Shown here piece after piece: positions 1 to 64,000 of a DNA stretch of 64,000 nt; position 1 is the first letter of the stretch, and the number at the start of each line of letters is the position of its first letter. Source of the stretch: Streptococcus oralis ATCC 35037 (GTDB taxonomy: Bacteria > Bacillota > Bacilli > Lactobacillales > Streptococcaceae). The DNA is taken from positions 1,318,001 through 1,382,000 of the forward strand of contig NZ_LR134336.1 of assembly GCF_900637025.1 (NCBI RefSeq), written 5' to 3'. Both the position numbers and the translations under genes were made by a program. A model generated the notes under the pieces. That model was not told where the DNA came from and made no database searches. It worked only from the letters and a program-made list of their open reading frames with translations.

Positions 1-901
1 AAATCATAGTAATTTTATTAGGATTGGCTGAGAAATAAGAAAACATGACAACCAAGTCTTCATTGCTGTAGTTGGTAAACCACTTCATACTATTGATAAA
101 GGTCATCTGGTCTAAAATCTGGAAGAGCTGGATGGCTGATCCTGTCAGGATAAAGGGAATGGCTTCCTTGATCGTATCGACTAAGAGTCGCTTACTATTG
201 ATCTTATCCCGTGTTTCAAAAACTCTTTTAAGCAAACCTTCTTGGGCAAGGAAGTAGATCAAAACTGCAAAACTTGCTACCATCCCCACAAAGGCTGCAA
301 AGGTCGATTGGGTAACGGCTGATAAGTAGTCACCAGAACCCATCTTCATAATGAAGAAGGTTGCCATCAACATCCAGATAACACGGATCACCTGCTCGGC
401 GATTTGACTCATAGCATAGGGTTTGAGGTTATTCATCCCTTGGAAGAAACCTCGGATGACACTCATAGACGGGAAAATCAAGACCGCCCAAGCCAAGCTC
501 TGCATGATGGGAATCAGGTCTTTCCCCACACCTGACAAATCTGCTAACCAAGGAGAAAAGAGATACAAGACCAAAGCAAAGACTATGCCTAAGCCCGTCA
601 TAAAGCTTAGGAAACTCCGAATCAAGGCAAAGCTATGCTCTTCTTCTCGCATGGTATTGTACTTAGCCACTTGTTTGGCGACCGCAACTGGGATACCCGC
701 TGTCGAAATCAGCAAGAACCAGGCGTAAATATTGTAGCCCATGGTAAAGAGACCATTGGCCTTGGCAGCATAGGTCCCCATCCAAATATACCAGGGAATA
801 ATGTAGATAGCCCCAAGGAGGCGACTAATAAAGTTACTAGCTGTTAGCCAAGCAGTCCCTCGCAACATCTGGGCCTGCTGGTGATTGTTTTCGTTAGACA
901 T
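1..901 (-). CDS. MurJ/YtgP-type lipid II flippase (MATE-like), C-terminus cut by window edge
   Basis: This is an open minus-strand frame from an ATG at 901 to the window edge; the C-terminal part is missing. The protein begins MSNENNHQQAQ and then carries hydrophobic helices typical of the polysaccharide-transport/MVIN superfamily (LRGTAWLTASNFISRLLGAI at the start of helix 1, then IIPWYIWMGTYA). Established knowledge: in streptococci the YtgP homologue next to murE is the likely lipid II flippase that moves peptidoglycan precursor across the membrane. Here it is divergent from murE, with about 105 bp between them, which supports a cell-wall role. A GAGGA ribosome site precedes the ATG. The exact substrate cannot be told from a partial sequence, and another oligosaccharide flippase is possible. 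Confidence 0.85.
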   Translation of the reverse strand, partial: MSNENNHQQAQMLRGTAWLTASNFISRLLGAIYIIPWYIWMGTYAAKANGLFTMGYNIYAWFLLISTAGIPVAVAKQVAKYNTMREEEHSFALIRSFLSFMTGLGIVFALVLYLFSPWLADLSGVGKDLIPIMQSLAWAVLIFPSMSVIRGFFQGMNNLKPYAMSQIAEQVIRVIWMLMATFFIMKMGSGDYLSAVTQSTFAAFVGMVASFAVLIYFLAQEGLLKRVFETRDKINSKRLLVDTIKEAIPFILTGSAIQLFQILDQMTFINSMKWFTNYSNEDLVVMFSYFSANPNKITMI

Positions 902-970
902 AGCTTCCTCATTCAATTTTGATAACTAGGAAATTTTCCTCATCTTCCATTATAAACTTTTCCTTGTTAC

Positions 971-999
971 TTGTAAAATTCAGACTTTCGGTTTACAAT
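971..999 (+). promoter_or_regulatory. murE promoter; transcript probably leaderless
   Basis: TTGTAA at 971-976 and TACAAT at 994-999 are spaced by 17 bp. The -10 box ends only 7 bases before the murE ATG at 1007 and no Shine-Dalgarno sequence lies between. The predicted transcription start falls on or next to the start codon, so a leaderless mRNA is inferred. Confidence 0.55.
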
Positions 1000-1006
1000 A
1001 GAAAGT

Positions 1007-2452
1007 ATGATAAAGATTGAAACCGTATTAGATATATTAAAGAAAGATAGTCTCTTCCGTGAGATTATCGACCAAGGACACTACCACTACAACTACAGTG
1101 AAGTTGTTTTTGACAGCATCAGTTATGACAGCCGAAAAGTAAAAGAAGGCACTCTTTTTTTTGCAAAAGGTGCTGCCTTTAAAAAAGAATACCTCCTATC
1201 CGCTATAACGCAAGGATTAGCTTGGTATGTCGCAGAAAAGGACTACGAAGTCGGTATCCCCGTCATCGTTGTGAACGATATCAAGAAAGCCATGAGTTTG
1301 ATTGCTATGGAATTTTATGGTAATCCGCAAGAGAAACTAAAAATTCTCGCTTTCACAGGGACAAAAGGAAAGACAACATCTGCTTACTTTGCTTACCACA
1401 TCCTATCTCAACGCTACCCAACAGCTCTCTTGTCAACTATGAATACAACTCTAGATGGCAAGACCTTCTTTAAATCTTCCTTCTCAACACCTGAAAACAT
1501 CGATCTTTTCGACATGATGGCTCAGGCTGTTAAGAATGGAAGAACCCATCTTGTAATGGAAGTCTCTAGCCAAGCCTATCTTGTTCATCGAGTCTATGGC
1601 CTGACCTTTGATGTAGGTGTCTTTCTTAACATCACTCCTGACCATATCGGTCCGATTGAGCATCCAAGCTTTGAAGATTACTTCTACCACAAACGTCTCT
1701 TGATGAAAAATAGCCGAGCAGTTGTCATTAATAGCGACATGGACCATTTTTCTGTATTGAAAGAACAAGTGGAAGATCAAGAACATGACTTCTATGGTAG
1801 CCAGTCAAGTAACCAAATCGAGAACTCCAAAGCCTTTAGCTTTTCCGCTACAGGTAAACTCGCTGGTGATTATGATATCCAACTCATCGGCCACTTTAAC
1901 CAAGAAAATGCCGTTGCTGCAGGACTTGCCTGTCTTCGTCTAGGTGCCAGTCTTGAAGATATCAAAAAAGGGATCGCTGCAACCCGCGTCCCTGGACGTA
2001 TGGAAGTTCTCACTCAGAAAAATGGAGCCAAGGTCTTCATCGACTACGCCCACAATGGTGACAGTCTGAAAAAACTGATTTCTGTTGTTGAAACTCATCA
2101 AACTGGAAAGATTGCTCTGGTTCTCGGTTCGACTGGAAACAAGGGTGAAAGTCGTCGCAAAGACTTTGGACTCCTCCTCAATCAACACCCTGAGATTCAT
2201 GTCTTTCTCACCGCTGATGACCCCAACTATGAGGATCCAATGGTCATTGCTGAAGAAATCAGTAGCTATATCAGTCATCCTGTTGAAAAGATTGCCGATC
2301 GTGAACAAGCCATCAAGGCGGCCATGGCCATCACAAATCAAGAACTCGATGCCGTGATTATTGCAGGCAAGGGAGCTGATTGTTACCAAATCGTCCAAGG
2401 AAAGAAAGAAGACTATCCTGGAGACGCAGCTATCGCAGAACGTTATCTATAA
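1007..2452 (+). CDS. murE: UDP-MurNAc-L-Ala-D-Glu:L-lysine ligase MurE
   Basis: Cytoplasmic ATP-dependent ligase that adds the third residue of the peptidoglycan stem peptide. The 481-residue length is normal for streptococcal MurE. Visible are the ATP loop TGTKGKTT (about residues 116-123), the STMNTTLDG and TTPE-like segment (here [12 protein letters not shown]), the central-domain NITPDHIG motif and the C-terminal DDPNYEDP motif. The last is the position where meso-DAP enzymes have DNPR, so lysine is the expected substrate, as in streptococci. The gene stands alone, is divergent from the flippase, and ends in a strong terminator. The ATG at 1007 lacks a ribosome site but is the only start that fits the family. 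Confidence 0.96.
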
Positions 2453-2487
2453 AAAAAATCAAGGGAAACATTCCCTTGATTTTTTTA
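2453..2487. terminator. bidirectional terminator between murE and csbD-like gene
   Basis: Inverted repeat TCAAGGGAA / TTCCCTTGA with a 3-base loop, flanked by an A run on the left and a T run on the right. It can stop transcription from murE (+) and from the CsbD gene (-). Confidence 0.9.
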
Positions 2488-2685
2488 GTCTTCTTTTTTA
2501 AATGAATTTTTAAGACCTTCAACGGCACCTTCTACAGCACCTTTAGCATCTTCTACAACTTCTTTTGCTTTGGCAACTGTTTTTTCTACAGTGCCTTCTG
2601 CTTCTGTCTTGCTATCGCCAGTAACTTTACCAAATCCTTCTTTGATAGCACCAGTTGCTTGATCCAATTTATTTTCAAGTGACAT
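2485..2685 (-). CDS. CsbD-family stress protein
   Basis: A 66-residue, highly charged, Ala/Lys/Glu-rich helical protein starting [20 protein letters not shown], the typical CsbD signature. A longer frame opens further upstream, but the ATG at 2685 is chosen because AAAGGAGA lies just before it and the family starts with this Met. CsbD proteins accumulate under stress in many bacteria; their biochemical role is unknown. A clear promoter lies upstream (2735-2763), so the gene is monocistronic, with the shared terminator after it. Confidence 0.9.
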
Positions 2686-2734
2686 AGTTCTGTCTCCTTT
2701 GCTTTTAATACGATAAACGTTATCGCTTACATTT

Positions 2735-2763
2735 AGTTTATGCTTATTCTTTAGTAAAGTCAA
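2735..2763 (-). promoter_or_regulatory. promoter of csbD-like gene with nearby palindrome
   Basis: On the minus strand TTGACT (2758-2763) and TAAACT (2735-2740) are spaced by 17 bp. In the 5' untranslated region a small palindrome, CGATAA-ACG-TTATCG (2711-2725), may be an operator; no regulator can be named. Confidence 0.6.
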
Positions 2764-2786
2764 ACAATCTGCTCAAAATGAAGCAA

Positions 2787-3437
2787 TTAAGGTAAATAGA
2801 AAATCAACCGTTCCTTGTCGAAATCAACAGCCAACTCATACTTCCCTTCTTCGTTTTGCACAATATAGCCTAAGACGACTAGACTCTCAACGAAAATATC
2901 ACGGCGTTTCTGCATCAGCTGGTCTTTTTTGAGAAACTTCAGTAAAAAGGTCGTCATATATTTGAGGGCATACTCAGGGTTAACATCTCCTAAAATATCA
3001 TAGAGTTTCTGCTGTTTTTCTGTCAAAGGATATTGGTGCTTGACCTTGTAGAAATAGTTGGATAGGGTCATCTTTTCTCTTGCAAAGTCCGTACCTTCGA
3101 CTAAAATGGCAGCATTAGTTTGATTGCGTAATTCTGTCTCATAAGTCTTCTCCAGCAAGGCTTGATAGACTGGGCTGTCCTCTCTGATAAAAATCTCTTG
3201 GTCAAGGGATAGATTACCTATCGATTCTAGAAAAGGGAGATTAAGGGAATAACGTTTGTTTTCCCTTAGGATCAAGCCTGCCTTGATAAACTCTTCCATG
3301 AGCTTATCAACTGCTACATCTGGAAACTGAGCCTTAATTTCTCGGAGGATCACATCATCATGCTGGTCCAGATAGTCCACCAAATCTATAAAAAATGGCT
3401 GTCGAGTCAAACGAGATGGGTTAAAAATCTGAATCAT
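2787..3437 (-). CDS. DUF1803 family protein
   Basis: A 216-residue soluble protein beginning MIQIFNPSRLTRQPFFIDLV, recognisable as the streptococcal DUF1803 family. The N-terminal part (residues about 1-70) looks like a small winged-helix-type fold (LIDQHDDVILREI... LMEEFIKAGLI), but no catalytic motif is seen. It overlaps the end of the upstream YiiX-like gene by 17 bp, so the two are translationally linked. AAAGGAA precedes the ATG. Function is unknown. Confidence 0.75.
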   Translation of the reverse strand: MIQIFNPSRLTRQPFFIDLVDYLDQHDDVILREIKAQFPDVAVDKLMEEFIKAGLILRENKRYSLNLPFLESIGNLSLDQEIFIREDSPVYQALLEKTYETELRNQTNAAILVEGTDFAREKMTLSNYFYKVKHQYPLTEKQQKLYDILGDVNPEYALKYMTTFLLKFLKKDQLMQKRRDIFVESLVVLGYIVQNEEGKYELAVDFDKERLIFYLP

Positions 3438-3933
3438 GAAGATTCCTTTCTTTACATTCTAAAAGAGGGGATGCTGCTAGTTGACTAGGATTGGTCCCTG
3501 GCTGATTCAGAGGCACAGGAAATTTGAGTTTCCTGTAATATTCCCTCCAAAAATCACTAATCTCCTGCTCCCCATCACCAAATTTCATGGGAATAGTTTC
3601 AAAAATCGGTAGGATTTCAGCGATATACTGGGAGCAATAAAAGCCATTCCCATCCGGATAAAAAGAGGCATTATAGGGTGCACCCAAATGTTTGCTAGCT
3701 CTCTCCTTTACCAAGTCAGCTTCCAGCTCTGGATAGACATAAAGATCGTAGAGATGAGTTGGTTCAAAAAATTCAGCCGGTTCTTGACAAATGACACCAG
3801 CTTGTCCACTAGCATGGTAAATGAAACCGTCCAAAAAGATGGCTACATGACTATAGTTCCCAGTAGAATCCTGGATAGCCTGACCCATATCTGAAAGGTC
3901 CTTCACAAAAATCAAATCGCCATTTTCTAACAT
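3421..3933 (-). CDS. YiiX/YebB-like NlpC/P60-superfamily hydrolase
   Basis: 170 residues. Visible features of the permuted papain-like (YiiX/YycO) family are the N-terminal GDLIFV strand, YSHVAIF with the putative catalytic His (about residue 29), and GFYCSQYIAEIL with the putative catalytic Cys (about residue 99). Families of this type cleave amide bonds in peptides, lipids or cell-wall material. There is no signal peptide, so it probably acts in the cytoplasm. AGGAGAG precedes the ATG at 3933. It forms a two-gene unit with the DUF1803 gene. The substrate is unknown. Confidence 0.75.
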   Translation of the reverse strand: MLENGDLIFVKDLSDMGQAIQDSTGNYSHVAIFLDGFIYHASGQAGVICQEPAEFFEPTHLYDLYVYPELEADLVKERASKHLGAPYNASFYPDGNGFYCSQYIAEILPIFETIPMKFGDGEQEISDFWREYYRKLKFPVPLNQPGTNPSQLAASPLLECKERNLHDSDF

Positions 3934-4055
3934 CTTTCTCTCCTAGAAAAAAAGGAGCCGAAACCCCTTTAGCTATATGGAAAACACCGTTTTCTCGTGT
4001 CAATCTCCAGTCAAATAATTACCATTTAAATAATTCATTAACTATATTATAAGAA

Positions 4056-4382
4056 TCACTCTAGCTGAAAATAATAAAGCAGACCCAAACTTCCAAAAGA
4101 CAGAGCTAAGTATAGGATTCCTATTTGCAATCCATACAAATGCCAAAAACTACCACTAACTAAAATAAAAATCGATGTTTCAGCAACGAGGCGATGCCAT
4201 TTTTTAAAAGCATGTGGAGATTTTGGTGCCATATATCGCGCCCAAAATAAGATTAATAGAACTGCTAGAAGAAAAAATAGGAATTTTTCCAGCCAAGAAA
4301 TTTGTATCACAGATACGGAGAAAAGACCAAGGATTGCCACAACCTCAACCAAAAAGCGCAGTCCTTCAATCAATCGCATCAT
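4056..4382 (-). CDS. YrdB/DUF2568-family small membrane protein
   Basis: 108 residues with four predicted transmembrane helices (about 8-28, 30-47, 67-82 and 87-105) and the family-typical ARYMAPKSPH turn in the middle. AAGGTGAT precedes the ATG. It stands between ppaC and the YiiX-like gene with no clear partner. Function is unknown; the assignment rests on overall pattern. Confidence 0.7.
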   Translation of the reverse strand: MMRLIEGLRFLVEVVAILGLFSVSVIQISWLEKFLFFLLAVLLILFWARYMAPKSPHAFKKWHRLVAETSIFILVSGSFWHLYGLQIGILYLALSFGSLGLLYYFQLE

Positions 4383-4435
4383 GCTATCACCTTCTATAAA
4401 TAGTCAAATTAACAGTTCCAAATATTCCTTAAAAA

Positions 4436-5371
4436 TTACCCATTAAAGCTTTCAGTCAACTGAGGCACCACTTGTTTCTTACGTGAAACAGCACCTGGAA
4501 GGAATGCGTGGTTGTTTTCAAGTTTGAAGTTAAAAGCTGTTTCCACCTTGTCCATGTTTGATCCAAGAGCCAAAATTTCTGAGTTTGAGTTGACGATGTC
4601 TGTAATCATCAAGACAAAGTCTGAGTAGCCGTTTGCTGCATTAGCCGCTTGCATTGCATCTTCAATTTCTGCTTGGCGTTCCAAGACTTCAGCAATATCA
4701 ACTGTATTGACTTGGGCAACACGAACCTTATTTCCGTTGAGTTCAAAAGTCTTAGCATCGATATCAATCAATTCTTCAGCAGATTTACTAGCCAAGTTTG
4801 TGCCAGCTTTCAGCATAGCAAGACCGTACTCTTCTAAGTTGACACCAGCCAATTCAGCCAATTCAGGCGCAATCACTTTATCAGATGGGTGAGTTGTTGG
4901 TGATTTCAAAAGAAGAGTATCTGAAATCAAACCTGAAAGCATCAAACCTGCGATTTCTTTAGGAACAGCTACACCATGCTCTTTGAACATGCGGTAAACG
5001 ATAGAAGACGCTGATCCAACTGGTTCCAAGCGCATGTAAAGTGGGCTGGCAGTTTCAAAATTAGCCACACGGTGGTGATCCACAACTCCGTAAACTTCTA
5101 CTTCAACAATATCTGACACTGATTGTTGGAATTCATTGTGGTCAGTCAAGATGACTTGCTCTGCACCTTCTGCTTTAGCAGATGTGATAACGCGTGGTGC
5201 TTCTACACCAAAATAGTTCAAAACGAAGGCTGTTTCTTCATTAGGAGTTCCAAGTGCTACTGCTTCTGTGTCCAATCCATAAGCTTCTTTTGCAAGGTAA
5301 GCAAAGGCTACAGATGACCCGATGGCATCTGAGTCTGGATTTTGGTGACCAAATACTAGAATCTTAGACAT
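4436..5371 (-). CDS. ppaC: manganese-dependent inorganic pyrophosphatase
   Basis: Family II (DHH) pyrophosphatase, 311 residues, hydrolysing pyrophosphate to phosphate in the cytoplasm and so pulling biosynthetic reactions forward. Seen: [13 protein letters not shown] at the N-terminus (metal ligands His8, Asp12, Asp14), LTDHNE around residue 75, VDHHR (the DHH motif, about residue 97) and [10 protein letters not shown] in the C-terminal substrate-binding DHHA2 domain. AGAGGT lies before the ATG. It is transcribed alone. Confidence 0.96.
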
Positions 5372-5424
5372 GATAATACCTCTTTAAATTTATTCATCTT
5401 ATTGTAGCACTTTTTTCCTCTTTT

Positions 5425-5457
5425 GACAAAAGTAAGAGGAGCCAAAAGACTCCTCCT
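5425..5457 (-). terminator. probable terminator after the GIY-YIG gene
   Basis: AGGAGGAGTC / GGCTCCTCTT inverted repeat on the minus strand directly downstream of the GIY-YIG stop codon. The following T run is short, so efficiency is uncertain. Confidence 0.5.
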
Positions 5458-5741
5458 TAGACATCAATATGGTTGACTAGATTTTTCTCTTGATTTTCAG
5501 ATAAAAATCGTTCTTTCTGAGGACGTTTCTTTCGTTTGAGGAGAGCCTCGGCAGACATGGCTTCTTCCTTACTGGCAAAACCCTCTACATAGATGAGTTT
5601 GACTGGCAAGCGAGCTCGGGTATACTTGGCTCCCTTACCACTATTATGAACGGCAAGGCGCCTCTTCACATCCGTTGTATAGCCCGTATAGTAAGAACCG
5701 TCGCGACACTCCACCACATACATATAGGCCTTATGATCCAT
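5457..5741 (-). CDS. GIY-YIG nuclease-domain protein (UPF0213/YhbQ-like)
   Basis: 94 residues from the ATG at 5741. The single GIY-YIG domain is visible as [20 protein letters not shown] (here Y-M-Y and Y-T-G-Y replace GIY and YIG) followed by R43-type [20 protein letters not shown] and E in [12 protein letters not shown]. Small free-standing domains of this kind are presumed DNA nucleases of unknown role. The start overlaps the stop of the upstream methyltransferase by 11 bp, so they are co-translated. A longer upstream reading is rejected because it only reads through the methyltransferase gene. Confidence 0.85.
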
Positions 5742-6480
5742 AGTAAATCTCTTGAATTTCTGGTGTATAAGAACCATCATCATTGTGAACGATGAGTGGT
5801 GGCAAGACCTTAAAGCCACTGGTCGATCCATCCTTGATAGCTTCGATTAAGAGCATATTAGCCTCCTTCTCACGTTTAGGATAGACAAATTGCAGGCGCT
5901 TGGGTGCCAAATTATGGCGTTGAAGCATGTCTAAGATATCCAAGAGCCGATCTGGACGATGAACCATGGCCAAACGGCCATTAGACTTGAGAATACTCTG
6001 AGCACTACGGCAAATTTCTTTTAGGTTAGTCGTAATTTCGTGTCTGGCCAGAAGGTAATGTTCACTCTCGTTCAGATTAGAATGCGGATCCACCTTAAAA
6101 TAAGGCGGATTGCACAAAATCATATCCACCTTACTTCCCTGAATGTGGGCAGGCATATTTTTCAAATCATCACAGATGACCTGCATCTGCTCTTCCAAGC
6201 CATTCAACTGAACCGAACGCTCTGCCATATCCGCCAAGCGCTCCTGAATCTCTACAGATATTATCCGCGCCTGAGTACGTGAACTAGCAAAAAGTCCCAC
6301 TGCACCATTTCCAGCACAAAAGTCCACAATTAAACCCCGTTTAGGGAAGCGAGGAAAGCGTGATAAAAGAACACTATCCACCGAATAGCTAAACACCTCT
6401 CTATTTTGGATGATTTTGATATCTGTCGAAAAGAGCTGATTGATTCGCTCTCCTGGTTTTAATAATTGTTCTTCTTTCAT
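5731..6480 (-). CDS. TrmN6-like tRNA1(Val) (adenine37-N6)-methyltransferase
   Basis: 249 residues, class I SAM-dependent methyltransferase. The N-terminal GERINQLFS segment, the SAM loop [12 protein letters not shown] (about 50-61) and the adenine-methyltransferase motif NPPY (about 125-128) are visible. The family relative YfiC/TrmN6 modifies A37 of tRNA1(Val); this substrate is inferred. It is followed by the overlapping GIY-YIG gene, an arrangement common in streptococci. There is no ribosome site before the ATG and the -10 box ends 6 bases upstream, suggesting a leaderless mRNA. Confidence 0.85.
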
Positions 6481-6486
6481 ACTTTT

Positions 6487-6514
6487 ATTATAACAAATGA
6501 TGTTAATATTACAA
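6487..6514 (-). promoter_or_regulatory. promoter immediately before the methyltransferase start
   Basis: On the minus strand TTGTAA (6509-6514), 16 bp, TATAAT (6487-6492). Only six bases separate the -10 box from the ATG at 6480 and no Shine-Dalgarno sequence fits between. Confidence 0.55.
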
Positions 6515-6533
6515 ATGGTTTAGATAATCGTAT

Positions 6534-6893
6534 TTATGGCTTCTTCTTTAAATGCTCTAATGCCTCACGCGTCCAAACAGGCATCATTCGTCCAAGTGGT
6601 GCAAAACCGTGCTTGATCCGATCATTTGAAAAACGTCTCCGTCTTGGCAATTGATGTTTTTCCTCTTCCAAGGTACGGATAGAAAGACTGGCCTTCCCAG
6701 TGTATTCGTCAAAATCCACCACCTGAACTTGAACTTCATCGCCAATTTTTAAAATGTCATAGATATTTTCAATAAATCCCGTCCGAATCTCCGAGATGTG
6801 AATCAGCCCTGTCACCCCTGTCTCTAACTCGACAAAGGCACCATAGGGCTGAATTCCTGTAATACGCCCGTTTAGCTTATCACCAATTTTCAT
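6534..6893 (-). CDS. cvfD: S1-domain RNA-binding protein (CvfD / GSP13-like)
   Basis: 119 residues from the ATG at 6893. One S1 domain occupies about residues 1-75 (KIGDKLNGRITGIQPYGAFV, then TGLIHISEI and KASLSIR), followed by a basic tail (PRRRRFS). Homologues in Firmicutes (CvfD, YugI/GSP13) bind RNA or ribosomes and act as post-transcriptional regulators. An upstream in-frame ATG at 6920 lies inside the cyclophilin gene and is rejected. Only one base separates the stop of the upstream gene from this start, so translation is coupled. Confidence 0.85.
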   Translation of the reverse strand: MKIGDKLNGRITGIQPYGAFVELETGVTGLIHISEIRTGFIENIYDILKIGDEVQVQVVDFDEYTGKASLSIRTLEEEKHQLPRRRRFSNDRIKHGFAPLGRMMPVWTREALEHLKKKP

Positions 6894-6894
6894 T

Positions 6895-8295
6895 CTAGTC
6901 CTCAATTTCAATCGTTTCAATTACTACATCTTCAACTGGCTTGTCCATTGCACCTGTCTCAACAGCTGCAATGGCATCCAAGACCGCAAAAGATTCAGCA
7001 TCTAGCAACTGCCCGAAAACAGTATGACGACGGTCAAGGTGAGGAGTTCCACCTTGTTCTGCATAAATCTCAGCTATTGGTTCTGGCCAGCCACCACGCG
7101 CAATCTCTTTCTTAGAGTATGGCAAATGTTGGTTTTGCACGATAAAGAACTGGCTACCATTGGTATTTGGACCAGCATTGGCCATAGAAAGGGCACCACG
7201 GATATTGTAGAGTTCTTCTGAAAATTCATCTTCAAAAGAGTCGCCGTAGATTGACTCACCACCCATACCAGTACCAGTTGGGTCTCCACCTTGGATCATA
7301 AAGTCCTTGATAATTCGGTGGAAAATCACACCATCATAGTAACCGTCTTTTGACAGAGCAACAAAGTTTGCTACTGTTTTGGGAGCCTGTTCAGGGAAGA
7401 GCTTGATACGCAAGTCTCCGTGATTTGTTTTAATGGTCGCAAGAGGACCTTCTACTGTTTCAATGTCTACTTGTGGGAAATGCAATTCTTTTTCTACCAT
7501 ACCAAATCCTTCTAAGGCATCAAAAATGCCATCTTCTTCTACTGTTTTTGTAATATAATCTGCTTTTTCTTTGATTTTATCATGGGAAACACCCATAGCA
7601 ATACTGATTCCAGCATAATCAAAGAGTTCCAAGTCATTGAGACCATCCCCAAAGACCATGACATTCTCTGGTTTCAAGCCTATATGTTCTACCACCTTGG
7701 CTACACCAGTTGCTTTGGATCCTGAAATCGGCACGATATCAGATGAATGTTCATGCCAACGCACCATGCGAAGTTTATCCGATAAAGACTCTGGTAGGTG
7801 CAAATCAGCCCCTTTATCCTCAAAGGTCCACATCTGGTATATATCCGTTTTTTCATGGAAGTTAGGATCCACATCCAAGTTTGGATAAATCGGATCAATA
7901 GCCTCACTGATCAGTTCTGTTCGCGCGGAGAGTTTGGCGTCATGACTACCAACCAGGCCGTACTCAATTCCCTCTTCCTTCGTCCAAGAGATATACTCCT
8001 CAACATCTGACTTGTCAATCTGATGTTGATAAATGACCTTACCTTTTTTATCTTCTATATAGGCCCCATTTAGGGTTACAAAAAAGTCCGGTTTGAGCTC
8101 ACGAATCTCTGGAACAACACCAAAAATACCACGCCCAGAGGCGATTCCTGTTAAAATTCCTTTTTCACGCAATTGTTTAAAGACAGTGGGAATTGTAGCT
8201 GGAATAAAACCTGTCTTTGACGTACGCAAGGTATCATCAATATCAAAAAAGACGATTTTAATCTTCTTTGCCTTGTATTTTAATTTCGCATCCAT
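6895..8295 (-). CDS. HAD-family phosphatase fused to cyclophilin-type prolyl isomerase
   Basis: 466 residues in two domains. Residues 1 to about 270 are a Cof-type HAD hydrolase: FFDIDDTL at 16-23 with the nucleophile Asp18, the GIASGRG motif II, and VMFGDGLNDLEL motif IV. Residues from about 280 on are a cyclophilin: FHRIIKDFMIQGGDPTGTG, then GSQFFIVQ and HTVFGQL. This fusion is typical of streptococci. A cytoplasmic role coupling sugar-phosphate or nucleotide dephosphorylation to protein folding is only a guess. The gene has its own extended -10 promoter and leads the S1-protein gene. Confidence 0.92.
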   Translation of the reverse strand: MDAKLKYKAKKIKIVFFDIDDTLRTSKTGFIPATIPTVFKQLREKGILTGIASGRGIFGVVPEIRELKPDFFVTLNGAYIEDKKGKVIYQHQIDKSDVEEYISWTKEEGIEYGLVGSHDAKLSARTELISEAIDPIYPNLDVDPNFHEKTDIYQMWTFEDKGADLHLPESLSDKLRMVRWHEHSSDIVPISGSKATGVAKVVEHIGLKPENVMVFGDGLNDLELFDYAGISIAMGVSHDKIKEKADYITKTVEEDGIFDALEGFGMVEKELHFPQVDIETVEGPLATIKTNHGDLRIKLFPEQAPKTVANFVALSKDGYYDGVIFHRIIKDFMIQGGDPTGTGMGGESIYGDSFEDEFSEELYNIRGALSMANAGPNTNGSQFFIVQNQHLPYSKKEIARGGWPEPIAEIYAEQGGTPHLDRRHTVFGQLLDAESFAVLDAIAAVETGAMDKPVEDVVIETIEIED

Positions 8296-8324
8296 CTCTC
8301 TACCTCTTTTCCATCACTCCTTCC

Positions 8325-8333
8325 ATTATACCA
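8325..8333 (-). promoter_or_regulatory. extended -10 promoter of the HAD-cyclophilin gene
   Basis: The minus strand reads TGGTATAAT, an extended -10 element; the -35 region is weak. GAGGTAGAG precedes the ATG at 8295. Confidence 0.6.
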
Positions 8334-8380
8334 TAAAGCTGTTGAAATTCCTTTTTTGGAAAAAGATGAAAATCCTATCA

Positions 8381-8413
8381 AAAAGAGAGCCAGTATAACC
8401 AGCCCTCTCTTTT
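8381..8413 (-). terminator. terminator of the polysaccharide operon
   Basis: On the minus strand AGAGAG..CTGG / CTGG..TCTCT forms a stem followed by TTTTT, directly after the GH8 stop codon. Confidence 0.8.
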
Positions 8414-8417
8414 CATT

Positions 8418-9521
8418 CTAGAACATCTCTAGAGCAATCATGGTAATCATCGTTGCATCATAGTAGCTCTCTATAGGTAAATCTTGTGTAAAAATGTATT
8501 TATTTTGCTGAAGAAGTTTCAGATAGCCTTCTCCCTTGTCAGACGCATAGGTAATCGGTGCCAAGAAGCTACCTGCCTGGTATTGATTGAGGGCCGTTCC
8601 ATTCAAGTCATATCCCGCATAAATACGCTGCTCTTTCATAAAGAAATCCATCATCTTTTGAACGAGTTTTTGGCTTCTTTCATCCTGGCTCTGAGACAAG
8701 TGATAAGGCAAACGGCAAGCGTTATAAGAATACGCTCCATCATATTGAGATTCGATAGTATTAGCATCAACAAGACGTGCCCCAGACTTCTCAGCCCAGA
8801 TAAAGTCTGGTAAGAGGCCCGTTTCAGAATGAGAACTGATTTGCTCCAATTGCCCAAGCATCTTATCCTTAACATCTAACCACTGTTTGTTTCCAGTCAG
8901 GTCATAAAAAGATTGGAAATAGTGGGGAAGAGTATCAGACGTCCGCATCAAGTAATAATAATCGGAATCCTTGTTTGCCCAGTTCCCTACTGTCAGGACA
9001 CCAGTTTCCTCGTTGTAATTGTACTTAAGGATATCATCCAAGATTTTTTTAGCTTGCTCTTGGTATTCCTGCGCCTTATCTGGCCACTGCTTGGCAGCTT
9101 CAATCAAAGAATAAGCGATGTAGAGATCACCATCGGTTGCGTTTTGCTTCTCAACCGATTCGCTACCATTTGTGATTACTTGCTTCCAAGACATCAACTG
9201 CGTTCCCTCGATACGATGATTTTGGTAATAGCGATAAAGGTTATCAAAATCTGCTTGTGTTGCTTGCCCTTTTTGGGCTGCTAAAACCGTTATGAGCATG
9301 CCGTAACTTTGGGCCTCTGATAAAACTGTTGTTTCCTCAGAATCATTCGTCGTACGAACATAAGACTGATCGCCTTTTGTAACAAGAAACTGCTGGCTCC
9401 ATTGGCTGTAAATTCGATTCCGCATCTCGATTTTAGTCCTTCCTCTTACTAAAAACAAGGCTAAACAAAAGATAGAAAGGATGAGCACAAACCAGACATA
9501 TTTTAATTTATTCGTTTTCAT
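8418..9521 (-). CDS. membrane-anchored glycoside hydrolase family 8 (BcsZ/PssZ-like)
   Basis: 367 residues. One N-terminal transmembrane anchor (about 8-26) puts the rest outside. The GH8 signature SEAQSYGM contains the probable proton-donor Glu69, and NATDGDLYIAY holds Asp130/Asp132 expected in the active site. GH8 enzymes cleave beta-1,4 glycans such as cellulose or chitosan, and in synthase-type operons trim or release the new polymer (BcsZ, Listeria PssZ). It is the last gene of the operon, 8 bp after the GT2 gene. The substrate is inferred to be the polymer made by the neighbouring synthase. Confidence 0.9.
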   Translation of the reverse strand: MKTNKLKYVWFVLILSIFCLALFLVRGRTKIEMRNRIYSQWSQQFLVTKGDQSYVRTTNDSEETTVLSEAQSYGMLITVLAAQKGQATQADFDNLYRYYQNHRIEGTQLMSWKQVITNGSESVEKQNATDGDLYIAYSLIEAAKQWPDKAQEYQEQAKKILDDILKYNYNEETGVLTVGNWANKDSDYYYLMRTSDTLPHYFQSFYDLTGNKQWLDVKDKMLGQLEQISSHSETGLLPDFIWAEKSGARLVDANTIESQYDGAYSYNACRLPYHLSQSQDERSQKLVQKMMDFFMKEQRIYAGYDLNGTALNQYQAGSFLAPITYASDKGEGYLKLLQQNKYIFTQDLPIESYYDATMITMIALEMF

Positions 9522-9529
9522 AGAACCTC

Positions 9530-10840
9530 CTATCCTGCAAATCGCTTGGTTTTAACCCACTTGGTTTCTTTTCGTCGGAGTACCTTGTCCAGAACGATTG
9601 AAGAAATGGAATCAATGGAAACAACGATAAACATCTGTGCATAAGTGAAATAGGCAGCCAAAGCCAACCAGATTTGCTTTGTAGTAGCTTGTCCAAATTG
9701 ACTTGCCAATGCTGTCATAATTTGCATCAAATAAAGACCAATCATGAGAATCCAGTTAAAGAGCATGAGCTGGGCGATGTAGATATTGTCCGCATCAAAA
9801 GCAAATGGAACCCTGACATCTGGGAAGAAAAGATTAAGGCAGATCGCTAGCACATTCGCTAGGAAAATCAAATCCGATAGGACAATGGCAAAGTTAAACC
9901 AAAAGAAAACACAAGAATAGTTAAAGACTTCTAGTTTAACGCGCCAGTTTGCTCTGCCAAATAGATGCTTAAAGTTTGAGAGAACAACTTCATAATTTCC
10001 TTTTGCCCAGCGTTTTCGTTGCATATAGTAACTCTTTAAAGTCTCAGGTTCTTGTTGGAAAGCCTCTGAGTTATAAGCAAGGGCGATCAATTTACCACTC
10101 TGCATGATTTTGAAGGAAATATCGGTATCCTCGGTTAAGGCACCATTTTTCCAACCACCGATACTCTTTACAAAGTCGGTTTGAATGATAAAGTTGGTTC
10201 CTGGGATACGCCCAATTTTAAAGAGATGCCACATCCCAACGTGGTGCACGCGCTGAGTAACAACGATTTCCTGGTTGATACAACGAGTCAAGAAATTTTG
10301 ATTGGCATTTCGAGTCTTGTTGCGGCCGAAAGATGCCACATGACGTTCTGGATCCTTCATCACTTCTTTGACAAGGAAATAAAGGGCATTTTTTTCAGGC
10401 ATGGCATCCGCATCATAAACACAGATGTATTCACCTGTTGCCATCTCCAAAGCATCATTTAGAACGCCCGCTTTTCCTCCCGTACCAGTACGGTCGATAA
10501 TGGTTAGATTTCTTCCTGCATATTCAGGCATGGCTTGTACAGACAAACATTCTGCATAGATGTTATCCGAACAGTTATCCGCAAATAAGAGCAACTCCAC
10601 ACGGTCGTGAGGATAGTTCATATCCAAGATAGCTTTTGCCGTTTGGGCAATAACCACATCCTCATTATGGGCAGGAACAACAATGGTGACCTTCGGATAA
10701 TAAGGTAGCGGCGAAGTGTCTACACGAAAATCACTGTGTTTAAACCAAAAGTGTACTGCCGAAAAGAGAATTACCAAGCCCCAAGCTAGAGAAATCCAAA
10801 TTGTAAGCAAGGTAAAAATCATTAACATTTGACTAATCAT
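9530..10840 (-). CDS. processive family 2 glycosyltransferase (cellulose/poly-HexNAc synthase-like)
   Basis: 436 residues. One N-terminal helix region (about 5-30), a cytoplasmic GT-A domain (VTIVVPAHNE at 51-60, the metal-binding Asp-Ala-Asp at 143-145, TED at 236-238 with the catalytic Asp, and QRKRW at 274-278) and three or four C-terminal helices (about 300-420). DxD, TED and QxxRW together mark processive synthases that polymerise and export a beta-linked glycan through their own channel. It follows a 46-residue membrane ORF, overlapping it by 8 bp. The epimerase at the head of the operon suggests UDP-ManNAc as donor; this is inference. Confidence 0.9.
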   Translation of the reverse strand: MISQMLMIFTLLTIWISLAWGLVILFSAVHFWFKHSDFRVDTSPLPYYPKVTIVVPAHNEDVVIAQTAKAILDMNYPHDRVELLLFADNCSDNIYAECLSVQAMPEYAGRNLTIIDRTGTGGKAGVLNDALEMATGEYICVYDADAMPEKNALYFLVKEVMKDPERHVASFGRNKTRNANQNFLTRCINQEIVVTQRVHHVGMWHLFKIGRIPGTNFIIQTDFVKSIGGWKNGALTEDTDISFKIMQSGKLIALAYNSEAFQQEPETLKSYYMQRKRWAKGNYEVVLSNFKHLFGRANWRVKLEVFNYSCVFFWFNFAIVLSDLIFLANVLAICLNLFFPDVRVPFAFDADNIYIAQLMLFNWILMIGLYLMQIMTALASQFGQATTKQIWLALAAYFTYAQMFIVVSIDSISSIVLDKVLRRKETKWVKTKRFAG

Positions 10841-10973
10841 GATTCACCGCCTTAAAATTTTTGTTCACTCGATGGTAAAGAATATTGTATGCAATAAATA
10901 GTATGATAAAACAAATGCCAAAGGCGAGACTGAGTCCCAAAGCAATACCAAAAAATAGTTCGGTTAAAGTCAT
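10833..10973 (-). CDS. 46-residue single-span membrane peptide in the polysaccharide operon
   Basis: The minus strand encodes a peptide starting MTLTELFFGIALGLSLAFGI, with one long hydrophobic helix (residues about 6-33) and a basic tail (YHRVNKNFKAVNHD). Support: a strong TTAGGAGGGA ribosome site overlapping the stop of the preceding gene, ATG 7 bases later, and a stop overlapping the GT2 start codon by 8 bp, which is a classic co-translation layout. No family is recognised. By position it may be an accessory subunit of the synthase, comparable in size but not visibly in sequence to BcsF-like peptides. Confidence 0.75.
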   Translation of the reverse strand: MTLTELFFGIALGLSLAFGICFIILFIAYNILYHRVNKNFKAVNHD

Positions 10974-10982
10974 GTTTCCCTC

Positions 10983-11762
10983 CTAATATTCTACAATTAC
11001 ATCTGTCTCTAGTTGACGTTTGAGATGACTGGCAACATCTGCGTAGTCTTGGTATTTATCTTTATTATCAGAGTTAATCACCAAATAGCCTGTTTGGAAC
11101 TGAATTCCTTGATTGCCATCTTCTCCATGAAAAACTAAACTGCTTAGTTTCTCCTGCAAACCATTCAAATAAAGTTCCTTCAAAGAATATTGGTTAGTAC
11201 TCGATAGAACGAGAAAATTACCATCCGAAACGTAATAGAGCTTATCGTTGTAACTCAATTCCTGAGCAATTACCTCTTGAATACGACTGAGCATCTGGTT
11301 ATGTTCTTTTGGTTTAATCTGGAAGAACAAATCTTCATGTGCCCAATGAATCAATAAAGATTGAACCGTAACATCACTTTGTTCAGTGACCATAGCTTGG
11401 TAATCTGCTCGAGCTTCGTCCTCCTGTTCTTGGACCTTTGAGGCCACCTTGAAGAAATAATAACGAACCTTAAGTAGAATCCCAATCAAAAGTGGAAAAC
11501 TGATCAATAAGAAGATCAGTTGAATGATTGGGATATAAACCACACCCGCAACCAAAACGATAAGTCCAAAGCCAAATGCTAAGATAAGGGTCCAAGTAAG
11601 CAAAAGGTCAGATAATACCAACACTGCAAACAAGGCTAAAGCTAAAAACAAGATTTGTTCTAAAATGATTGCTCGAGCATACAAAAAACAAAGCACCAAA
11701 AGAATGACCTCACAGGCAAGCAAAGCCATAAGCCAGTTTTTAAATTGACTCCAATTTTTCAT
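10983..11762 (-). CDS. membrane protein with degenerate GGDEF domain
   Basis: 259 residues. Four or five N-terminal hydrophobic helices span about residues 10-105, then a short coiled linker (KVQEQEDEARADYQAM) and a C-terminal alpha/beta domain. The segment YNDKLYYVSDGNFLVL (171-186) sits where a diguanylate cyclase has D..aRyGGDEFvil, so SDGNF replaces GGDEF; the preceding helix and the following strand pattern also fit. With the metal and catalytic residues gone, cyclase activity is unlikely. Membrane GGDEF-like proteins (for example PelD) act as receptors in polysaccharide synthesis. It lies 6 bp after the epimerase gene and 9 bp before the 46-residue ORF. Confidence 0.7.
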   Translation of the reverse strand: MKNWSQFKNWLMALLACEVILLVLCFLYARAIILEQILFLALALFAVLVLSDLLLTWTLILAFGFGLIVLVAGVVYIPIIQLIFLLISFPLLIGILLKVRYYFFKVASKVQEQEDEARADYQAMVTEQSDVTVQSLLIHWAHEDLFFQIKPKEHNQMLSRIQEVIAQELSYNDKLYYVSDGNFLVLSSTNQYSLKELYLNGLQEKLSSLVFHGEDGNQGIQFQTGYLVINSDNKDKYQDYADVASHLKRQLETDVIVEY

Positions 11763-11768
11763 TTTATC

Positions 11769-12917
11769 TTATTTCCCCCCCTTGAATTCAGATACCGAAG
11801 TCGCTGCCCCAAAGTACTGTTGAATGGATTGTACGATTCGTTCAGAGGCTCTTCCATCTCCATAAGGATTTGGTGCCTGAGACATTTGTCTATAAAGAGT
11901 TTCATCTGTTAAGAGTGCTGCCATCGCTTCTTTCACACATACTGGATCCGTACCAACTAGCTTCAACGTACCTGCTCTTACTCCTTCTGGACGTTCCGTC
12001 GTGTCACGAAGGACAAGGACAGGTTTGCCGAGAGAAGGCGCCTCTTCCTGAACACCTCCAGAGTCAGTCATGATAAAATAGCTTCTTGAAGCCAAATTAT
12101 GAAAATCAAGTACATCTAAAGGCTCAATCAAGTGAATACGATCGTGACCAGCTAAGATATCGTTTGCTGCTTCTTGCACAGCAGGGCTAAGGTGAACAGG
12201 ATAAACAACTTCAATTTCCTGATGAAGATCGACCATCTCACGTAAAGCTGTAAAGACATTTCTCATTGGATGACCTTGATTCTCACGACGATGCATGGTT
12301 ACCAATACAAGTTTCTTATCTGGATCCAATTGATCTAGAACTTCATGATAGTAATCCGATTGAACGGTTAGTTTCAATGCATCAATGGCTGTATTCCCCG
12401 TAATGACAATAGCAGACTCAGGGTGATTTTCCTTGAGGAGATTTTCTTTACTCTCACTAGTTGGAGCAAAATAAAGATCCGCTAGGTTATCAGTCATCTG
12501 ACGATTCATTTCTTCTGGAAAAGGAGAATACTTATCAAAGGTCCTTAGACCAGCTTCAACGTGGCCGATACGTACCTGATTATAGAAAGCAACTAAACTT
12601 GCTGCAAAAGTTGTCGTTGTATCTCCATGAACAAGAATCATATCTGGAAGTTCTTGCTTAACAACTGGATCAAACTTTTCTAAAATTTTTCCAGTAATAT
12701 CTAAGAGGGATTGATTTTTCCCCATAATATCCAGGTCATAATGTGGCTCGATGCTAAAAGTTTCAAGAACTTGATCTAGCATTTGACGATGCTGAGCTGT
12801 CACAACTGTGATTGTCTCAATGCTGTCACTATGTTTTTGCAATTCTAACACTAAAGGGGCCATTTTAATAGCTTCTGGTCGTGTTCCAAAAACAACCATC
12901 ACTTTCAGTTTCTTCAT
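11769..12917 (-). CDS. wecB: UDP-N-acetylglucosamine 2-epimerase (non-hydrolysing)
   Basis: 382 residues, interconverting UDP-GlcNAc and UDP-ManNAc in the cytoplasm. Seen: GTRPEAIKMAPL at the N-terminus, HGDTTTTFAA (about 95-104), HVEAGLRT with the catalytic acidic residue, FPEEMNRQ, TMHRREN and TDSGGVQEE in the nucleotide-binding C-terminal domain. It is the first gene of the polysaccharide operon. As no gene for ManNAc dehydrogenation or teichoic acid linkage lies beside it, the likely job is to supply UDP-ManNAc to the GT2 synthase; that is inference. The ATG at 12917 lacks a strong ribosome site (AGGATAG). Confidence 0.95.
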   Translation of the reverse strand: MKKLKVMVVFGTRPEAIKMAPLVLELQKHSDSIETITVVTAQHRQMLDQVLETFSIEPHYDLDIMGKNQSLLDITGKILEKFDPVVKQELPDMILVHGDTTTTFAASLVAFYNQVRIGHVEAGLRTFDKYSPFPEEMNRQMTDNLADLYFAPTSESKENLLKENHPESAIVITGNTAIDALKLTVQSDYYHEVLDQLDPDKKLVLVTMHRRENQGHPMRNVFTALREMVDLHQEIEVVYPVHLSPAVQEAANDILAGHDRIHLIEPLDVLDFHNLASRSYFIMTDSGGVQEEAPSLGKPVLVLRDTTERPEGVRAGTLKLVGTDPVCVKEAMAALLTDETLYRQMSQAPNPYGDGRASERIVQSIQQYFGAATSVSEFKGGK

Positions 12918-12939
12918 TATGCTATCCTTCTACTATAAC

Positions 12940-13044
12940 AAAATTTGACATATCAGATTAATCTTTATATCGAATTATTGCGCAAATCAATTAATTTGAT
13001 TATCTTAATTATTTTACCGTCAATTAATTTATATGTCAAATTTT
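12940..13044. repeat. 14-bp perfect inverted repeat spanning the wecB promoter
   Basis: AAAATTTGACATAT (12940-12953) and its exact complement ATATGTCAAATTTT (13031-13044) are 77 bp apart. The right arm contains the -35 box of the operon promoter and the left arm lies in the 5' untranslated region 23-36 bases before the wecB ATG. Paired operators for a looping regulator, or chance in AT-rich DNA, are both possible. Confidence 0.6.
13011..13039 (-). promoter_or_regulatory. promoter of the polysaccharide operon
   Basis: On the minus strand TTGACA (13034-13039), 17 bp, TAAAAT (13011-13016), a near-consensus sigma-A promoter giving about 87 bases of leader before wecB. The rest of 12918-13277 is extremely AT-rich and holds no credible gene. 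Confidence 0.75.
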
Positions 13045-13277
13045 TTCCAAATTATATTATTGCATTTAATTTAATTTTAACAATTTGTAACCTTTTTGTA
13101 ACAATATTATTTACAACCTTTAAAAAGCCTTATTTTAGGAAATTTTAAGACTTTTTCAAAAGAATCCGTATTTTAAAAAACTAAACCTTATATGTTTTTT
13201 TCGATATTTATTTTTATCTTGATATTTCAAACAATTATATTTTGTCACTTTGAGAAATAAATTAAACAATTTCAAAC

Positions 13278-13308
13278 AAAAAAATCCCTTTTTCGAATGA
13301 AAAAGGGA
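13278..13308 (-). terminator. terminator of the GNAT gene
   Basis: Stem TCCCTTTTTC / GAAAAAGGGA with loop of 4, followed on the minus strand by TTTTTTT. It isolates the polysaccharide operon from the upstream gene. Confidence 0.88.
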
Positions 13309-13355
13309 CTGTGATTGTTTACTATATTTAAAATTTAAATCTTATAAAATCTGTC

Positions 13356-13865
13356 TTAAAACAAATTTTTCGACAGATACAAGACCAATTCTCCGATATC
13401 TTCACAAACCGCATTCATGGCCGGTTGATGGTTCTGATACCAAACACCCGTCCCATCTGGAATATAGCCTCGTTTGATGTACAATCTCTGGGCAGGTCCA
13501 TACCCTGAATGGAGCCCAACACCAAGGGTCACCTTATCTGATATGAGCCTAACTCGTTTTTCTGCTTCTTCCAGCAAGAGATTTCCAATACCTTGATTTT
13601 GAAAGGGCTCAAAGACATTGAAATCTGAAAGTTCTGGAGCCATTCCAGCAAAGGGACCCTGCTTAGCATCGGGTAAAATCGTAATGTAACCCGCTACAGC
13701 ACCCTCAACCTCTGCAACTAAGACTTCTCTCTCCCCACTTTCTTGCTCCTTAAAGTATCGAGTTAAAATCTCCTCTCTACTTGGCCAACCTTGGCTGATA
13801 AATCCTCGAGATAGATCTTGTATGTCAGATTCTTGCATTTTTCTAATTGAACATATCGTCTTCAT
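13356..13865 (-). CDS. GNAT-family N-acetyltransferase
   Basis: 169 residues. GNAT fold: VLVAEVEGAVAGYI strand pair (about 48-62), DFNVFEPFQNQGIGNLLL with the acetyl-CoA pyrophosphate loop QNQGIG (about 92-97), and a C-terminal RLYIKRGYIPDGTGVWY segment typical of the last strands. The acceptor cannot be predicted. It is a single gene with an extended -10 promoter and its own terminator. Confidence 0.88.
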   Translation of the reverse strand: MKTICSIRKMQESDIQDLSRGFISQGWPSREEILTRYFKEQESGEREVLVAEVEGAVAGYITILPDAKQGPFAGMAPELSDFNVFEPFQNQGIGNLLLEEAEKRVRLISDKVTLGVGLHSGYGPAQRLYIKRGYIPDGTGVWYQNHQPAMNAVCEDIGELVLYLSKNLF

Positions 13866-13894
13866 AAGTTGCTCCTTTATAGCTTTCTCCTACC

Positions 13895-13903
13895 ATTATA
13901 GCA
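13895..13903 (-). promoter_or_regulatory. extended -10 promoter of the GNAT gene
   Basis: The minus strand reads TGCTATAAT, about 30 bases before the ATG at 13865, with AAAGGAGC as ribosome site. No good -35 box is present. Confidence 0.6.
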
Positions 13904-13920
13904 CGATAATAAAGATTAAA

Positions 13921-13955
13921 AGAAAAACCTAGTAAGATAAAAGAATCTTACTAGG
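13921..13955 (-). terminator. intrinsic terminator upstream of the GNAT promoter
   Basis: CCTAGTAAGAT / ATCTTACTAGG, an 11-bp perfect stem with a six-base loop, followed on the minus strand by TTTTTCTTTT. It is the last of a series of terminators behind rpsR. Confidence 0.85.
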
Positions 13956-13995
13956 TCAACAGGGAATCCTTTCTAACAAAGTCCCATAAAAATCT

Positions 13996-14172
13996 GAAAA
14001 AGAGGTCCACCCAGACCGAACTCGCCTTCTCATTTCCATGCTCGTGAAAAAAAGACCCGTAAGGGTCTTAATTCGCTTTCTTATTTCCGAGCTCATGAAA
14101 AAGAGGTCCACTGGACCTCAACTCGCTCTCTCATTTCCATGCTCGTGAAAAAAAGACCCGTAAGGGTCTTTT
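13996..14172 (-). repeat. tandem array of four terminator hairpins behind rpsR
   Basis: A roughly 50-bp unit is repeated four times (starts near 13996, 14040, 14091, 14141). Each unit has the form GCTCRTGAAAAA + hairpin + CTCGCT..TCATTTCC. Units 2 and 4 share an identical 30-base segment with hairpin AAGACCC-GTAA-GGGTCTT; unit 3 has GAGGTCCA/TGGACCTC; unit 1 is a decayed copy of unit 3. Read on the minus strand every hairpin is followed by TTTTT, so this is a multiplied intrinsic terminator for the rpsF-ssb-rpsR operon, evidently grown by duplication. Confidence 0.85.
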
Positions 14173-14174
14173 CT

Positions 14175-14414
14175 TTAATCTTCGTTTACGAAAGGCATCA
14201 AAGCCATTACGCGAGCGCGTTTGATAGCTGTTGTTACTTTACGTTGGTTTTTAGCTGAAGTTCCTGTTACACGACGAGGAAGGATTTTCCCACGTTCTGA
14301 AACGAAACGGCTAAGAAGCTCAGTATCTTTGTAATCAACATATTCAATTTTGTTTGCTGCGATGTAATCAACTTTTTTACGGCGTTTGAATCCGCCACGA
14401 CGTTGTTGAGCCAT
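14175..14414 (-). CDS. rpsR: 30S ribosomal protein S18
   Basis: 79 residues, [20 protein letters not shown] start and [20 protein letters not shown] core, typical S18. It binds S6 and 16S rRNA in the platform of the small subunit. Third gene of the conserved operon rpsF-ssb-rpsR; AAAGGAGAAA precedes the ATG. A multiplied terminator follows directly. Confidence 0.98.
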
Positions 14415-14445
14415 GTTTTTTCTCCTTTATAGTATTAATTGTCCA

Positions 14446-14916
14446 TTAGAATGGTAAATCATCATCTGAAATGTCCAATGGATTGGTTGCTCCAAATGGA
14501 TTTTCAGAACGTGAAAAGTCTGGTACTGGGTTTGCAGGTGCTGATTGGCCAGCAGTTGGTGCAGAATAAGCTCCACCTGAATGTCCTTCGCGCACTCCAC
14601 GGCTTTCCAACATTTGGAAATTCTCAGCCACGACTTCTGTTACGTAGACACGTTGTCCTTGCTGGTTATCGTAACTACGAGTCTGGATACGGCCTGTGAT
14701 CCCGATAAGAGAGCCTTTTTTAGCCCAGTTAGCAAGATTTTCAGCCTGTTGGCGCCACATAACGACATTGATAAAATCAGCCTCACGTTCGCCATTTTGA
14801 CTCTTAAATGTACGGTTTACTGCAAGAGTAAAAGTCGCAACTGCTACATTTGATGGGGTATAACGCAACTCAGCGTCACGTGTCATACGCCCTACAAGTA
14901 CAACATTGTTAATCAT
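14446..14916 (-). CDS. ssb: single-stranded DNA-binding protein
   Basis: 156 residues. N-terminal OB fold ([20 protein letters not shown], then [17 protein letters not shown]) of about 105 residues, a Gly/Ser/Pro-rich linker and the acidic C-terminal tip DISDDDLPF that recruits replication and repair proteins. The length and position between rpsF and rpsR identify the essential SsbA-type protein, not the short competence paralogue. Confidence 0.97.
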
Positions 14917-14927
14917 AATTTACCTTC

Positions 14928-15218
14928 TTACGCGTCAAGTTTGACGATCATGTGACGAAGAATGTCAGCGTTGATTTTTGAAAGACGGTCAAACTCTTTA
15001 AGAGCTGCGTCGTCGTTTGCTTCAACGTTAACGATGTGGTAAAGTCCTTCACGGAAATCTTGGATTTCGTATGCAAGACGACGTTTTTCCCATGATTTTG
15101 ATTCAACAACAGTTGCACCGTTGTCAGTCAAGATAGAGTCAAAACGTGCTACCAAAGCGTTTTTCGCTTCTTCTTCAATGTTTGGACGAATGATATAAAG
15201 AATTTCGTATTTAGCCAT
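14928..15218 (-). CDS. rpsF: 30S ribosomal protein S6
   Basis: 96 residues, [20 protein letters not shown] start and the [18 protein letters not shown] core of S6. It pairs with S18 on 16S rRNA. First gene of the operon, 11 bp before ssb. AAAGGAGGA precedes the ATG at 15218. Confidence 0.98.
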
Positions 15219-15321
15219 TGATATGTTCCTCCTTTTGGTCTAATGACCCCTAGTCTTTGCAAGGGGTAAGTGAGGTTTGCTCACAATAAACTATTATACT
15301 AGAAAAACTGATAGATAGCAA
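15219..15321 (-). promoter_or_regulatory. rpsF operon promoter and structured leader
   Basis: On the minus strand TTGCTA (15316-15321), 17 bp, TATAAT (15293-15298). The roughly 68-base leader folds into two hairpins: GTGAG/CTCAC (15270-15284) and CCCC/GGGG enclosing a 12-base loop (15247-15266). Many bacteria autoregulate this operon by S6:S18 binding to such a leader; whether this hairpin matches that motif has not been tested. Confidence 0.65.
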
Positions 15322-15332
15322 GATAAAAGTGA

Positions 15333-15360
15333 AAAAAGAAGATGAAATTATCTTCTTTTT
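15333..15360. terminator. terminator after asnS
   Basis: AAAAAGAAGAT / ATCTTCTTTTT, an 11-bp stem with a six-base loop and U-run on either strand. Confidence 0.85.
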
Positions 15361-15366
15361 ACTAGT

Positions 15367-16710
15367 TTATGGTTTGATACGGTGCAACATACGTGGGAAT
15401 GGAATAGCTTCACGGATGTGTTTTGTACCTGCTGCGAAAGTGACCATACGTTCAATACCGATACCAAATCCACCATGTGGTACTGTACCATATTTACGAA
15501 GGTCAAGGTAAAATTCATACTCTGTACGATCCATTCCAAGTTCTTCCATTTTAGCAACAAGAGCATCGTAGTCTTCCTCACGCATAGAACCACCGATGAT
15601 TTCTCCATATCCTTCTGGTGCGAGCAAATCTGCACAAAGCACGCGCTCTGGATTTCCAGGAACTGGTTTCATGTAGAAGGCCTTGATGGCTGCTGGGTAG
15701 TTCATAACAAATGTTGGCACACCAAAGTGGTTTGAAATCCATGTTTCGTGTGGTGAACCAAAGTCATCGCCATGCTCAAGATGCTCGTAGTCAGCATCTT
15801 CATCATTTTCATGCTCTTGCAAAAGGTCAATGGCTTGATCGTAAGTGATGCGTTTGAATGGCTCTGCAATGTAGCGTTTCAAGAGCTCTGTATCACGTTC
15901 CAAGGTTTCCAAGGCTTGAGGTGCACGGTCAAGAACACCTTGAAGAAGGGCTTTTACGTAAGCTTCTTGCAAGTCAAGTGACTCATCATGTGTCAAGTAA
16001 GAGTACTCCGCATCCATCATCCAGAACTCAGTCAAGTGACGGCGTGTTTTTGATTTTTCAGCACGGAATACTGGACCAAAGTCAAAGACACGACCAAGAG
16101 CCATAGCCCCTGCTTCTAGGTAAAGCTGACCTGATTGACTCAAGTAGGCTGGTGTTCCAAAGTAGTCTGTTTCAAAGAGTTCTGTTGAATCTTCAGCCGC
16201 GTTTCCTGAAAGAATTGGGCTATCAAATTTCATGAAGCCGTTCTTGTCGAAAAACTCATAAGTTGTATAGATGATAGCGTTACGGATTTGCATCACCGCT
16301 ACTTGCTTGCGAGAGCGGAGCCACAAGTGACGGTTGTCCATCAAGAAGTCTGTTCCGTGTTCTTTTGGTGTGATTGGGTAATCTTGAGATTCACCGATCA
16401 CTTCGATGTCTGTGATATCGAGCTCATAGCCAAACTTAGAACGTTCGTCTTCTTTGACAATTCCTGTCACATAAACAGAAGTTTCTTGGCTCAATCGTTT
16501 GATGACATCAAACTTCTCAAGTCCCACTTCCTCACCGAACTTTTCAATAAAGTTTGGTTTAAAGGCAACTCCTTGGAAGAAGGCTGTCCCATCACGCAAT
16601 TGCAAGAAGGCAATTTTCCCTTTTCCAGATTTGTTGGCAACCCAGGCTCCGATGGTCACTTCTTGACCAACGTAGTCTTTTACATCGATAATTGTTACAC
16701 GTTTTGTCAT
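15367..16710 (-). CDS. asnS: asparaginyl-tRNA synthetase
   Basis: 447 residues, class IIb aminoacyl-tRNA synthetase. N-terminal OB anticodon-binding domain ([20 protein letters not shown], about 18-37), then motif 2 ([19 protein letters not shown]) and motif 3 ([10 protein letters not shown] near the C-terminus). The LWLRSRKQ segment is family typical. It charges tRNA(Asn) directly. Own extended -10 promoter; it is separated from the rpsF operon by a terminator. Confidence 0.97.
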
Positions 16711-16761
16711 AATCTATCTTCCTTTTTTCGTTTAACTTGTCCGAAGACATCATTACCCACT

Positions 16762-16770
16762 ATTTTACCA
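16762..16770 (-). promoter_or_regulatory. extended -10 promoter of asnS
   Basis: The minus strand reads TGGTAAAAT about 52 bases before the asnS ATG; the -35 is poor. No T-box-like structure is evident in the short leader. Confidence 0.55.
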
Positions 16771-16826
16771 TAAATGGACTGTGATAGCTAGGTTCTACTA
16801 GAGAAAAATCGCGAGATTTTCGTTAC

Positions 16827-16855
16827 AAAAAATCTTCGCTAAAAAGGCGAAGATT
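16827..16855 (-). terminator. terminator after the aminotransferase gene
   Basis: AATCTTCGC / GCGAAGATT, 9-bp stem, seven-base loop, followed on the minus strand by TTTTTT. Confidence 0.88.
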
Positions 16856-16862
16856 CTAAGTT

Positions 16863-18041
16863 TTATTTTTCCATAAACTGGTGCAAACGACGAATAGCTT
16901 CTTTTAATGTGTCCAAGTCTGTGGCATAGCTGAGACGAACATTTTCTGGTGCTCCAAATCCAGCTCCTGTAATCAAGGCAAGGCCGACTTCTTCGAGAAT
17001 AGCCGTTGTAAACTCTGTCACATCGGTATAACCCTTCATTTCCATCGCTTTTTTAACATTTGGGAAAAGATAGAAGGCACCTTGGGGCTTGACAACTTCA
17101 AATCCTGGGACTTGGCACAAGAGAGGATAAATGGTATTCAACCGTTCCTCAAATGCTTGACGCATGGTTTCAACAGAGTCTTGCGGTCCAGTTAGGGCTT
17201 CAATGGTAGCATATTGTGATACAGCAGTCAGGTTGGAGGTCGTTTGTCCTGTTAGTTTGCTCATGGCAGCAATAATTTCAGGATTTCCCACAGCATAACC
17301 TACCCGCCAACCAGTCATGGCATAGGCCTTAGATACACCGTTAATCACGATGGTTTGCTTGCGAATGGCTTCTGACAGACTAGAAATTGGAACAAATTCG
17401 TTCCCGTTATAAACCAAACGACCATAAATATCATCTGCTAAGATAAGGACATCATGCGCAACAGCCCAATTTCCGATAGCCAAGAGTTCCTCACGAGAGT
17501 AAATCATACCGGTCGGATTCGATGGTGAATTGAGAACTAAGATCTTGGTCTTATCTGTTCGCGCTGCTTCTAGCTGCTCTACTGTTACTTTAAAGTGATT
17601 GTCTTCCTTTGCCTGGACAAAGACTGGCACTCCTTCTGCCATTTTGACCTGGTCTCCATAGCTGACCCAGTATGGTGTAGGGATAATGACTTCATCACCT
17701 GGATTGACCACAGCCATAAAGAAGGTGTAGAGAGAGAACTTAGCACCAGTGGCAAAGGTAACCTCGTTGGCTGCAACAGAATACCCATAATAGCGTTCAA
17801 AATAGGTATTAACCGCCGCTTTTAACTCTGGTAGGCCTGAAGCAACTGTATAAAAGGAAGCTCGTCCATCTCGAATCGCTTCTACCGCTGCATCCTGAAT
17901 GTTTTCAGGAGTATGAAAATCAGGCTGTCCCAAGGTTAAGAAAAGAACATCCTTTCCCTGAGCTTTTAATGCTTTGGCTCTTGCATCACTAGCTAGAGTG
18001 ATGCTTTCTTCCATTTCTAGTACACGTTTGGATAGTTTCAT
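16863..18041 (-). CDS. class I PLP aminotransferase (aspartate aminotransferase type)
   Basis: 392 residues, fold-type I aminotransferase. Seen: TLGQPDFHTPENI near the N-terminus, NSPSNPTGMIYS (about 170-181), the ILADDIYGRLVY strand with the PLP-ring Asp, and GVSKAYAMTGWRVGYAVG with the Schiff-base Lys (SKAYAMTGWR). It is closest in pattern to AspB/AspC 1-gamma enzymes that exchange amino groups between aspartate and 2-oxoglutarate. It follows a DUF5590 gene by 9 bp and precedes asnS, a common order in streptococci (aspartate and asparagine usage). Confidence 0.92.
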   Translation of the reverse strand: MKLSKRVLEMEESITLASDARAKALKAQGKDVLFLTLGQPDFHTPENIQDAAVEAIRDGRASFYTVASGLPELKAAVNTYFERYYGYSVAANEVTFATGAKFSLYTFFMAVVNPGDEVIIPTPYWVSYGDQVKMAEGVPVFVQAKEDNHFKVTVEQLEAARTDKTKILVLNSPSNPTGMIYSREELLAIGNWAVAHDVLILADDIYGRLVYNGNEFVPISSLSEAIRKQTIVINGVSKAYAMTGWRVGYAVGNPEIIAAMSKLTGQTTSNLTAVSQYATIEALTGPQDSVETMRQAFEERLNTIYPLLCQVPGFEVVKPQGAFYLFPNVKKAMEMKGYTDVTEFTTAILEEVGLALITGAGFGAPENVRLSYATDLDTLKEAIRRLHQFMEK

Positions 18042-18050
18042 ATGCCCTCC

Positions 18051-18527
18051 TTATTGGATCACTGCTCCTGTTTCAAAGTCAACCAGATAGTACTGTTTTC
18101 CTGACTTAACTTCCCAAATCGGCTTGTCCTGATAGCGACCAAAAGTAATCTTGTCAATGTCGCTAGCTCCTTTTTCCCTCGAAATCGTCGCTGCCTTGTC
18201 TTGAGAAATCCCTTTATCAAGCTGATAAACATAAATCTTGTGGTCATTCTTTTCAATCAGTACGGCAATGGCCTCTTGCTTTTTATTATGTCCTAAAACG
18301 CTGTAATAACCTTCTAGTCCATTATAAAAATCAACCTGATCTGCCTTTTCCAATTCTGCATACTGCTTGGCTAGTTTTTCTCCCTCAACTCTAGCATCTT
18401 GATAGGGTTTCATGCTGAGTGATATCAGATAAAGGAAGGAAGTGGTCATGACTAGTACTACCAGAGCAATGCCGATTCCATACTGTAAAAGTAGCTTGTT
18501 TTTTGCTTTTTTCTGTCTTAGTTTCAC
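18051..18527 (-). CDS. DUF5590 / YpmB-like membrane-anchored protein
   Basis: 158 residues. Basic N-terminus (KLRQKKAKNK), one transmembrane helix (about 13-34) and an extracytoplasmic domain containing a PepSY-like repeat (QDKAATISREKG ... PIWEVKSGKQYYLVDFETG). This matches the YpmB family that in Firmicutes sits before aspartate aminotransferase and asparaginyl-tRNA synthetase genes. Function is unknown; linkage to aspB-asnS is conserved. Confidence 0.8.
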   Translation of the reverse strand: MKLRQKKAKNKLLLQYGIGIALVVLVMTTSFLYLISLSMKPYQDARVEGEKLAKQYAELEKADQVDFYNGLEGYYSVLGHNKKQEAIAVLIEKNDHKIYVYQLDKGISQDKAATISREKGASDIDKITFGRYQDKPIWEVKSGKQYYLVDFETGAVIQ

Positions 18528-18610
18528 TCGTCTATTTTACCATCTCTCCTTCTTTATTACAAGTGAAGACGGGAACATTCTAAGATTCTTTTCCTATAAA
18601 ATATAAGTTC

Positions 18611-18639
18611 TTGTTTTTCTCTCTCATTATTGATAAAAT
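18611..18639 (+). promoter_or_regulatory. marR promoter; transcript probably leaderless
   Basis: TTGTTT (18611-18616), 17 bp, TAAAAT (18634-18639), then six bases to the ATG at 18646. No ribosome site is possible in this space. Confidence 0.6.
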
Positions 18640-18645
18640 AGCCTT

Positions 18646-19092
18646 ATGAAACAATATTTGAAAGAGAAAATTTCCGATAATCAACTAGACTTAAAAACGG
18701 CTATCGTCCTCAATAAAGCCATACGAACTTTTAAACCATATGAAGCCAAGGCTGCTAAAGAACACGGGCTAACACCCACCCAATTTTCAGTTTTGGAAAC
18801 CCTCTATAGCAAGGGGGAACTACGCATTCAGGATTTGATTGAAAAAATGTTGGCCACTTCTGGAAACATGACTGTTGTCATTCGAAATATGGTTCGAGAT
18901 GGATGGATTTCTAGAACTTGCGACCCCAAGGATCGTCGCTCCTTTTTCCTGAAATTAACACCTGCAGGACGCAGAAAAATCGAGGAGGTTCTTCCTGACC
19001 ATATCGATTCGATTGTAGAAGCACTCAGCATCTTGGAAGATGGCGAAAAGGAAGACTTAATCCAGATTTTAAAAAAATTTAAAAATTTGTGA
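18646..19092 (+). CDS. MarR-family transcriptional regulator
   Basis: 148 residues. Winged-helix core: LTPTQFSVLETLYSKGELRI (helix 2-3 region), LIEKMLATSGNMTVVIRNMV recognition helix, and the wing GWISRTCDPKDRRSFFLKLT with the DxRS motif typical of MarR. It is divergent from the DUF5590 operon and directly upstream of an FMN reductase gene in the same direction, which it probably controls. An inverted repeat overlapping that gene's -10 box is a candidate operator. Confidence 0.93.
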   Translation: MKQYLKEKISDNQLDLKTAIVLNKAIRTFKPYEAKAAKEHGLTPTQFSVLETLYSKGELRIQDLIEKMLATSGNMTVVIRNMVRDGWISRTCDPKDRRSFFLKLTPAGRRKIEEVLPDHIDSIVEALSILEDGEKEDLIQILKKFKNL

Positions 19093-19101
19093 GCAAAATT
19101 A

Positions 19102-19142
19102 TTGCTAATTAGTATCATTTGTTGTAACATGGATGGTAACAA
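19102..19142 (+). promoter_or_regulatory. FMN-reductase promoter with overlapping imperfect palindrome (candidate MarR operator)
   Basis: TTGCTA (19102-19107), 17 bp, TAACAT (19125-19130). The palindrome TTGTAAC-N7-GTAACAA (19122-19142) covers the -10 box, the expected place for a repressor site. Confidence 0.5.
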
Positions 19143-19183
19143 AAGAGTTCGCTCTTTGAATTTTAAACTAAAGGAGACACATC

Positions 19184-19732
19184 ATGTCTAAAAAAGTATT
19201 ATTTATCGTCGGTTCACTACGCCAAGGTTCTTTCAACCACCAAATGGCCCTCGAAGCTGAAAAAGCACTTGCTGGAAAAGCAGAAGTTAGCTATCTTGAT
19301 TACTCAGCTGTTCCTCTCTTCAGCCAAGATTTGGAAGTTCCAACTCATCCAGCTGTAGCTGCTGCTCGTGAAGCAGTCCTTGCTGCGGATGCTATCTGGA
19401 TCTTCTCTCCAGTCTACAACTTCTCTATCCCTGGAACAGTGAAAAACTTGCTTGACTGGCTCTCTCGCGCCATTGACTTGTCTGATACACGTGGTGCTTC
19501 TGCCCTCCAAGACAAGTTTGTTACTGTCTCATCTGTAGCCAATGCTGGTCACGATCAACTCTTTGCTATTTACAAAGACCTCTTGCCATTTATCCGTACA
19601 CAAGTCGTTGGTGATTTTACAGCTGCTCGTGTCAATGACTCTGCTTGGGCAGACGGAAAATTGGTGTTAGAAGAAGCAACTGCTTCATCACTTGCAAAAC
19701 AAGCGGACGACCTTCTTGTAGCCATCAACTAA
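19184..19732 (+). CDS. NADPH-dependent FMN reductase family protein
   Basis: 182 residues, flavodoxin-like fold. FIVGSLRQGSFNHQMA at the N-terminus binds FMN phosphate, and FSPVYNFSIPGTVKNLLDWL (about 86-105) is the family hallmark loop. Such enzymes reduce flavins, quinones or azo compounds with NADPH. AAAGGAGACA precedes the ATG. The MarR gene upstream suggests induction by an electrophile or quinone; substrate unknown. Confidence 0.9.
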   Translation: MSKKVLFIVGSLRQGSFNHQMALEAEKALAGKAEVSYLDYSAVPLFSQDLEVPTHPAVAAAREAVLAADAIWIFSPVYNFSIPGTVKNLLDWLSRAIDLSDTRGASALQDKFVTVSSVANAGHDQLFAIYKDLLPFIRTQVVGDFTAARVNDSAWADGKLVLEEATASSLAKQADDLLVAIN

Positions 19733-19739
19733 TCTAGCA

Positions 19740-19765
19740 AAAACCAGCTCGAATGAGCTGGTTTT
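19740..19765. terminator. bidirectional terminator between FMN reductase and yaaA
   Basis: AAAACCAGCTC-GAAT-GAGCTGGTTTT, perfect 11-bp stem; serves both convergent genes and overlaps the yaaA stop by 2 bp. Confidence 0.92.
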
Positions 19766-20492
19766 ATGCTTGTTTCACAAAGACGAGTTCTAAATCACTT
19801 GATAAATCAGGTCGGTAGTCAAAGCCGGCAAAGCGGAGCTTGCGAGCTTGTTCGACTGTATGGACTTGCCCCTCTATCAAGGCGGTTAAAAAGGCACCAC
19901 GGGCTTTTTTTGAAATGGTTGAGTGGATTTTCAGCTGGCCTGCCTTGTCCTCCATAAATTTGAAGGTCACTATCTTTTCTCTAATTTCCTTCGAAAATAC
20001 GGTTTCAAACTCTGATGATAGGAGTGAGAATATCAAATCCTCATCCTCTAGTGCCTCATCGTAGGCTGACTTCCAATGACTCTTTAAAGTCTTCCCAGCA
20101 ACTTTTAACTTCATCAAGAAGTCCAAACGGTGAGGAGCCATGGGCGACAAGGCGGGGACAACACCGTATAAAGCCGAGGTAATTAGGACATGATTTTCAA
20201 GATAGGTTTGTTCAGCCTTGGTTAACTCATCTCGTTTGATGTGACGATACATGAGACCATCGAAAAGTTTCAAGGCTGGATAATGTTTAGCCCTGTGATC
20301 TTTTAAAGCTTGAATATGAGCGTACTCTTCTTCTGCTTTCTCGGCAGATACCTTATAAAAAGTCTCTAATTCACTGGCTGAGTAGTGCGCCAGTGAGTCA
20401 AGGACTACCTGACTTTCTTCCCTCAAGGGGAGCGCTTCGATACAAGGATGGTCTGTGTTCATTTCTTTTGCTGTTGGGATTAAAATTTTCAT
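19764..20492 (-). CDS. yaaA: peroxide stress protein YaaA (DUF328)
   Basis: 242 residues starting MKILIPTAKEMN. The ALYGVVPALSPMAPHRLDF motif (about 110-130) and the conserved FKFMEDKAGQLKIHSTISKKARG segment near the C-terminus identify the YaaA family. In E. coli YaaA lowers free intracellular iron during peroxide stress; in H2O2-producing streptococci such a role would be relevant, but that is inference. Single gene. Confidence 0.93.
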   Translation of the reverse strand: MKILIPTAKEMNTDHPCIEALPLREESQVVLDSLAHYSASELETFYKVSAEKAEEEYAHIQALKDHRAKHYPALKLFDGLMYRHIKRDELTKAEQTYLENHVLITSALYGVVPALSPMAPHRLDFLMKLKVAGKTLKSHWKSAYDEALEDEDLIFSLLSSEFETVFSKEIREKIVTFKFMEDKAGQLKIHSTISKKARGAFLTALIEGQVHTVEQARKLRFAGFDYRPDLSSDLELVFVKQA

Positions 20493-20540
20493 ATTGTTAG
20501 TGTAGCATATTTTTCAACCACGACCAAGAATTTCATCTTA

Positions 20541-20565
20541 AAAACCTCGGTTCACACCGAGGTTT
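20541..20565 (-). terminator. hairpin terminator
   Basis: AAACCTCGG / CCGAGGTTT with a six-base loop and TTTTT on the minus strand, just after a short open frame ending at 20572. Confidence 0.75.
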
Positions 20566-20571
20566 CTCTGT

Positions 20572-20703
20572 TTATTTTGGCCATCCTAACCAGATAGCCA
20601 CGAGAACAAGGGCTGTGCCAGCTAAGCTTGTTAAGATAGATAAGAATTTATCTTTTTTCTCCTTGAACTGAGAAAACCTATTTTTATACTCAATGAAAAT
20701 CAA
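20572..20703 (-). pseudogene. C-terminal remnant of a small membrane protein joined to a BOX element
   Basis: Read on the minus strand, the frame ends with a coherent tail: FSQFKEKKDKFLSILTSLAG followed by TALVLVAIWLGWPK, one transmembrane helix after a basic stretch, then a stop and a terminator. Upstream the frame runs directly into the BOX element at 20685, with no ATG or ribosome site (nearest possible start is a TTG inside BOX). It looks like a gene whose 5' part was lost or displaced at the BOX insertion. An intact short gene with an unusual start is less likely. Confidence 0.4.
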
Positions 20704-20791
20704 AGAGCAAACTAGGAAGCTAGCCGCAGGCAGTACTTGAGTACGGCAAGGCGACGCTGACGTAGTTTGAATTTGATTTTCGAAGAGTATT
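20685..20791 (-). repeat. BOX-type repeat element (boxA-boxC like), copy 1
   Basis: About 107 bp with the hallmark ends ATACTCTTCGAAAATC and GATTTTCATTGAGTAT and the core CGTCAGCGTCGCCTTGCCGT, as in BOX elements of S. pneumoniae and relatives. The middle (TACTCAAGTACTGCCTGC) shows no boxB unit. It is about 94% identical by eye to the copy at 46576. The stop codon TAA of the 531-residue gene coincides with its edge. BOX elements are non-autonomous mobile repeats whose transcripts fold. Confidence 0.88.
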
Positions 20792-22385
20792 ATTGTACTT
20801 TAAAGGTCTTGAGATAATTATCTTTTCCAACTTGACCTTCAAAGGATTGCCCATTTTCAAGGTAAGGAAGGTCGTCTGACACGGAAGCCTTGACTTTATA
20901 AATCTTGCCATCAACTTTGAAGAAGTAGACGGTGTCACCCTTGATAACAGCTGATTTAAGGTCTGAAACCACTCCCTTGATGTTTTCTACCGTTTCATTA
21001 TCCAGCTCGAGGTCGTTTTTATTGGCATATTTGCTGAGGAGTTCATCTACTGTAGCTGCTACGATGACGTTTTGGTACTCTACTGCATCAACCAAAGCAT
21101 ACTCCTTGACCAAACCTGCATTGTCCTTCAATCCCATGATGTAGAGCGGTTTGTCATTGAGATTGACAAGGATAGGGAAGGTCGCCTTATAGGCTTTTTC
21201 CTGCACTGCTCCTTCTGCGGAAGCACGGGCTGATTCTTCGGTTGCTGAAGCTAGATTGTACTTGGTGATTTCACCAGTGCGCATATTTTCAAGGATAAAT
21301 CCTAGATTACTTTCGTCAGCGTTGGCTGAAGTCACCCCAGTGTAGAGATAAATGTCATTTCCGATAGAAAGATAGTTATAGCCCTCGGTCGTTTGGGTAA
21401 CGTTTTTCTTAGAAATCAAGGCATTCCAGAAGCCGTCTTTATACTTGCCGTTATAGTTGATTTGCTGGATGGTTTCTTCTGCTGGATAGACACGATCCAC
21501 CCATTCTGGTACTTCATCCAAGCTGTATTCCTTGGTTTCTCCATTGGTGGCGTCTAAGATAATAACAGACGAAGGGCGAGGAACTCCTAGACCAAACTGC
21601 TTTTGATAAACGGTTGCTACATAGAAAGGATTGCCTTCATCATCCACCTCAAAGGAGGGCGTTTTAAAAATCTTGGTTGGGTACTTGATCCGAAGATGAC
21701 GTTTGACGTCTCGGTTAAAATACTCGGAGTCTGAATACTTCATTGGCGTTTTTAAATCCACCAATTCCGCATTTCCTGTCACCATATCAACCTTGATATA
21801 CTCGCCAATTCCCTTGGACTGATTATTAAACCATTTGATCGGGTCGGCATACTCCAAAGGAGTTACTCGATAAGGTTTGCCATCAACCGTCAGCTGGGTA
21901 TAAGTATCTGCTGCTACGTACTGGGAGACCTTATCCGTCAGAGAGCCTAGATAACGATCTCCAATCTTCTCTGCAGTGCTCCGATCTAGGATTGGAACCT
22001 TACTGGTATCACTCTTAGGAAAATCTTTAAAATCTTTTTCTGTGATAGACACCACATTAGCATAATTTTTTGCTTGGAAAAAGCTAGAGGTTACTAGGCT
22101 TACCAGACCAGCAAGGGCAAAAATGATAGCTGCAGTCAGAAACAATCCTCTACTAAGTTTGGTAAAAAGGAATCCTTCTAGATTGAGATCTTTGGTAGCC
22201 TTGCCATGGCGTAGGTGAACAGTTTTGAGGAGATTGGTATCCTTGCGGAAACTAAACAAAATCCCCATCACCACCAAATGCCCACAGAGAAAGAAGATGA
22301 ATTCCCAACTAGTCAGATTGAAGGGTGGTAAAAATATATACCAGGTCGTTGCGATAAAAACAAGTTCAAATAGTATGCGTTTCAT
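20790..22385 (-). CDS. membrane protein with large extracytoplasmic domain, function unknown
   Basis: 531 residues. Three predicted transmembrane helices (about 4-22, 27-46, 75-98) and then more than 400 residues that are hydrophilic and rich in Tyr/Lys/Asp (VPILDRSTAEKIGDRYLG, then repeated blocks around YIMGLKDNAGLVKEYALVDA). No catalytic motif is recognised. It follows the deformylase paralogue by 11 bp. The stop codon abuts a BOX element. Homologues are conserved in streptococci at this locus (established only as conserved hypothetical). Confidence 0.75.
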   Translation of the reverse strand: MKRILFELVFIATTWYIFLPPFNLTSWEFIFFLCGHLVVMGILFSFRKDTNLLKTVHLRHGKATKDLNLEGFLFTKLSRGLFLTAAIIFALAGLVSLVTSSFFQAKNYANVVSITEKDFKDFPKSDTSKVPILDRSTAEKIGDRYLGSLTDKVSQYVAADTYTQLTVDGKPYRVTPLEYADPIKWFNNQSKGIGEYIKVDMVTGNAELVDLKTPMKYSDSEYFNRDVKRHLRIKYPTKIFKTPSFEVDDEGNPFYVATVYQKQFGLGVPRPSSVIILDATNGETKEYSLDEVPEWVDRVYPAEETIQQINYNGKYKDGFWNALISKKNVTQTTEGYNYLSIGNDIYLYTGVTSANADESNLGFILENMRTGEITKYNLASATEESARASAEGAVQEKAYKATFPILVNLNDKPLYIMGLKDNAGLVKEYALVDAVEYQNVIVAATVDELLSKYANKNDLELDNETVENIKGVVSDLKSAVIKGDTVYFFKVDGKIYKVKASVSDDLPYLENGQSFEGQVGKDNYLKTFKVQ

Positions 22386-22396
22386 CTGAATTCCTC

Positions 22397-22807
22397 CTAA
22401 ATAATCCGTCCTTCCAAATGATCCAGTTCATGTTGGCAGATCTGAGCTGGAAAACCTGTTAACGTAATGGTCTGTTCCTGCCACTTACTATCTCGATAGG
22501 AAACCGTAATCGTTTCATAACGAGTTGTTGATCGCACCCCAGTCAAGGACAAACACCCTTCCTCTGTCTCGTAAGGTCCTATGTAGGAAAGGAGAACGGG
22601 ATTAAACATAACCATGGGAACCAAGCCAAGATTAAAGATAATGACACGCTTCTGCACACCAATCATATTGGCCGCTAGACCGACACAGGTCTCGCGATTA
22701 GCCAGCAGGGTATCCTGCAAATCCTTAGCCAGATAAAGGTCTTCCTGACTTGCAGGTTTCGAGACCTGCGACAAGAATAAGACATCTCGGACAATTTTCT
22801 TTTCCAT
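22397..22807 (-). CDS. peptide deformylase paralogue with altered motif I
   Basis: 136 residues. Motif II EGCLSL (metal Cys) and motif III QHELDHLEG (HExxH) are intact. Motif I, normally G-x-G-L-A-A-P-Q, reads VGLAANMIG: the Gln that stabilises the transition state is replaced by Met. The protein is also shorter than typical deformylase (about 165-200 residues). It may be a weak or repurposed deformylase; the housekeeping enzyme is presumably elsewhere. First gene of a two-gene unit with the 531-residue membrane protein. Confidence 0.85.
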   Translation of the reverse strand: MEKKIVRDVLFLSQVSKPASQEDLYLAKDLQDTLLANRETCVGLAANMIGVQKRVIIFNLGLVPMVMFNPVLLSYIGPYETEEGCLSLTGVRSTTRYETITVSYRDSKWQEQTITLTGFPAQICQHELDHLEGRII

Positions 22808-22881
22808 TCTCTTACGCTCCTTACATCTTTACTTTATTATAGCACAAAAGGGGGCAACTTCTAGTCCTTTCCCTCAAATGC

Positions 22882-22907
22882 AAAAAAAGCCATCCGAAGA
22901 TGACTTT
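22882..22907 (-). terminator. terminator of mgtA/caxP
   Basis: AAAGTCATC-TTCG-GATGGCTTT on the minus strand followed by TTTTGC; directly after the ATPase stop. Confidence 0.85.
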
Positions 22908-22911
22908 CTTT

Positions 22912-25608
22912 TTAAATCGCGTTCTTATCAAGACCAAGTTTACGTTGAACAAACTTGACGATTTCGACGATAAGTATCATTGAGAAGCTTCCAGCTAGAA
23001 CAATAGCCCATTGTGACAAGTCTAGTTTGGTTACGTGGAAGATACCTTCAAGTGGTTCTACAACGATGGTCGCCATCAGAAGGATGAAGGATACCAAGAT
23101 GGACCAGTTAAAGGTCTTAGACTTGAATGGGCCAACTGTCAAGATGGATTGGTAAACAGACTTGACATTGTAGGCATGGAATAGTTGAATCAAACCAAGG
23201 GTTGCAAAGGCCATAGTAAGGGCATCCGCATGAATGGCATGATTGTCACCCACATGAACTGGGTAAGCAATTGCAAGTCCATAAACACTCATAACAATAG
23301 CTGCTTGGAGTACACCTTGATAGATGATAGAACTCAAAACACCACCTGAGAAGAAGCTTGACTTACGTCCACGAGGTTTGTGGGTCATAACACCTGGCTC
23401 AGCAGGTTCAACACCAAGAGCGATAGCTGGGAAGGTATCGGTTACCAAGTTGATCCACAAAAGATGAACTGGCTGCAAGACGTCCCAACCAAACAAGGTT
23501 GATAAGAAGATAGTTAATACTTCAGCAGTATTGGCAGAAAGTAAGTACTGAATAGTCTTTTGAATGTTTGAGAAGACCTTGCGTCCTTCTTCAACTGCGA
23601 CGATAATGGTCGCAAAGTTATCATCTGCAAGAATCATGTCAGAAGCCCCCTTAGAAACCTCTGTACCAGTGATTCCCATACCGATACCGATATCGGCTGT
23701 TTTCAGAGCTGGCGCATCATTAACACCGTCACCTGTCATAGCAACAACCTTACCTTGTTTTTGCCAAGCCTTGACGATACGAACCTTGTGTTCTGGAGAT
23801 ACACGCGCGTAGACAGAGTATTGACCAACGACTTTTTCAAATTCTTCATCAGAAAGTTCGTTGAGTTCAGCACCAGTCAAGACATGGTCTTCCGAGTCAT
23901 TTTCATCGATGATTCCCAAACGTTTGGCAATGGCTTCCGCTGTATCTTGGTGGTCACCAGTGATCATGATTGGACGGATTCCCGCTTCCTTAGCGACACG
24001 AACAGCTTCTGCTGCTTCGGCACGTTCAGGGTCAATCATTCCAATCAATCCAGTAAAGATCAAGTTGTTTTCAAGCTCTTCAGAAGTCAGGTTTTCTGGA
24101 ATGCTGTCTACAATCTTATAAGCACCCGCAAGAACACGCAAGGCTTGGTGAGCCATTTCAGAGTTGTTTGTGTGAATTAAGTCATTAACTTTCTCATCAA
24201 TCGGAGCAACATCTCCAGCCTTATCACGAGCAACACAACGTTTCAAAAGTTGGTCAGGGGCTCCCTTGACTGCTACGAGGAATTTACCATCTGGTAATGG
24301 ATGAACCGTTGACATGAGTTTACGATCTGAGTCAAATGGTAACTCAGCTACACGAGGATATTGCTCTAAAAATCCTTTAACATCATAGCCCTTGTCCAAG
24401 GCATACTGGATGAAGGCTGTTTCCGTTGGATCCCCAATCAGGTTTCCTTCTGCATCAATCTTAGTATCATTAGCCAAAACAACAGAACGAAGAAGAGGCA
24501 TTTCAAGACCTAGTTCAATATCATCAGCTGAATCATGTAGGACTGCATCATAGAAGACTTTTTCGACTGTCATCTTGTTCATGGTAAGCGTACCAGTCTT
24601 ATCAGAAGCGATGATCTCAGTTGAACCAAGTGTTTCAACTGCTGGCAACTTACGAACGATAGAGTTTCGTTTTGCCAAAACTTGAGTACCAAGGGCAAGA
24701 ACGATGGTCACGATAGCAGGAAGTCCTTCTGGGATGGCTGCAACAGCAAGCGCAACAGATGTCATCAACTCACCAAGTGGATTTTTACCTTGAATGAAGA
24801 CTCCGACTACAAAAGTAACAAGGGCAATGACCAAAATTGCATAGGTCAAGACCTTAGAAAGGTTGTTCAAGTTTTGTTTGAGTGGTGTATCCGTCTCATC
24901 CGCATCTTGGAGCATGCCAGCGATATGACCCACTTCCGTGTACATACCTGTATTGACAACAACGCCAAGACCACGACCATAAGTCACATTTGAGTTTTGG
25001 AAGGCCATATTGACACGGTCACCAATACCAGCATCTGCAGAGAGCTCGACAGTCAAGTCTTTTTCGACTGGAACAGACTCACCTGTCAAGGCTGCTTCTT
25101 CAATTTTAAGAGAATTAGCTTCTAGCAAACGTAGGTCTGCTGGCACTACATCACCAGCTTCAAGGGCAACGATATCACCTGGTACCAATTCTTTGGAATC
25201 AATCTCAGCCATGTGCCCATCACGAATAACGCGAGCAGCTGGACTAGACATAGACTTGAGGGCTTCGATGGCTTCTTCTGCTTTTCCTTCTTGGTAAACA
25301 CCAAAGGCAGCGTTGATGATAACCACGGCTAGGATAATGATGGCATCTGCGATATCTTCCCCACCAGAAGTTACGACTGACAAGATAGCCGCAGCAACTA
25401 GGATGATAATCATCAAATCCTTAAATTGCTCGATAAACTTGACTAGGAGAGATTTTTTCTCACCCTCTTCCAGTTCATTGCGTCCATATTCAGCTAGACG
25501 TTTCTGCGCTTCGCTTGACGAAAGACCTTGCTCAGTTGCTTCAACTGACTTCAAGACCTCTTCAGGACTTTGAGTGTAAAACGCTTGGCGTTTTTGTTCT
25601 TTTGACAT
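22912..25608 (-). CDS. mgtA: P-type Ca2+/Mn2+-exporting ATPase (CaxP/MgtA)
   Basis: 898 residues from the ATG at 25608 (GGAGGAG upstream). P2-type cation ATPase: TGESVPVEK in the actuator domain, SDKTGTLTMNK with the phosphorylated Asp, KGAPD nucleotide-binding motif, and MTGDGVNDAPALK, with ten transmembrane helices and PEGL in helix 4. The pneumococcal orthologue exports Ca2+ and Mn2+ and is switched on by a Mn-sensing riboswitch; the same leader is visible here. An in-frame ATG at 25686 lies in the riboswitch terminator and is rejected. Divergent from mntE. Confidence 0.94.
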   Translation of the reverse strand: MSKEQKRQAFYTQSPEEVLKSVEATEQGLSSSEAQKRLAEYGRNELEEGEKKSLLVKFIEQFKDLMIIILVAAAILSVVTSGGEDIADAIIILAVVIINAAFGVYQEGKAEEAIEALKSMSSPAARVIRDGHMAEIDSKELVPGDIVALEAGDVVPADLRLLEANSLKIEEAALTGESVPVEKDLTVELSADAGIGDRVNMAFQNSNVTYGRGLGVVVNTGMYTEVGHIAGMLQDADETDTPLKQNLNNLSKVLTYAILVIALVTFVVGVFIQGKNPLGELMTSVALAVAAIPEGLPAIVTIVLALGTQVLAKRNSIVRKLPAVETLGSTEIIASDKTGTLTMNKMTVEKVFYDAVLHDSADDIELGLEMPLLRSVVLANDTKIDAEGNLIGDPTETAFIQYALDKGYDVKGFLEQYPRVAELPFDSDRKLMSTVHPLPDGKFLVAVKGAPDQLLKRCVARDKAGDVAPIDEKVNDLIHTNNSEMAHQALRVLAGAYKIVDSIPENLTSEELENNLIFTGLIGMIDPERAEAAEAVRVAKEAGIRPIMITGDHQDTAEAIAKRLGIIDENDSEDHVLTGAELNELSDEEFEKVVGQYSVYARVSPEHKVRIVKAWQKQGKVVAMTGDGVNDAPALKTADIGIGMGITGTEVSKGASDMILADDNFATIIVAVEEGRKVFSNIQKTIQYLLSANTAEVLTIFLSTLFGWDVLQPVHLLWINLVTDTFPAIALGVEPAEPGVMTHKPRGRKSSFFSGGVLSSIIYQGVLQAAIVMSVYGLAIAYPVHVGDNHAIHADALTMAFATLGLIQLFHAYNVKSVYQSILTVGPFKSKTFNWSILVSFILLMATIVVEPLEGIFHVTKLDLSQWAIVLAGSFSMILIVEIVKFVQRKLGLDKNAI

Positions 25609-25665
25609 GTGTCTCCTCCTTGACATTGTGTGCAAAACAAGTTCTCTTTTAGTTTTATGACAAAC

Positions 25666-25790
25666 AAAAAGAGACCTGTTAATCATAACAAGTCTCGCTG
25701 TTTAAGATAGTGCCGGAAAACATACTTTTCAGTATACAATTCGGAATGACGACACTATCACAGGTTTCTGCCAGCTACTCCCTTGAGTAG
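25666..25790 (-). ncRNA. yybP-ykoY manganese riboswitch with intrinsic terminator
   Basis: On the minus strand, the leader of mgtA contains CAAGGGAGTAGCTGGCAGAA, the paired partner CCGGCACTATCTT and the CAGCGAGACTTG closing segment typical of yybP-ykoY. The 3' part folds as GAGACTTGTTA / TAACAGGTCTC followed by TTTTTG (25666-25696), an intrinsic terminator sharing bases with the aptamer. Established: Mn2+ binding prevents termination and turns on the exporter. Confidence 0.9.
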
Positions 25791-25794
25791 TACT

Positions 25795-25822
25795 ATTATA
25801 TCAAAATTTGAAAAGTTTTCAA
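25795..25822 (-). promoter_or_regulatory. promoter of the riboswitch-mgtA transcript
   Basis: TTGAAA (25817-25822), 16 bp, TATAAT (25795-25800) on the minus strand; start is expected at the 5' edge of the riboswitch. Confidence 0.65.
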
Positions 25823-25852
25823 GGGTTAAAATCAGATGAAACAAGACTAAAT

Positions 25853-25881
25853 TTGAATTTTCCCTTGAAAACCAGTATAAT
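25853..25881 (+). promoter_or_regulatory. mntE promoter
   Basis: TTGAAT (25853-25858), 17 bp, TATAAT (25876-25881), 34 bases before the ATG, with AAAGGAAG as ribosome site. Confidence 0.7.
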
Positions 25882-25914
25882 GGTAGAATACTATATGACT
25901 AGAAAGGAAGTCCG

Positions 25915-27108
25915 ATGAACCAATCCATGTCAAATCTCAAATTGGCAGAACGTGGAGCCATTATCAGCATTTCGACTTACCTCCTCTTGTCTGCAGCAAA
26001 ATTGGCAACTGGTCACCTCCTGCATTCTTCCAGTTTGGTGGCAGATGGTTTCAACAACGTATCTGATATTATTGGAAATGTTGCCCTCTTGATTGGGATT
26101 CGGATGGCGCGCCAGCCTGCTGACCGTGACCATCGCTTTGGTCACTGGAAAATTGAAGATTTGGCTAGCTTGATTACTTCCATCATCATGTTCTATGTTG
26201 GCTTTGATGTGCTTCGGGACACTATTCAGAAAATCCTCAGTCGAGAACAAACACCCATTGATCCTCTGGGTGCAACTCTAGGAATCATTTCGGCAGCGGT
26301 CATGTTTGCTGTTTATCTCTATAACACACGCCTCAGTAAGAAATCCAAATCCAAGGCTCTGAAGGCAGCTGCTAAGGACAATCTTTCCGATGCTGTCACC
26401 TCGCTTGGGACTTCCATTGCTATCCTAGCCAGCAGTTTCAATTATCCAATCGTGGATAAATTGGTCGCTATCATCATCACCTTCTTTATCTTAAAAACAG
26501 CCTATGATATCTTTATCGAGTCTTCCTTCAGTCTGTCAGATGGTTTTGATGACCGTCTGCTAGAGGACTATCAAAAGGCCATCATGGAGATTCCAAAGAT
26601 TAGTAAGGTCAAGTCCCAAAGAGGGCGTACCTACGGTAGCAATATCTACCTTGATATCACCCTGGAAATGAATCCTGACCTATCAGTCTATGAAAGTCAT
26701 GAGATTGCAGACCAGGTCGAATCCATGCTGGAAGAGCGTTTTGGAGTCTTTGATACCGATGTCCATATCGAGCCAGCTCCCATACCTGAGGACGAGATTT
26801 TAGACAATGTCTATAAAAAACTACTCATGCGTGAGCAATTGATTGACCAAGGAAATCAGCTAGAAGAACTCCTTGCTGAGGACTTTCTCTATATCCGTCA
26901 AGATGGAGAGCAGATGGATAAAGAGGCTTATAAGGCTGAAAAAGAACTTAGTGCTACGATTAAGAACATTCAGATTACCTCCATTAGTCAGAAAACCAAG
27001 CTCATTTGCTATGAGCTAGATGGCATCGTCCACACCAGTATCTGGCGTCGCCATGAGACTTGGCAAAATATTTTCCACCAGGAAACAAAAAAAGAAGACA
27101 AACAGTGA
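25915..27108 (+). CDS. mntE: manganese efflux protein MntE (cation diffusion facilitator)
   Basis: 397 residues. CDF transporter: six transmembrane helices in about residues 12-210, metal-site segments VADGFNNVSDI (about 42-52) and KDNLSDAVTSLG (about 159-170), DHRFGHWKIE loop and a cytoplasmic C-terminal domain with the DVHIEP motif. It exports Mn2+ by proton exchange. The sequence is very close to pneumococcal MntE. It is divergent from riboswitch-controlled mgtA, so both Mn exporters sit back to back. An extra tail of about 100 residues follows the CDF domain. Confidence 0.95.
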   Translation: MNQSMSNLKLAERGAIISISTYLLLSAAKLATGHLLHSSSLVADGFNNVSDIIGNVALLIGIRMARQPADRDHRFGHWKIEDLASLITSIIMFYVGFDVLRDTIQKILSREQTPIDPLGATLGIISAAVMFAVYLYNTRLSKKSKSKALKAAAKDNLSDAVTSLGTSIAILASSFNYPIVDKLVAIIITFFILKTAYDIFIESSFSLSDGFDDRLLEDYQKAIMEIPKISKVKSQRGRTYGSNIYLDITLEMNPDLSVYESHEIADQVESMLEERFGVFDTDVHIEPAPIPEDEILDNVYKKLLMREQLIDQGNQLEELLAEDFLYIRQDGEQMDKEAYKAEKELSATIKNIQITSISQKTKLICYELDGIVHTSIWRRHETWQNIFHQETKKEDKQ

Positions 27109-27134
27109 CCCTATCCAGTGGATAGGGCCTTTTT
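27109..27134 (+). terminator. mntE terminator
   Basis: CCCTATCC-AGT-GGATAGGG followed by CCTTTTT immediately after the stop codon. Confidence 0.88.
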
Positions 27135-27161
27135 GATTATTCTACTTTAAGCAAAGACAGA

Positions 27162-27773
27162 CTATGACAGTTTGGAAGATTTGCTTTTCGAAGCTTGTTT
27201 TGCCTTTTTTCTTGCTTGACGATTTTGTTCGATGCGCCATTCTCTTTCATAGTACTTCATGGCCTCATAGACCCTTTCAGGAAGTCCTACATCTAGTAGA
27301 AAGATCGGGATAATCAAATCTGCTGACGAATGAAAAGGGAGAATCCTTCTCTTCAGCAGAGCTAGAAAGGATTGGGATTTCACATTTTCCTTGTTTTTAA
27401 AATAGACTTCAATCCGATAAGAATCCCTATACTTCCCTCGAATCCGAGAGAAGGAAAAGTCCTCTACATCTGCCCAAGCATAGAAACGACTAGGTTTCTT
27501 TGGATTTTGTTTGTAGTAAAACCCCTCGACTGTACATTTTAAATATTCCTTATCAGAGCTTAACAGTCTGTATGTCTGATAAATGACTACTCCAGCACAA
27601 AAAAGTACAACCAGCATTAACAAAAGGCTTATCGTATGAAGTTTAGTCCCCTTTTGAGAGTACAAACGAAGATAAGAGAGAGGCAGCAAGAAGAAAAGCA
27701 CTGAAGCCAAGCCAAACAAGGCATTCCAAATGATTTTCTTGGGACTATGTTTAATGACTTTTTCTTCCATCAT
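27162..27773 (-). CDS. two-span membrane protein with PH-like domain
   Basis: 203 residues. Two hydrophobic helices (about 15-35 and 43-67) followed by a cytoplasmic beta-rich segment (KCTVEGFYYKQNPKKPSRFYAWADVEDF...YRIEVYFKNKE) that has the look of a bacterial PH/YcxB-like domain, and a Lys-rich tail. Last gene of the DUF1149-degV-dapB-cca-abcF operon; its ATG overlaps the abcF stop by 4 bp. Function unknown. Confidence 0.6.
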   Translation of the reverse strand: MMEEKVIKHSPKKIIWNALFGLASVLFFLLPLSYLRLYSQKGTKLHTISLLLMLVVLFCAGVVIYQTYRLLSSDKEYLKCTVEGFYYKQNPKKPSRFYAWADVEDFSFSRIRGKYRDSYRIEVYFKNKENVKSQSFLALLKRRILPFHSSADLIIPIFLLDVGLPERVYEAMKYYEREWRIEQNRQARKKAKQASKSKSSKLS

Positions 27774-29638
27774 GCCAACTCACTTAGGTATTCATAGCGC
27801 TCGTATTTTTCAAGGAGTTCTTCATTTTTCTCGTCTAGCTCTTTTTGAAGAGTAGCTAGTTTACCAAAGTCAGAGCCGTTTGCCTGCATTTCTTCTTCAA
27901 TAGCAACGATACAATTTTCCAAGGCTTCAATATCGCCTTCAATGCTTGCCCACTCCTGCTTTTCTTGGTAGGTCATGCGTTTCTTATCTTCACGGACCTT
28001 GACCACTTTTTCCTTTTCGGCCTTTTGAACTTGATTGGCCATATCAGTTTCAAAGTTTTTTTCATCAAGGTAGTCGGTGTAATGACCAAAGAAAGGACGA
28101 ATCTTGCCATTCTCAAAGGCGAGAATCTTGGTCGCTACCTTATCCAGGAAATAACGGTCGTGGCTAACTGTCAAGACAGGACCTGAAAAGCTCTGCAAGA
28201 AATTCTCCAAGACTGTCAAGGTTGCAATGTCTAGGTCATTGGTCGGCTCGTCCAAAAGAAGAACATTTGGTTTTTCCAAAAGCAATTTGAGAAGATAAAG
28301 GCGTTTTTTCTCGCCACCTGACAATTTCTCAATCAAGGTTCCATGCGTCGAACGTGGGAAGAGAAACTGCTCTAGCAACTCTGCAATGGAAGTCGTAGAA
28401 CCACCACTGGTCTTAACTTCTTCTGCTACTTCCTGCAGGTAATTGATAACGCGCTTGCTTTCATCCAAACCTTCAATTTGTTGAGAAAAATAGGCGATGC
28501 GAACCGTCTCACCGATGATAACTTGACCTTTAGTCGGCTCAAGACTTCCTGCGATGAGATTAAGCAGAGTTGACTTCCCGACACCATTATCCCCAACGAT
28601 TCCGATACGGTCTTTGGCTTGCACCAAGAGATTAAAATCTTGCAAAATTGGCTTGTTTTCATAGGCAAAGGAAACATCCTGAAACTCGATGACTTTCTTC
28701 CCAATCCGACTGGTTTCAAAGTTCATGGTCAAGTCTGTATCAGCAACGCCACCTGAAACTTCCTTTTTCAAGTCATGGAAACGATTGATACGGGCTTGTT
28801 GCTTGGTCGCACGCGCTTGCGGTTGTCTACGCATCCAGGCCAGTTCTTGCTTATAGAGTTGTTCTTTCTTGTGGAGAAGGGCAGCGTCACGCTCATCTTG
28901 TTCAGCCTTGAGGCGAACATAGTCCTGATAATTTCCCTGATACTCGGTCAAGCCTGCTCGGTCCAACTCGAAAATCCGCGTTGATAGTGCATCTAGGAAA
29001 TAACGATCGTGGGTGATAAAGAGAACAGTCTTCTTGGAATTTTTCAAAAAAAGTGTCAGCCACTCAATGGTCGCAATGTCCAGGTGGTTGGTCGGCTCGT
29101 CCAGAAGCAAGAGGTCGTGGTTTCCTAGGAGAACTTGCGCCAACTGGACACGTCTTCTTAGACCACCTGACAATTCCCCAACAGGAGTAGATAAGTTCTG
29201 AATACCCAGCTTGCTGAGGACCGTCTTGACCTGGCTTTCAATTTCCCAGGCTTGGAGAGAATCCATCTCTGCCATGACCCGTTCCAAACGAGCCTGCTTG
29301 TCCTCACTGTAATTGAGCATGATTAACTCATACTCACGAATCAACTGGATTTCCTTGAGGTCGCTGGAGAGAACCGTATCCAAAACTGTCTTGCTATCAT
29401 CAAAATCAGGATCCTGGGTCAAGTAGCCAATCTTATAGTCATTCTTTGCCGAAAAGGGACTGACATCCCCATCAAAGCCAGAAACACCAGAAAGAACGTC
29501 TAACAGAGTGGTCTTACCCGTTCCATTGACACCTATTAGACCGATTCTATCCAAGTCATGGATGATAAAAGAAATATCCTTAAAAACGGTCTTATCACCG
29601 ACGGATTTGCTTAGTTTTTCAACGATAAAATCACTCAT
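27770..29638 (-). CDS. ABC-F family ATPase (Uup-like translation factor)
   Basis: 622 residues with two ABC domains and no membrane segments. Domain 1: GVNGTGKTT Walker A (about 37-45), [13 protein letters not shown] signature, [12 protein letters not shown]. Domain 2: [32 protein letters not shown]. The [18 protein letters not shown] linker is the P-site tRNA-interaction motif region, and the C-terminus is a coiled coil (about 555-620), as in Uup. ABC-F proteins act on the ribosome E site. Overlaps cca by 4 bp. Confidence 0.92.
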
Positions 29639-30834
29639 TTTTTCTCCCTCAGGTAAGTATGGATGGCTTGACGGTCGTTTTCCAACTCTCCATCGACAAT
29701 GGCAAACTCAATCTCTGTTAAAATCTCTCCCAAGTCTGGTCCTGGCTGGTAACCATATTCCTTAATCAAAATTCCACCGTTAATCTGAATTTCTTTCTTA
29801 TCATGAATGGTCAAACTATGGTAAGTTTCTTTGATGGCTTGTGGGTTGACTTCTTTTCCTTGAGCCTGACGAAGACTTTCGGCTTGTAGAAGGGAATCCA
29901 AATCAAAGCGGTAACAATCGCGCTTGCTCAGCTCTCCTTCTTCTCGCAAAGCCAAAATGGTCAGCAAATCCTGAACCTGCTTGGCAAATTGTCGTGAGGT
30001 TTTCCATGCCTTCAAAAATGGCTGAGCATCCTTAATCTCCAAAGCCCACAAGAGGGCCGCCCAGGCTTGCTCAGAAGACTCAAAGGTGAAATCCGCCTCT
30101 AAATCAAACAATTTTTGAAGCTTTTCTCGACTGGCTGCCATATCAGGGAGATAATCATAAGCTTGACTCTCAATCATGGAAGACAGACCAACTCGCCAAA
30201 AAGGTGCCAGCAAGAGCTTATCAAACTCAACAAAGGTTCGCTCCACAGAAATTTTCTCCAAGAGTGGCGTCAAAGTCTTCATCGCTTCAAATGTTTCTTG
30301 CTCAAGTTCAAAACCAAGACTGGCCTGAAAACGAAAACCACGCATAATGCGCAAAGCATCTTCATTGAAACGTTCACTAGCCACTCCAACTGCTCGCAAG
30401 ACTTGGTTTTCCAAATCCTCTAAACCATGGAACAAGTCAATAATTTCGCCTGTCTCATCCAAGGCAAAGGCATTAACTGTGAAGTCACGGCGCTTGAGGT
30501 CTTCTTCTAGCGAACGCACAAAGGAAACCGCACTGGGTCTGCGATAGTCTACATAGACATCCTCTGTCCGAAAGGTGGTTACCTCATACTCCTCGTCCCC
30601 ATCTAAAACCAAGACAGTTCCGTGCTCGATTCCGATATCAGCTGTGCGGGAAAATATCTGCTTGGTTTCCTCTGGATAAGAAGAAGTCGCAATATCCACA
30701 TCATGGATGGGACGATTGAGGAGGGCATCTCGAACAGAGCCCCCAACAAAATAGGCCTCAAAGCCTGCTTCTTTAATTTTTTCTAATACTGGTAAAGCCT
30801 TCTGAAATTCAGAAGGCATTTGCGTTAATCTCAT
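29635..30834 (-). CDS. cca: CCA-adding tRNA nucleotidyltransferase
   Basis: 399 residues, class II enzyme. Nucleotidyltransferase motif [20 protein letters not shown] (about 28-47) with the two metal Asp residues, RRRD-like template [13 protein letters not shown] (here [10 protein letters not shown]), and [12 protein letters not shown]. It adds CCA to tRNA 3' ends in the cytoplasm. In operon with dapB (4-bp overlap) and abcF (4-bp overlap). Confidence 0.95.
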
Positions 30835-31598
30835 AATAAGTGTTCTAATCCATAGACAAGCTCATGACGCTTGACAACTTCTTTGATTCCCAAATTCACC
30901 CCTGTCATGAAGGAGCTGCGATCATAGGAGTCATGACGGAGGGTCAATCCTTCTCCCTGATTGCCAAAGATGACTTCCTGATGGGCTACCAAGCCTGGTA
31001 GACGAACTGAGTGGATGCGCATGCCATCAAAGTCAGCACCACGGGCACCCGCAATCAATTCTTCCTCATCAGGCGCACCTTGCTGGATTGATTCCCGAAC
31101 TTCCGCCATCAACTCAGCTGTTTTGATAGCTGTTCCACTCGGAGCATCTTTTTTCTTGTCATGATGGAGCTCGATAATCTCCACATTTGGGAAATATTTG
31201 GCAGCTTGCGCCGCAAATTGCATCAGCAAGACAGCTCCCAAGGCAAAGTTAGGGGCAATCAAGCCACCCAAATCTTGTTTACGGGAAAATGCTTTGAGTT
31301 CTGCAATTTCTTCACTAGTGAATCCAGTTGTTCCTACGACAGGAGCAAAGCCATTTTCAAGAGCAAAGCGTGTATTTTCATAGGCAACAGCTGGTATGGT
31401 GAAATCCACCCAGACATCCGCTTCAAAACCAGCCAAGGCAGCCTTATCATTAAAGACAGGAATACCCTGCCACTCTGACTCAGACTCAAAAGGATCCAAA
31501 ACTGCGACCAAGTCCAAGTCTGGATCAGCCAAGACCATCTGACAAGCGGCTTGGCCCATCTTTCCCTTAAAACCGGCAATAATTACTCGAATACTCAT
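30831..31598 (-). CDS. dapB: 4-hydroxy-tetrahydrodipicolinate reductase
   Basis: 255 residues. N-terminal NAD(P)-binding motif [30 protein letters not shown] and the catalytic segment [16 protein letters not shown]. It performs the second committed step of the lysine/DAP pathway, supplying lysine for the peptide made by MurE. Operon member between degV and cca. Confidence 0.95.
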
Positions 31599-31637
31599 CT
31601 CTACTCCTGTCTAAGATACAAAGTCTGTAAGAACAAT

Positions 31638-32486
31638 TTAGACGATTGGTGTATAGCTCAAAGCAATACTACCTTCTCCAAGGTGGGTCCCAATGACACT
31701 ACCAAAGGTTTCAATTGGAATTTCAGCAGTCACACCACTCTCTATCAAAAGCTGACGTAAATCCGCTGCCTTTTGAGGAGCGTTCCCATGAATGACTGTT
31801 ATACGGTAGTCCCCATCTTTTGTCAACTCCTTGATGATTTCCACCAAACGTTTGATTGCTTTCTTTTCTGTACGAACTTTTTCGTAAACTTCAATCACTC
31901 CTTGGTCATTAAAGTAAAGGATAGGCTTGATACTGAGGAGATTTCCTAAGATAGCTGCTCCATTTGACAAACGTCCTCCCTTAACCAAGTGGTCGAGGTC
32001 ATCTACTATGATAAAGGCTGAATTATCAGCAATTTGGATCCCCAACTTCTCCTGAATCTGCGCAAAATCATCGCCTTGTTCTGCCCAATCAAAGGCACTC
32101 TCTACCATAAATCCTAGAGGGGAACTTGTGATATGGGTATCTGGAAAGGCAATGGTCAAACCTTCATACTCGTCTAACATATATTGGATATTCTGATAAA
32201 AGCCTGAAATTCCTGACGAAAGAAAGAGGCCCAAGACATGAGTATAGCCTTCATCTTTCAAGGAACTTAGAATCTCATCCAATTTGGCAATACTTGGTTG
32301 ACTAGTTTTAGGCAATTCTGCAGACTGAGCCATTTTTTGATAAAATTCTTCAGCAGTCAGATTGACACCTTCAACATACTCCTCCCCATCAATATTGACA
32401 GGAATATCCAAGATAAATAGATTCTCTCTTTGCAGCGTCCTCTCCTCTAAATAGGCTGAAGAATCTGTAATGACAGCTAATTTCAT
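31638..32486 (-). CDS. DegV family fatty-acid-binding protein (FakB type)
   Basis: 282 residues. [11 protein letters not shown] start, KTSQPSI (about 60-66), [13 protein letters not shown] (about 88-100) and the C-terminal [10 protein letters not shown] and [12 protein letters not shown] motifs define the family. DegV/FakB proteins bind an acyl chain for the FakA kinase. The DUF1149 gene lies 2 bp upstream and dapB 39 bp downstream. Confidence 0.9.
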
Positions 32487-32488
32487 GG

Positions 32489-32863
32489 CTAAAACTCCAA
32501 ATTGATTCCTGGAAGATCCAAGGCGATTTCTGTTACTTCATACGTCAAACGATTAAGCATGTTCAAACATGGACGTGCCAAGGTTTCGACTTCTTCTTGG
32601 TTAAATTCGCTTGGTTCGTTGACAATACGACCTTCCACATGGTTCACTTGGGAAATTGTTCCGCTGATGACAAATTTGTCAAAGACAATCATAAAGCTCA
32701 AGATAACGACTAAAGAAGTCACTTGGTTTTCTTGGTCATGTTGGAGTAACTGAAAGTTCACGTCTACCTTGGTTTCAGGAGCTCCATTTTCATTTTCCCA
32801 TTCAAAGTTACGAGCATCAAAGTGATACTGGCTAACAAATTCTTGTTCTCGTTTAAGATTCAT
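32489..32863 (-). CDS. DUF1149 family protein (SecB-like fold predicted)
   Basis: 124 residues beginning [20 protein letters not shown]. All-beta hydrophilic core with [19 protein letters not shown] and a C-terminal helix ([20 protein letters not shown]) as in SecB-type folds. Conserved in streptococci next to degV. Function is not established. Confidence 0.75.
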
Positions 32864-32936
32864 TTTTCTCTCCCATTGCTACAATTTACTATGCAATTGT
32901 ACCACATTTTTATCATTTCATCTAGTTTTCTAGGCT

Positions 32937-34289
32937 TTAGTCAATTCCGATTTCATCTTTAACCACAGCAGCAATCGTATCTACATAGTAGTTGACTTCT
33001 TCTGTTGTTGGTGCTTCTGCCATGACACGCAAGAGGGGTTCTGTTCCACTTGGGCGGACAAGGATACGACCGTTGCCTGCCATCTCTTCTTCCATCTTTT
33101 CTATGATTGTCTTGATGGCTGGTACTTCCATGGCATTTTCTTTCATGGCATTTTCCACTCGGATATTGACCAGTTTTTGTGGGTAAATCGTCACTTCTGA
33201 TGCTAGTTGAGACAAGCTCTTGCCTGTTTCTTTCATGATTTTGGTCAATTGGACAGCTGATAATTGACCATCACCAGTTGTATTGTAGTCCATCAAGATA
33301 ACGTGACCTGATTGTTCACCACCAAGGTTGTAGCCTGATTTTCTCATTTCTTCAACGACATAGCGGTCACCAACAGCAGTCACTGCCTTGTTAATGCCAG
33401 CGCTATCCAAAGCCTTATGGAAGCCAAGGTTAGACATAACCGTTGTCACGATGGTATTTTGAGCCAACTGGCCTTTTTCAGAAAGGTATTTCCCGATGAT
33501 GTACATGATCTTATCACCATCGACGATGTCGCCATTTTCATCGACAGCAATCAAGCGGTCACTGTCTCCGTCAAAGGCCAAACCAATAGCTGACTGGCTT
33601 TCTTTGACCACCTCTTGAAGAGCTTCTGGATGTGTAGAACCCACATTCAAGTTGATATTAAGACCATCCGGTGTCTCACCGATAACAGTTATTTGAGCTC
33701 CAAGGTCTGCAAAGATTTGACGAGCACTTGTAGACGCTGCACCATTAGCTGTATCCAAGGCCACTTTCATCCCTTCAAGAGGAGTTCCAGTTGAAACAAG
33801 GTAGCCTTCATACTTACGTAAACCTTCTGGATAGTCCACTAAGGTTCCCAAGCCTTCGGCGCTTGGACGAGGAAGGGTATCTTCTGTAGCATCTAGCAAG
33901 GCTTCGATTTCTGCTTCTTTTTCGTCATCAAGTTTGAAGCCATCCCCTCCAAAGAACTTAATTCCATTATCAAGGGCTGGGTTGTGACTAGCGGAAATCA
34001 TGACACCTGCACTGGCTCCCTCAGTTTTGACCAAATAAGCTACTGCTGGTGTTGCAAGGACACCGAGTTTGTAGACGTGAATCCCTACAGAGAGAAGACC
34101 TGCCACTAAGGCAGATTCTAGCATTTCTCCTGAGATGCGTGTATCACGTCCTACAAAGACTTTAGGGGCTTCTGTTTCGTGTTGGCTAAGAACATAACCA
34201 CCAAAACGTCCCAATTTAAAGGCCAATTCTGGCGTCAGTTCTACGTTTGCTTCTCCACGGACTCCATCGGTCCCAAAATATTTACCCAT
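32937..34289 (-). CDS. glmM: phosphoglucosamine mutase
   Basis: 450 residues from [15 protein letters not shown]; the ATG at 34289 fits the family and AGGA spacing better than an ATG 12 bases upstream that touches the ribosome site. The catalytic phosphoserine is in [13 protein letters not shown] (about residue 102), metal loop AFDGDSDR, sugar loop GGEQSGH and phosphate loop RPSGTEP. It converts GlcN-6-P to GlcN-1-P for UDP-GlcNAc, the precursor of peptidoglycan and of the WecB product. Third gene of cdaA-cdaR-glmM. Confidence 0.97.
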
Positions 34290-34319
34290 TTTATTTATCA
34301 TCCTTTTCTACTATTTTGT

Positions 34320-35117
34320 TTAGTCCTGTTTAGACGAGTCTGGTTTCGTTTCTGAACTCGTTGAAGACGAACTGCTGGTTGAAGAGCCCGTTGACGAGGT
34401 CGTTGACGAAGAACTCGAGCTAGACGATACTGTTTTGGTTGTAATTTTCATTGTAGTGTCAAATGGCATAATGACGCTTGGCAAGACATTTCCATTTTTA
34501 TCGACTGCTTGTAGAGGAACAGAAGCCGAATAATTACCTGTTATCCGTTCACTCGTTGGCAAGATGGCAATGACACGATCTACTCTAGAGAGAGTTTCCT
34601 CATCACTAATAACCGTTACTTTTTCATCTGATACAGTGACTGTATCAATTTTCACACGAGAATCAATCTGACTAGGGTCAATCTCCGGCACAACGATTAC
34701 ATTATCACGTTTTGCTTTTTTACCAACCTTGACTGTTATCTTTTGCGGTGTCGCAACAGCCGTCAAACCACTCGGTAAATTTTCAATAGTCAGGGGAACT
34801 TCGATGGTTCCTACACTGGCATTGGTTAAGTCAGCTTTGACCTTGAATTTCCGAGTGCTTTCCTGCATCTCACTCGCCAAAGCAACTCTGTTTGACCCAG
34901 TCAGAAAGACGGTCACTTCAGATGTAAAACCACTGATAAAGTACTGAGCACTGTCATACTGAATATCGATTGGGACATTAAGAACCGTATTGGTATAGGT
35001 TTCTGTCCGCACCTGTCTAGCACTATTGCTATTCTGATAGTTTGTTGAAGTCGCATAGATAAAGAGGATGCAGGCGAAAAAGAAGGAAGAAATAATATAA
35101 AGACTATTTTTTCTCAT
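34320..35117 (-). CDS. cdaR: CdaA regulator CdaR (YbbR-domain protein)
   Basis: 265 residues. One N-terminal membrane anchor (about 5-24) and extracytoplasmic YbbR repeats (VPIDIQYDSAQYFISGF, EVPLTIENLPSGL, VIAILPTSERITGNYSA), then a low-complexity Ser/Thr tail ending SETKPDSSKQD. CdaR modulates the diadenylate cyclase CdaA, which it overlaps by 14 bp. The Ser-rich tail is streptococcal. Confidence 0.9.
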   Translation of the reverse strand: MRKNSLYIISSFFFACILFIYATSTNYQNSNSARQVRTETYTNTVLNVPIDIQYDSAQYFISGFTSEVTVFLTGSNRVALASEMQESTRKFKVKADLTNASVGTIEVPLTIENLPSGLTAVATPQKITVKVGKKAKRDNVIVVPEIDPSQIDSRVKIDTVTVSDEKVTVISDEETLSRVDRVIAILPTSERITGNYSASVPLQAVDKNGNVLPSVIMPFDTTMKITTKTVSSSSSSSSTTSSTGSSTSSSSSTSSETKPDSSKQD

Positions 35118-35961
35118 GTTTCAATCCTCCTAGCAAACGCTCTTTCAAACCTTGTTTTTCCTCTGATGCTGGAAGCAAGATTCTTCTTAACTCCGATTCA
35201 AACTCTTCCAAGGTCAAATCATTCTTAAAGACTCCATTATAGGTGATTGAGATTCCACCTGTTTCCTCAGAAACCACAAAGGTAAGAGCATCTGATACTT
35301 CCGACAAACCAATCGCTGCCCTGTGACGTGTCCCAAACTCCTTGGAAATTCCCGTATTTTCAGTCAGGGGTAGGTAGGCTGAAGTTACGGCAATCCGATC
35401 TTCTCTGACAATGACCGCTCCATCGTGTAAGGGAGTATTGGGGATAAAGATATTAATCAATAACTCAGAGGAAATTTTAGCATCTAGAGGAATCCCAGTT
35501 GAGATGTATTCCTGCAAGGTTCTCACTCGCTGAACTGCTACCAGAGCACCAATCTTACGAGGACTCATGTACTCGACTGATTTGACAAAGGCGCGAACCA
35601 TTTGCTCTTCCGCACTAATAGGCGCATTGTAGAAGAAATCAGTAGCTCGACCCAATCGTTCCAAACCAGTCCGAATCTCTGGTGAAAAAATAACCACCGC
35701 TGCAATGACCCCGTAGGTGATGATCTGATTAATCAACCAGGAAATGGTCGTCAAACCAATCATATTGGACAGAATCTGACCTAAAATAAAGACCAAGACT
35801 CCCCGCACCAAAATCATGATTTTGGTCCCTGCAATCGCTTTGGTAAAATGATATAAAATATAAGTCACAATGAGAATATCTATCAGATTGATGACTATCG
35901 TCCAAGGACTTGAAAACAAACTCGTCCAGTATTGTAAATTGGATAATTGTTGAAAATTCAT
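35104..35961 (-). CDS. cdaA: diadenylate cyclase CdaA (c-di-AMP synthase)
   Basis: 285 residues from the ATG at 35961 (GGAGGAGG upstream; a longer frame is rejected). Three membrane helices (about 18-95), then the DAC domain with LHDGAVIV and GTRHRAAIGLSE, the two catalytic motifs. It makes c-di-AMP, which controls potassium and osmolyte balance. First gene of cdaA-cdaR-glmM. Confidence 0.95.
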   Translation of the reverse strand: MNFQQLSNLQYWTSLFSSPWTIVINLIDILIVTYILYHFTKAIAGTKIMILVRGVLVFILGQILSNMIGLTTISWLINQIITYGVIAAVVIFSPEIRTGLERLGRATDFFYNAPISAEEQMVRAFVKSVEYMSPRKIGALVAVQRVRTLQEYISTGIPLDAKISSELLINIFIPNTPLHDGAVIVREDRIAVTSAYLPLTENTGISKEFGTRHRAAIGLSEVSDALTFVVSEETGGISITYNGVFKNDLTLEEFESELRRILLPASEEKQGLKERLLGGLKHEKK

Positions 35962-36097
35962 CCCTGGCCTCCTCCCTGTCGAAACACTTTCTGTACCATT
36001 ATACCATTTTTTGCCCATTTTTTCCCTATCCTACCTCATTTTAAATTAAGCAAAAATATGATAAAATAAACTGATTAGAAAAAACGAAGGAGAAATC

Positions 36098-37066
36098 ATG
36101 TCTCAACTCTATGATATTACCATTGTCGGTGGCGGTCCTGTCGGGCTCTTTGCTGCCTTTTACGCCCACCTACGCCAAGCCAAAGTCCAAATCATTGACT
36201 CCCTTCCCCAGCTCGGTGGTCAACCTGCCATCCTCTACCCTGAAAAGCAAATCCTTGATGTGCCAGGTTTTTCAAACCTAACTGGGGAAGAACTGACCAA
36301 TCGCTTGATTGAACAGCTAAACGGCTTTGAAACACCTGTTCACCTCAACGAAACCGTTCTTGAAATTGAGAAGCAAGATCAAGGATTCACCATCACAACC
36401 AACAAGGGAAGCCATCTGACCAAAACAGTCATCATTGCTATGGGTGGAGGTGCCTTTAAACCACGTCCGCTCGAATTGGAGAACGTTGAGGACTATGAAA
36501 ATATCCACCACCACGTTTCCAACATCCAACAATACGCTGGTAAGAAAGTGACCATCCTTGGTGGTGGGGACTCAGCAGTGGACTGGGCTCTGGCTTTTGA
36601 AAAGATTGCCCCAACCACTCTCGTTCACCGCAGAGATAATTTCCGCGCCTTGGAACATAGTGTGCAAGCCTTGCAAGAATCATCTGTGACCATCAAGACA
36701 CCGTTCGTTCCTAGCCAACTTATCGGAGATGGAAAAACACTCGATAAACTAGAAATCACCAAAGTCAAATCAGATGAAACCGAAACTATCGAAGTAGACC
36801 ACCTCTTTGTCAACTATGGTTTCAAATCATCTGTTGGCAATCTTAAAAATTGGGGTCTGGATCTCAACCGTCACAAGATTATCGTCAATAGCAAACAAGA
36901 ATCCAGCCAAGCAGGTATCTATGCTATCGGCGACTGCTGCTACTATGAAGGTAAGATTGATTTGATTGCGACAGGACTGGGTGAAGCTCCAACAGCTGTT
37001 AACAATGCCATTAACTACATTGACCCTGACCAAAAAGTACAACCCAAACACTCGACCAGTTTATAA
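36098..37066 (+). CDS. ferredoxin/flavodoxin--NADP+ reductase (TrxB-like, FNR2 type)
   Basis: 322 residues. FAD loop GGGPVGLFAAFYAHLRQA, LPQLGGQPAILYPEKQILDV (the CxxC of thioredoxin reductase is absent), NADP loop ILGGGDSAVDWAL and YAIGDCCYYEGKIDLIATGL at the C-terminus. This is the YumC-type reductase, which reduces ferredoxin or flavodoxin with NADPH. A ferredoxin gene at 44206 could be a partner. AAGGAGAA precedes the ATG; divergent from cdaA. Confidence 0.92.
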   Translation: MSQLYDITIVGGGPVGLFAAFYAHLRQAKVQIIDSLPQLGGQPAILYPEKQILDVPGFSNLTGEELTNRLIEQLNGFETPVHLNETVLEIEKQDQGFTITTNKGSHLTKTVIIAMGGGAFKPRPLELENVEDYENIHHHVSNIQQYAGKKVTILGGGDSAVDWALAFEKIAPTTLVHRRDNFRALEHSVQALQESSVTIKTPFVPSQLIGDGKTLDKLEITKVKSDETETIEVDHLFVNYGFKSSVGNLKNWGLDLNRHKIIVNSKQESSQAGIYAIGDCCYYEGKIDLIATGLGEAPTAVNNAINYIDPDQKVQPKHSTSL

Positions 37067-37069
37067 TAA

Positions 37070-37100
37070 AAGAACCACGGATCAACGATTCGTGGTTTTA
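37070..37100. terminator. bidirectional terminator between the reductase and whiA
   Basis: AACCACG / CGTGGTT with partly paired interior, flanked by A and T runs; overlaps the last bases of whiA. Confidence 0.8.
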
Positions 37101-38009
37101 TAGTTCATCTGCAATCTTGTTTATTTTTCTGAGTCTGTGGTTGACACCACTTTTGGTCAGGGGATTGCTCAGGCTATCCGCCAACTGCTGGATAGAGTAG
37201 TCTGGGTGCTGGATCCGTAAGCGAGCCACCTCCTGCAAATCCACTGGTAAATTTTCCAAACCCATTCTATCTTTGATTTTACTGATATTATTGATAGTCT
37301 TCATGCTGGCAGAAACTGTCCGAGCGATATTAGCTGTCTCGGCATTATTGGCTCGATTGAGATCGTTACGGGTTTCACGCAAAATCTTGACGCGCTCAAA
37401 ATTATCACGCGCCTGCATGGCCCCAATCACAATCAAGAAATCCATGATGTCCTCTGCACGTTGGAGATAGGTAACTGCACCTTTCTTTCGCTCAATAACC
37501 TTGGCATCCAACAAAAACTGCTGAAGGAGAGAGGCCAATCCTTGGGCATGGTCCAGATAAACGGAACTGATCTCCAACTGGTACTTGCCAGACTCAGGAT
37601 CTCGAATACTACCATTTGCCAGAAAGGCCCCACATAAGTAAGCACGTCCAGCCTCCTCATCTGCTAAAATATCGGGATCAATACCCGTCTCCAAACCAAA
37701 GAAGGAATCCGCAAGTCGCAAATCAACTAAAAGCTCCTGCACTCTCTCATCGGTATAGACCGTATAGACACGATTCTTACGAAGATTGCTTCTCTGATGG
37801 TGACGAATCTCTGACTTGATGTCATAAAAATGGAGAAAAGACTCATAGAGATGCCGAGCCAACTTGGCATTTTCAGTCACGACGGACAAGGTTAGGCCAG
37901 AAGTCGAGAGACCGATACTGCCAGACATCTTGATGATGGCTGATAATTCATGACGACTGAGATGGTGTTGACCAAGAATTTCCTCTTTTACTGCAACTGT
38001 AAAACTCAT
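37098..38009 (-). CDS. whiA: WhiA-family DNA-binding regulator
   Basis: 303 residues. N-terminal LAGLIDADG-like domain ([20 protein letters not shown], then [16 protein letters not shown]) and C-terminal helix-turn-helix ([27 protein letters not shown]). In Firmicutes WhiA influences division and chromosome segregation. Third gene of rapZ-yvcK-whiA, overlapping yvcK by 4 bp. Confidence 0.95.
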
Positions 38010-38983
38010 TTTCTCACCTGTATAATGCGCATCAATTCGTCTACAATCAAATCGCCATCATGGAAGGCTCCTCCATTTTCCAAACGAAGGAAGTTGGATG
38101 AAATCACACGAGGAACCTGCTTGCAAAGACCAGAAAAATCATGCTCTACCTGAACCAAATATTCATCAAAACGGTTGGTATCCATGTATTCTCTAGGAAC
38201 CTTTTCGATATTAACCAAGACCGTATCAATAAAAGGCCGACCTAAGTGTCGATGGAGGACTTCCACGTGGTCACTGTCTGAAAAGTGCTCTGTTTCCCCA
38301 CGCTGGGTCATGATATTGCAAACATAGGCGATCTCCGCCTTAGTCTCCAAGAGAGCCTGCCCGATCTCCTCAATGACAATATTTGGCAAAATCGATGTAA
38401 AGAGGGAACCAGGCCCCAAGACAATCATGTCACTCTCTAGAATAGTATTGACTACTCGACGGCTGGCTTGGGGTGTTTCATCATCCAGGGTATTGGTCAC
38501 ATAGACATGGTCGATCATACCTGGATGATCTGCAATGTGGCTCTCACCCGCCACCTCTGAACCGTCTTTAAAGACTGCATGCAGTGTCAAAGGCTGATCG
38601 CTTGAGGGGTAGATTTTTCCTGTTGTGTGGAAAAAGAGACTTAGCAGCTGCATGGCATTATAAGTGGACCCTTGCATTTCAGAGAGCCCTGCTATGATGA
38701 TATTCCCCAGTGGATGACCCGCAAATGCTCCGGCCTCTTCTGAGAAACGGTACTGAAAAACCTTCTCATAAAACTTGGGCATATCCGACATGGCCACAAG
38801 GACATTACGGAGATCACCTGGTGGTGTCAGCTGTTGGATATTCTTTCTTAGCTCACCAGAAGATCCACCATCATCAGCTACCGTTACGATGGCTGCGATC
38901 TCAACATCCTTTTCTCGCAAACTTTTCAAAATGACGGGGATACCTGTTCCTCCACCAATTACCGTTATCTTTGGTTTTCTCAT
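38006..38983 (-). CDS. yvcK: YvcK/CofD-like protein (gluconeogenesis factor)
   Basis: 325 residues. [17 protein letters not shown] at the N-terminus, [23 protein letters not shown] and [11 protein letters not shown] mark the YvcK family, which binds UDP-sugars and supports cell-wall synthesis and morphogenesis. Middle gene of rapZ-yvcK-whiA with 4-bp overlaps on both sides. Confidence 0.94.
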
Positions 38984-39870
38984 GAACGGTTTACCGTTTC
39001 CTTTCTTCTGTCTTTGTCACGATGGCTTTCATTGACAGGCCAGTTTTTAGCAAGGTCCTCAGCGATTCGTTTTGCAAAGGCAACACTACGGTGCTGTCCA
39101 CCTGTACATCCTACTGCAATGGTTAAAACAGACTTGCCTTCTTTTTTGTAACTTGGCAAAATGGGTTCAATCAAAGCGAGTAAGTGCTGATAGAAACTTT
39201 CAGACTCTTCATGATTCATCACATAGTCATAAACTGCTTGATCCTCACCTGTCTGATTGCGGAGTTCCGGAAGGTAGTATGGATTTGGCAAAAAACGGAC
39301 ATCAAAGACCAAGTCTGCATCGATAGGAATACCATACTTGAATCCAAAAGACATGACCTCGATACGGAAAGACTGGGCTTGTTCTTGGTCTGAAAATTGC
39401 TCAGCAATGGTTTTACGAAGTTCACGTGGGGTGAGTTCTGTCGTATCCACCACATTTTGGCTCATGTTTTTCAAAGGTGCCAAAAGTTCACGTTCCAGCT
39501 TAATGCCATCTAAAATTCGACCATCTGCAGCAAGTGGGTGACTCCGTCTGGTTTCCTTGTAACGGGCTACCAATTCCTTATCTGCTGCGTCTAAAAAGAG
39601 GATTTTGAAGTCCAAATCATCTTGGTTTTCCAATTCATCCAAAACAGCCTGAATCTCTGAAAAGAAGGAACGACTACGCATGTCCACAACCAAGGCCAGT
39701 TTGTGGTCATCATCCTTGGTCTCTACCAACTGCAAAAACTTTGGCAAGAGGGCTGGCGGCATATTGTCAATGGTAAAATATCCCAAATCTTCGAAGGACT
39801 GAATGGCTACTGTTTTCCCTGCGCCACTCATCCCTGTCACAATCACCAGGTGAAGTTGTTTCTTTGTCAT
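38980..39870 (-). CDS. rapZ: RapZ/YvcJ nucleotide-binding protein
   Basis: 296 residues. Walker A GMSGAGKT (about 13-20), Walker B-like [10 protein letters not shown], and the C-terminal [20 protein letters not shown]. In E. coli RapZ controls GlmS through small RNAs; Firmicute YvcJ hydrolyses nucleotides and its RNA role is uncertain. First gene of the operon. Confidence 0.94.
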
Positions 39871-39887
39871 CTATCTCTCCTTATATC

Positions 39888-39913
39888 AAAAAAAGTTTGG
39901 CAGAGCCAAACTT
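39888..39913 (-). terminator. terminator of the clpX-engB-ridA unit
   Basis: AAGTTTGGC-TCT-GCCAAACTT followed by TTTTT on the minus strand, between ridA and rapZ. Confidence 0.88.
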
Positions 39914-39921
39914 CAACTAGC

Positions 39922-40302
39922 TTATCCAATCTCTGCGATCACTTCAATTTCGACTTTTACATCACGAGGAAGACGTGCAACCTCTACAGCTGAACGAGCT
40001 GGAAATTCCTCTTTAAAGGCAGTCTGGTAAACCTCGTTAAAAGGAACAAAGTCATTCATATCGCTCAAGAAGCAAGTTGTTTTAACAACATGGTCAAAGT
40101 CTGTTCCTGCTTCTGCCAAAATAGCACCGATATTTTTCAAGACTTGTTCTGTCTGTTCTTGGATTGTTTTTCCTACAATTTCTCCAGTTTCAGGAGATAG
40201 GGGAACTTGACCGCTAGCAAACAAAAGATTGCCAACGATTTTCCCTTGAACATATGGTCCGATTGCTTTTGGAGCTTTGTCTGTATGAATTGTTTTTGCC
40301 AT
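39922..40302 (-). CDS. ridA: RidA family enamine/imine deaminase
   Basis: 126 residues: AKTIHTDKAPKAIGPYVQG start, LLFASGQVPLSPETGEIV, and C-terminal FPARSAVEVARLPRDVKVEIE with the substrate-binding Arg. It removes reactive 2-aminoacrylate formed by PLP enzymes. It follows engB by 9 bp and ends at a terminator. Confidence 0.94.
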   Translation of the reverse strand: MAKTIHTDKAPKAIGPYVQGKIVGNLLFASGQVPLSPETGEIVGKTIQEQTEQVLKNIGAILAEAGTDFDHVVKTTCFLSDMNDFVPFNEVYQTAFKEEFPARSAVEVARLPRDVKVEIEVIAEIG

Positions 40303-40311
40303 TTCTTTCCC

Positions 40312-40905
40312 TCACAATTTTTCTAATATTGCATCCCAAGCCTGATCCATCCCTGCCTTGCTGACAGATGAAAAGAGGATGAAGTCGTCACTTGGGTCAA
40401 AGTTTAATTTCTTTTTAATTGCTGATTCGTGCTTGTTCCACTTACCACGGGGAATCTTATCTGCCTTAGTCGCAACGATGATAACCGGAATCTCATAATA
40501 CTTGAGAAATTCATACATCTGTACATCATCTGCTGACGGGTCGTGGCGGAGATCCACCAGACTGACCACGGCACGGAGATTTTCCCGAGTGGTCAAATAC
40601 TCCTCAATCATGCGCCCCCATTTTTCACGTTCCTTTTTAGAAACGCGGGCATAGCCATAACCTGGTACATCCACAAAACGCATCTTGTCATCAATGTTAA
40701 AAAAGTTGAGTAGCTGGGTTTTCCCAGGTTTTCCTGATGTACGAGCCAGATTTTTGCGGTTGAGCATGGTGTTGATAAAGCTAGACTTGCCAACATTTGA
40801 ACGCCCTGCTAGGGCAATCTCTGGCAGTTCATCCTGCGGATAGTGAGACTTGTTTGCCGCACTGAGCAGGATTTCAGCATTGTGTGTATTGATTTCCATA
40901 GTCAC
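40312..40905 (-). CDS. engB: ribosome biogenesis GTPase EngB/YsxC
   Basis: 197 residues (195 if the second Met at 40899 is used). G1 [10 protein letters not shown]2 region [12 protein letters not shown]3 DVPGYG, G4 TKAD and G5 SSVSKAG. It assists 50S assembly. It follows clpX by 2 bp, a conserved pair in Firmicutes. Confidence 0.95.
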
Positions 40906-40907
40906 CT

Positions 40908-42140
40908 CTAGGCTGTTTCTAGGATTGGTTTTTCCGTTCCATCAACAGCTTCTTTTGTGATGCGGACCAATTTCACATTTTCCTGACTTGGCACTTCAAA
41001 CATAACATCTAGCATGGTTTCTTCAATGATTGAGCGAAGACCACGCGCACCAGTTTTGCGTTCGATGGCTTTATTAGCAATCTCTTGAAGGGCTTCGTCG
41101 TCAAATTCCAACTCAACGTCATCATAAGAAAGTAAGGTTTGGTATTGTTTCACCAAGGCATTTCTTGGTTCTTTCAAGATGCGAACCAAGTCATCGACCG
41201 TCAATTGCTCAAGAGCAGCAAAGACAGGCAAGCGTCCAATCAACTCAGGGATAATACCGAATTTTTGAATGTCTTCTGCGATGATTTCTTGCATGTAGGA
41301 GCTGTTTTCATCAATCGCCTTGTTATTTTGGCCAAAACCGATAACTTTTTCACCCAGACGTTGTTTAACGATTTCTTCGATGCCATCAAAAGCACCACCT
41401 ACGATAAAGAGGATATTCTTGGTATCCACCTGAATCATCTCTTGTTGTGGATGTTTGCGTCCTCCTTGAGGTGGCACGCTAGCGACAGTTCCCTCGATAA
41501 TCTTGAGAAGGGCTTGTTGCACCCCTTCACCCGAAACGTCACGTGTGATAGACACATTCTCGCTCTTCTTGGCAATTTTGTCAATTTCATCCACGTAGAT
41601 AATCCCGCGTTCTGCACGTTCGATATTAAAGTCAGCAGCCTGCAATAGTTTGAGGAGGATGTTTTCCACGTCCTCACCCACATACCCAGCCTCAGTCAGA
41701 GCTGTCGCATCTGCGATAGCAAAAGGCACGTTCAAGCTCTTAGCCAAGGTCTGAGCCAAGAAAGTTTTCCCTGAACCAGTTGGGCCAATCATCAAGATAT
41801 TTGACTTCTGCAAATCCACATCTTCAGACTCTTCACGCGTATCGTGGAAATTGATGCGTTTGTAGTGATTGTATACAGCCACTGCCAAGGCACGTTTGGC
41901 ACGATCCTGACCAATCACATAGTGATTCAAGATATTGAGGAGTTCGATTGGTTTTGGTACTTCAGACAAATCTGCCAAGACTTCCTCGGCCAACTCCTCC
42001 CGAATGATTTCCTGGGCCAACTCCACACATTCATTACAGATAAAGGCGTTGTTCCCAGCGATTATTTTCTTTACTTCTTCTTGGCTTTTGCCACAAAATG
42101 AGCAATAAACCATCATATCATTTTTCCTATTTGTAGGCAT
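40908..42140 (-). CDS. clpX: ATP-dependent Clp protease ATP-binding subunit ClpX
   Basis: 410 residues. N-terminal zinc finger CSFCGKSQ...CNEC (about 13-37), Walker A GPTGSGKT, pore loop GYVG in [13 protein letters not shown], Walker [11 protein letters not shown], and the sensor segment TGARGLRSI. The IGF-type loop for ClpP docking reads VIGFGQNN. Unfolds substrates for ClpP. The start [10 protein letters not shown] fits orthologues. Confidence 0.96.
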
Positions 42141-42171
42141 GATTTCCTTCCATTCTAATTTATCATTCTAT

Positions 42172-42342
42172 CTAAAATAAGGTCATATAAAAAGCGTGGA
42201 CACTGTTGACCAGATTGGTAAAAGCATTCAACCAGAGTAAGGCAGACAGTCCATAGCGCTTCTTACGAAAAGCCTGTGCTCCAGTCAAAATACAGATTAC
42301 ACACAAAAAAGCTGTAAAAAATCCAAATATACTGCGCTCCAT
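42172..42342 (-). CDS. 56-residue membrane protein between dfr and clpX
   Basis: The peptide starts [20 protein letters not shown] and continues with a basic loop (GAQAFRKKRYG) and a second hydrophobic helix, giving a two-span hairpin with K/R inside. Its ATG overlaps the dfr stop by one base (TAATG), and AGGAAG lies just upstream, so it is translated by coupling. Small ORFs at this place are conserved in streptococci as hypothetical proteins. Function unknown. Confidence 0.75.
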   Translation of the reverse strand: MERSIFGFFTAFLCVICILTGAQAFRKKRYGLSALLWLNAFTNLVNSVHAFYMTLF

Positions 42343-42848
42343 TAGACTTCCTTTCTATCTCGGTATTCGATGGTAAAATCATAGTCGTTTTTCTCATCTC
42401 GGGTGTAAGATTTGCTTGCAACCGTCTCAAAACGAGATAAGTCAAACTCCTCAGGGAAATAGGTATCTCCCCCCACCTGAGCATGAATCTGCGTCACGAT
42501 AATTTCATCTAAATAAGGCTCAAAAGCCTGAAAAATCTGCTTTCCGCCAATGATATAGAGATTTTTTTCCTGACTCTGATACCACGCTAAAACAGACTCC
42601 ACATCTTGAAATACGAGCGCCCCATCTATGACTTCTTCGCTATTGCGCGTTAAAATCAGGGTTTGCCGTTTTGGAAGCAGACGACGTCCCATACCATCAA
42701 AGGTCACTCGTCCCATCAGTATAGCATGATTTAAAGTCGTTTCCTTAAAATGTTGCAACTCTGCTGGCAAATGCCAAGGGAGACGATCTTCCTTCCCAAT
42801 CACACCTTTTTCATCTTGGGCCCAAATGGCTATGATTTTCTTTGTCAT
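42342..42848 (-). CDS. folA: dihydrofolate reductase
   Basis: 168 residues. [26 protein letters not shown] at the N-terminus with the catalytic acidic residue, and [10 protein letters not shown] (residues 97-106). Residue 100 is Ile, the trimethoprim-sensitive state in pneumococci where Ile100Leu gives resistance. It reduces dihydrofolate with NADPH. Leads dfr-small ORF-clpX-engB-ridA. Confidence 0.96.
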
Positions 42849-42924
42849 GCTTCCGTCCTTTTTATTGATACTACTATTTTATCAAAATTCTCCCAAAAAG
42901 GCTGTTTTGAAACGCGCGCAAAAG

Positions 42925-42960
42925 AGAGAAAAGGAGCAGGCTTCATTTAGCCTGCTCCTC
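42925..42960 (-). terminator. cmk terminator
   Basis: GGAGCAGGC / GCCTGCTCC with eight-base loop, followed on the minus strand by TTTTCTCTCTTTT. Confidence 0.88.
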
Positions 42961-42966
42961 TCGTCC

Positions 42967-43641
42967 CTAGGACAAATATTTTTTTGCTTCTGATTCGATT
43001 TTTTCGACCACTTCTTGGATACTTAGTCCAGTTGTGTCAAGGTAAACTGCATCCTCAGCCTGTTTGAGAGGTGAGGTTTCACGATGACTATCCTTGTAGT
43101 CACGCGCAGCAATCTCTTCTTTCAACGTTTCCAAGTCAGTCTCAATCCCTTTAGCAATATTCTCCTTGTAACGACGCTCTGCTCTTTCTTCAACAGAAGC
43201 CACTAGGAAAATCTTGAGTTCAGCTTGTGGTAAAACAACTGTCCCGATATCACGCCCATCCATGACGATACCACCTTGCTGAGCAATCTCTTGCTGGAGC
43301 GAAACCAGTTTCTCACGCACCTCAGGAATGGCAGCGATGCTTGAAACCTTGTTGGTCACTTCATTTTCACGAATCGGATGGGTAATATCAACATCTCCTA
43401 CAAAAACAAGTTGCTCACCTGTTTCTGAACGTCCAAAACTAATGGGGTGTTGGTTAAGAAGCTCAAGAAGTTGGTCTACATTTTCTGCATTCAACTGGTG
43501 CTTGAGCGCTATATAAGTCGCAGCACGGTACATAGCACCTGTATCGAGATAAGTATATCCAAAATCCTTAGCGACAATCTTTGCGACCGTACTCTTGCCA
43601 CTCGAAGCTGGACCATCGATAGCAATTTGAATTGTCTTCAT
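42967..43641 (-). CDS. cmk: cytidylate kinase
   Basis: 224 residues. Walker [11 protein letters not shown] (about 9-18), [19 protein letters not shown] and the ADLKIFL-like strand [10 protein letters not shown]. It phosphorylates CMP/dCMP. The LysM-protein gene lies 9 bp upstream, a linkage conserved in streptococci. Confidence 0.95.
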
Positions 43642-43650
43642 GACCGACTC

Positions 43651-44160
43651 CTATCTTGTCTTAATCACATCACCTGGGTTGGCAAACCAAGATCCAGATG
43701 ACATGTGAGAAGGATTTAGAGCCTCTAGCTGGGCAATGGAAATCCCTGCACGTTGAGCAAGAGCTGCTTCTCCCTCTCCAGGCTGTACTGTAAGTGTTCC
43801 TTCACCCTCTGTAGTATGTTCTTCCGAACTGCTCTGTGAAGGTGTTGATTCAGAAGAAGTTGTTTCCTCTACCTTGCTACTTGAAGATGATGATTCTTCC
43901 ACTTTAGAACTTGAACTTGTAGAAGGAGACGATGCATCATAGAAGTCCTTCAAAGATGATGTACGATTGCTTCCACCGGTTGATAGGTAAATCAATACAA
44001 CTACCATCGCTACAACAATTACAAAGAAGAGGCTAGCTAGAACTGTCAAGACACGATTGGCAACTACGCCTTTCCCTTTTTGTTTCCGGTGTCGACGCTC
44101 TGATCTTGTTTCTTCCTCATTGTTTTCGTAAATATCTTCTTGCCACGGTTCCTTTTCCAT
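43651..44160 (-). CDS. membrane-anchored LysM-type cell wall protein (SAG1386/EF1546 family)
   Basis: 169 residues. Acidic/basic cytoplasmic N-terminus, one transmembrane helix (about 37-58), a Ser/Thr/Glu-rich linker with repeated SSSSKVEE blocks, and a C-terminal LysM-like domain (TVQPGEGEAALAQRAGISIA, then NPSHMSSGSWFANPGDVIK). It would bind peptidoglycan glycan outside the cell. Precedes cmk and is divergent from ferredoxin. Confidence 0.85.
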   Translation of the reverse strand: MEKEPWQEDIYENNEEETRSERRHRKQKGKGVVANRVLTVLASLFFVIVVAMVVVLIYLSTGGSNRTSSLKDFYDASSPSTSSSSKVEESSSSSSKVEETTSSESTPSQSSSEEHTTEGEGTLTVQPGEGEAALAQRAGISIAQLEALNPSHMSSGSWFANPGDVIKTR

Positions 44161-44170
44161 ACCTTACTCC

Positions 44171-44199
44171 TTGTTTTTTTTTCATTTTCTTATTACAAT
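44171..44199 (+). promoter_or_regulatory. ferredoxin promoter; transcript probably leaderless
   Basis: TTGTTT (44171-44176), 17 bp, TACAAT (44194-44199), six bases before the ATG at 44206, and no Shine-Dalgarno sequence. Confidence 0.55.
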
Positions 44200-44205
44200 A
44201 TAAAT

Positions 44206-44409
44206 ATGAAAGTCACACTTATACCCGAACGGTGCATCGCCTGCGGGCTTTGCCAAACCTATTCTGAACTCTTTGATTACCATGATAATGGAATCGTTCG
44301 ATTTTACGATGATCCAGTTGAATTGCAAAGAGAAATCGCTGAGACCAGCGATGTTCTGGAGGCCATCAAAAATTGTCCTACACGTGCACTTCTAAAAGAT
44401 CCATCGTAG
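44206..44409 (+). CDS. [4Fe-4S] ferredoxin
   Basis: 67 residues. CIACGLC (Cys 10, 13, 16) and the distal NCP supply four Cys ligands for one 4Fe-4S cluster; a second cluster motif is absent. The domain is acidic, as expected for an electron carrier. The ATG at 44206 is chosen because the family starts MKVTLIPERC; the frame opens earlier without a ribosome site. A likely partner is the NADP reductase at 36098. Confidence 0.9.
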   Translation: MKVTLIPERCIACGLCQTYSELFDYHDNGIVRFYDDPVELQREIAETSDVLEAIKNCPTRALLKDPS

Positions 44410-44500
44410 GAAGCAGGGAATGAATGTTATTGATTTTTTCTCATTTTTCCCACACCTACTAGTTTAGCATATTTCTAGGTAAAATTATAGTCTTTTTTGG

Positions 44501-45451
44501 TTATTTTTTTCCTTCAACAATAGAAAGGTCACTTTTTTCTTTGACGAGATAGAGTGGTCTTTTTTTGGTTTCTAGGTAAATCTTACTGATATACTTACCG
44601 AGAATCCCAATTGTCAGGAGTTGAATCCCTCCAAGAAAGAGAATGACAGCCATCAAAGACGTCCAACCAGATGTCGGATTTCCCAAGATAAGAGTCCGAA
44701 ACACTACAAAAACTGTCATCACAAAAGAAAGAAAACAAGATAGAAGTCCCGCTACAAAAGCTATACTCAAGGGAAAATCTGAAAAATTGAGAATTCCTTC
44801 AATCGAGTAGAAAAAGAGTTGTCTAAAACTCCAACTGGTCTTGCCAGCCTGTCGTTCAACGTTTGGATAATCAAGATAGTGCGTTTTAAAACCCACCCAG
44901 GCAAAGAGTCCTTTAGAAAAACGATTGGATTCGGTCAGTGTTAAAATAGCATCTACCACAGACCTTCTCATCATACGAAAATCACGGACACCTGAAGGTA
45001 GAGCCACTGGGCTAATTTTTTGCATGAGGCGGTAAAAGAGGTTCGCACAGAAACTGCGGAAAAAGGGTTCTCCCTCCCGACTAGTTCTCCGTGTCCCAAC
45101 ACAGTCCAAGTCTGCATTTTGGTCTAGTAAGGTTTTCATCTCAAGTAGCATACTGGGAGGATCCTGAAGGTCTGCATCCATCACGACCACCAAGTCTCCA
45201 GTTGCATGCTGCAAGCCCGCGTATAAGGCTGCCTCTTTCCCAAAATTTCGTGAGAATGAGACATAACGGACCGCAGGATTTTGCTCCCGATAGGCCTTCA
45301 AAAGCTGCAGGGTCCCATCGCTTGAGCCATCGTCTACAAAGACATACTCGACTCCTGCTCCCAAGTCAGGAAGCAGAGCTTCCACAGACTGATAAAAAAG
45401 AGGAAGTACTTCCTCTTCGTTTAGACATGGGACAATGATTGAAATCATCAT
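44501..45451 (-). CDS. DPM1/GtrB-like family 2 glycosyltransferase
   Basis: 316 residues from the ATG at 45451. GT-A domain SIIVPCLNEEEVLPLFYQS, VDDGSSDGT, DADLQDPP (metal site), and QAGKTSWSFRQL, then two transmembrane helices (about 235-260 and 270-295). Such enzymes load a sugar onto undecaprenyl phosphate for cell-surface glycans. It lies 1 bp from galE, so its sugar may be galactose or glucose; that is inference. A 46-residue extension into galE is rejected. Confidence 0.9.
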   Translation of the reverse strand: MMISIIVPCLNEEEVLPLFYQSVEALLPDLGAGVEYVFVDDGSSDGTLQLLKAYREQNPAVRYVSFSRNFGKEAALYAGLQHATGDLVVVMDADLQDPPSMLLEMKTLLDQNADLDCVGTRRTSREGEPFFRSFCANLFYRLMQKISPVALPSGVRDFRMMRRSVVDAILTLTESNRFSKGLFAWVGFKTHYLDYPNVERQAGKTSWSFRQLFFYSIEGILNFSDFPLSIAFVAGLLSCFLSFVMTVFVVFRTLILGNPTSGWTSLMAVILFLGGIQLLTIGILGKYISKIYLETKKRPLYLVKEKSDLSIVEGKK

Positions 45452-45452
45452 C

Positions 45453-46472
45453 TTAGTCTTCAAATCCATTTGGATGCTTGCTTTGCCAACGCCATGCGTC
45501 TTCACACATTTGGGTGATGCTGAGTTCTGCTTCCCATCCCAGTTCAGCTTTGGCTTTTGCAGGGTCTGAGTAGCAGGCAGCGATATCACCTGGGCGGCGT
45601 TCTACGATGCGGTAAGGAATGGGACGTCCCACCGCTTTTTCCATGTTTTGGATAATTTCAAGAACTGAGTAGCCCTTACCTGTTCCAAGGTTGTAAATGT
45701 TAAGGCCTGAACCTTTTTGGAGTTTTTTCAAAGCTGCAACGTGACCTTTGGCTAGGTCTACGACGTGGATATAGTCACGAACCCCGGTTCCATCTTCTGT
45801 ATCGTAATCATCTCCAAAAACTTGTACTTGCTCTAGTTTGCCAACGGCTACTTGTGCCACATAAGGTAAGAGGTTGTTTGGAATACCGTTTGGATTTTCT
45901 CCCAAATCTCCACTTTCATGCGCTCCGATTGGGTTAAAGTAACGAAGTAATACCACATTCCATTCTGAGTCTGCCTTGTAGATATCGGTCAGAATTTCCT
46001 CTAGCATAAGCTTAGTACGACCGTATGGATTGGTCACTGAAAGTGGGAAATCTTCTAAGATTGGAACAGTGTGAGGATCTCCGTAAACTGTCGCCGAAGA
46101 ACTGAAGATGATGTTCTTACAGTTATTTTCTTCCATGGCTTTTAGAAGGCTGACAGTTCCTGCGATATTGTTGTCATAGTAGGTAAGAGGGATACGTGTT
46201 GATTCACCAACAGCCTTCAAACCCGCAAAGTGAATGACACCAGTCGGTTCTTCCTGCTTGAAAATATCTCTGAGTGTATCTGTGTCACGGATATCTGCCT
46301 CATAAAAAGGAATCTCAACTCCTGTGATTCTTTCAACAACTTCTAAACTTTTACGATTGCTATTGACAAGATTATCCACCACAACCACTTGATGACCTGC
46401 TTGGATCAACTCAATAACAGTGTGGGTTCCGATAAATCCAGCACCACCAGTTACCAAAATCTTTTCTTGCAT
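45453..46472 (-). CDS. galE: UDP-glucose 4-epimerase
   Basis: 339 residues, extended SDR. GGAGFIGTHTVIEL NAD motif, the catalytic Ser (SSSATVYG) and YGRTK (Tyr/Lys), NPIGAHESGDLGE and RRPGDIAACYSDP. It interconverts UDP-Glc and UDP-Gal. It is the first gene of a two-gene unit with a GT2; the leader holds no clear -10 in view. Confidence 0.95.
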   Translation of the reverse strand: MQEKILVTGGAGFIGTHTVIELIQAGHQVVVVDNLVNSNRKSLEVVERITGVEIPFYEADIRDTDTLRDIFKQEEPTGVIHFAGLKAVGESTRIPLTYYDNNIAGTVSLLKAMEENNCKNIIFSSSATVYGDPHTVPILEDFPLSVTNPYGRTKLMLEEILTDIYKADSEWNVVLLRYFNPIGAHESGDLGENPNGIPNNLLPYVAQVAVGKLEQVQVFGDDYDTEDGTGVRDYIHVVDLAKGHVAALKKLQKGSGLNIYNLGTGKGYSVLEIIQNMEKAVGRPIPYRIVERRPGDIAACYSDPAKAKAELGWEAELSITQMCEDAWRWQSKHPNGFED

Positions 46473-46575
46473 CTTTCTTCCTCGATTCTCGGATTATTTT
46501 TTCTTATTTTATCATTTTTGATAGGGAATGTCATTTGACATCCTAAACTACCTGCTAAAATTTCAGTAAAATGCT

Positions 46576-46682
46576 TATACTCTTCGAAAATCAAATTCAA
46601 ACCACGTCAGCGTCGCCTTACCGTACTCAAGTACAGCCTTCGGCTAGCTTCCTAGTTTGTTCTTTGATTTTCATTGAGTATT
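46576..46682 (+). repeat. BOX-type repeat element, copy 2
   Basis: Same approximately 107-bp element as at 20685, in opposite orientation: TATACTCTTCGAAAATC start, CGTCAGCGTCGCCTTACCG core, CGGCTAGCTTCCTAGTTTG and a GATTTTCATTGAGTATT end. Its right edge overlaps the TAA stop of the FAD oxidoreductase gene by two bases. Confidence 0.88.
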
Positions 46683-47793
46683 ATTCGCTTTTTACTCGTT
46701 TGACATAGTTTGCAATTGGGTAGTTTACTGGATCCAAGGTCAACTCCTTGTCTTGGACCAGCTGGGCTAGATGGTAACCGATGATCGGCCCCGTTGTGAG
46801 ACCTGATGAACCTAGACCACTAGCCGCATAGACACCTGACAATTCTGGCACTTGTCCAAAAAATGGGGAGAAATCACTGGTATAGGCTCGGATTCCTACT
46901 CGCTCACCTCTTATAGTAGCTTCAGCCAAGGCTGGGTAGTATGGCAAGGCTGCATCCTCCATTTGTTGGAGCAAGGTTTCATCTACCGTCAAGTCAAATC
47001 CCATGTCGTTTTCATGGGTAGCTCCTAAAGACAATTTCCCACCTGCAAAAGGAATCAAATCCCACTCCCCCTCTGGCATGACAACAGGATAGGATTCCAT
47101 ATCTTGGGTAAGTTGATAATCTCGGAGTTGTCCCTTTTGGGGACGAACATCTACTTCATATCCTAAAGGATCCAAAATGTCTCCCAACCAAGCTCCCGTT
47201 GACAAAATAACCTGGTCAAATACCTCTTCACCAATCTGGTAACCTGATGCTAATGGTGTCAGAGTCACTTTTTCTTTGACTAGCTTGACTTGACTAGCTT
47301 TTAGCAAACGAGTCACTAATAGTTGGCCATCTACTCTCGCCCCACCAGAAGCATAGAGCAGGCGATCAAATCCCTGCAAACCAGGGAATAGTTCATTCGC
47401 AGACGTTTGGTCCAGAATGGCTAACTGACCTATCAAGGGAGATTCTTCTCTGCGCTGGAGAGCTAGTTCATAGAGTTCTTCTAACTTGGATTCATCCTTT
47501 TTCAAGAGAAAAACTCCCGAACACTGGTAAAAGTCGATCTCCTGTCCTGACTTTTCTAAATCAGCCAACAAATCCACATAAAAGTCAGCCCCCAAGCGCG
47601 CCATCTTGTACCAAGCTTTATTGCGGCGTTTGGAAAACCAAGGACTGATAATTCCTGCTGCAGCCTTGGTTGCTTGCCCCTGTCCATGGTCAAAGACGGT
47701 CACCTCTAGGTCGCTTTCTTTCGAGAGGTAGTAGGCAGCTGTTGCCCCCACAATCCCTGCTCCGATAATGGCAACTTTTTTCATTGTCTTCAC
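46681..47793 (-). CDS. FAD-dependent oxidoreductase (DadA/ThiO-like)
   Basis: 370 residues (367 from the second Met). FAD loop VAIIGAGIVGATAAYYLSKE, a long substrate domain, and C-terminal GSSGLTTGPIIGYHLAQLV as in D-amino acid dehydrogenase/glycine oxidase proteins. Substrate cannot be given. It lies 7 bp from the nif3-like gene. A BOX element follows the stop codon directly. Confidence 0.85.
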   Translation of the reverse strand: MKTMKKVAIIGAGIVGATAAYYLSKESDLEVTVFDHGQGQATKAAAGIISPWFSKRRNKAWYKMARLGADFYVDLLADLEKSGQEIDFYQCSGVFLLKKDESKLEELYELALQRREESPLIGQLAILDQTSANELFPGLQGFDRLLYASGGARVDGQLLVTRLLKASQVKLVKEKVTLTPLASGYQIGEEVFDQVILSTGAWLGDILDPLGYEVDVRPQKGQLRDYQLTQDMESYPVVMPEGEWDLIPFAGGKLSLGATHENDMGFDLTVDETLLQQMEDAALPYYPALAEATIRGERVGIRAYTSDFSPFFGQVPELSGVYAASGLGSSGLTTGPIIGYHLAQLVQDKELTLDPVNYPIANYVKRVKSE

Positions 47794-47800
47794 CTTCTAA

Positions 47801-48598
47801 CTAGATATGGTGGAAAGGATTGGTCGATGCCTGACTAGGCAAGATATCAACAGTCCAGCCCTTTTCTGCCTTCCATTGAGTAAGAAGTGCTGCAATTTTT
47901 TCGACAAAAAGGATTTCGATATAGTGGCCCGGGTCCAGCGCCAACAAGCCATCAGACAGCATGTCTTGGGCAGTATGGTAGTAGATATCACCAGTAATAA
48001 AGACATCCGCCCCTTTTGCCAAAGCATCAGAGTAGAAAGACTGACCACTACCACCGCAAATGGCAACTCTTGAAATTTCCTTCTTCAAATCACTCTCTTG
48101 ATAATGCACCATGCGAAGACTATCAAGACCAAAGACTTGCTTGACATGCTTGGCCAATTCCCCAAATGTCTGAGGCTGAACATTCCCAATACGTCCAATT
48201 CCACGTTCTGGACCTGTTTCCTGCAGATAAGTCGTCTCATCGATTCCTAGCATCTGGCAGAACCAGTCATTTAGCCCATTATCAACGATGTCAATATTGG
48301 TATGGCTGACATAAACTGCGATATCATGCTTAATCAAATCAATGTAAATCTGATTTTGTGGACGGCTGGCGACCAAATCCTTAATGGGACGGAAAATTGG
48401 CGCGTGCTTAACGATAATCAAATCCACACCCTTTTCAATGGCCTCTGCCACCGTCTCTTCACGAATATCGAGAGCAACCATGACCCTTTGGATATCCTTG
48501 TCTAGAGTTCCGATTTGCAGGCCACGACTGTCTCCCTCCATGGAAAATTCCTGAGGGCAAAAGGCTTCATATGCATTAATCACTTCACTTGCTAACAT
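47801..48598 (-). CDS. Nif3-like dinuclear metal-centre protein
   Basis: 265 residues. [11 protein letters not shown] (a His metal ligand), [15 protein letters not shown], and [20 protein letters not shown] with the second cluster of His/Asp. Family proteins hold two metal ions and have been reported as GTP cyclohydrolase I type 2, but the role is uncertain. Its start overlaps the trmK stop by 14 bp. Confidence 0.93.
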
Positions 48599-49262
48599 GG
48601 AGCACCTCCTTGATGGCTTGAATTTTATCTACTAGAACTTGACGTTCCTTCAGATTTTTTTCTGGGATTTGACTAAGAGCAAACTCTAGCTTAGTAGCTT
48701 CTTTTTGCCATTTTTTGATAAAGACTGGGCTGACTTCTTTGGACAAGAAAGGACCAAAGCGAAGGTCACTGGCTGATAGCTTCATTTGTCCCGCTTCCAC
48801 CACCAAAATTTCGTAGAATTTGCCAGCTTCTTCTAGAATGCTTTCGGCTACAATCTGAAAACCGTGGTCTTGTAGCCAGATGCGCAAGTCGTCTTCACGA
48901 TTATTAGGCTGGAGGATTAAACGTTTCACACTGCCAAGCTTGTCCAATCCTTCTTCTAGGATCGTTGCAATCAAGCGCCCGCCCATACCGGCGATGGTGA
49001 TAACCGATACCTGGTCTACCTCTTCAAAAGCTGCCAAGCCATTGGCTAAACGGACTTGGATTTTCTTCTTTAGGCCGTGAGCTTCAACATTCTTGACCGC
49101 AGACTGGTAGGGGCCTTCCACCACCTCACCAGCAATAGCACGCTCAATTTGGCCTCTCTCGACCAACTCGATAGGCAGATAAGCATGGTCACTCCCCACA
49201 TCTAGTAAAATGGCCCCCTGTGTCACAAAGGACGCCACCAATTCTAATCTCTTTGAAATCAT
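48585..49262 (-). CDS. trmK: tRNA (adenine22-N1)-methyltransferase
   Basis: 225 residues. [23 protein letters not shown] motif near the N-terminus, [11 protein letters not shown] (about 88-98) and [14 protein letters not shown], all typical of TrmK. It modifies A22 in tRNA. Conserved pairing with the nif3-like gene downstream. Confidence 0.93.
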
Positions 49263-49330
49263 CTTCTCTCTCTTTCCAAAACTCTGTTACCTCTTATTAT
49301 ACCACATTTCAGTTAGCAATCTTGCACCTA

Positions 49331-49362
49331 AAAAGACCACAATCCACAGATTGCAGTCTTTC
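49331..49362 (-). terminator. terminator of the Exp7-like ATPase gene
   Basis: AAAGACTGCAATC / GATTGTGGTCTTT with a short loop, followed by TTTAGG on the minus strand. Confidence 0.75.
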
Positions 49363-49363
49363 T

Positions 49364-51700
49364 TTATTTTCTAGCTTGGTAACGACTGGTTAGAATGAAA
49401 ATCACGGTAAAGACCAACATCATGGCCCCATAAACAGGCAGTGTTTGTCCTGTAAGTGTCGAAATTTCAAGCAGTTTCTGGATTCTTGGGAAGAGAGCTG
49501 TGGCTAGGAAACCACCTACTGACCAGACAATCAAGAGGACACGCCAGAGGGTAAATGGCATGCAGGCTCTAAATACAGATAAGAAACCGATAGACCCAAG
49601 GAGATAATAGAGGAGGGTTGAGATTTCTAACTCAGACCAACCTTGACTCGCTCCAAAAATTTTCACAAAGAGAACGCTGAACACGATCATGAGGGCACTT
49701 GGTAGGGCACGAAGCATGGATCTTCTGAGGAAGTTTGGTTCGACAGGCTTGATATTCCTCTCAAAAGTAAGAACGAATGGTGGAAAACCTTCCACAAACT
49801 GGTCAATCATGGTAATCTGGATTGGAATGAAAGGGAAAATCAAGATCCACTCAGACCGTCCTAATAAAACACTGGCAATGCAGATGACAGCGAGCAAGAA
49901 GGAATAGATTGTCTTTATCAAGAAAATCGGTGCAATATGGGCGATGTTATTGACCACACGACGACCTTCAAAGAGAATCTCAGGAACATCATTAAAGTCA
50001 GAGTTCAAGAGAACCAGATTAGCAATCTGACGAGTCGCAGGATCTCCTTCAGCCATAACGATAGAACAATCTGCTTCGCGGAGAGCTAGGATATCGTTGA
50101 CACCATCCCCTGTCATTGCCGTTGTATGCCCTGCTTTTTTCAGAGTTTGGATGATGAGTTTCTTTTGATGAGGGGAAACACGTCCGAAAATAGCTGTCTC
50201 TTCAGCCATGGCAACCAATTCCTCATCTGTGATTTTTGAGCAATCTACATAGCTGTGATAGTCTACAAAGCCAGCCTTCTGGGCAATGCTGGAAACCGTA
50301 ACTGGATTGTCGCCAGAGATAATCTTGAGACCCACTTCCTGAGAACGGAGGTAGTCCAGCGTCTCAGCGGCTCCTTCTCGAATGGGGTCCAAGATTTCCA
50401 GCAAGGCCAGGGCCTGAATGTCAGACGGTTTCTGTGGTTTATGATGATCAAGTTTTTCCTGACTGAGTGCCAAGACCAAGACACGCGACCCTCTCTCTAG
50501 GGCCTCTCTAGCTTCTGGGACTTCAGAGTCCAACAACATCTCAGGCGCACCTAAGAAAACCGTACCTAGCCCTTCTAACTCCATAGCTCCCCACTTGCGA
50601 TCGCTTGAGAAAGGAAGATTCGAAAGCATAGGATAGGCAACTTCTCCCACAAAACGCTGGCGAATAGCCTGGGCTGTTGGATTTTTATCCTCACTGTGAG
50701 CTATGTAGCTGGTCAAAATGCTGGCAATCGCATGCTCACCATACTCTTCGGTCAAAGGAATAACTGCCTCCACCTGCATCTTTCCTTGGGTGATGGTTCC
50801 CGTCTTGTCCAGACAGAGCATATCCACGCGCGCCAAGGTCTCGACAGAGTATATCTCCTGCACTAAAACCTTTTTCAAGCCCAGCTTAATCACCGCAGTC
50901 AAGAGCGAAGTAATGGTCAAAAGGGCAATTCCCTTGGGTAACATTCCCAAAAGGGCTGTCGACGAATTTACAACGGATGACTTGAGGGGCAAGCCCTTTA
51001 ACATCAAGGCTTCTAGCAGGAGAGCTAGACCAAAGGGAATGATAATCTTTCCAGTAAAACCAGCTAGCTTGTCTAGCGATTTCATGATACGGGAGTTGAT
51101 CGGTTTCACTGTCTTAGCTTCCAGCATGAGTTTGGAAGCATAGTTGTCTGCCCCGACATGGTGAACTTGAGCCAAAACTGCGCCACTGGCTAGGAAACTC
51201 CCTGATAAAAGCAAGGCATCCACTTCTTTTTGCACCAAATCACTCTCACCCGTCAACATAGCTTCATTGACTTCCGCAAATCCTTCCAGAACCAGAGCAT
51301 CACTAGGAATCTGCTCCCCAGCAGACAAACGAATGACATCTCCTAGAACCAACTCTTCTGGATCGAGATCGACTTCTTGACCATCACGGATGGTTTTGAC
51401 CTTTTCCTTAGTCATGAGATTGAGCTTGTCCACCATGTGTTTAGCCCGTAGCTCAGTCACAATCCCAGAAAAGGCGTTAAAGCAAATAACGGCAAAGAAG
51501 ACCAGATTGCTCCAAGCCTGCACAAAAGCTAGTGCCAAAGCAATAACAAAGTTTAATGCGTTAAAAAGTGTAAAAACATTTCGTTTGATGATTTGCCAAG
51601 TACTGGTACTGGCTGAAGCGGTAAAGTCATTGACCAAACCTTGAGCCTGTCTTTCCTTGACTTCTCTTTGGGTTAATCCCATAATCTTATTTTTATCCAT
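49364..51700 (-). CDS. P-type cation-translocating ATPase (Exp7-like)
   Basis: 778 residues from MDKNKIMGL. TGESDLVQK in the actuator domain, LDKTGTITQGK with the phosphorylated Asp (about residue 270), TAMTGDGVNDILAL hinge, and C-terminal membrane helices. It belongs to the P3/P4-like streptococcal cluster without heavy-metal CxxC domains. The ion is unknown. Divergent from plsC. Confidence 0.9.
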   Translation of the reverse strand: MDKNKIMGLTQREVKERQAQGLVNDFTASASTSTWQIIKRNVFTLFNALNFVIALALAFVQAWSNLVFFAVICFNAFSGIVTELRAKHMVDKLNLMTKEKVKTIRDGQEVDLDPEELVLGDVIRLSAGEQIPSDALVLEGFAEVNEAMLTGESDLVQKEVDALLLSGSFLASGAVLAQVHHVGADNYASKLMLEAKTVKPINSRIMKSLDKLAGFTGKIIIPFGLALLLEALMLKGLPLKSSVVNSSTALLGMLPKGIALLTITSLLTAVIKLGLKKVLVQEIYSVETLARVDMLCLDKTGTITQGKMQVEAVIPLTEEYGEHAIASILTSYIAHSEDKNPTAQAIRQRFVGEVAYPMLSNLPFSSDRKWGAMELEGLGTVFLGAPEMLLDSEVPEAREALERGSRVLVLALSQEKLDHHKPQKPSDIQALALLEILDPIREGAAETLDYLRSQEVGLKIISGDNPVTVSSIAQKAGFVDYHSYVDCSKITDEELVAMAEETAIFGRVSPHQKKLIIQTLKKAGHTTAMTGDGVNDILALREADCSIVMAEGDPATRQIANLVLLNSDFNDVPEILFEGRRVVNNIAHIAPIFLIKTIYSFLLAVICIASVLLGRSEWILIFPFIPIQITMIDQFVEGFPPFVLTFERNIKPVEPNFLRRSMLRALPSALMIVFSVLFVKIFGASQGWSELEISTLLYYLLGSIGFLSVFRACMPFTLWRVLLIVWSVGGFLATALFPRIQKLLEISTLTGQTLPVYGAMMLVFTVIFILTSRYQARK

Positions 51701-51773
51701 AAATTCTATCATATCATTTTTTTTAAAAGAATTCTAATCCCATCTAAAACTGTTGGCTGATAACTGAAAAAGT

Positions 51774-51802
51774 TTGCCAGTAGTCTTTTGATAAGGTATA
51801 AT
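51774..51802 (+). promoter_or_regulatory. plsC promoter
   Basis: TTGCCA (51774-51779), 17 bp, TATAAT (51797-51802), followed by AAGGAGAT and the ATG at 51833. Confidence 0.75.
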
Positions 51803-51832
51803 AATAAAAGCAATACAATCGAAGGAGATCTC

Positions 51833-52582
51833 ATGTTTTATACTTATTTGCGTGGACTAGTCATGCTGATTTTGTGGTCCATCAATGGCAATGCCCACTA
51901 TCACAATACTGATAAAATCCCTAGCCGAGACGAAAACTATATCCTCGTCGCACCTCACCGTACCTGGTGGGATCCTGTTTACATGGCCTTTGCGACCAAG
52001 CCAAAACAGTTCATCTTTATGGCCAAAAAAGAGCTGTTTAACAACCGTATCTTTGGCTGGTGGATCCGTATGTGCGGCGCCTTTCCTATCGACCGGGAAA
52101 AACCTAGTGCCTCTGCCATCAAGTACCCTATCAACGTCCTCAAAAAAAGCGACCGCTCTCTCATCATGTTCCCAAGTGGGAGCCGTCACTCAAATGATGT
52201 CAAGGGTGGAGTAGCCTTGATTGCTAAAATGGCTAAGGTTCGTATCATGCCGGTTACCTACACCGGTCCCATGACCTTGAAAGGCTTGATTAGCCGTGAA
52301 CGTGTGGATATGAACTTTGGAAATCCTATCGATATCTCAGACATTAAGAAAATGAATGATGAAGGGATTGAAATGGTTGCAGACCGTATCCAAGCAGAAT
52401 TCCAACGTTTGGACGAAGAAACCAAGCAATGGCACAATGATCAAAAACCAAACCCACTCTGGTGGTTTGTCCGCATCCCTGCCCTTATCCTTGCAGTGTT
52501 TGTTGGTATCCTAACGATTATCTTTAGCTTTATCGCAAGCTTTATCTGGAATCCAGATAAGAAGAGAGAGACTCTTGGTTAA
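51833..52582 (+). CDS. plsC: 1-acyl-sn-glycerol-3-phosphate acyltransferase
   Basis: 249 residues. HRTWWDPV (the HX4D catalytic motif, about 41-46), FPIDREKPSA and FPSGSRHS (motif III), then a hydrophobic C-terminal anchor. It makes phosphatidic acid at the membrane. The ATG at 51833 follows AAGGAGATCTC; an ATG at 51788 is upstream of the promoter and is rejected. Confidence 0.95.
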   Translation: MFYTYLRGLVMLILWSINGNAHYHNTDKIPSRDENYILVAPHRTWWDPVYMAFATKPKQFIFMAKKELFNNRIFGWWIRMCGAFPIDREKPSASAIKYPINVLKKSDRSLIMFPSGSRHSNDVKGGVALIAKMAKVRIMPVTYTGPMTLKGLISRERVDMNFGNPIDISDIKKMNDEGIEMVADRIQAEFQRLDEETKQWHNDQKPNPLWWFVRIPALILAVFVGILTIIFSFIASFIWNPDKKRETLG

Positions 52583-52593
52583 AAAATACAATT

Positions 52594-52625
52594 ATCCCTT
52601 AGCTTTTGCCAAGGGATATTTCTTT
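52594..52625 (+). terminator. plsC terminator
   Basis: ATCCCTT / AAGGGAT with a ten-base loop, followed by ATTTCTTTT. Confidence 0.75.
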
Positions 52626-53317
52626 TATTCGATTTTCCATTTTTGGGACAACCAGTTGGAAAAGGCTAGAAATCGCTCAGCCACTTGCTCATGATGCCCA
52701 TAAGGATCAAAAACAAACTGCCCAGTCAGATAACGTTTCTGAAGACTGGTATGGATCTGCTCAGCATAGGCTGGTGCTTGACCCAAGCGATTGGTATGAT
52801 GGGCTCCTTCTGTTTGGCCATTCTGTAAATACAGCAAACAATCTAAATTTTTCACCTTTTCTTCCCTGCAATAAGTCGTAAAATCAGGGTACCAAAAGGA
52901 ACCACAGATAGAGAAGATACAGGAGACCTTATCAAAATGGAAAATACTGTATACAGCCGCCAAACCACCTAGTGAGTAACCCCCATAAGCAAGGCGATTT
53001 TTGTCCAGACGATAAAGCGACTGCAGCTTGTCTAAAAGACTACCAAATAAATGATCATGATAGGCATTTGCCTGACCCCCAAAATCCAGAGCCCCATCTC
53101 TCAGAGCAGATGCCTTCCATGGAGTGTAGTCATCTAGGCGATTTTTAGAGGTCAAGCCCACTAAAATCACAGATTCTGAAAGGGAAGATAGAAAATCCAA
53201 GTTTCCATCATTCAAGAGAACAGCTGGATAGGTTTGGTTGGGATCATAAGTCGAAGGAAGGCTGACCTTGACTTGGATCCCTTCCCAGTCAAACTCATTA
53301 TTTATTGATAAAGTCAT
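52625..53317 (-). CDS. alpha/beta-hydrolase esterase (IroE/Fes-like, siderophore-esterase candidate)
   Basis: 230 residues from the ATG at 53317. YGGYSLGGLAA holds the nucleophile Ser115 (GxSxG), GHHEQVAERF at the C-terminus supplies the His, and LLNDGNLDF early is typical of the esterase D / IroE family. No signal peptide: a cytoplasmic enzyme. It overlaps the upstream binding-protein gene by 20 bp and is the last gene of the iron-transport operon. A role in hydrolysing the imported ferric siderophore is inferred. Confidence 0.8.
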   Translation of the reverse strand: MTLSINNEFDWEGIQVKVSLPSTYDPNQTYPAVLLNDGNLDFLSSLSESVILVGLTSKNRLDDYTPWKASALRDGALDFGGQANAYHDHLFGSLLDKLQSLYRLDKNRLAYGGYSLGGLAAVYSIFHFDKVSCIFSICGSFWYPDFTTYCREEKVKNLDCLLYLQNGQTEGAHHTNRLGQAPAYAEQIHTSLQKRYLTGQFVFDPYGHHEQVAERFLAFSNWLSQKWKIE

Positions 53318-54308
53318 TGATTTTCTCAAGGGAATCAATCACTGCTGGACCATAGTCCATTAACTCATCGTAAGAAATGGTCATGATTTTTTGATTCTTA
53401 ATAGCAGGAACATTTTCCAAAACTTCATTTGCCTTCATCAACTCTACTGCGTTAGCATCCAATTTTTTATTGCGGTCGCTGGTTACATAGATAATCAACT
53501 CAGGATCCATTGACACGAGATTTTCCAAGGTCAAACCTGATGTTCCCGTTGCAACGTTGGTATAACCAAGTTGATTTAGAAGGCTCTCTTGCAAAGCAGA
53601 CTTGTAAGCACCGAAGGTTTCGTCATTATAAGCAACCATAATCAAAGCCTTTTTCTTTTCACCTTGGCTTGTTGGATTTGCTTTCTTAACAGCGTCAATT
53701 TTAGCTTGTAATTGGGCTGCGTATTCATTGGCCTTGTCCTGAACATTGAAAATCATTCCAAGATTTTTGACATCTTCTACGATATTTCCTAAATCTTGCT
53801 GAATCGTTGAGAGAGAAGCTTTTTGCGTATAGACTGGGATTTTGTTTTCATTCCAAGTGCTAACTGTTCCCAAGGATTTTTCTGAAAACATCATGTTTCG
53901 ACCCATCACCGCATCTGGCTCATAAGAAAGGACTGTCTCTTGAGAGACTGTTTTTTTATCACCGATTTGAGGAATGGTCGCAATCGCGTCCTTGTATTTG
54001 TCTGTTACAGCATTGTCAGGGTTGAGCATGCCAGCAATTTTATCCTTCAAGCCTAACTCCAATAAGATTTCAGTTGTTGAAAGATTGTTGGTGATAACTT
54101 TTTCAGGTGCCTTGTCAAAGACTTGTTCGACTTCATTTCCCTTAACATCATAGGTTTTAACCGTTAACGGATAAGTCGTCTCTGTGCTGGCCTTTTGACT
54201 TGTTTCTGTGCTAGACTGTGTGGTAGCTTTTTCTGTAGTAGTGTTGCCACAAGCTGCCATGGTTAGGGTAGCTACTGTTACGAGTAAAATGCTTAGTGTT
54301 TTTTTCAT
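53298..54308 (-). CDS. iron-complex ABC transporter substrate-binding lipoprotein
   Basis: 336 residues. Lipoprotein signal MKKTLSILLVTVATLTMAAC with the lipidated Cys20, then a Thr/Ser-rich linker and a Peripla_BP_2 domain (APEKVITNNLSTTEILLELG, IPQIGDKKTVSQETVLSYEP). The fold binds ferric siderophores, heme or cobalamin. It is transcribed between the ATPase and the esterase genes. The substrate is probably an iron complex. Confidence 0.92.
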   Translation of the reverse strand: MKKTLSILLVTVATLTMAACGNTTTEKATTQSSTETSQKASTETTYPLTVKTYDVKGNEVEQVFDKAPEKVITNNLSTTEILLELGLKDKIAGMLNPDNAVTDKYKDAIATIPQIGDKKTVSQETVLSYEPDAVMGRNMMFSEKSLGTVSTWNENKIPVYTQKASLSTIQQDLGNIVEDVKNLGMIFNVQDKANEYAAQLQAKIDAVKKANPTSQGEKKKALIMVAYNDETFGAYKSALQESLLNQLGYTNVATGTSGLTLENLVSMDPELIIYVTSDRNKKLDANAVELMKANEVLENVPAIKNQKIMTISYDELMDYGPAVIDSLEKINDFINK

Positions 54309-54327
54309 CTTGTTTTCCTTTTCATTC

Positions 54328-55083
54328 TTATAAATAGTGAATCATGGCTTGCTGATCCTCGGTCCAAGTCACCTGACTTTGAACTCCATATACAGTTTGC
54401 AATGACTCAGGGGTGATGGTCTCCTTTGGAGTCCCTTGGTAAAGGATTTCCCCCTCTTTCATCAGATAGAGATAATCCGAATAGCGACAAGCAAGTTGAA
54501 TATCATGTAGGACAGCTAGAACATTGACCTTGAGATTCTTCACAATGGCCAACAAGTCTAACTGGTACTTGATATCCAGGTGATTGGTAGGTTCATCCAG
54601 GAGCAAGAGAGTCGGTTCTTGCGCCAAGGCGCGTGCCAACAAGACTCGCTGTTTCTCCCCACCTGAAAGAGACGAATAGAGACGAGTTTTCTTCTCAAGC
54701 ATATCCACCTTGACGAGAGCATCTTGAACGAGGGCATAATCTCTTTCCTTTTCCTTCTGTAAAAAAGAGAGGTGGGGAGTTCTTCCCAACAAGACGATTT
54801 CTTCAACTGTACAATCAAACTGCAGCTGATTAAACTGGGTGACAACTGCCATTTGCTTAGCTGTTTCTTTGAGTGACCAATGCTCCAGCGGCTTTCCATC
54901 TAGGCTTATCAAGCCTTTGTCCGCCTTTTCCTGACGATAGAGGAGTTTAAGCAGGCTGGTTTTTCCACTTCCATTTGGTCCTAGTATCGTGTGAAATTGA
55001 TGCCCCTCAACCTTAAGAGAAACTCCTTTGAGGATTTTTTTCTCTCCTAGTCCAAAGTGGACATCCTGACAAATCAAGTCCAT
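54328..55083 (-). CDS. iron-complex ABC transporter ATPase (FecE-like)
   Basis: 251 residues. Walker A GPNGSGKTS (about 35-43), signature LSGGEKQRVLLARAL, Walker [13 protein letters not shown] and H-loop VLHDIQLA. It powers the permease encoded 1 bp upstream. Confidence 0.95.
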   Translation of the reverse strand: MDLICQDVHFGLGEKKILKGVSLKVEGHQFHTILGPNGSGKTSLLKLLYRQEKADKGLISLDGKPLEHWSLKETAKQMAVVTQFNQLQFDCTVEEIVLLGRTPHLSFLQKEKERDYALVQDALVKVDMLEKKTRLYSSLSGGEKQRVLLARALAQEPTLLLLDEPTNHLDIKYQLDLLAIVKNLKVNVLAVLHDIQLACRYSDYLYLMKEGEILYQGTPKETITPESLQTVYGVQSQVTWTEDQQAMIHYL

Positions 55084-55084
55084 A

Positions 55085-56131
55085 TCAGGCCCTCACCTCC
55101 CTTCGCCTACCTCCAACAATGTAGATAAAGAAGGGAGCACCTACTAAGGCTGTGAAAATACCAATAGGCAACTCAGCATTTGGAATGATGATACGGGAGA
55201 GTACATCGGCCCAGATGACAAAGAGGGCACCCAGCAAGGTCGCAACAGGAAAAAGTCTCCTGTAATTCGTTCCTACTAACCCTCGAGCTAAGTGAGGAGT
55301 AATCAGTCCAACAAATCCAATAATCCCACAAGTAGCCACCAAGACAGCTGTCAGCACAGCCACCATGGTCACATAAAGATACCAATAAAAGCGTAAGGGA
55401 ATCCCCAAAGTTAAAGCAGCCTCATCTCCCATCATCATCGCATTAAAAACACGATACTGAGTAGCGAAAAATAGAAAGGCCAATCCTACTACTATAGTTG
55501 GCAGGACTAAGTCAGACCAAGTAGTCCCGGCAAGCGAGCCCATAGTCCAAAACTTAATGGTCATCACACTGTCAGCATTAGCCCCAACTGAGATAATAAA
55601 GTTGGAAAAGGCTAGAAAGAGAGCGTTGACCACCGTTCCTGATAAAATCAGACTAGAAGTCGTCATCCTTCCCTGCATAGAGGCAATGATAAGGACAGCG
55701 ATTGTTGCCAAAATAGCTCCAAGGAAAGCTCCAAGGCTAATCACCAATTTTAAACCAAGAATGATGCTCAAAGTTGCCCCTAGAGTTGCACCCGCAGAAA
55801 TTCCTAAGACATAAGGCTCTGCGATGGGATTGTTCACTGTAGACTGCATCACGCTACCACACATAGAAAGACCAGCCCCTACTATCAGACCTAACAATAC
55901 TCGGGGGAATCTCATGTTCCATACAATGGCAAGAGTAGACTTGGAAACCTCTCCTATCTCAAGAGGAAATCCCAATCTGCTCAAAATGATCCGATAGGTA
56001 TCTCCTAAGTCAATCGCTACGGACCCCATAGAAACAGCTAGAAAAAGTGAAATCCCTAAAATGCCTAGCAAAACACCTAAAAGTAACACAAATTGCAGGT
56101 CCCGTCGGCTTCCAGAAAATTTCGAAAGCAT
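55085..56131 (-). CDS. FecCD-family iron-complex permease
   Basis: 348 residues with about nine to ten hydrophobic helices and the family motif RFPRVLLGLIVGAGLSMCGS (about 73-92) and GLITPHLARGLVG. A single permease gene indicates a homodimer. It is first of the permease-ATPase-lipoprotein-esterase operon with its own promoter. CAAAGGAGGTTTGC precedes the ATG. Confidence 0.94.
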   Translation of the reverse strand: MLSKFSGSRRDLQFVLLLGVLLGILGISLFLAVSMGSVAIDLGDTYRIILSRLGFPLEIGEVSKSTLAIVWNMRFPRVLLGLIVGAGLSMCGSVMQSTVNNPIAEPYVLGISAGATLGATLSIILGLKLVISLGAFLGAILATIAVLIIASMQGRMTTSSLILSGTVVNALFLAFSNFIISVGANADSVMTIKFWTMGSLAGTTWSDLVLPTIVVGLAFLFFATQYRVFNAMMMGDEAALTLGIPLRFYWYLYVTMVAVLTAVLVATCGIIGFVGLITPHLARGLVGTNYRRLFPVATLLGALFVIWADVLSRIIIPNAELPIGIFTALVGAPFFIYIVGGRRREVRA

Positions 56132-56180
56132 GCAAACCTCCTTTGATAGAATCTTAAAAATTTAGAAAATTCTCATAAAA

Positions 56181-56209
56181 AGTATACCATATTTTTATTA
56201 GATGAACAA
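56181..56209 (-). promoter_or_regulatory. promoter of the iron-transport operon
   Basis: On the minus strand TTGTTC (56204-56209), 17 bp, TATACT (56181-56186). No confident Fur-type box is seen around it. Confidence 0.65.
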
Positions 56210-56227
56210 GGATGGAGACATATATAG

Positions 56228-56290
56228 AAAAAGCCCTCTAAAATTAGAGAGCTGATTTGAACCCGGGCTAAAATCCTAGTGAAACAAAAA
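56228..56290. repeat. direct repeat copy 1 with terminator (left of cadD)
   Basis: Begins AAAAAGCCCTCT, carries a hairpin (GCCCTCTAA / TTAGAGAGC), then CTGATTTGA and GGGCTAAAATCCTAGTGAAA. About 90% identical by eye to 57701-57760. On the minus strand it is a terminator for cadD (stem then TTTTT). Confidence 0.85.
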
Positions 56291-56293
56291 AAT

Positions 56294-56905
56294 CTACACG
56301 ATCAGAAAAGTCTCTATCGTGCCATTTTCATACATGATGTATAGTCCAAGTAGAATGAATACTATGGGCACAATGATTCGCTCGTATTTTTCAATTGTCT
56401 CGAATATTAACGGAATAGAGGATAACATCCGACTAATCTCGCAAAAGATAATTATGCCGATTACAAACACAAGCAACGCCACGAGGGTCTGTGACCAATC
56501 TAACGAAGCAAAATAAGGTATATAGATACCTAAATTATCTCCGCCAGACGCAATTGTCAGCAATGTAACTGTCCAAAACAGTTGATTTGCCTTGCTTTGT
56601 TCTAATCTTTCAATAATTTCTTCCTCTTCTTCCTCACCTTCTCCAACAATTGCAAAGCGAATCCCTAAATAGATAGGGATTAAACCAAGCAATCCAACCA
56701 TCCATTCTTCAGGCACGAAATTAACGACATAAGCAGCAACTAAACTCGCCCCTACAAGTAAGCCTGTTCCTAGATATTGCCCCGTATAAATATGCCATTT
56801 CTGTTTATTCTGTGATAGCTGTGCAAATAAAATAATTAAAATAATTAAATAATCGATACTGGTGGAAATATAAACACCAATAGCAGATATGATTGTCTGT
56901 CCCAT
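56294..56905 (-). CDS. cadD: CadD-family cadmium resistance / cation transporter
   Basis: 203 residues with five to six transmembrane helices (starting about 6-26), an acidic cytoplasmic loop (VGEGEEEEEEIIERLEQ) and the conserved SGGDNLGIYIPYFASL (about 119-134). CadD proteins of the LysE superfamily confer cadmium (and Zn) resistance. CAGGAG precedes the ATG. A long leader with a short peptide ORF and palindromes precedes it; a terminator-like repeat follows it. Confidence 0.92.
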   Translation of the reverse strand: MGQTIISAIGVYISTSIDYLIILIILFAQLSQNKQKWHIYTGQYLGTGLLVGASLVAAYVVNFVPEEWMVGLLGLIPIYLGIRFAIVGEGEEEEEEIIERLEQSKANQLFWTVTLLTIASGGDNLGIYIPYFASLDWSQTLVALLVFVIGIIIFCEISRMLSSIPLIFETIEKYERIIVPIVFILLGLYIMYENGTIETFLIV

Positions 56906-56934
56906 AAAAAACTCCTGTATTAGTCAGTAATAAA

Positions 56935-57009
56935 TCAGCAGATTTTAGGAGAGCACAGACACATTAATTTAGCTATCGCTAGTGGGTAATGTCGAACGTA
57001 GGAAAGCAT
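56935..57009 (-). CDS. 24-residue cysteine-containing leader peptide of cadD
   Basis: Minus strand: strong GGAGGAG ribosome site, 5 bases later ATG, then MLSYVRHYPLAIAKL followed by MCLCSPKIC and a TGA, ending 29 bp before the cadD ATG. Three Cys in the last nine residues (CxC, then C) suggest metal or thiol sensing, but this is inference. No homologue is recognised. Confidence 0.6.
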   Translation of the reverse strand: MLSYVRHYPLAIAKLMCLCSPKIC

Positions 57010-57074
57010 TTTACTCCTCCTCAAAACGTAGTTACAAAGTAATTTCTAACTGGAATTCGGTGACTACTTCCATG

Positions 57075-57109
57075 TAAAGTATAACATACTATACTTTACT
57101 TCGTAAAGT
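57075..57109 (-). promoter_or_regulatory. cadD promoter inside two palindromes (candidate metal-responsive operator)
   Basis: TAAAGTATA-N6-TATACTTTA (57075-57098) and ACTTTAC-TTC-GTAAAGT (57093-57109) overlap. On the minus strand the extended -10 TGTTATACT lies within the first palindrome. This is the layout of an operator for an ArsR/CadC- or MerR-like sensor, which is not encoded nearby. Confidence 0.55.
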
Positions 57110-57203
57110 GTGGGCTCTCCGAGGGGGCTTGCAGACAGTTACTCGGCTTGAAAAGCCGAGTAACTGCGCACCTTCATGGTGTCATTAGCTGATACCATTT
57201 GAG
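57110..57203 (+). promoter_or_regulatory. CRISPR leader region with long hairpin and ATTTGAG anchor
   Basis: The leader ends in ATTTGAG (57197-57203) directly before repeat 1. This heptamer is the known leader-anchoring sequence of one group of type II-A CRISPR loci (S. thermophilus CRISPR1 type). Within it CAGTTACTCGGCTT-GAA-AAGCCGAGTAACTG (57136-57166) is a perfect 14-bp stem-loop without a U-run. Confidence 0.7.
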
Positions 57204-57693
57204 GTTTTTGTAGTCTCCAAAATTGTGACCGATAAAACCTCAATCAATGGTACTCGTTAAAGGTGCTGGTTTTTGTAGTCTCCAAAATTGTGACCGATAA
57301 AACAAATATTCGTAAATACTTACTATTACGAATGTTTTTGTAGTCTCCAAAATTGTGACCGATAAAACTGGGTGAGTTGCGTGGAAAACAAAAATCAGGT
57401 TTTTGTAGTCTCCAAAATTGTGACCGATAAAACAAGTGCTTTATAACATCTTTGGAAGATTGAGTTTTTGTAGTCTCCAAAATTGTGACCGATAAAACAA
57501 AAGATCTATAATTTGTCTATATTTTCCTGTTTTTGTAGTCTCCAAAATTGTGACCGATAAAACTACGGAAACCATGTATACACTAGCGACTATGTTTTTA
57601 TAGTCTCCAAAATTGTGACCGATAAAACTCAATGCGCTTCGAGGTACTGAGAATGATTGTTTTTATAGTCTCCAAAATTGTGACCGATAAAAC
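57204..57693 (+). CRISPR. CRISPR array: eight 35-bp repeats, seven 30-bp spacers, no cas genes nearby
   Basis: Repeats begin GTTTTTGTAGTCTCC and end GTGACCGATAAAAC. They start at 57204, 57269, 57334, 57399, 57464, 57529, 57594 and 57659, a strict 65-bp period; all seven spacers are 30 bp and unrelated. Repeats 7 and 8 have G7A (GTTTTTATAG), marking the older, leader-distal end, so the leader is on the left and transcription is on the plus strand. The first bases resemble S. thermophilus CRISPR1 repeats. No cas1, cas2, csn2, cas9 or tracrRNA is visible in the window. Confidence 0.95.
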
Positions 57694-57700
57694 CTCAATA

Positions 57701-57760
57701 AAAAAGCCCTCTGAATATCAGAGAGCTGATTTGAGCTTGGGCTAAAATCCTAGTGAAAAA
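57701..57760. repeat. direct repeat copy 2 (right of the CRISPR array)
   Basis: AAAAAGCCCTCTG start, hairpin GCCCTCTGA / TCAGAGAGC, then CTGATTTGA and GGGCTAAAATCCTAGTGAAA as in copy 1 at 56228. On the minus strand it forms a stem followed by TTTTTT. Confidence 0.85.
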
Positions 57761-57905
57761 GATAAAACTCCTTGTGTTCATCGAACACTGTGTCCTTTCC
57801 CTATTTTCATACTGATTTTTAACGCCCTTAGCATCATGATTCTTGCTGGATAAAACGTTTATAGACTAAGCGGCAAGCCGAAGATTGTACAAAAATGTTA
57901 GTGAA
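57761..57905. other. intergenic segment without gene between repeat copy 2 and the rpsO terminator
   Basis: No convincing ORF. It contains GTGTTC/GAACAC hairpin-forming sequence near 57776-57792 and AAGCCGAAGATTGTAC (57879-57894), which resembles part of the BOX-like element at 57938. Confidence 0.5.
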
Positions 57906-57930
57906 ACAAAAAATCTCCCCGAAGGGAGAT
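57906..57930 (-). terminator. rpsO terminator
   Basis: ATCTCCC-TTCG-GGGAGAT on the minus strand followed by TTTTTTGTTT, a UUCG tetraloop terminator. Confidence 0.9.
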
Positions 57931-57937
57931 GATCTGG

Positions 57938-58030
57938 TTTATTTTACCTTACAGTGCTAGGAACCGTAACCGAAGATTATACTTGAGTATATCGAGGTAA
58001 GGTGACAACGCAATGTAAGTGGAAAATAAA
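57938..58030. repeat. degenerate BOX-like hairpin element in the rpsO 3' region
   Basis: Ends TTTATTTT..CTTACA and TGTAAG..AAAATAAA are inverted; the interior GCTAGGAACCGTAACCGAAG and TACTTGAGTATATCGAGG parallels AACTAGGAAGCTAGCCGCAG and TACTTGAGTACGGCAAGG of BOX copy 1. It is a diverged relative of the BOX elements or a miniature inverted-repeat element. Confidence 0.55.
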
Positions 58031-58035
58031 GCAGA

Positions 58036-58305
58036 TTAGCGACGAAGTCCTAGAGAGTTGATCAACTCACGGTAACGGTTAACGTCGTTTTTACGCAAGT
58101 ATGCAAGCAAGTTACGACGGCGACCGATTTTCTTCATCAATCCACGGTAAGTAGCGTGGTCTTTTTTGTGTTGTTTGATGTGTTCGTTAAGGTGGTTGAT
58201 TTCCCAAGTAAGGACAGCAACTTGAACCTCTACTGAACCTGTATCACCTTCGTGACGTGCATATTGTGCGATGATTTCATTTTTTTTCTCTTTTGAGATT
58301 GCCAT
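58036..58305 (-). CDS. rpsO: 30S ribosomal protein S15
   Basis: 89 residues: [59 protein letters not shown]. Primary 16S rRNA binder. AAAAGGAGAAAC precedes the ATG. Single gene with its own promoter, leader and terminator. Confidence 0.98.
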
Positions 58306-58424
58306 GATGTTTCTCCTTTTTATTTGGCTTCATCCGAGTGACAGGTTGGCATGCCTGTAACCAAGAAGAAGTTATTTGTCTTTACGACAGTTCTTATTCT
58401 ACCAAGAAGCAGAGACTTTGTCAA
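58306..58424 (-). promoter_or_regulatory. rpsO promoter and structured leader
   Basis: TTGACA (58419-58424), 17 bp, TAGAAT (58396-58401) on the minus strand, giving about 85 bases of leader. The leader contains ACAGG/CCTGT stem-loop near 58340-58360. S15 autoregulates through leader RNA in many bacteria; a match to a known S15 motif is untested. 58425-58560 shows nothing recognisable. Confidence 0.65.
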
Positions 58425-58560
58425 CTGATTTACTGTTCAAGACCGTGAATTACTCTACTGATTTCAGGGCTTCGAGCATATCTACCTTTCTTACAATCAA
58501 GTCACTCCTTACTATCATTATAACGCTTTTTCAACTAGTTGAAAACTAGGAGCAAACACA

Positions 58561-58588
58561 AGAAAGCCTAGGAATTCCTAGGCTTTCT
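58561..58588 (-). terminator. gpmA terminator
   Basis: AGAAAGCCTAGGA / TCCTAGGCTTTCT, a near-perfect 13-bp palindrome directly after the gpmA stop. Confidence 0.8.
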
Positions 58589-58597
58589 GTTTATAGA

Positions 58598-59290
58598 TTA
58601 TTTTCCAAGGTAGTATTCAGAAACTACATTCAATTTTTCGTCGAATTCGAATACCAATGGTGGGAAGTTAGGGATTTCCACGTCCATGATTTCGTCGTCT
58701 GACAAGCGTTTGATGTGTTTTACAAGGGCACGGATTGAGTTACCGTGAGCTCCTACGAATACGTTTTTACCATCTTTAAGTGCTGGAGCGATTTTGTCTT
58801 CCCAGAATGGAAGGGCACGTTCCAAAGTCACTTTCAAGTTTTCAGCATCTGGGATAACTGAGTCGTCAAGTGAAGCGTAACGACGGTCAGTGTGAGCTGA
58901 ATGCTCATCATCACGGTCCATGTTTGGAGGCAATACATCGTATGAACGACGCCAGATGTGAACTTGCTCATCACCAAATTGTTCAGCAGCTTCAGCCTTG
59001 TTTTTACCAGTCAAACCACCGTAGTGACGTTCGTTCAAGCGCCATGATTTTTCAACTGGAACCCACAATTGGTCAGAAGCTTCAAGAGCCAAGTTTGTTG
59101 TTTTGATCGCACGTTTCAATACTGAAGTGTAAGCTTGGTCAAATTCGATACCAGCTTCTTTGATCAATTTACCAGCGTCAATCGCTTGTTGTGTACCTTT
59201 TTCAGACAAATCAACATCAGCCCAACCAGTGAAAAGGTTAGCTTTGTTCCATTCAGACTCACCGTGGCGAGCAAAAACCAATTTTACCAT
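58598..59290 (-). CDS. gpmA: 2,3-bisphosphoglycerate-dependent phosphoglycerate mutase
   Basis: 230 residues. [20 protein letters not shown] with the phosphorylated His8-type residue, [14 protein letters not shown], and [14 protein letters not shown]. It interconverts 3- and 2-phosphoglycerate in glycolysis. AAAGGAGAATCC precedes the ATG. Monocistronic. Confidence 0.98.
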
Positions 59291-59382
59291 TAGATGGATT
59301 CTCCTTTTATTTTTCGAGGTTGTCCTCGTTTATCTATTCTATTTTACACAATTTTTCACAAAAAAGCTAGTTAAAATCAACT

Positions 59383-59415
59383 AAAAAGAGAAGAGTCTCA
59401 ACATGACTCTTCTCT
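59383..59415 (-). terminator. second terminator after the 126-residue membrane protein
   Basis: AGAGAAGAGTC / GACTCTTCTCT, 11-bp stem with a seven-base loop, then TTTTT on the minus strand. Confidence 0.8.
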
Positions 59416-59451
59416 CAGCAATCTACTTTTAAAAATTGTTTTTGAAACACA

Positions 59452-59477
59452 AAAACAACCCTTCCTAGGGTTGTTTT
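59452..59477. terminator. first terminator after the 126-residue membrane protein
   Basis: AAAACAACCC-TTCCTA-GGGTTGTTTT, a 10-bp stem usable on both strands, about 10 bp past the stop. Confidence 0.85.
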
Positions 59478-59487
59478 CACTAGACTA

Positions 59488-59868
59488 TCAGACAAGGCCA
59501 CGGACTTCTTTCAAAAATTTAGAAAAAGAAACAGCGCCTTTAATGATTAGAAATCCTCCTATCCACTCGGTCGCTGAAAGAAAGCCCAGCACGCCACCAA
59601 TGATAAATAAAATAGAAGGTAGCTTTCGAAGTTGTTGATCTTCTTCGAAATAGATTAACATAAAGGTCCCTAATGCAATCATCAAAATCTTAAAAAATGT
59701 CAGGAGCAAGGAAAAGGTTACCGTGACGACCAGCACCTTTGAAGGATCTTTATAGATGATGGCACCAGTATAGGATAGCAAAAATCGTAGGACAGGTCCC
59801 AAAAGCAAGGTTATGCCTGCCACCATGCCCAGTCTCCAATTGAGTCGAACCAATCTATCTCTCTCCAT
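59488..59868 (-). CDS. four-span membrane protein of unknown function
   Basis: 126 residues with hydrophobic helices at about 13-33, 45-72, 82-96 and 98-115, basic ends (RLVRLNWRLG; FLKEVRGLV). No family recognised; the layout resembles small DUF membrane proteins of streptococci. GGAGG lies before the ATG. Confidence 0.6.
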   Translation of the reverse strand: MERDRLVRLNWRLGMVAGITLLLGPVLRFLLSYTGAIIYKDPSKVLVVTVTFSLLLTFFKILMIALGTFMLIYFEEDQQLRKLPSILFIIGGVLGFLSATEWIGGFLIIKGAVSFSKFLKEVRGLV

Positions 59869-59975
59869 AAAAACCTCCTTCTCTCGTAGCTATCATTCTA
59901 CCATATTTGCTCCAGAAACAAAAGACCTTCTCCGTCACAAACAAATCGCCTACCTGCTTTCAGACATCCGAACAT

Positions 59976-60003
59976 AAAAAGAGAAGATCTGTCGATCCTC
60001 CCT
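59976..60003 (-). terminator. terminator of the M26 metalloprotease gene
   Basis: GAGGATC-GACA-GATCTTC on the minus strand followed by TCTTTTT, 16 bp past the stop. Confidence 0.75.
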
Positions 60004-60019
60004 TTTCATTTTCCAACCC

Positions 60020-63000
60020 TTATTTCTTAAAAATAGAGGTTCTGAAGTCGTTTGTTTGGTCAAGATAAGCTTTAAAGATTGCTCTCTTCAACTTATGAAC
60101 GGCACTATCATACTCTGGATTATAGTTGCTCCAACGAGGACTTACAGCATCCTTGAGAACAGCTTGATCCATGAGGGCTTGCAATTCACTCACTTGATTG
60201 ATGGTCTTGGTCCCATAGCTTGGCCATGGTTTTGTCGGATCTTTAAAGGTCACTTGTTTCAAGTTTTCAAACTGATCCACACGTTCTTTATACATGGCTT
60301 TCTTAAAGGCAGCCCAAGATGCATACTTGCCTTCAAATACCTTGTCCAATACAAGTTTATCGGTCACCAATCCTCGTTCTTTCCCATAGAGATTGATAGT
60401 TTGACCTTTTTGTTTGGCAGCTTCTTCGTATTGATTTGAGATATAAGGTACCATTCCATCCTTAAAGCCTTTGGCAGCCAAAAGTTCGTAAGCAATCCTA
60501 CGCCCCATAAGGTCCCCTGGCGTGCCTTTCTCACTGCTGAGAGCTGAAAAGATTGGGGCAAAGAGTTTAATGGTATAGTAGCCATTTCGTTCATAGTCGC
60601 CAGTCTGGTACTCACGAGCTGATAAGATGTTGTGGTCAATCAAACTTTCAAAACTATTCAAGTTTTGGGCCTCTGCTTCTGTCAATTCTTTGACTACGTT
60701 AGTGGCGTAAACCTCATTTCCATCTGCTGGATCTTTCACATACTTGTTCTCAATTTTTCTGAGAGCCGCCATTTTCTGGTAAACATTCAGTTTGTTGACG
60801 ATTGATTGTCCTTCGAGATATTCCAACATGTAGATGAGGTCAAACATGTTGTGGACATAGCTCTGAAGATCTGCTGCATTTTGGAATCTTTCTGTCGGAT
60901 CCAAGACTTGCAGACGGGAGCCCTCTGCACTATCTGATTTTGAGTGCTTCAAGATAGAATTTATGGTAATGGTTGCGTCACTTGGTTGGTCAGGGGCTTG
61001 CAATAAACCTTTTGCAAAGAACTCTGGTCCTAGGCCACTTCTTCGACCATAACCCCCAAGGTAGATATCCTGATCGGAATCATGGGTCATTTCATGGGTA
61101 TAAGTAATGGCTCCATCCTTGTCTAGCATACGGTAAGACATATAGTAGACACCATCCCCTGTTGCGTAGGCTCCATGCTGGTTGTGTACTACCTTATTGC
61201 CAACTGGGCCAAAGAAGTTCTTCATGGCTGAGTTGGTGCTATCAAACTTAGCCTCCACTGTAGCTTTTCCAGAGGTTGTGTCATCACCAAACTTATAAGC
61301 ATCATAAAGCAAGATGGTACGATAGAGTTTTTCACGCCCCTCATTATCTAAAATACGATACCAATAATCGTAGTGATCTCGCTGGCGTTTGGCTGTTTCA
61401 CGCGCATTTTCTTCAACAAAGTCATTGAGAGCCTTGCCCGCTTTATGCTCACTATTGCGGTAGCGATCATAAGCTCCAAATCCTAGACTAGACATGGTCG
61501 AGATGACAAAGACGGATCTCTCTGGCAAGGTCAGGAGCGGCAAGACCATATTGCGATATTTCCATGTGGCACTCGTGATGCGGTCATAGACACCGATAGA
61601 ATACTTGCTACCAGTCTGTCCTTGCTTCGTTTTCACCTCTTCGATAGTGGATTTTTCTTCGACGATGTAGGCCTTAGTCTCTGATTTAAACCAGTCATTG
61701 TTACTTGTTTTTGGTAAAAAGACTTTGCGGTAATGTTCCAGCGTGCTAAACAAATCTGTCGTTCCATGATGACTAGCAAGACTGATACCATAAGTATCGA
61801 CATTATTCTTAGCTAGAAGATTGTTAAAGCCAGATTTACCCAGCTCAATCAGGGCATCTAGTGGTGAAGCATTTCCCTTACCAAAGAAGTCCAAATGGTA
61901 CAGAACTAGGTCTTTGACATTCACCTGACCATAGCTAAAGTTGTACCAACGCTCCAGATACGCCATACCAAGTAGCAAGGCTTCCTTGTTGTGTTTGATT
62001 TTATCTACAAGATAGCCCTTGGTAACTGGGTTATCACCGGCAAGTCCAGCATCAGCTGACAAGAGCTTTTTCAAACTGTCTTCCAAATGTTGTTTTGTTT
62101 TGGCGAACTGGTCTTCTAGATAGAGCTCAGTTTGCTTGACGTTTGGAGAAATACCCAGCGTCTTTCTGATGGCTTCTGAATGATAGTCAACCTTTTGTAA
62201 GTCAGGTAAGACTTGCTTGATGATAGAAGATTGGTCATACAGGAATTGGTTTGGCGTATAGAGAAGTCCAGTATCTCCTAGACTATATTCCGCTAATTTG
62301 GCAAAATCATCCTGGTACTTGAGATCGAGTTTCTCAGATGAATGGTCCTTGTAATGCAGCAAGAGTTTGTTTGCAGTCTGTTTGTTAGAAACAATATCAG
62401 TGATGACTTGGTTGTCCTTCATCATGACTGCTGACAAGAGTTCTTTTTGATATAACAGACTGTTCTCATTGACCAGATTTCCGTATTTGACGATGGTTGC
62501 CTTGTTGTAGAAAGGTAGCAATTTTTCAATGTTCTTATAAGCCAAGGCGCGCTTAGATTGATAATGGGCAACCTTAGAAAAATCACTGTCTTTTTTGCCA
62601 CTTGTTGAGAGTGGTTCCACTGTTGGTAGAGTGAGAGGATTGATTGCTGCTTTTTTGCTTTCGATTTGGGAAGCATCTAGCATTGTTCCTCTTTCTTCAA
62701 AGGATTCCTTGCTGACGACTTCATCCTTGACCAAGGTGACATTGTAGACTCTGTTGGCCTTGCTACTGAATGTGTCCTTCACCTTCATTCCATTATAGTG
62801 GTAGCCGGTAATGGCATTTCCGTTGGTTACATTGACATCACTGAGAACATTGGTCAATCTTCCAGCATGCTGTTCCTCATTAGTTTTTCGATCCCACAAA
62901 TAGCCTGCTACTCCCGCGACTCTACCAAAGTGCTTGGCATTGTTAATATCGCCTTCAGCATAGCTATCTTGGATTTGTGCATCCTGATCTACTAGACCTG

Positions 63001-64000
63001 CAAGACCACCCACTGTCTGATCTGAACTATTTGTGTTGGATGAAATGGCTACTGTCGCTTTTGACTTAGTAAGTAAAGCCTTGTCACCTGTCAAATGACC
63101 GACCAGACCACCGATATTATAGGCAGCAGTCGTCTCATACGTGTTGATAATTCTTCCCTTGAAACTGCTCTCTGTGATACTTGATTGCTCCGCCTTAGCC
63201 AGCAAACCACCGATACCACGTTCACCTGCTAGAACACCATCAACGTGAACTTGCTTAATCTTTGTGCCATTCTGAGCTTCATAGGACAATGCACCGATAT
63301 CATCTTTCCCTGAAATGGAGACATTTTTCAGACTCAATTTTTCTACTGTGGCACTACTCAAAGTTTCAAACAGTGGTTTTTTCAAGTTGTAAATAGCATA
63401 CTGCTTGCCATCTTTTTCACCAATCAACTGACCAGTAAAGGCGCCCTTGATGTAAGATCTTTCATCAGGTCCCAGTTCCACTTCGTTGGCATTCAAACTA
63501 GCTGCTAAATGATAGGTTCCAGAGAGATTCTTGTTGATAGCTTTGACCAGATTGCTAAAGGAAGTAAAGGTTGTCGTTTCCTCTGTAGCCTTCTTAGCTA
63601 AGTAGAAGGTGAAATTATCAACATATTTATTTTCTAGCTCTTGCTGGAGTTTCTCAGCCTTGGCTGTGATTTTATAAACTGGCTGGCCATCTTTCGTTTC
63701 AGCCGTTATTGAAGCGACTGGTAGATAGACATCTTTAAATGACGAGGATTTAACCTTGACAAAGTAAGTTTCTGTATTCTTTGGAACACTGTCTAAAGAA
63801 ACATGTTGTTTGTAAGTACCATTGGTCTGACTATACAACTCCAGATCCGAAACGTTTCTTAATTCAAGTGTTTTTTCTGGATCTTTTTCTTTTGGTTTTT
63901 CTGTCGGAGTTTCCGGTTTTACTTGCTCGGTATTGCCCGTATACTCTGGAAGAGGAGCGACTTGTTCCGGTTCCACAATGGCTCCTGCTTGGGTACCTTT
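60020..64000 (-). CDS. M26-family zinc metalloprotease (IgA1 protease / ZmpB type), N-terminus outside window
   Basis: The frame is open to the window end; 1326 residues are visible. It begins with KGTQAGAIVEPE, the typical end of a G5 domain, then a region rich in GLUG-like beta repeats (IGGLVGHLTGDKALLTKSKA, VGGLAGLVDQDAQIQDSYAEG) and the protease domain with HEMTH (coding bases 61082-61096) and the downstream Glu in GLGPEFFAKGLLQA. The C-terminus FRTSIFKK fits the family. M26 enzymes are sortase-anchored through an N-terminal LPxTG and cleave IgA1, or other host proteins for Zmp paralogues. Which type this is cannot be told. Confidence 0.92.
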   Translation of the reverse strand, partial: KGTQAGAIVEPEQVAPLPEYTGNTEQVKPETPTEKPKEKDPEKTLELRNVSDLELYSQTNGTYKQHVSLDSVPKNTETYFVKVKSSSFKDVYLPVASITAETKDGQPVYKITAKAEKLQQELENKYVDNFTFYLAKKATEETTTFTSFSNLVKAINKNLSGTYHLAASLNANEVELGPDERSYIKGAFTGQLIGEKDGKQYAIYNLKKPLFETLSSATVEKLSLKNVSISGKDDIGALSYEAQNGTKIKQVHVDGVLAGERGIGGLLAKAEQSSITESSFKGRIINTYETTAAYNIGGLVGHLTGDKALLTKSKATVAISSNTNSSDQTVGGLAGLVDQDAQIQDSYAEGDINNAKHFGRVAGVAGYLWDRKTNEEQHAGRLTNVLSDVNVTNGNAITGYHYNGMKVKDTFSSKANRVYNVTLVKDEVVSKESFEERGTMLDASQIESKKAAINPLTLPTVEPLSTSGKKDSDFSKVAHYQSKRALAYKNIEKLLPFYNKATIVKYGNLVNENSLLYQKELLSAVMMKDNQVITDIVSNKQTANKLLLHYKDHSSEKLDLKYQDDFAKLAEYSLGDTGLLYTPNQFLYDQSSIIKQVLPDLQKVDYHSEAIRKTLGISPNVKQTELYLEDQFAKTKQHLEDSLKKLLSADAGLAGDNPVTKGYLVDKIKHNKEALLLGMAYLERWYNFSYGQVNVKDLVLYHLDFFGKGNASPLDALIELGKSGFNNLLAKNNVDTYGISLASHHGTTDLFSTLEHYRKVFLPKTSNNDWFKSETKAYIVEEKSTIEEVKTKQGQTGSKYSIGVYDRITSATWKYRNMVLPLLTLPERSVFVISTMSSLGFGAYDRYRNSEHKAGKALNDFVEENARETAKRQRDHYDYWYRILDNEGREKLYRTILLYDAYKFGDDTTSGKATVEAKFDSTNSAMKNFFGPVGNKVVHNQHGAYATGDGVYYMSYRMLDKDGAITYTHEMTHDSDQDIYLGGYGRRSGLGPEFFAKGLLQAPDQPSDATITINSILKHSKSDSAEGSRLQVLDPTERFQNAADLQSYVHNMFDLIYMLEYLEGQSIVNKLNVYQKMAALRKIENKYVKDPADGNEVYATNVVKELTEAEAQNLNSFESLIDHNILSAREYQTGDYERNGYYTIKLFAPIFSALSSEKGTPGDLMGRRIAYELLAAKGFKDGMVPYISNQYEEAAKQKGQTINLYGKERGLVTDKLVLDKVFEGKYASWAAFKKAMYKERVDQFENLKQVTFKDPTKPWPSYGTKTINQVSELQALMDQAVLKDAVSPRWSNYNPEYDSAVHKLKRAIFKAYLDQTNDFRTSIFKK

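Follow-up and report, generated by a model that had tools for sequence, protein, structure and literature searches.

The Listeria synthase PssC is reported to make a beta-1,4-linked N-acetylmannosamine (ManNAc) polymer carrying alpha-Gal (PMC11439720), and PssE and its Bacillus counterpart YdaK are described as proven c-di-GMP receptors (PMC4125290, PMC5422440). The Listeria hydrolase PssZ was called GH8 by its describers (PMC7479077) but is placed in GH126 by CAZy. The sugar of the Bacillus Yda product is given as unproven, with one lectin result suggesting alpha-Gal or GalNAc (PMC13274460). In E. coli, WecB and the GT2 synthase NfrB of the NGR pathway are reported as the probable source of a ManNAc glycan (PMC8669472).

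The window analyzed here, a stretch of 64,000 nucleotides from Streptococcus oralis ATCC 35037, contains an operon related to the biofilm machinery of Listeria, in which the c-di-GMP switch usual for that machinery appears to have been lost. It is fairly probable that the operon is a minimal, self-contained exopolysaccharide synthase by which a ManNAc polymer is made, exported and trimmed, and that its pseudo-GGDEF protein has moved past c-di-GMP. No description of the operon or its pieces in Streptococcus was recognized in openly licensed papers, covered mostly by title and start of the abstract, so an account may already be in print.

Operon layout and UDP-ManNAc supply

The earlier note described a five-gene synthase-type operon behind a near-consensus promoter, and both parts were confirmed, the first by open reading frames and family profiles. 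The genes are tightly packed. The first two encode WecB and a GGDEF-fold protein with four transmembrane segments, and are followed by genes for a membrane peptide of 46 aa, a processive GT2 and a GH8 anchored in the membrane (Table 1). The promoter was the top site of the scanned region, with 11 of 12 consensus positions matched. Its hexamers and the start region are conserved in two relatives in a DNA alignment from which one wrongly cut row (DD15) was left out. The terminator hairpin is absent from the consensus-scan listing, and an Rfam scan found two sRNAs in the window, none of them within the operon. Among the five operon ORFs, no transferase besides the GT2, no match to the BcsB family PF03170 and no DUF2334 (YdaL) protein were found. 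The gene set was found again, with its order conserved across genera, in oral streptococci, lactobacilli, enterococci, vagococci and lactococci, and, contrary to the earlier reading, is no speciality of the Mitis group.

Table 1. Position of the operon features in the window.
Feature	Position	Strand	Basis or remark
Predicted sigma-70-type promoter	13011..13039	-	TTGACA, 17 nt, TAAAAT; 93 nt upstream of wecB
wecB/mnaA, non-hydrolysing UDP-GlcNAc 2-epimerase (UDP-ManNAc supply)	11769..12917	-	TIGR00236 518.7 bits, cut-off 210.15
Degenerate GGDEF-fold protein, four N-terminal helices (probably TM)	10983..11762	-	domain about residues 108-258
46-aa hydrophobic peptide	10833..10973	-	ORF; 8-nt overlap with GT2 start
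Processive GT2 synthase/translocase	9530..10840	-	PF13641/PF00535; tree; structure model
GH8 hydrolase with N-terminal hydrophobic anchor	8418..9521	-	PF01270 107.8 bits, cut-off 24
Hairpin plus U run, likely operon terminator	8380..8412	-	-18.1 kcal/mol, z -3.8

Against the NeuC model the WecB protein scored 101.7 bits, below the required 235.9. The window gene is the single wecB match in its own genome (G000) at E<=1e-60, a threshold at which more divergent epimerases go uncounted, and no WecG/TagA gene was found there. For WecG/TagA, the suggestion that wecB mainly serves another pathway thus found no support. In Streptococcus the wecB copy number matches the number of candidate users: one copy in 13/13 genomes with the operon and no TagA, two in 9/9 with both, and one in 11/11 with TagA only; six further genomes have wecB and neither of the two. 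Kinship among the genomes inflates these and all other counts. In the Streptococcaceae wecB occurs in 27/27 operon carriers versus 36/120 other genomes, one of these 63 positives (G117) scoring below the family cut-off. At the order level the figures are 71/71 genomes with a GT2 match at E<=1e-60 (34 close relatives and 37 at 33-37% identity) versus 133/224 without. This co-occurrence was rejected as support because it is confounded by relatedness and by wall teichoic acid linkage units, and the argument therefore rests on the Streptococcus counts.

Of the 29 named Streptococcus loci, 28 include wecB in the stretch fetched, as do 20 of the 51 named loci from elsewhere; it was not seen nearby in the remaining 31 of these, some of which are cut by contig ends. 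All 49 genomes searched have it somewhere, and in lactobacilli this copy could serve teichoic acid. Since its place relative to the operon varies (upstream, downstream or divergent), wecB probably joined more than once. UDP-ManNAc would be the likeliest donor sugar.

The synthase, its partners and the putative product

The alliance of the GT2 with PssC and YdaM rather than with E. coli PgaC or BcsA is upheld by both tree and profile scores. The window GT2 falls in a 35-row clade (support 100/99) adjoining a separate 15-row clade of Listeria PssC and Bacillus YdaM (98/93), with a long-branch warning on the joining fork (88/75); PgaC and BcsA lie far away. It is 34% identical to PssC and about 32% to YdaM, which is about as close. 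The motif IPGTN is found in 50/50 rows of both clades and 0/5 outgroups; as a general ManNAc mark it was rejected, being absent from E. coli NfrB. Cellulose synthase profiles stayed below their cut-offs (TIGR03030, 79.1 of 699.1 bits; PRK11498, 56.1 of 992), and NodC, judged by its profile, gave a weak match of 33.2 of 550 bits. No clustering with GlcNAc or Glc synthases was therefore seen for PgaC and BcsA in the tree or, at the level of this profile, for NodC. The structure model resembles hyaluronan synthase and the cellulose synthase BcsA.

A hydrophobic ORF of 38-95 aa that ends close to the beginning of the GT2 was seen in 28 of the 29 named Streptococcus loci and in 45 of the 51 non-streptococcal ones; the 46-aa peptide is likely a small synthase subunit. 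The small ORFs that precede the GT2 in Pss and Yda loci are apparently ends of the upstream gene and were therefore neither accepted as equivalents of the peptide nor counted. In an alignment of 13 GH8 proteins, Ser68-Glu69 and Asp132 are invariant, and Glu69 is presumably the catalytic acid.

From these components, the five genes probably build and export a surface chain of ManNAc. We infer donor sugar, linkage, export route and GH8 role as follows. WecB would convert UDP-GlcNAc to UDP-ManNAc, and the membrane GT2 would polymerise ManNAc, most likely beta-1,4, a backbone made plausible by analogy. The 46-aa peptide and the pseudo-GGDEF protein would be its membrane partners, the GT2 would push the growing chain through its own channel, and the anchored GH8 may trim or release it outside the cell. 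It had been argued that export must differ without BcsB. Gram-positive cells lack an outer membrane, however, and the GT2 model is similar to the single-chain hyaluronan synthase, so export need not fail for want of BcsB.

The GGDEF-fold protein and alternative readings

By sequence or model the GGDEF fold is retained in the second protein of the operon, a relative of YdaK/PssE-type c-di-GMP receptors, but SDGNF at 179 replaces GG(D/E)EF and SYND at 170 replaces the RxxD of the I-site. No I-site Arg occurs at the aligned place in 29 streptococcal rows (one, L042, has an off-register Arg), versus 45 of 47 non-streptococcal rows with it. Five rows were left out of this count, L091 and L093 because their frames are broken or truncated, and L108, L110 and L115 because no GGD was found. 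The own genome has no Pfam-detectable GGDEF or EAL match, and among the 27 Streptococcaceae operon carriers 25 are without GGDEF and 26 without EAL. As PF00990 misses the window's own GGDEF-fold protein, a divergent cyclase could escape such counts; an in-house GGD profile missed Listeria PssE, which PF00990 matches. In the named genomes GGDEF is found in 15/49 when all matches over the Pfam cut-off are taken and in 11/49 above 95 bits. Frames of about 650-680 aa with weak matches, probably GdpP-type c-di-AMP phosphodiesterases, were not counted as cyclases. A strict rule that genomes lacking a cyclase lack the I-site Arg had to be rejected: the Arg is retained in L066, L074 and L089, where no strong GGDEF match was seen, and is missing from L105, which has several canonical GGDEF genes.

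The c-di-GMP control assumed by analogy with Listeria is thus not borne out, and the pseudo-GGDEF protein probably no longer answers to c-di-GMP in this operon, a loss of binding that we infer. It may now be either a structural subunit or a sensor of another signal. More specifically, and only tentatively, the operon may encode an oral-streptococcal ManNAc homopolymer synthase whose GGDEF-fold subunit, after c-di-GMP was lost, was rewired to another signal or became purely structural, the relic of a second-messenger switch that synthesis still needs. The obvious candidate signal is c-di-AMP, because a cdaA-type cyclase gene lies in the window.

It is doubtful that the product is a beta-1,4 chain of mixed sugars or of sugars other than ManNAc (GlcNAc, Glc or an alternation), with wecB serving no more than a side residue or another pathway. 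The sequence does not reveal the donor specificity of the GT2, its best NCBIfam profile is PgaC/IcaA (TIGR03937), though at 126.6 bits versus a cut-off of 422.3, and the solved chains closest to the GH8 are a glucanase (5xd0) and a chitosanase (1v5c). The greater closeness to PssC than to PgaC, the lack of a second transferase, the single wecB without TagA in the own genome and the company wecB keeps with the operon in several arrangements argue for ManNAc instead. Least probable of all is a decaying, non-functional operon acquired from lactobacilli. Damage does occur in relatives (a 36-aa GH8 match only in L053, fragmented GT2 and GH8 in L093, GT2 in two frames in G044), but the window's five frames are all intact, its GT2 recurs at full length, 99% identical and stop-free, in five more genomes of the genus, and promoter and start region are conserved.

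Continued c-di-GMP control as in Listeria and Bacillus, by imported messenger or that of an unrecognized cyclase, is very unlikely as well, with the I-site Arg and the cyclase genes missing as described and known diguanylate cyclase homologues reported absent from the S. milleri group (PMC12345266). The retained fold, the proven receptors PssE and YdaK, the canonical GGDEF gene of a streptococcal carrier (S. vestibularis, fragmented assembly) and the claim, cited in PMC5478684, that S. mutans gcp is a cyclase without a classical GGDEF speak in its favour.

Accounts of oral streptococci deal chiefly with glucans made from sucrose and with the receptor polysaccharides of coaggregation. If real, a ManNAc polymer made by a synthase would add to the surface glycans of S. 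oralis, S. sanguinis and other plaque colonisers, and might matter for adhesion, coaggregation and phage attachment. The locus would also offer a natural experiment on how a second-messenger-gated synthase runs once the messenger is lost. The question is testable because this pairing of synthase and pseudo-GGDEF protein is accompanied in some genomes, for example in Liquorilactobacillus, by a GGDEF gene and by an Arg at the I-site or beside it, and in Streptococcus by neither. The Pel system of the S. milleri group raises the same question (PMC12345266).

Comparison with known systems

With Listeria Pss (pssA-E) the operon shares a membrane GT2 of a neighbouring clade with IPGTN and a TM-plus-GGDEF partner, and the Listeria genome has wecB. 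Unlike Pss, it lacks a BcsB-like protein (PF03170 matches the 683-aa PssD of Listeria, L128, with 140.6 bits) and a DUF2334 protein, it includes wecB, its GT2 stands outside the PssC clade, and its SYND contrasts with RTSD in PssE of L128. The GT2-GH8 coupling that the earlier note ascribed to Listeria fails by the CAZy placement, as the operon has GH8 where Pss has the GH126 PssZ. In the Bacillus yda operon there is a weak GH8-family protein, which scored 16.1 bits, below the Pfam cut-off of 24.

Bacillus ydaJKLMN likewise unites a GH8-type YdaJ, a degenerate-GGDEF YdaK and a GT2, YdaM, in one operon, but includes YdaL (DUF2334) and YdaN (BcsB) in L135 and retains the YdaK-type RxxD, and wecB was not seen in the 15 kb fetched around the locus. 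E. coli NfrB is comparable as a WecB-dependent GT2 synthase proposed for a ManNAc-containing polymer (PMC8669472); it is however distant and barely alignable (21.5% over 172 aa, E 0.006), c-di-GMP-activated, and works with the outer-membrane protein NfrA. The gts genes of L. acidophilus (gtsA-gtsB-pdeB), likened by description only, also combine, in a lactic acid bacterium, a GT2 and a partner that are both membrane proteins, but the proposed receptor is a degenerate EAL protein, and neither GH8 nor wecB is mentioned in the available part of that description (PMC6123363). We regard the streptococcal operon as a distinct version of the Pss/Yda kind of system.

Operon structure and distribution

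The five open reading frames that the earlier note had assigned to one operon were all found at the claimed place on the minus strand, with gaps of 6, 9, −8 and 8 nt in the order wecB to GH8. WecB and GH8 cleared the curated cut-offs in family profile searches and GT2 scored above those of the general GT2 families. A promoter scan ranked a site 93 nt 5′ of wecB first in the region covered; a hairpin with a U run is present 3′ of GH8. The source genome is complete (1.93 Mb).

Features of the operon and other features observed in the window
Feature	Position	Strand	Remark
wecB	12917-11769	minus	ORF
Pseudo-GGDEF membrane protein	11762-10983	minus	ORF, 259 aa
46-aa peptide	10973-10833	minus	ORF
GT2	10840-9530	minus	ORF
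GH8	9521-8418	minus	ORF
HAD hydrolase fused to cyclophilin-type peptidyl-prolyl isomerase	6895-8295	minus	466-aa single frame, directly downstream of the operon
SpR20	20576-20620	minus	streptococcal sRNA family, above Rfam gathering score
SSRC10	25666-25787	minus	streptococcal sRNA family, above Rfam gathering score
CdaA-type diadenylate cyclase	35104-36018	minus	PF02457, PF19293
M26 IgA1-specific metallopeptidase	60020-63976	minus	PF07580, PF05342; 1318 aa, close to the window end

In a scan of named genomes, the best 80 of 128 GT2 relatives were examined, and the counts in this paragraph refer to these. They comprised 29 Streptococcus loci, several genera of lactobacilli, Lactococcus, Enterococcus, Vagococcus and two contigs labelled Bifidobacterium MAG, the closest GT2s being those of S. 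oralis DD24 and DD15 (98%). A GH8 match was found in 77 of the 80 loci (in one, L053, a 36-aa fragment) and the other three loci stop within or directly past GT2. The end of a hydrophobic ORF of 38–95 aa lies close to the start of GT2 in 28/29 Streptococcus and 45/51 other loci. The wecB gene, placed upstream, downstream or divergently, was within the locus in 28/29 Streptococcus loci versus 20/51 others (Lactococcus 4/4, Enterococcus 6/10 and 10 lactobacillus-type or Bifidobacterium-labelled). This is a genuine, conserved synthase operon.

The two Bifidobacterium MAG-titled contigs (L080 and L086) carry a lactobacillus-like version and are most likely misbinned. A record titled Streptococcus sinensis HKU4 (L038) holds an S. 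oralis-type operon with a 97% identical GT2, which suggests interspecies transfer or mislabelling. Five further genomes, four of family f12 (probably Paenibacillaceae) and one of f30, showed the order GH8, GGDEF, small peptide, GT2, with a GT2 identity of 46–50% and wecB absent from the fetched 15 kb.

Relationships of the synthase

In a maximum likelihood tree of 55 GT2 rows with midpoint root, the window GT2 fell in a 35-row clade (100/99) with streptococcal, lactobacillar, enterococcal and other relatives. Listeria PssC, Bacillus YdaM and others formed a separate 15-row clade (98/93), while E. coli PgaC, BcsA and three other Streptococcaceae GT2s lay outside both. Since the fork uniting the two clades was supported at 88/75, under a midpoint root and with a long-branch warning from the tool, profile scores were used beside the tree. 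The window-GT2 clade profile gave 316 bits for PssC, 303 for YdaM, 112 for PgaC and 75–78 for BcsA, in agreement with the tree, and clustering with E. coli PgaC or BcsA, which would have spoken against the proposed polymer, was thus not observed. The motif IPGTN occurred in 50/50 rows of the two clades and W[YV]KTxR[FY] in 49/50, both in 0/5 outgroups.

Within this clade, streptococcal GT2s were nested among those of Lactobacillaceae (a fork along this path had 93/79 support) and Lactococcus GT2s among the enterococcal ones, a pattern suggestive of horizontal transfer.

Locus L128 was assigned to Listeria on the 98% identity of its GT2 to L. monocytogenes proteins from named genomes and on a neighbourhood that encodes a BcsB-like protein and a GGDEF receptor; the Listeria pss genes stand in the order pssA-E. 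Locus L135 was taken as Bacillus yda based on gene order and a 728-aa upstream ORF read as topB, the gene reported directly upstream of yda (PMC13274460).

The epimerase and the donor sugar

Operon, wecB (E≤1e-60) and TagA counts were taken as from the same sample of 147 Streptococcaceae genomes, as genome labels and sizes matched between the surveys; 27 of them counted as carriers, with a GT2 match at 57% identity or more. The epimerase gene was present in all 27 carriers and in 36 of the remaining 120 genomes (p 2e-12 by Fisher's test, genomes treated as unrelated). Streptococcus genomes with the operon and without WecG/TagA had exactly one wecB (13/13), about 1 kb from GT2; those with both had two (9/9), one by GT2 and the other 1–5 kb from TagA; those with TagA and without the operon had one (11/11). 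Six Streptococcus genomes (G094, G116, G117, G123, G139 and G142) had wecB with neither. As copy counts follow the presence of operon and TagA in Streptococcus, it seems that an epimerase of its own comes with each candidate user of ManNAc. In the window genome the operon copy is the single wecB found at this threshold and no WecG/TagA gene was found, which argues against sharing with that pathway.

The Pss polymer is described as a chain of beta-1,4-ManNAc in which every second residue bears alpha-Gal (PMC11439720). Considering the wecB copy pattern and the relationship to PssC, UDP-ManNAc is likely the donor for GT2, and the best-supported one. Among the 15 Pss/Yda-type loci fetched, wecB was near GT2 in one, the Pss-type locus L132, at about 3 kb (2927-4024 and 7072-8334 of that locus).

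Signalling, export and comparison with known systems

The c-di-GMP control suggested earlier by analogy with Listeria was not borne out, as the window genome gave no match to PF00990 (GGDEF) at E≤0.01 or to PF00563 (EAL) at E≤0.001. Among the 27 Streptococcaceae carriers, a GGDEF gene was found in two, S. vestibularis AS012761 (300 contigs) and one Lactococcus, and an EAL gene in one; 7/147 genomes of the genus sample passed the GGDEF cut-off. Of 49 named carriers, 11 had a GGDEF match above 95 bits (streptococci 1/17, others 10/32), two genomes, that of S. vestibularis and a Lactococcus one, being counted in both surveys. A review reports S. mutans and S. gordonii to be without GGDEF/GGEEF, EAL, HD-GYP or PilZ domains, and cites a claimed non-classical cyclase in S. 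mutans (PMC5478684). The Pfam absence is not absolute, because PF00990 overlooks the window's own GGDEF-fold protein. Control by c-di-GMP has probably been lost in Streptococcus. Given the CdaA-type gene in the window, c-di-AMP is probably made in S. oralis.

Between the window and DD24 the pseudo-GGDEF protein is 76% identical, GT2 98%, the peptide 100%, WecB 94% and GH8 92%; with DD15 it is 93%, versus 96–98% for its operon neighbours. This quicker divergence would be compatible with relaxed constraint or with adaptive change.

None of the five operon proteins matched BcsB (PF03170) or DUF2334. The earlier note was right that the operon has no BcsB gene, and its conclusion that export must therefore differ was not supported. 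The predicted GT2 model (pLDDT 87.3) resembled hyaluronan synthases and BcsA in the Foldseek top ten (E 5e-16 to 3e-15), which also included the mannosyltransferase PcManGT, with TM by query of 0.52–0.65 and an often large rmsd. Hyaluronan synthase exports its product through its own channel, and the cell has no outer membrane that a chain would need to pass; the lack of BcsB would thus in itself be no obstacle. The nearest solved chains of GH8 are 5xd0 (glucanase) and 1v5c (chitosanase), and it keeps Glu69 and Asp132, two residues that do not vary across 13 aligned GH8 sequences; the enzyme therefore probably acts on a beta-1,4 chain, and its N-terminal helix would keep it outside the membrane.

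We consider it fairly probable that the operon encodes an exopolysaccharide synthase using UDP-ManNAc whose c-di-GMP response was lost, a reading tempered by the modest support for the joining fork and the non-absolute Pfam absence. For the E. coli NGR glycan, a pairing of WecB with a GT2 synthase has been published (PMC8669472), although its NfrB is not a close relative of the window GT2. The pss and yda operons carry BcsB and DUF2334 proteins, whereas the window operon has neither; it is a variant related to Pss and Yda and a member of neither, with ManNAc as the likely donor.
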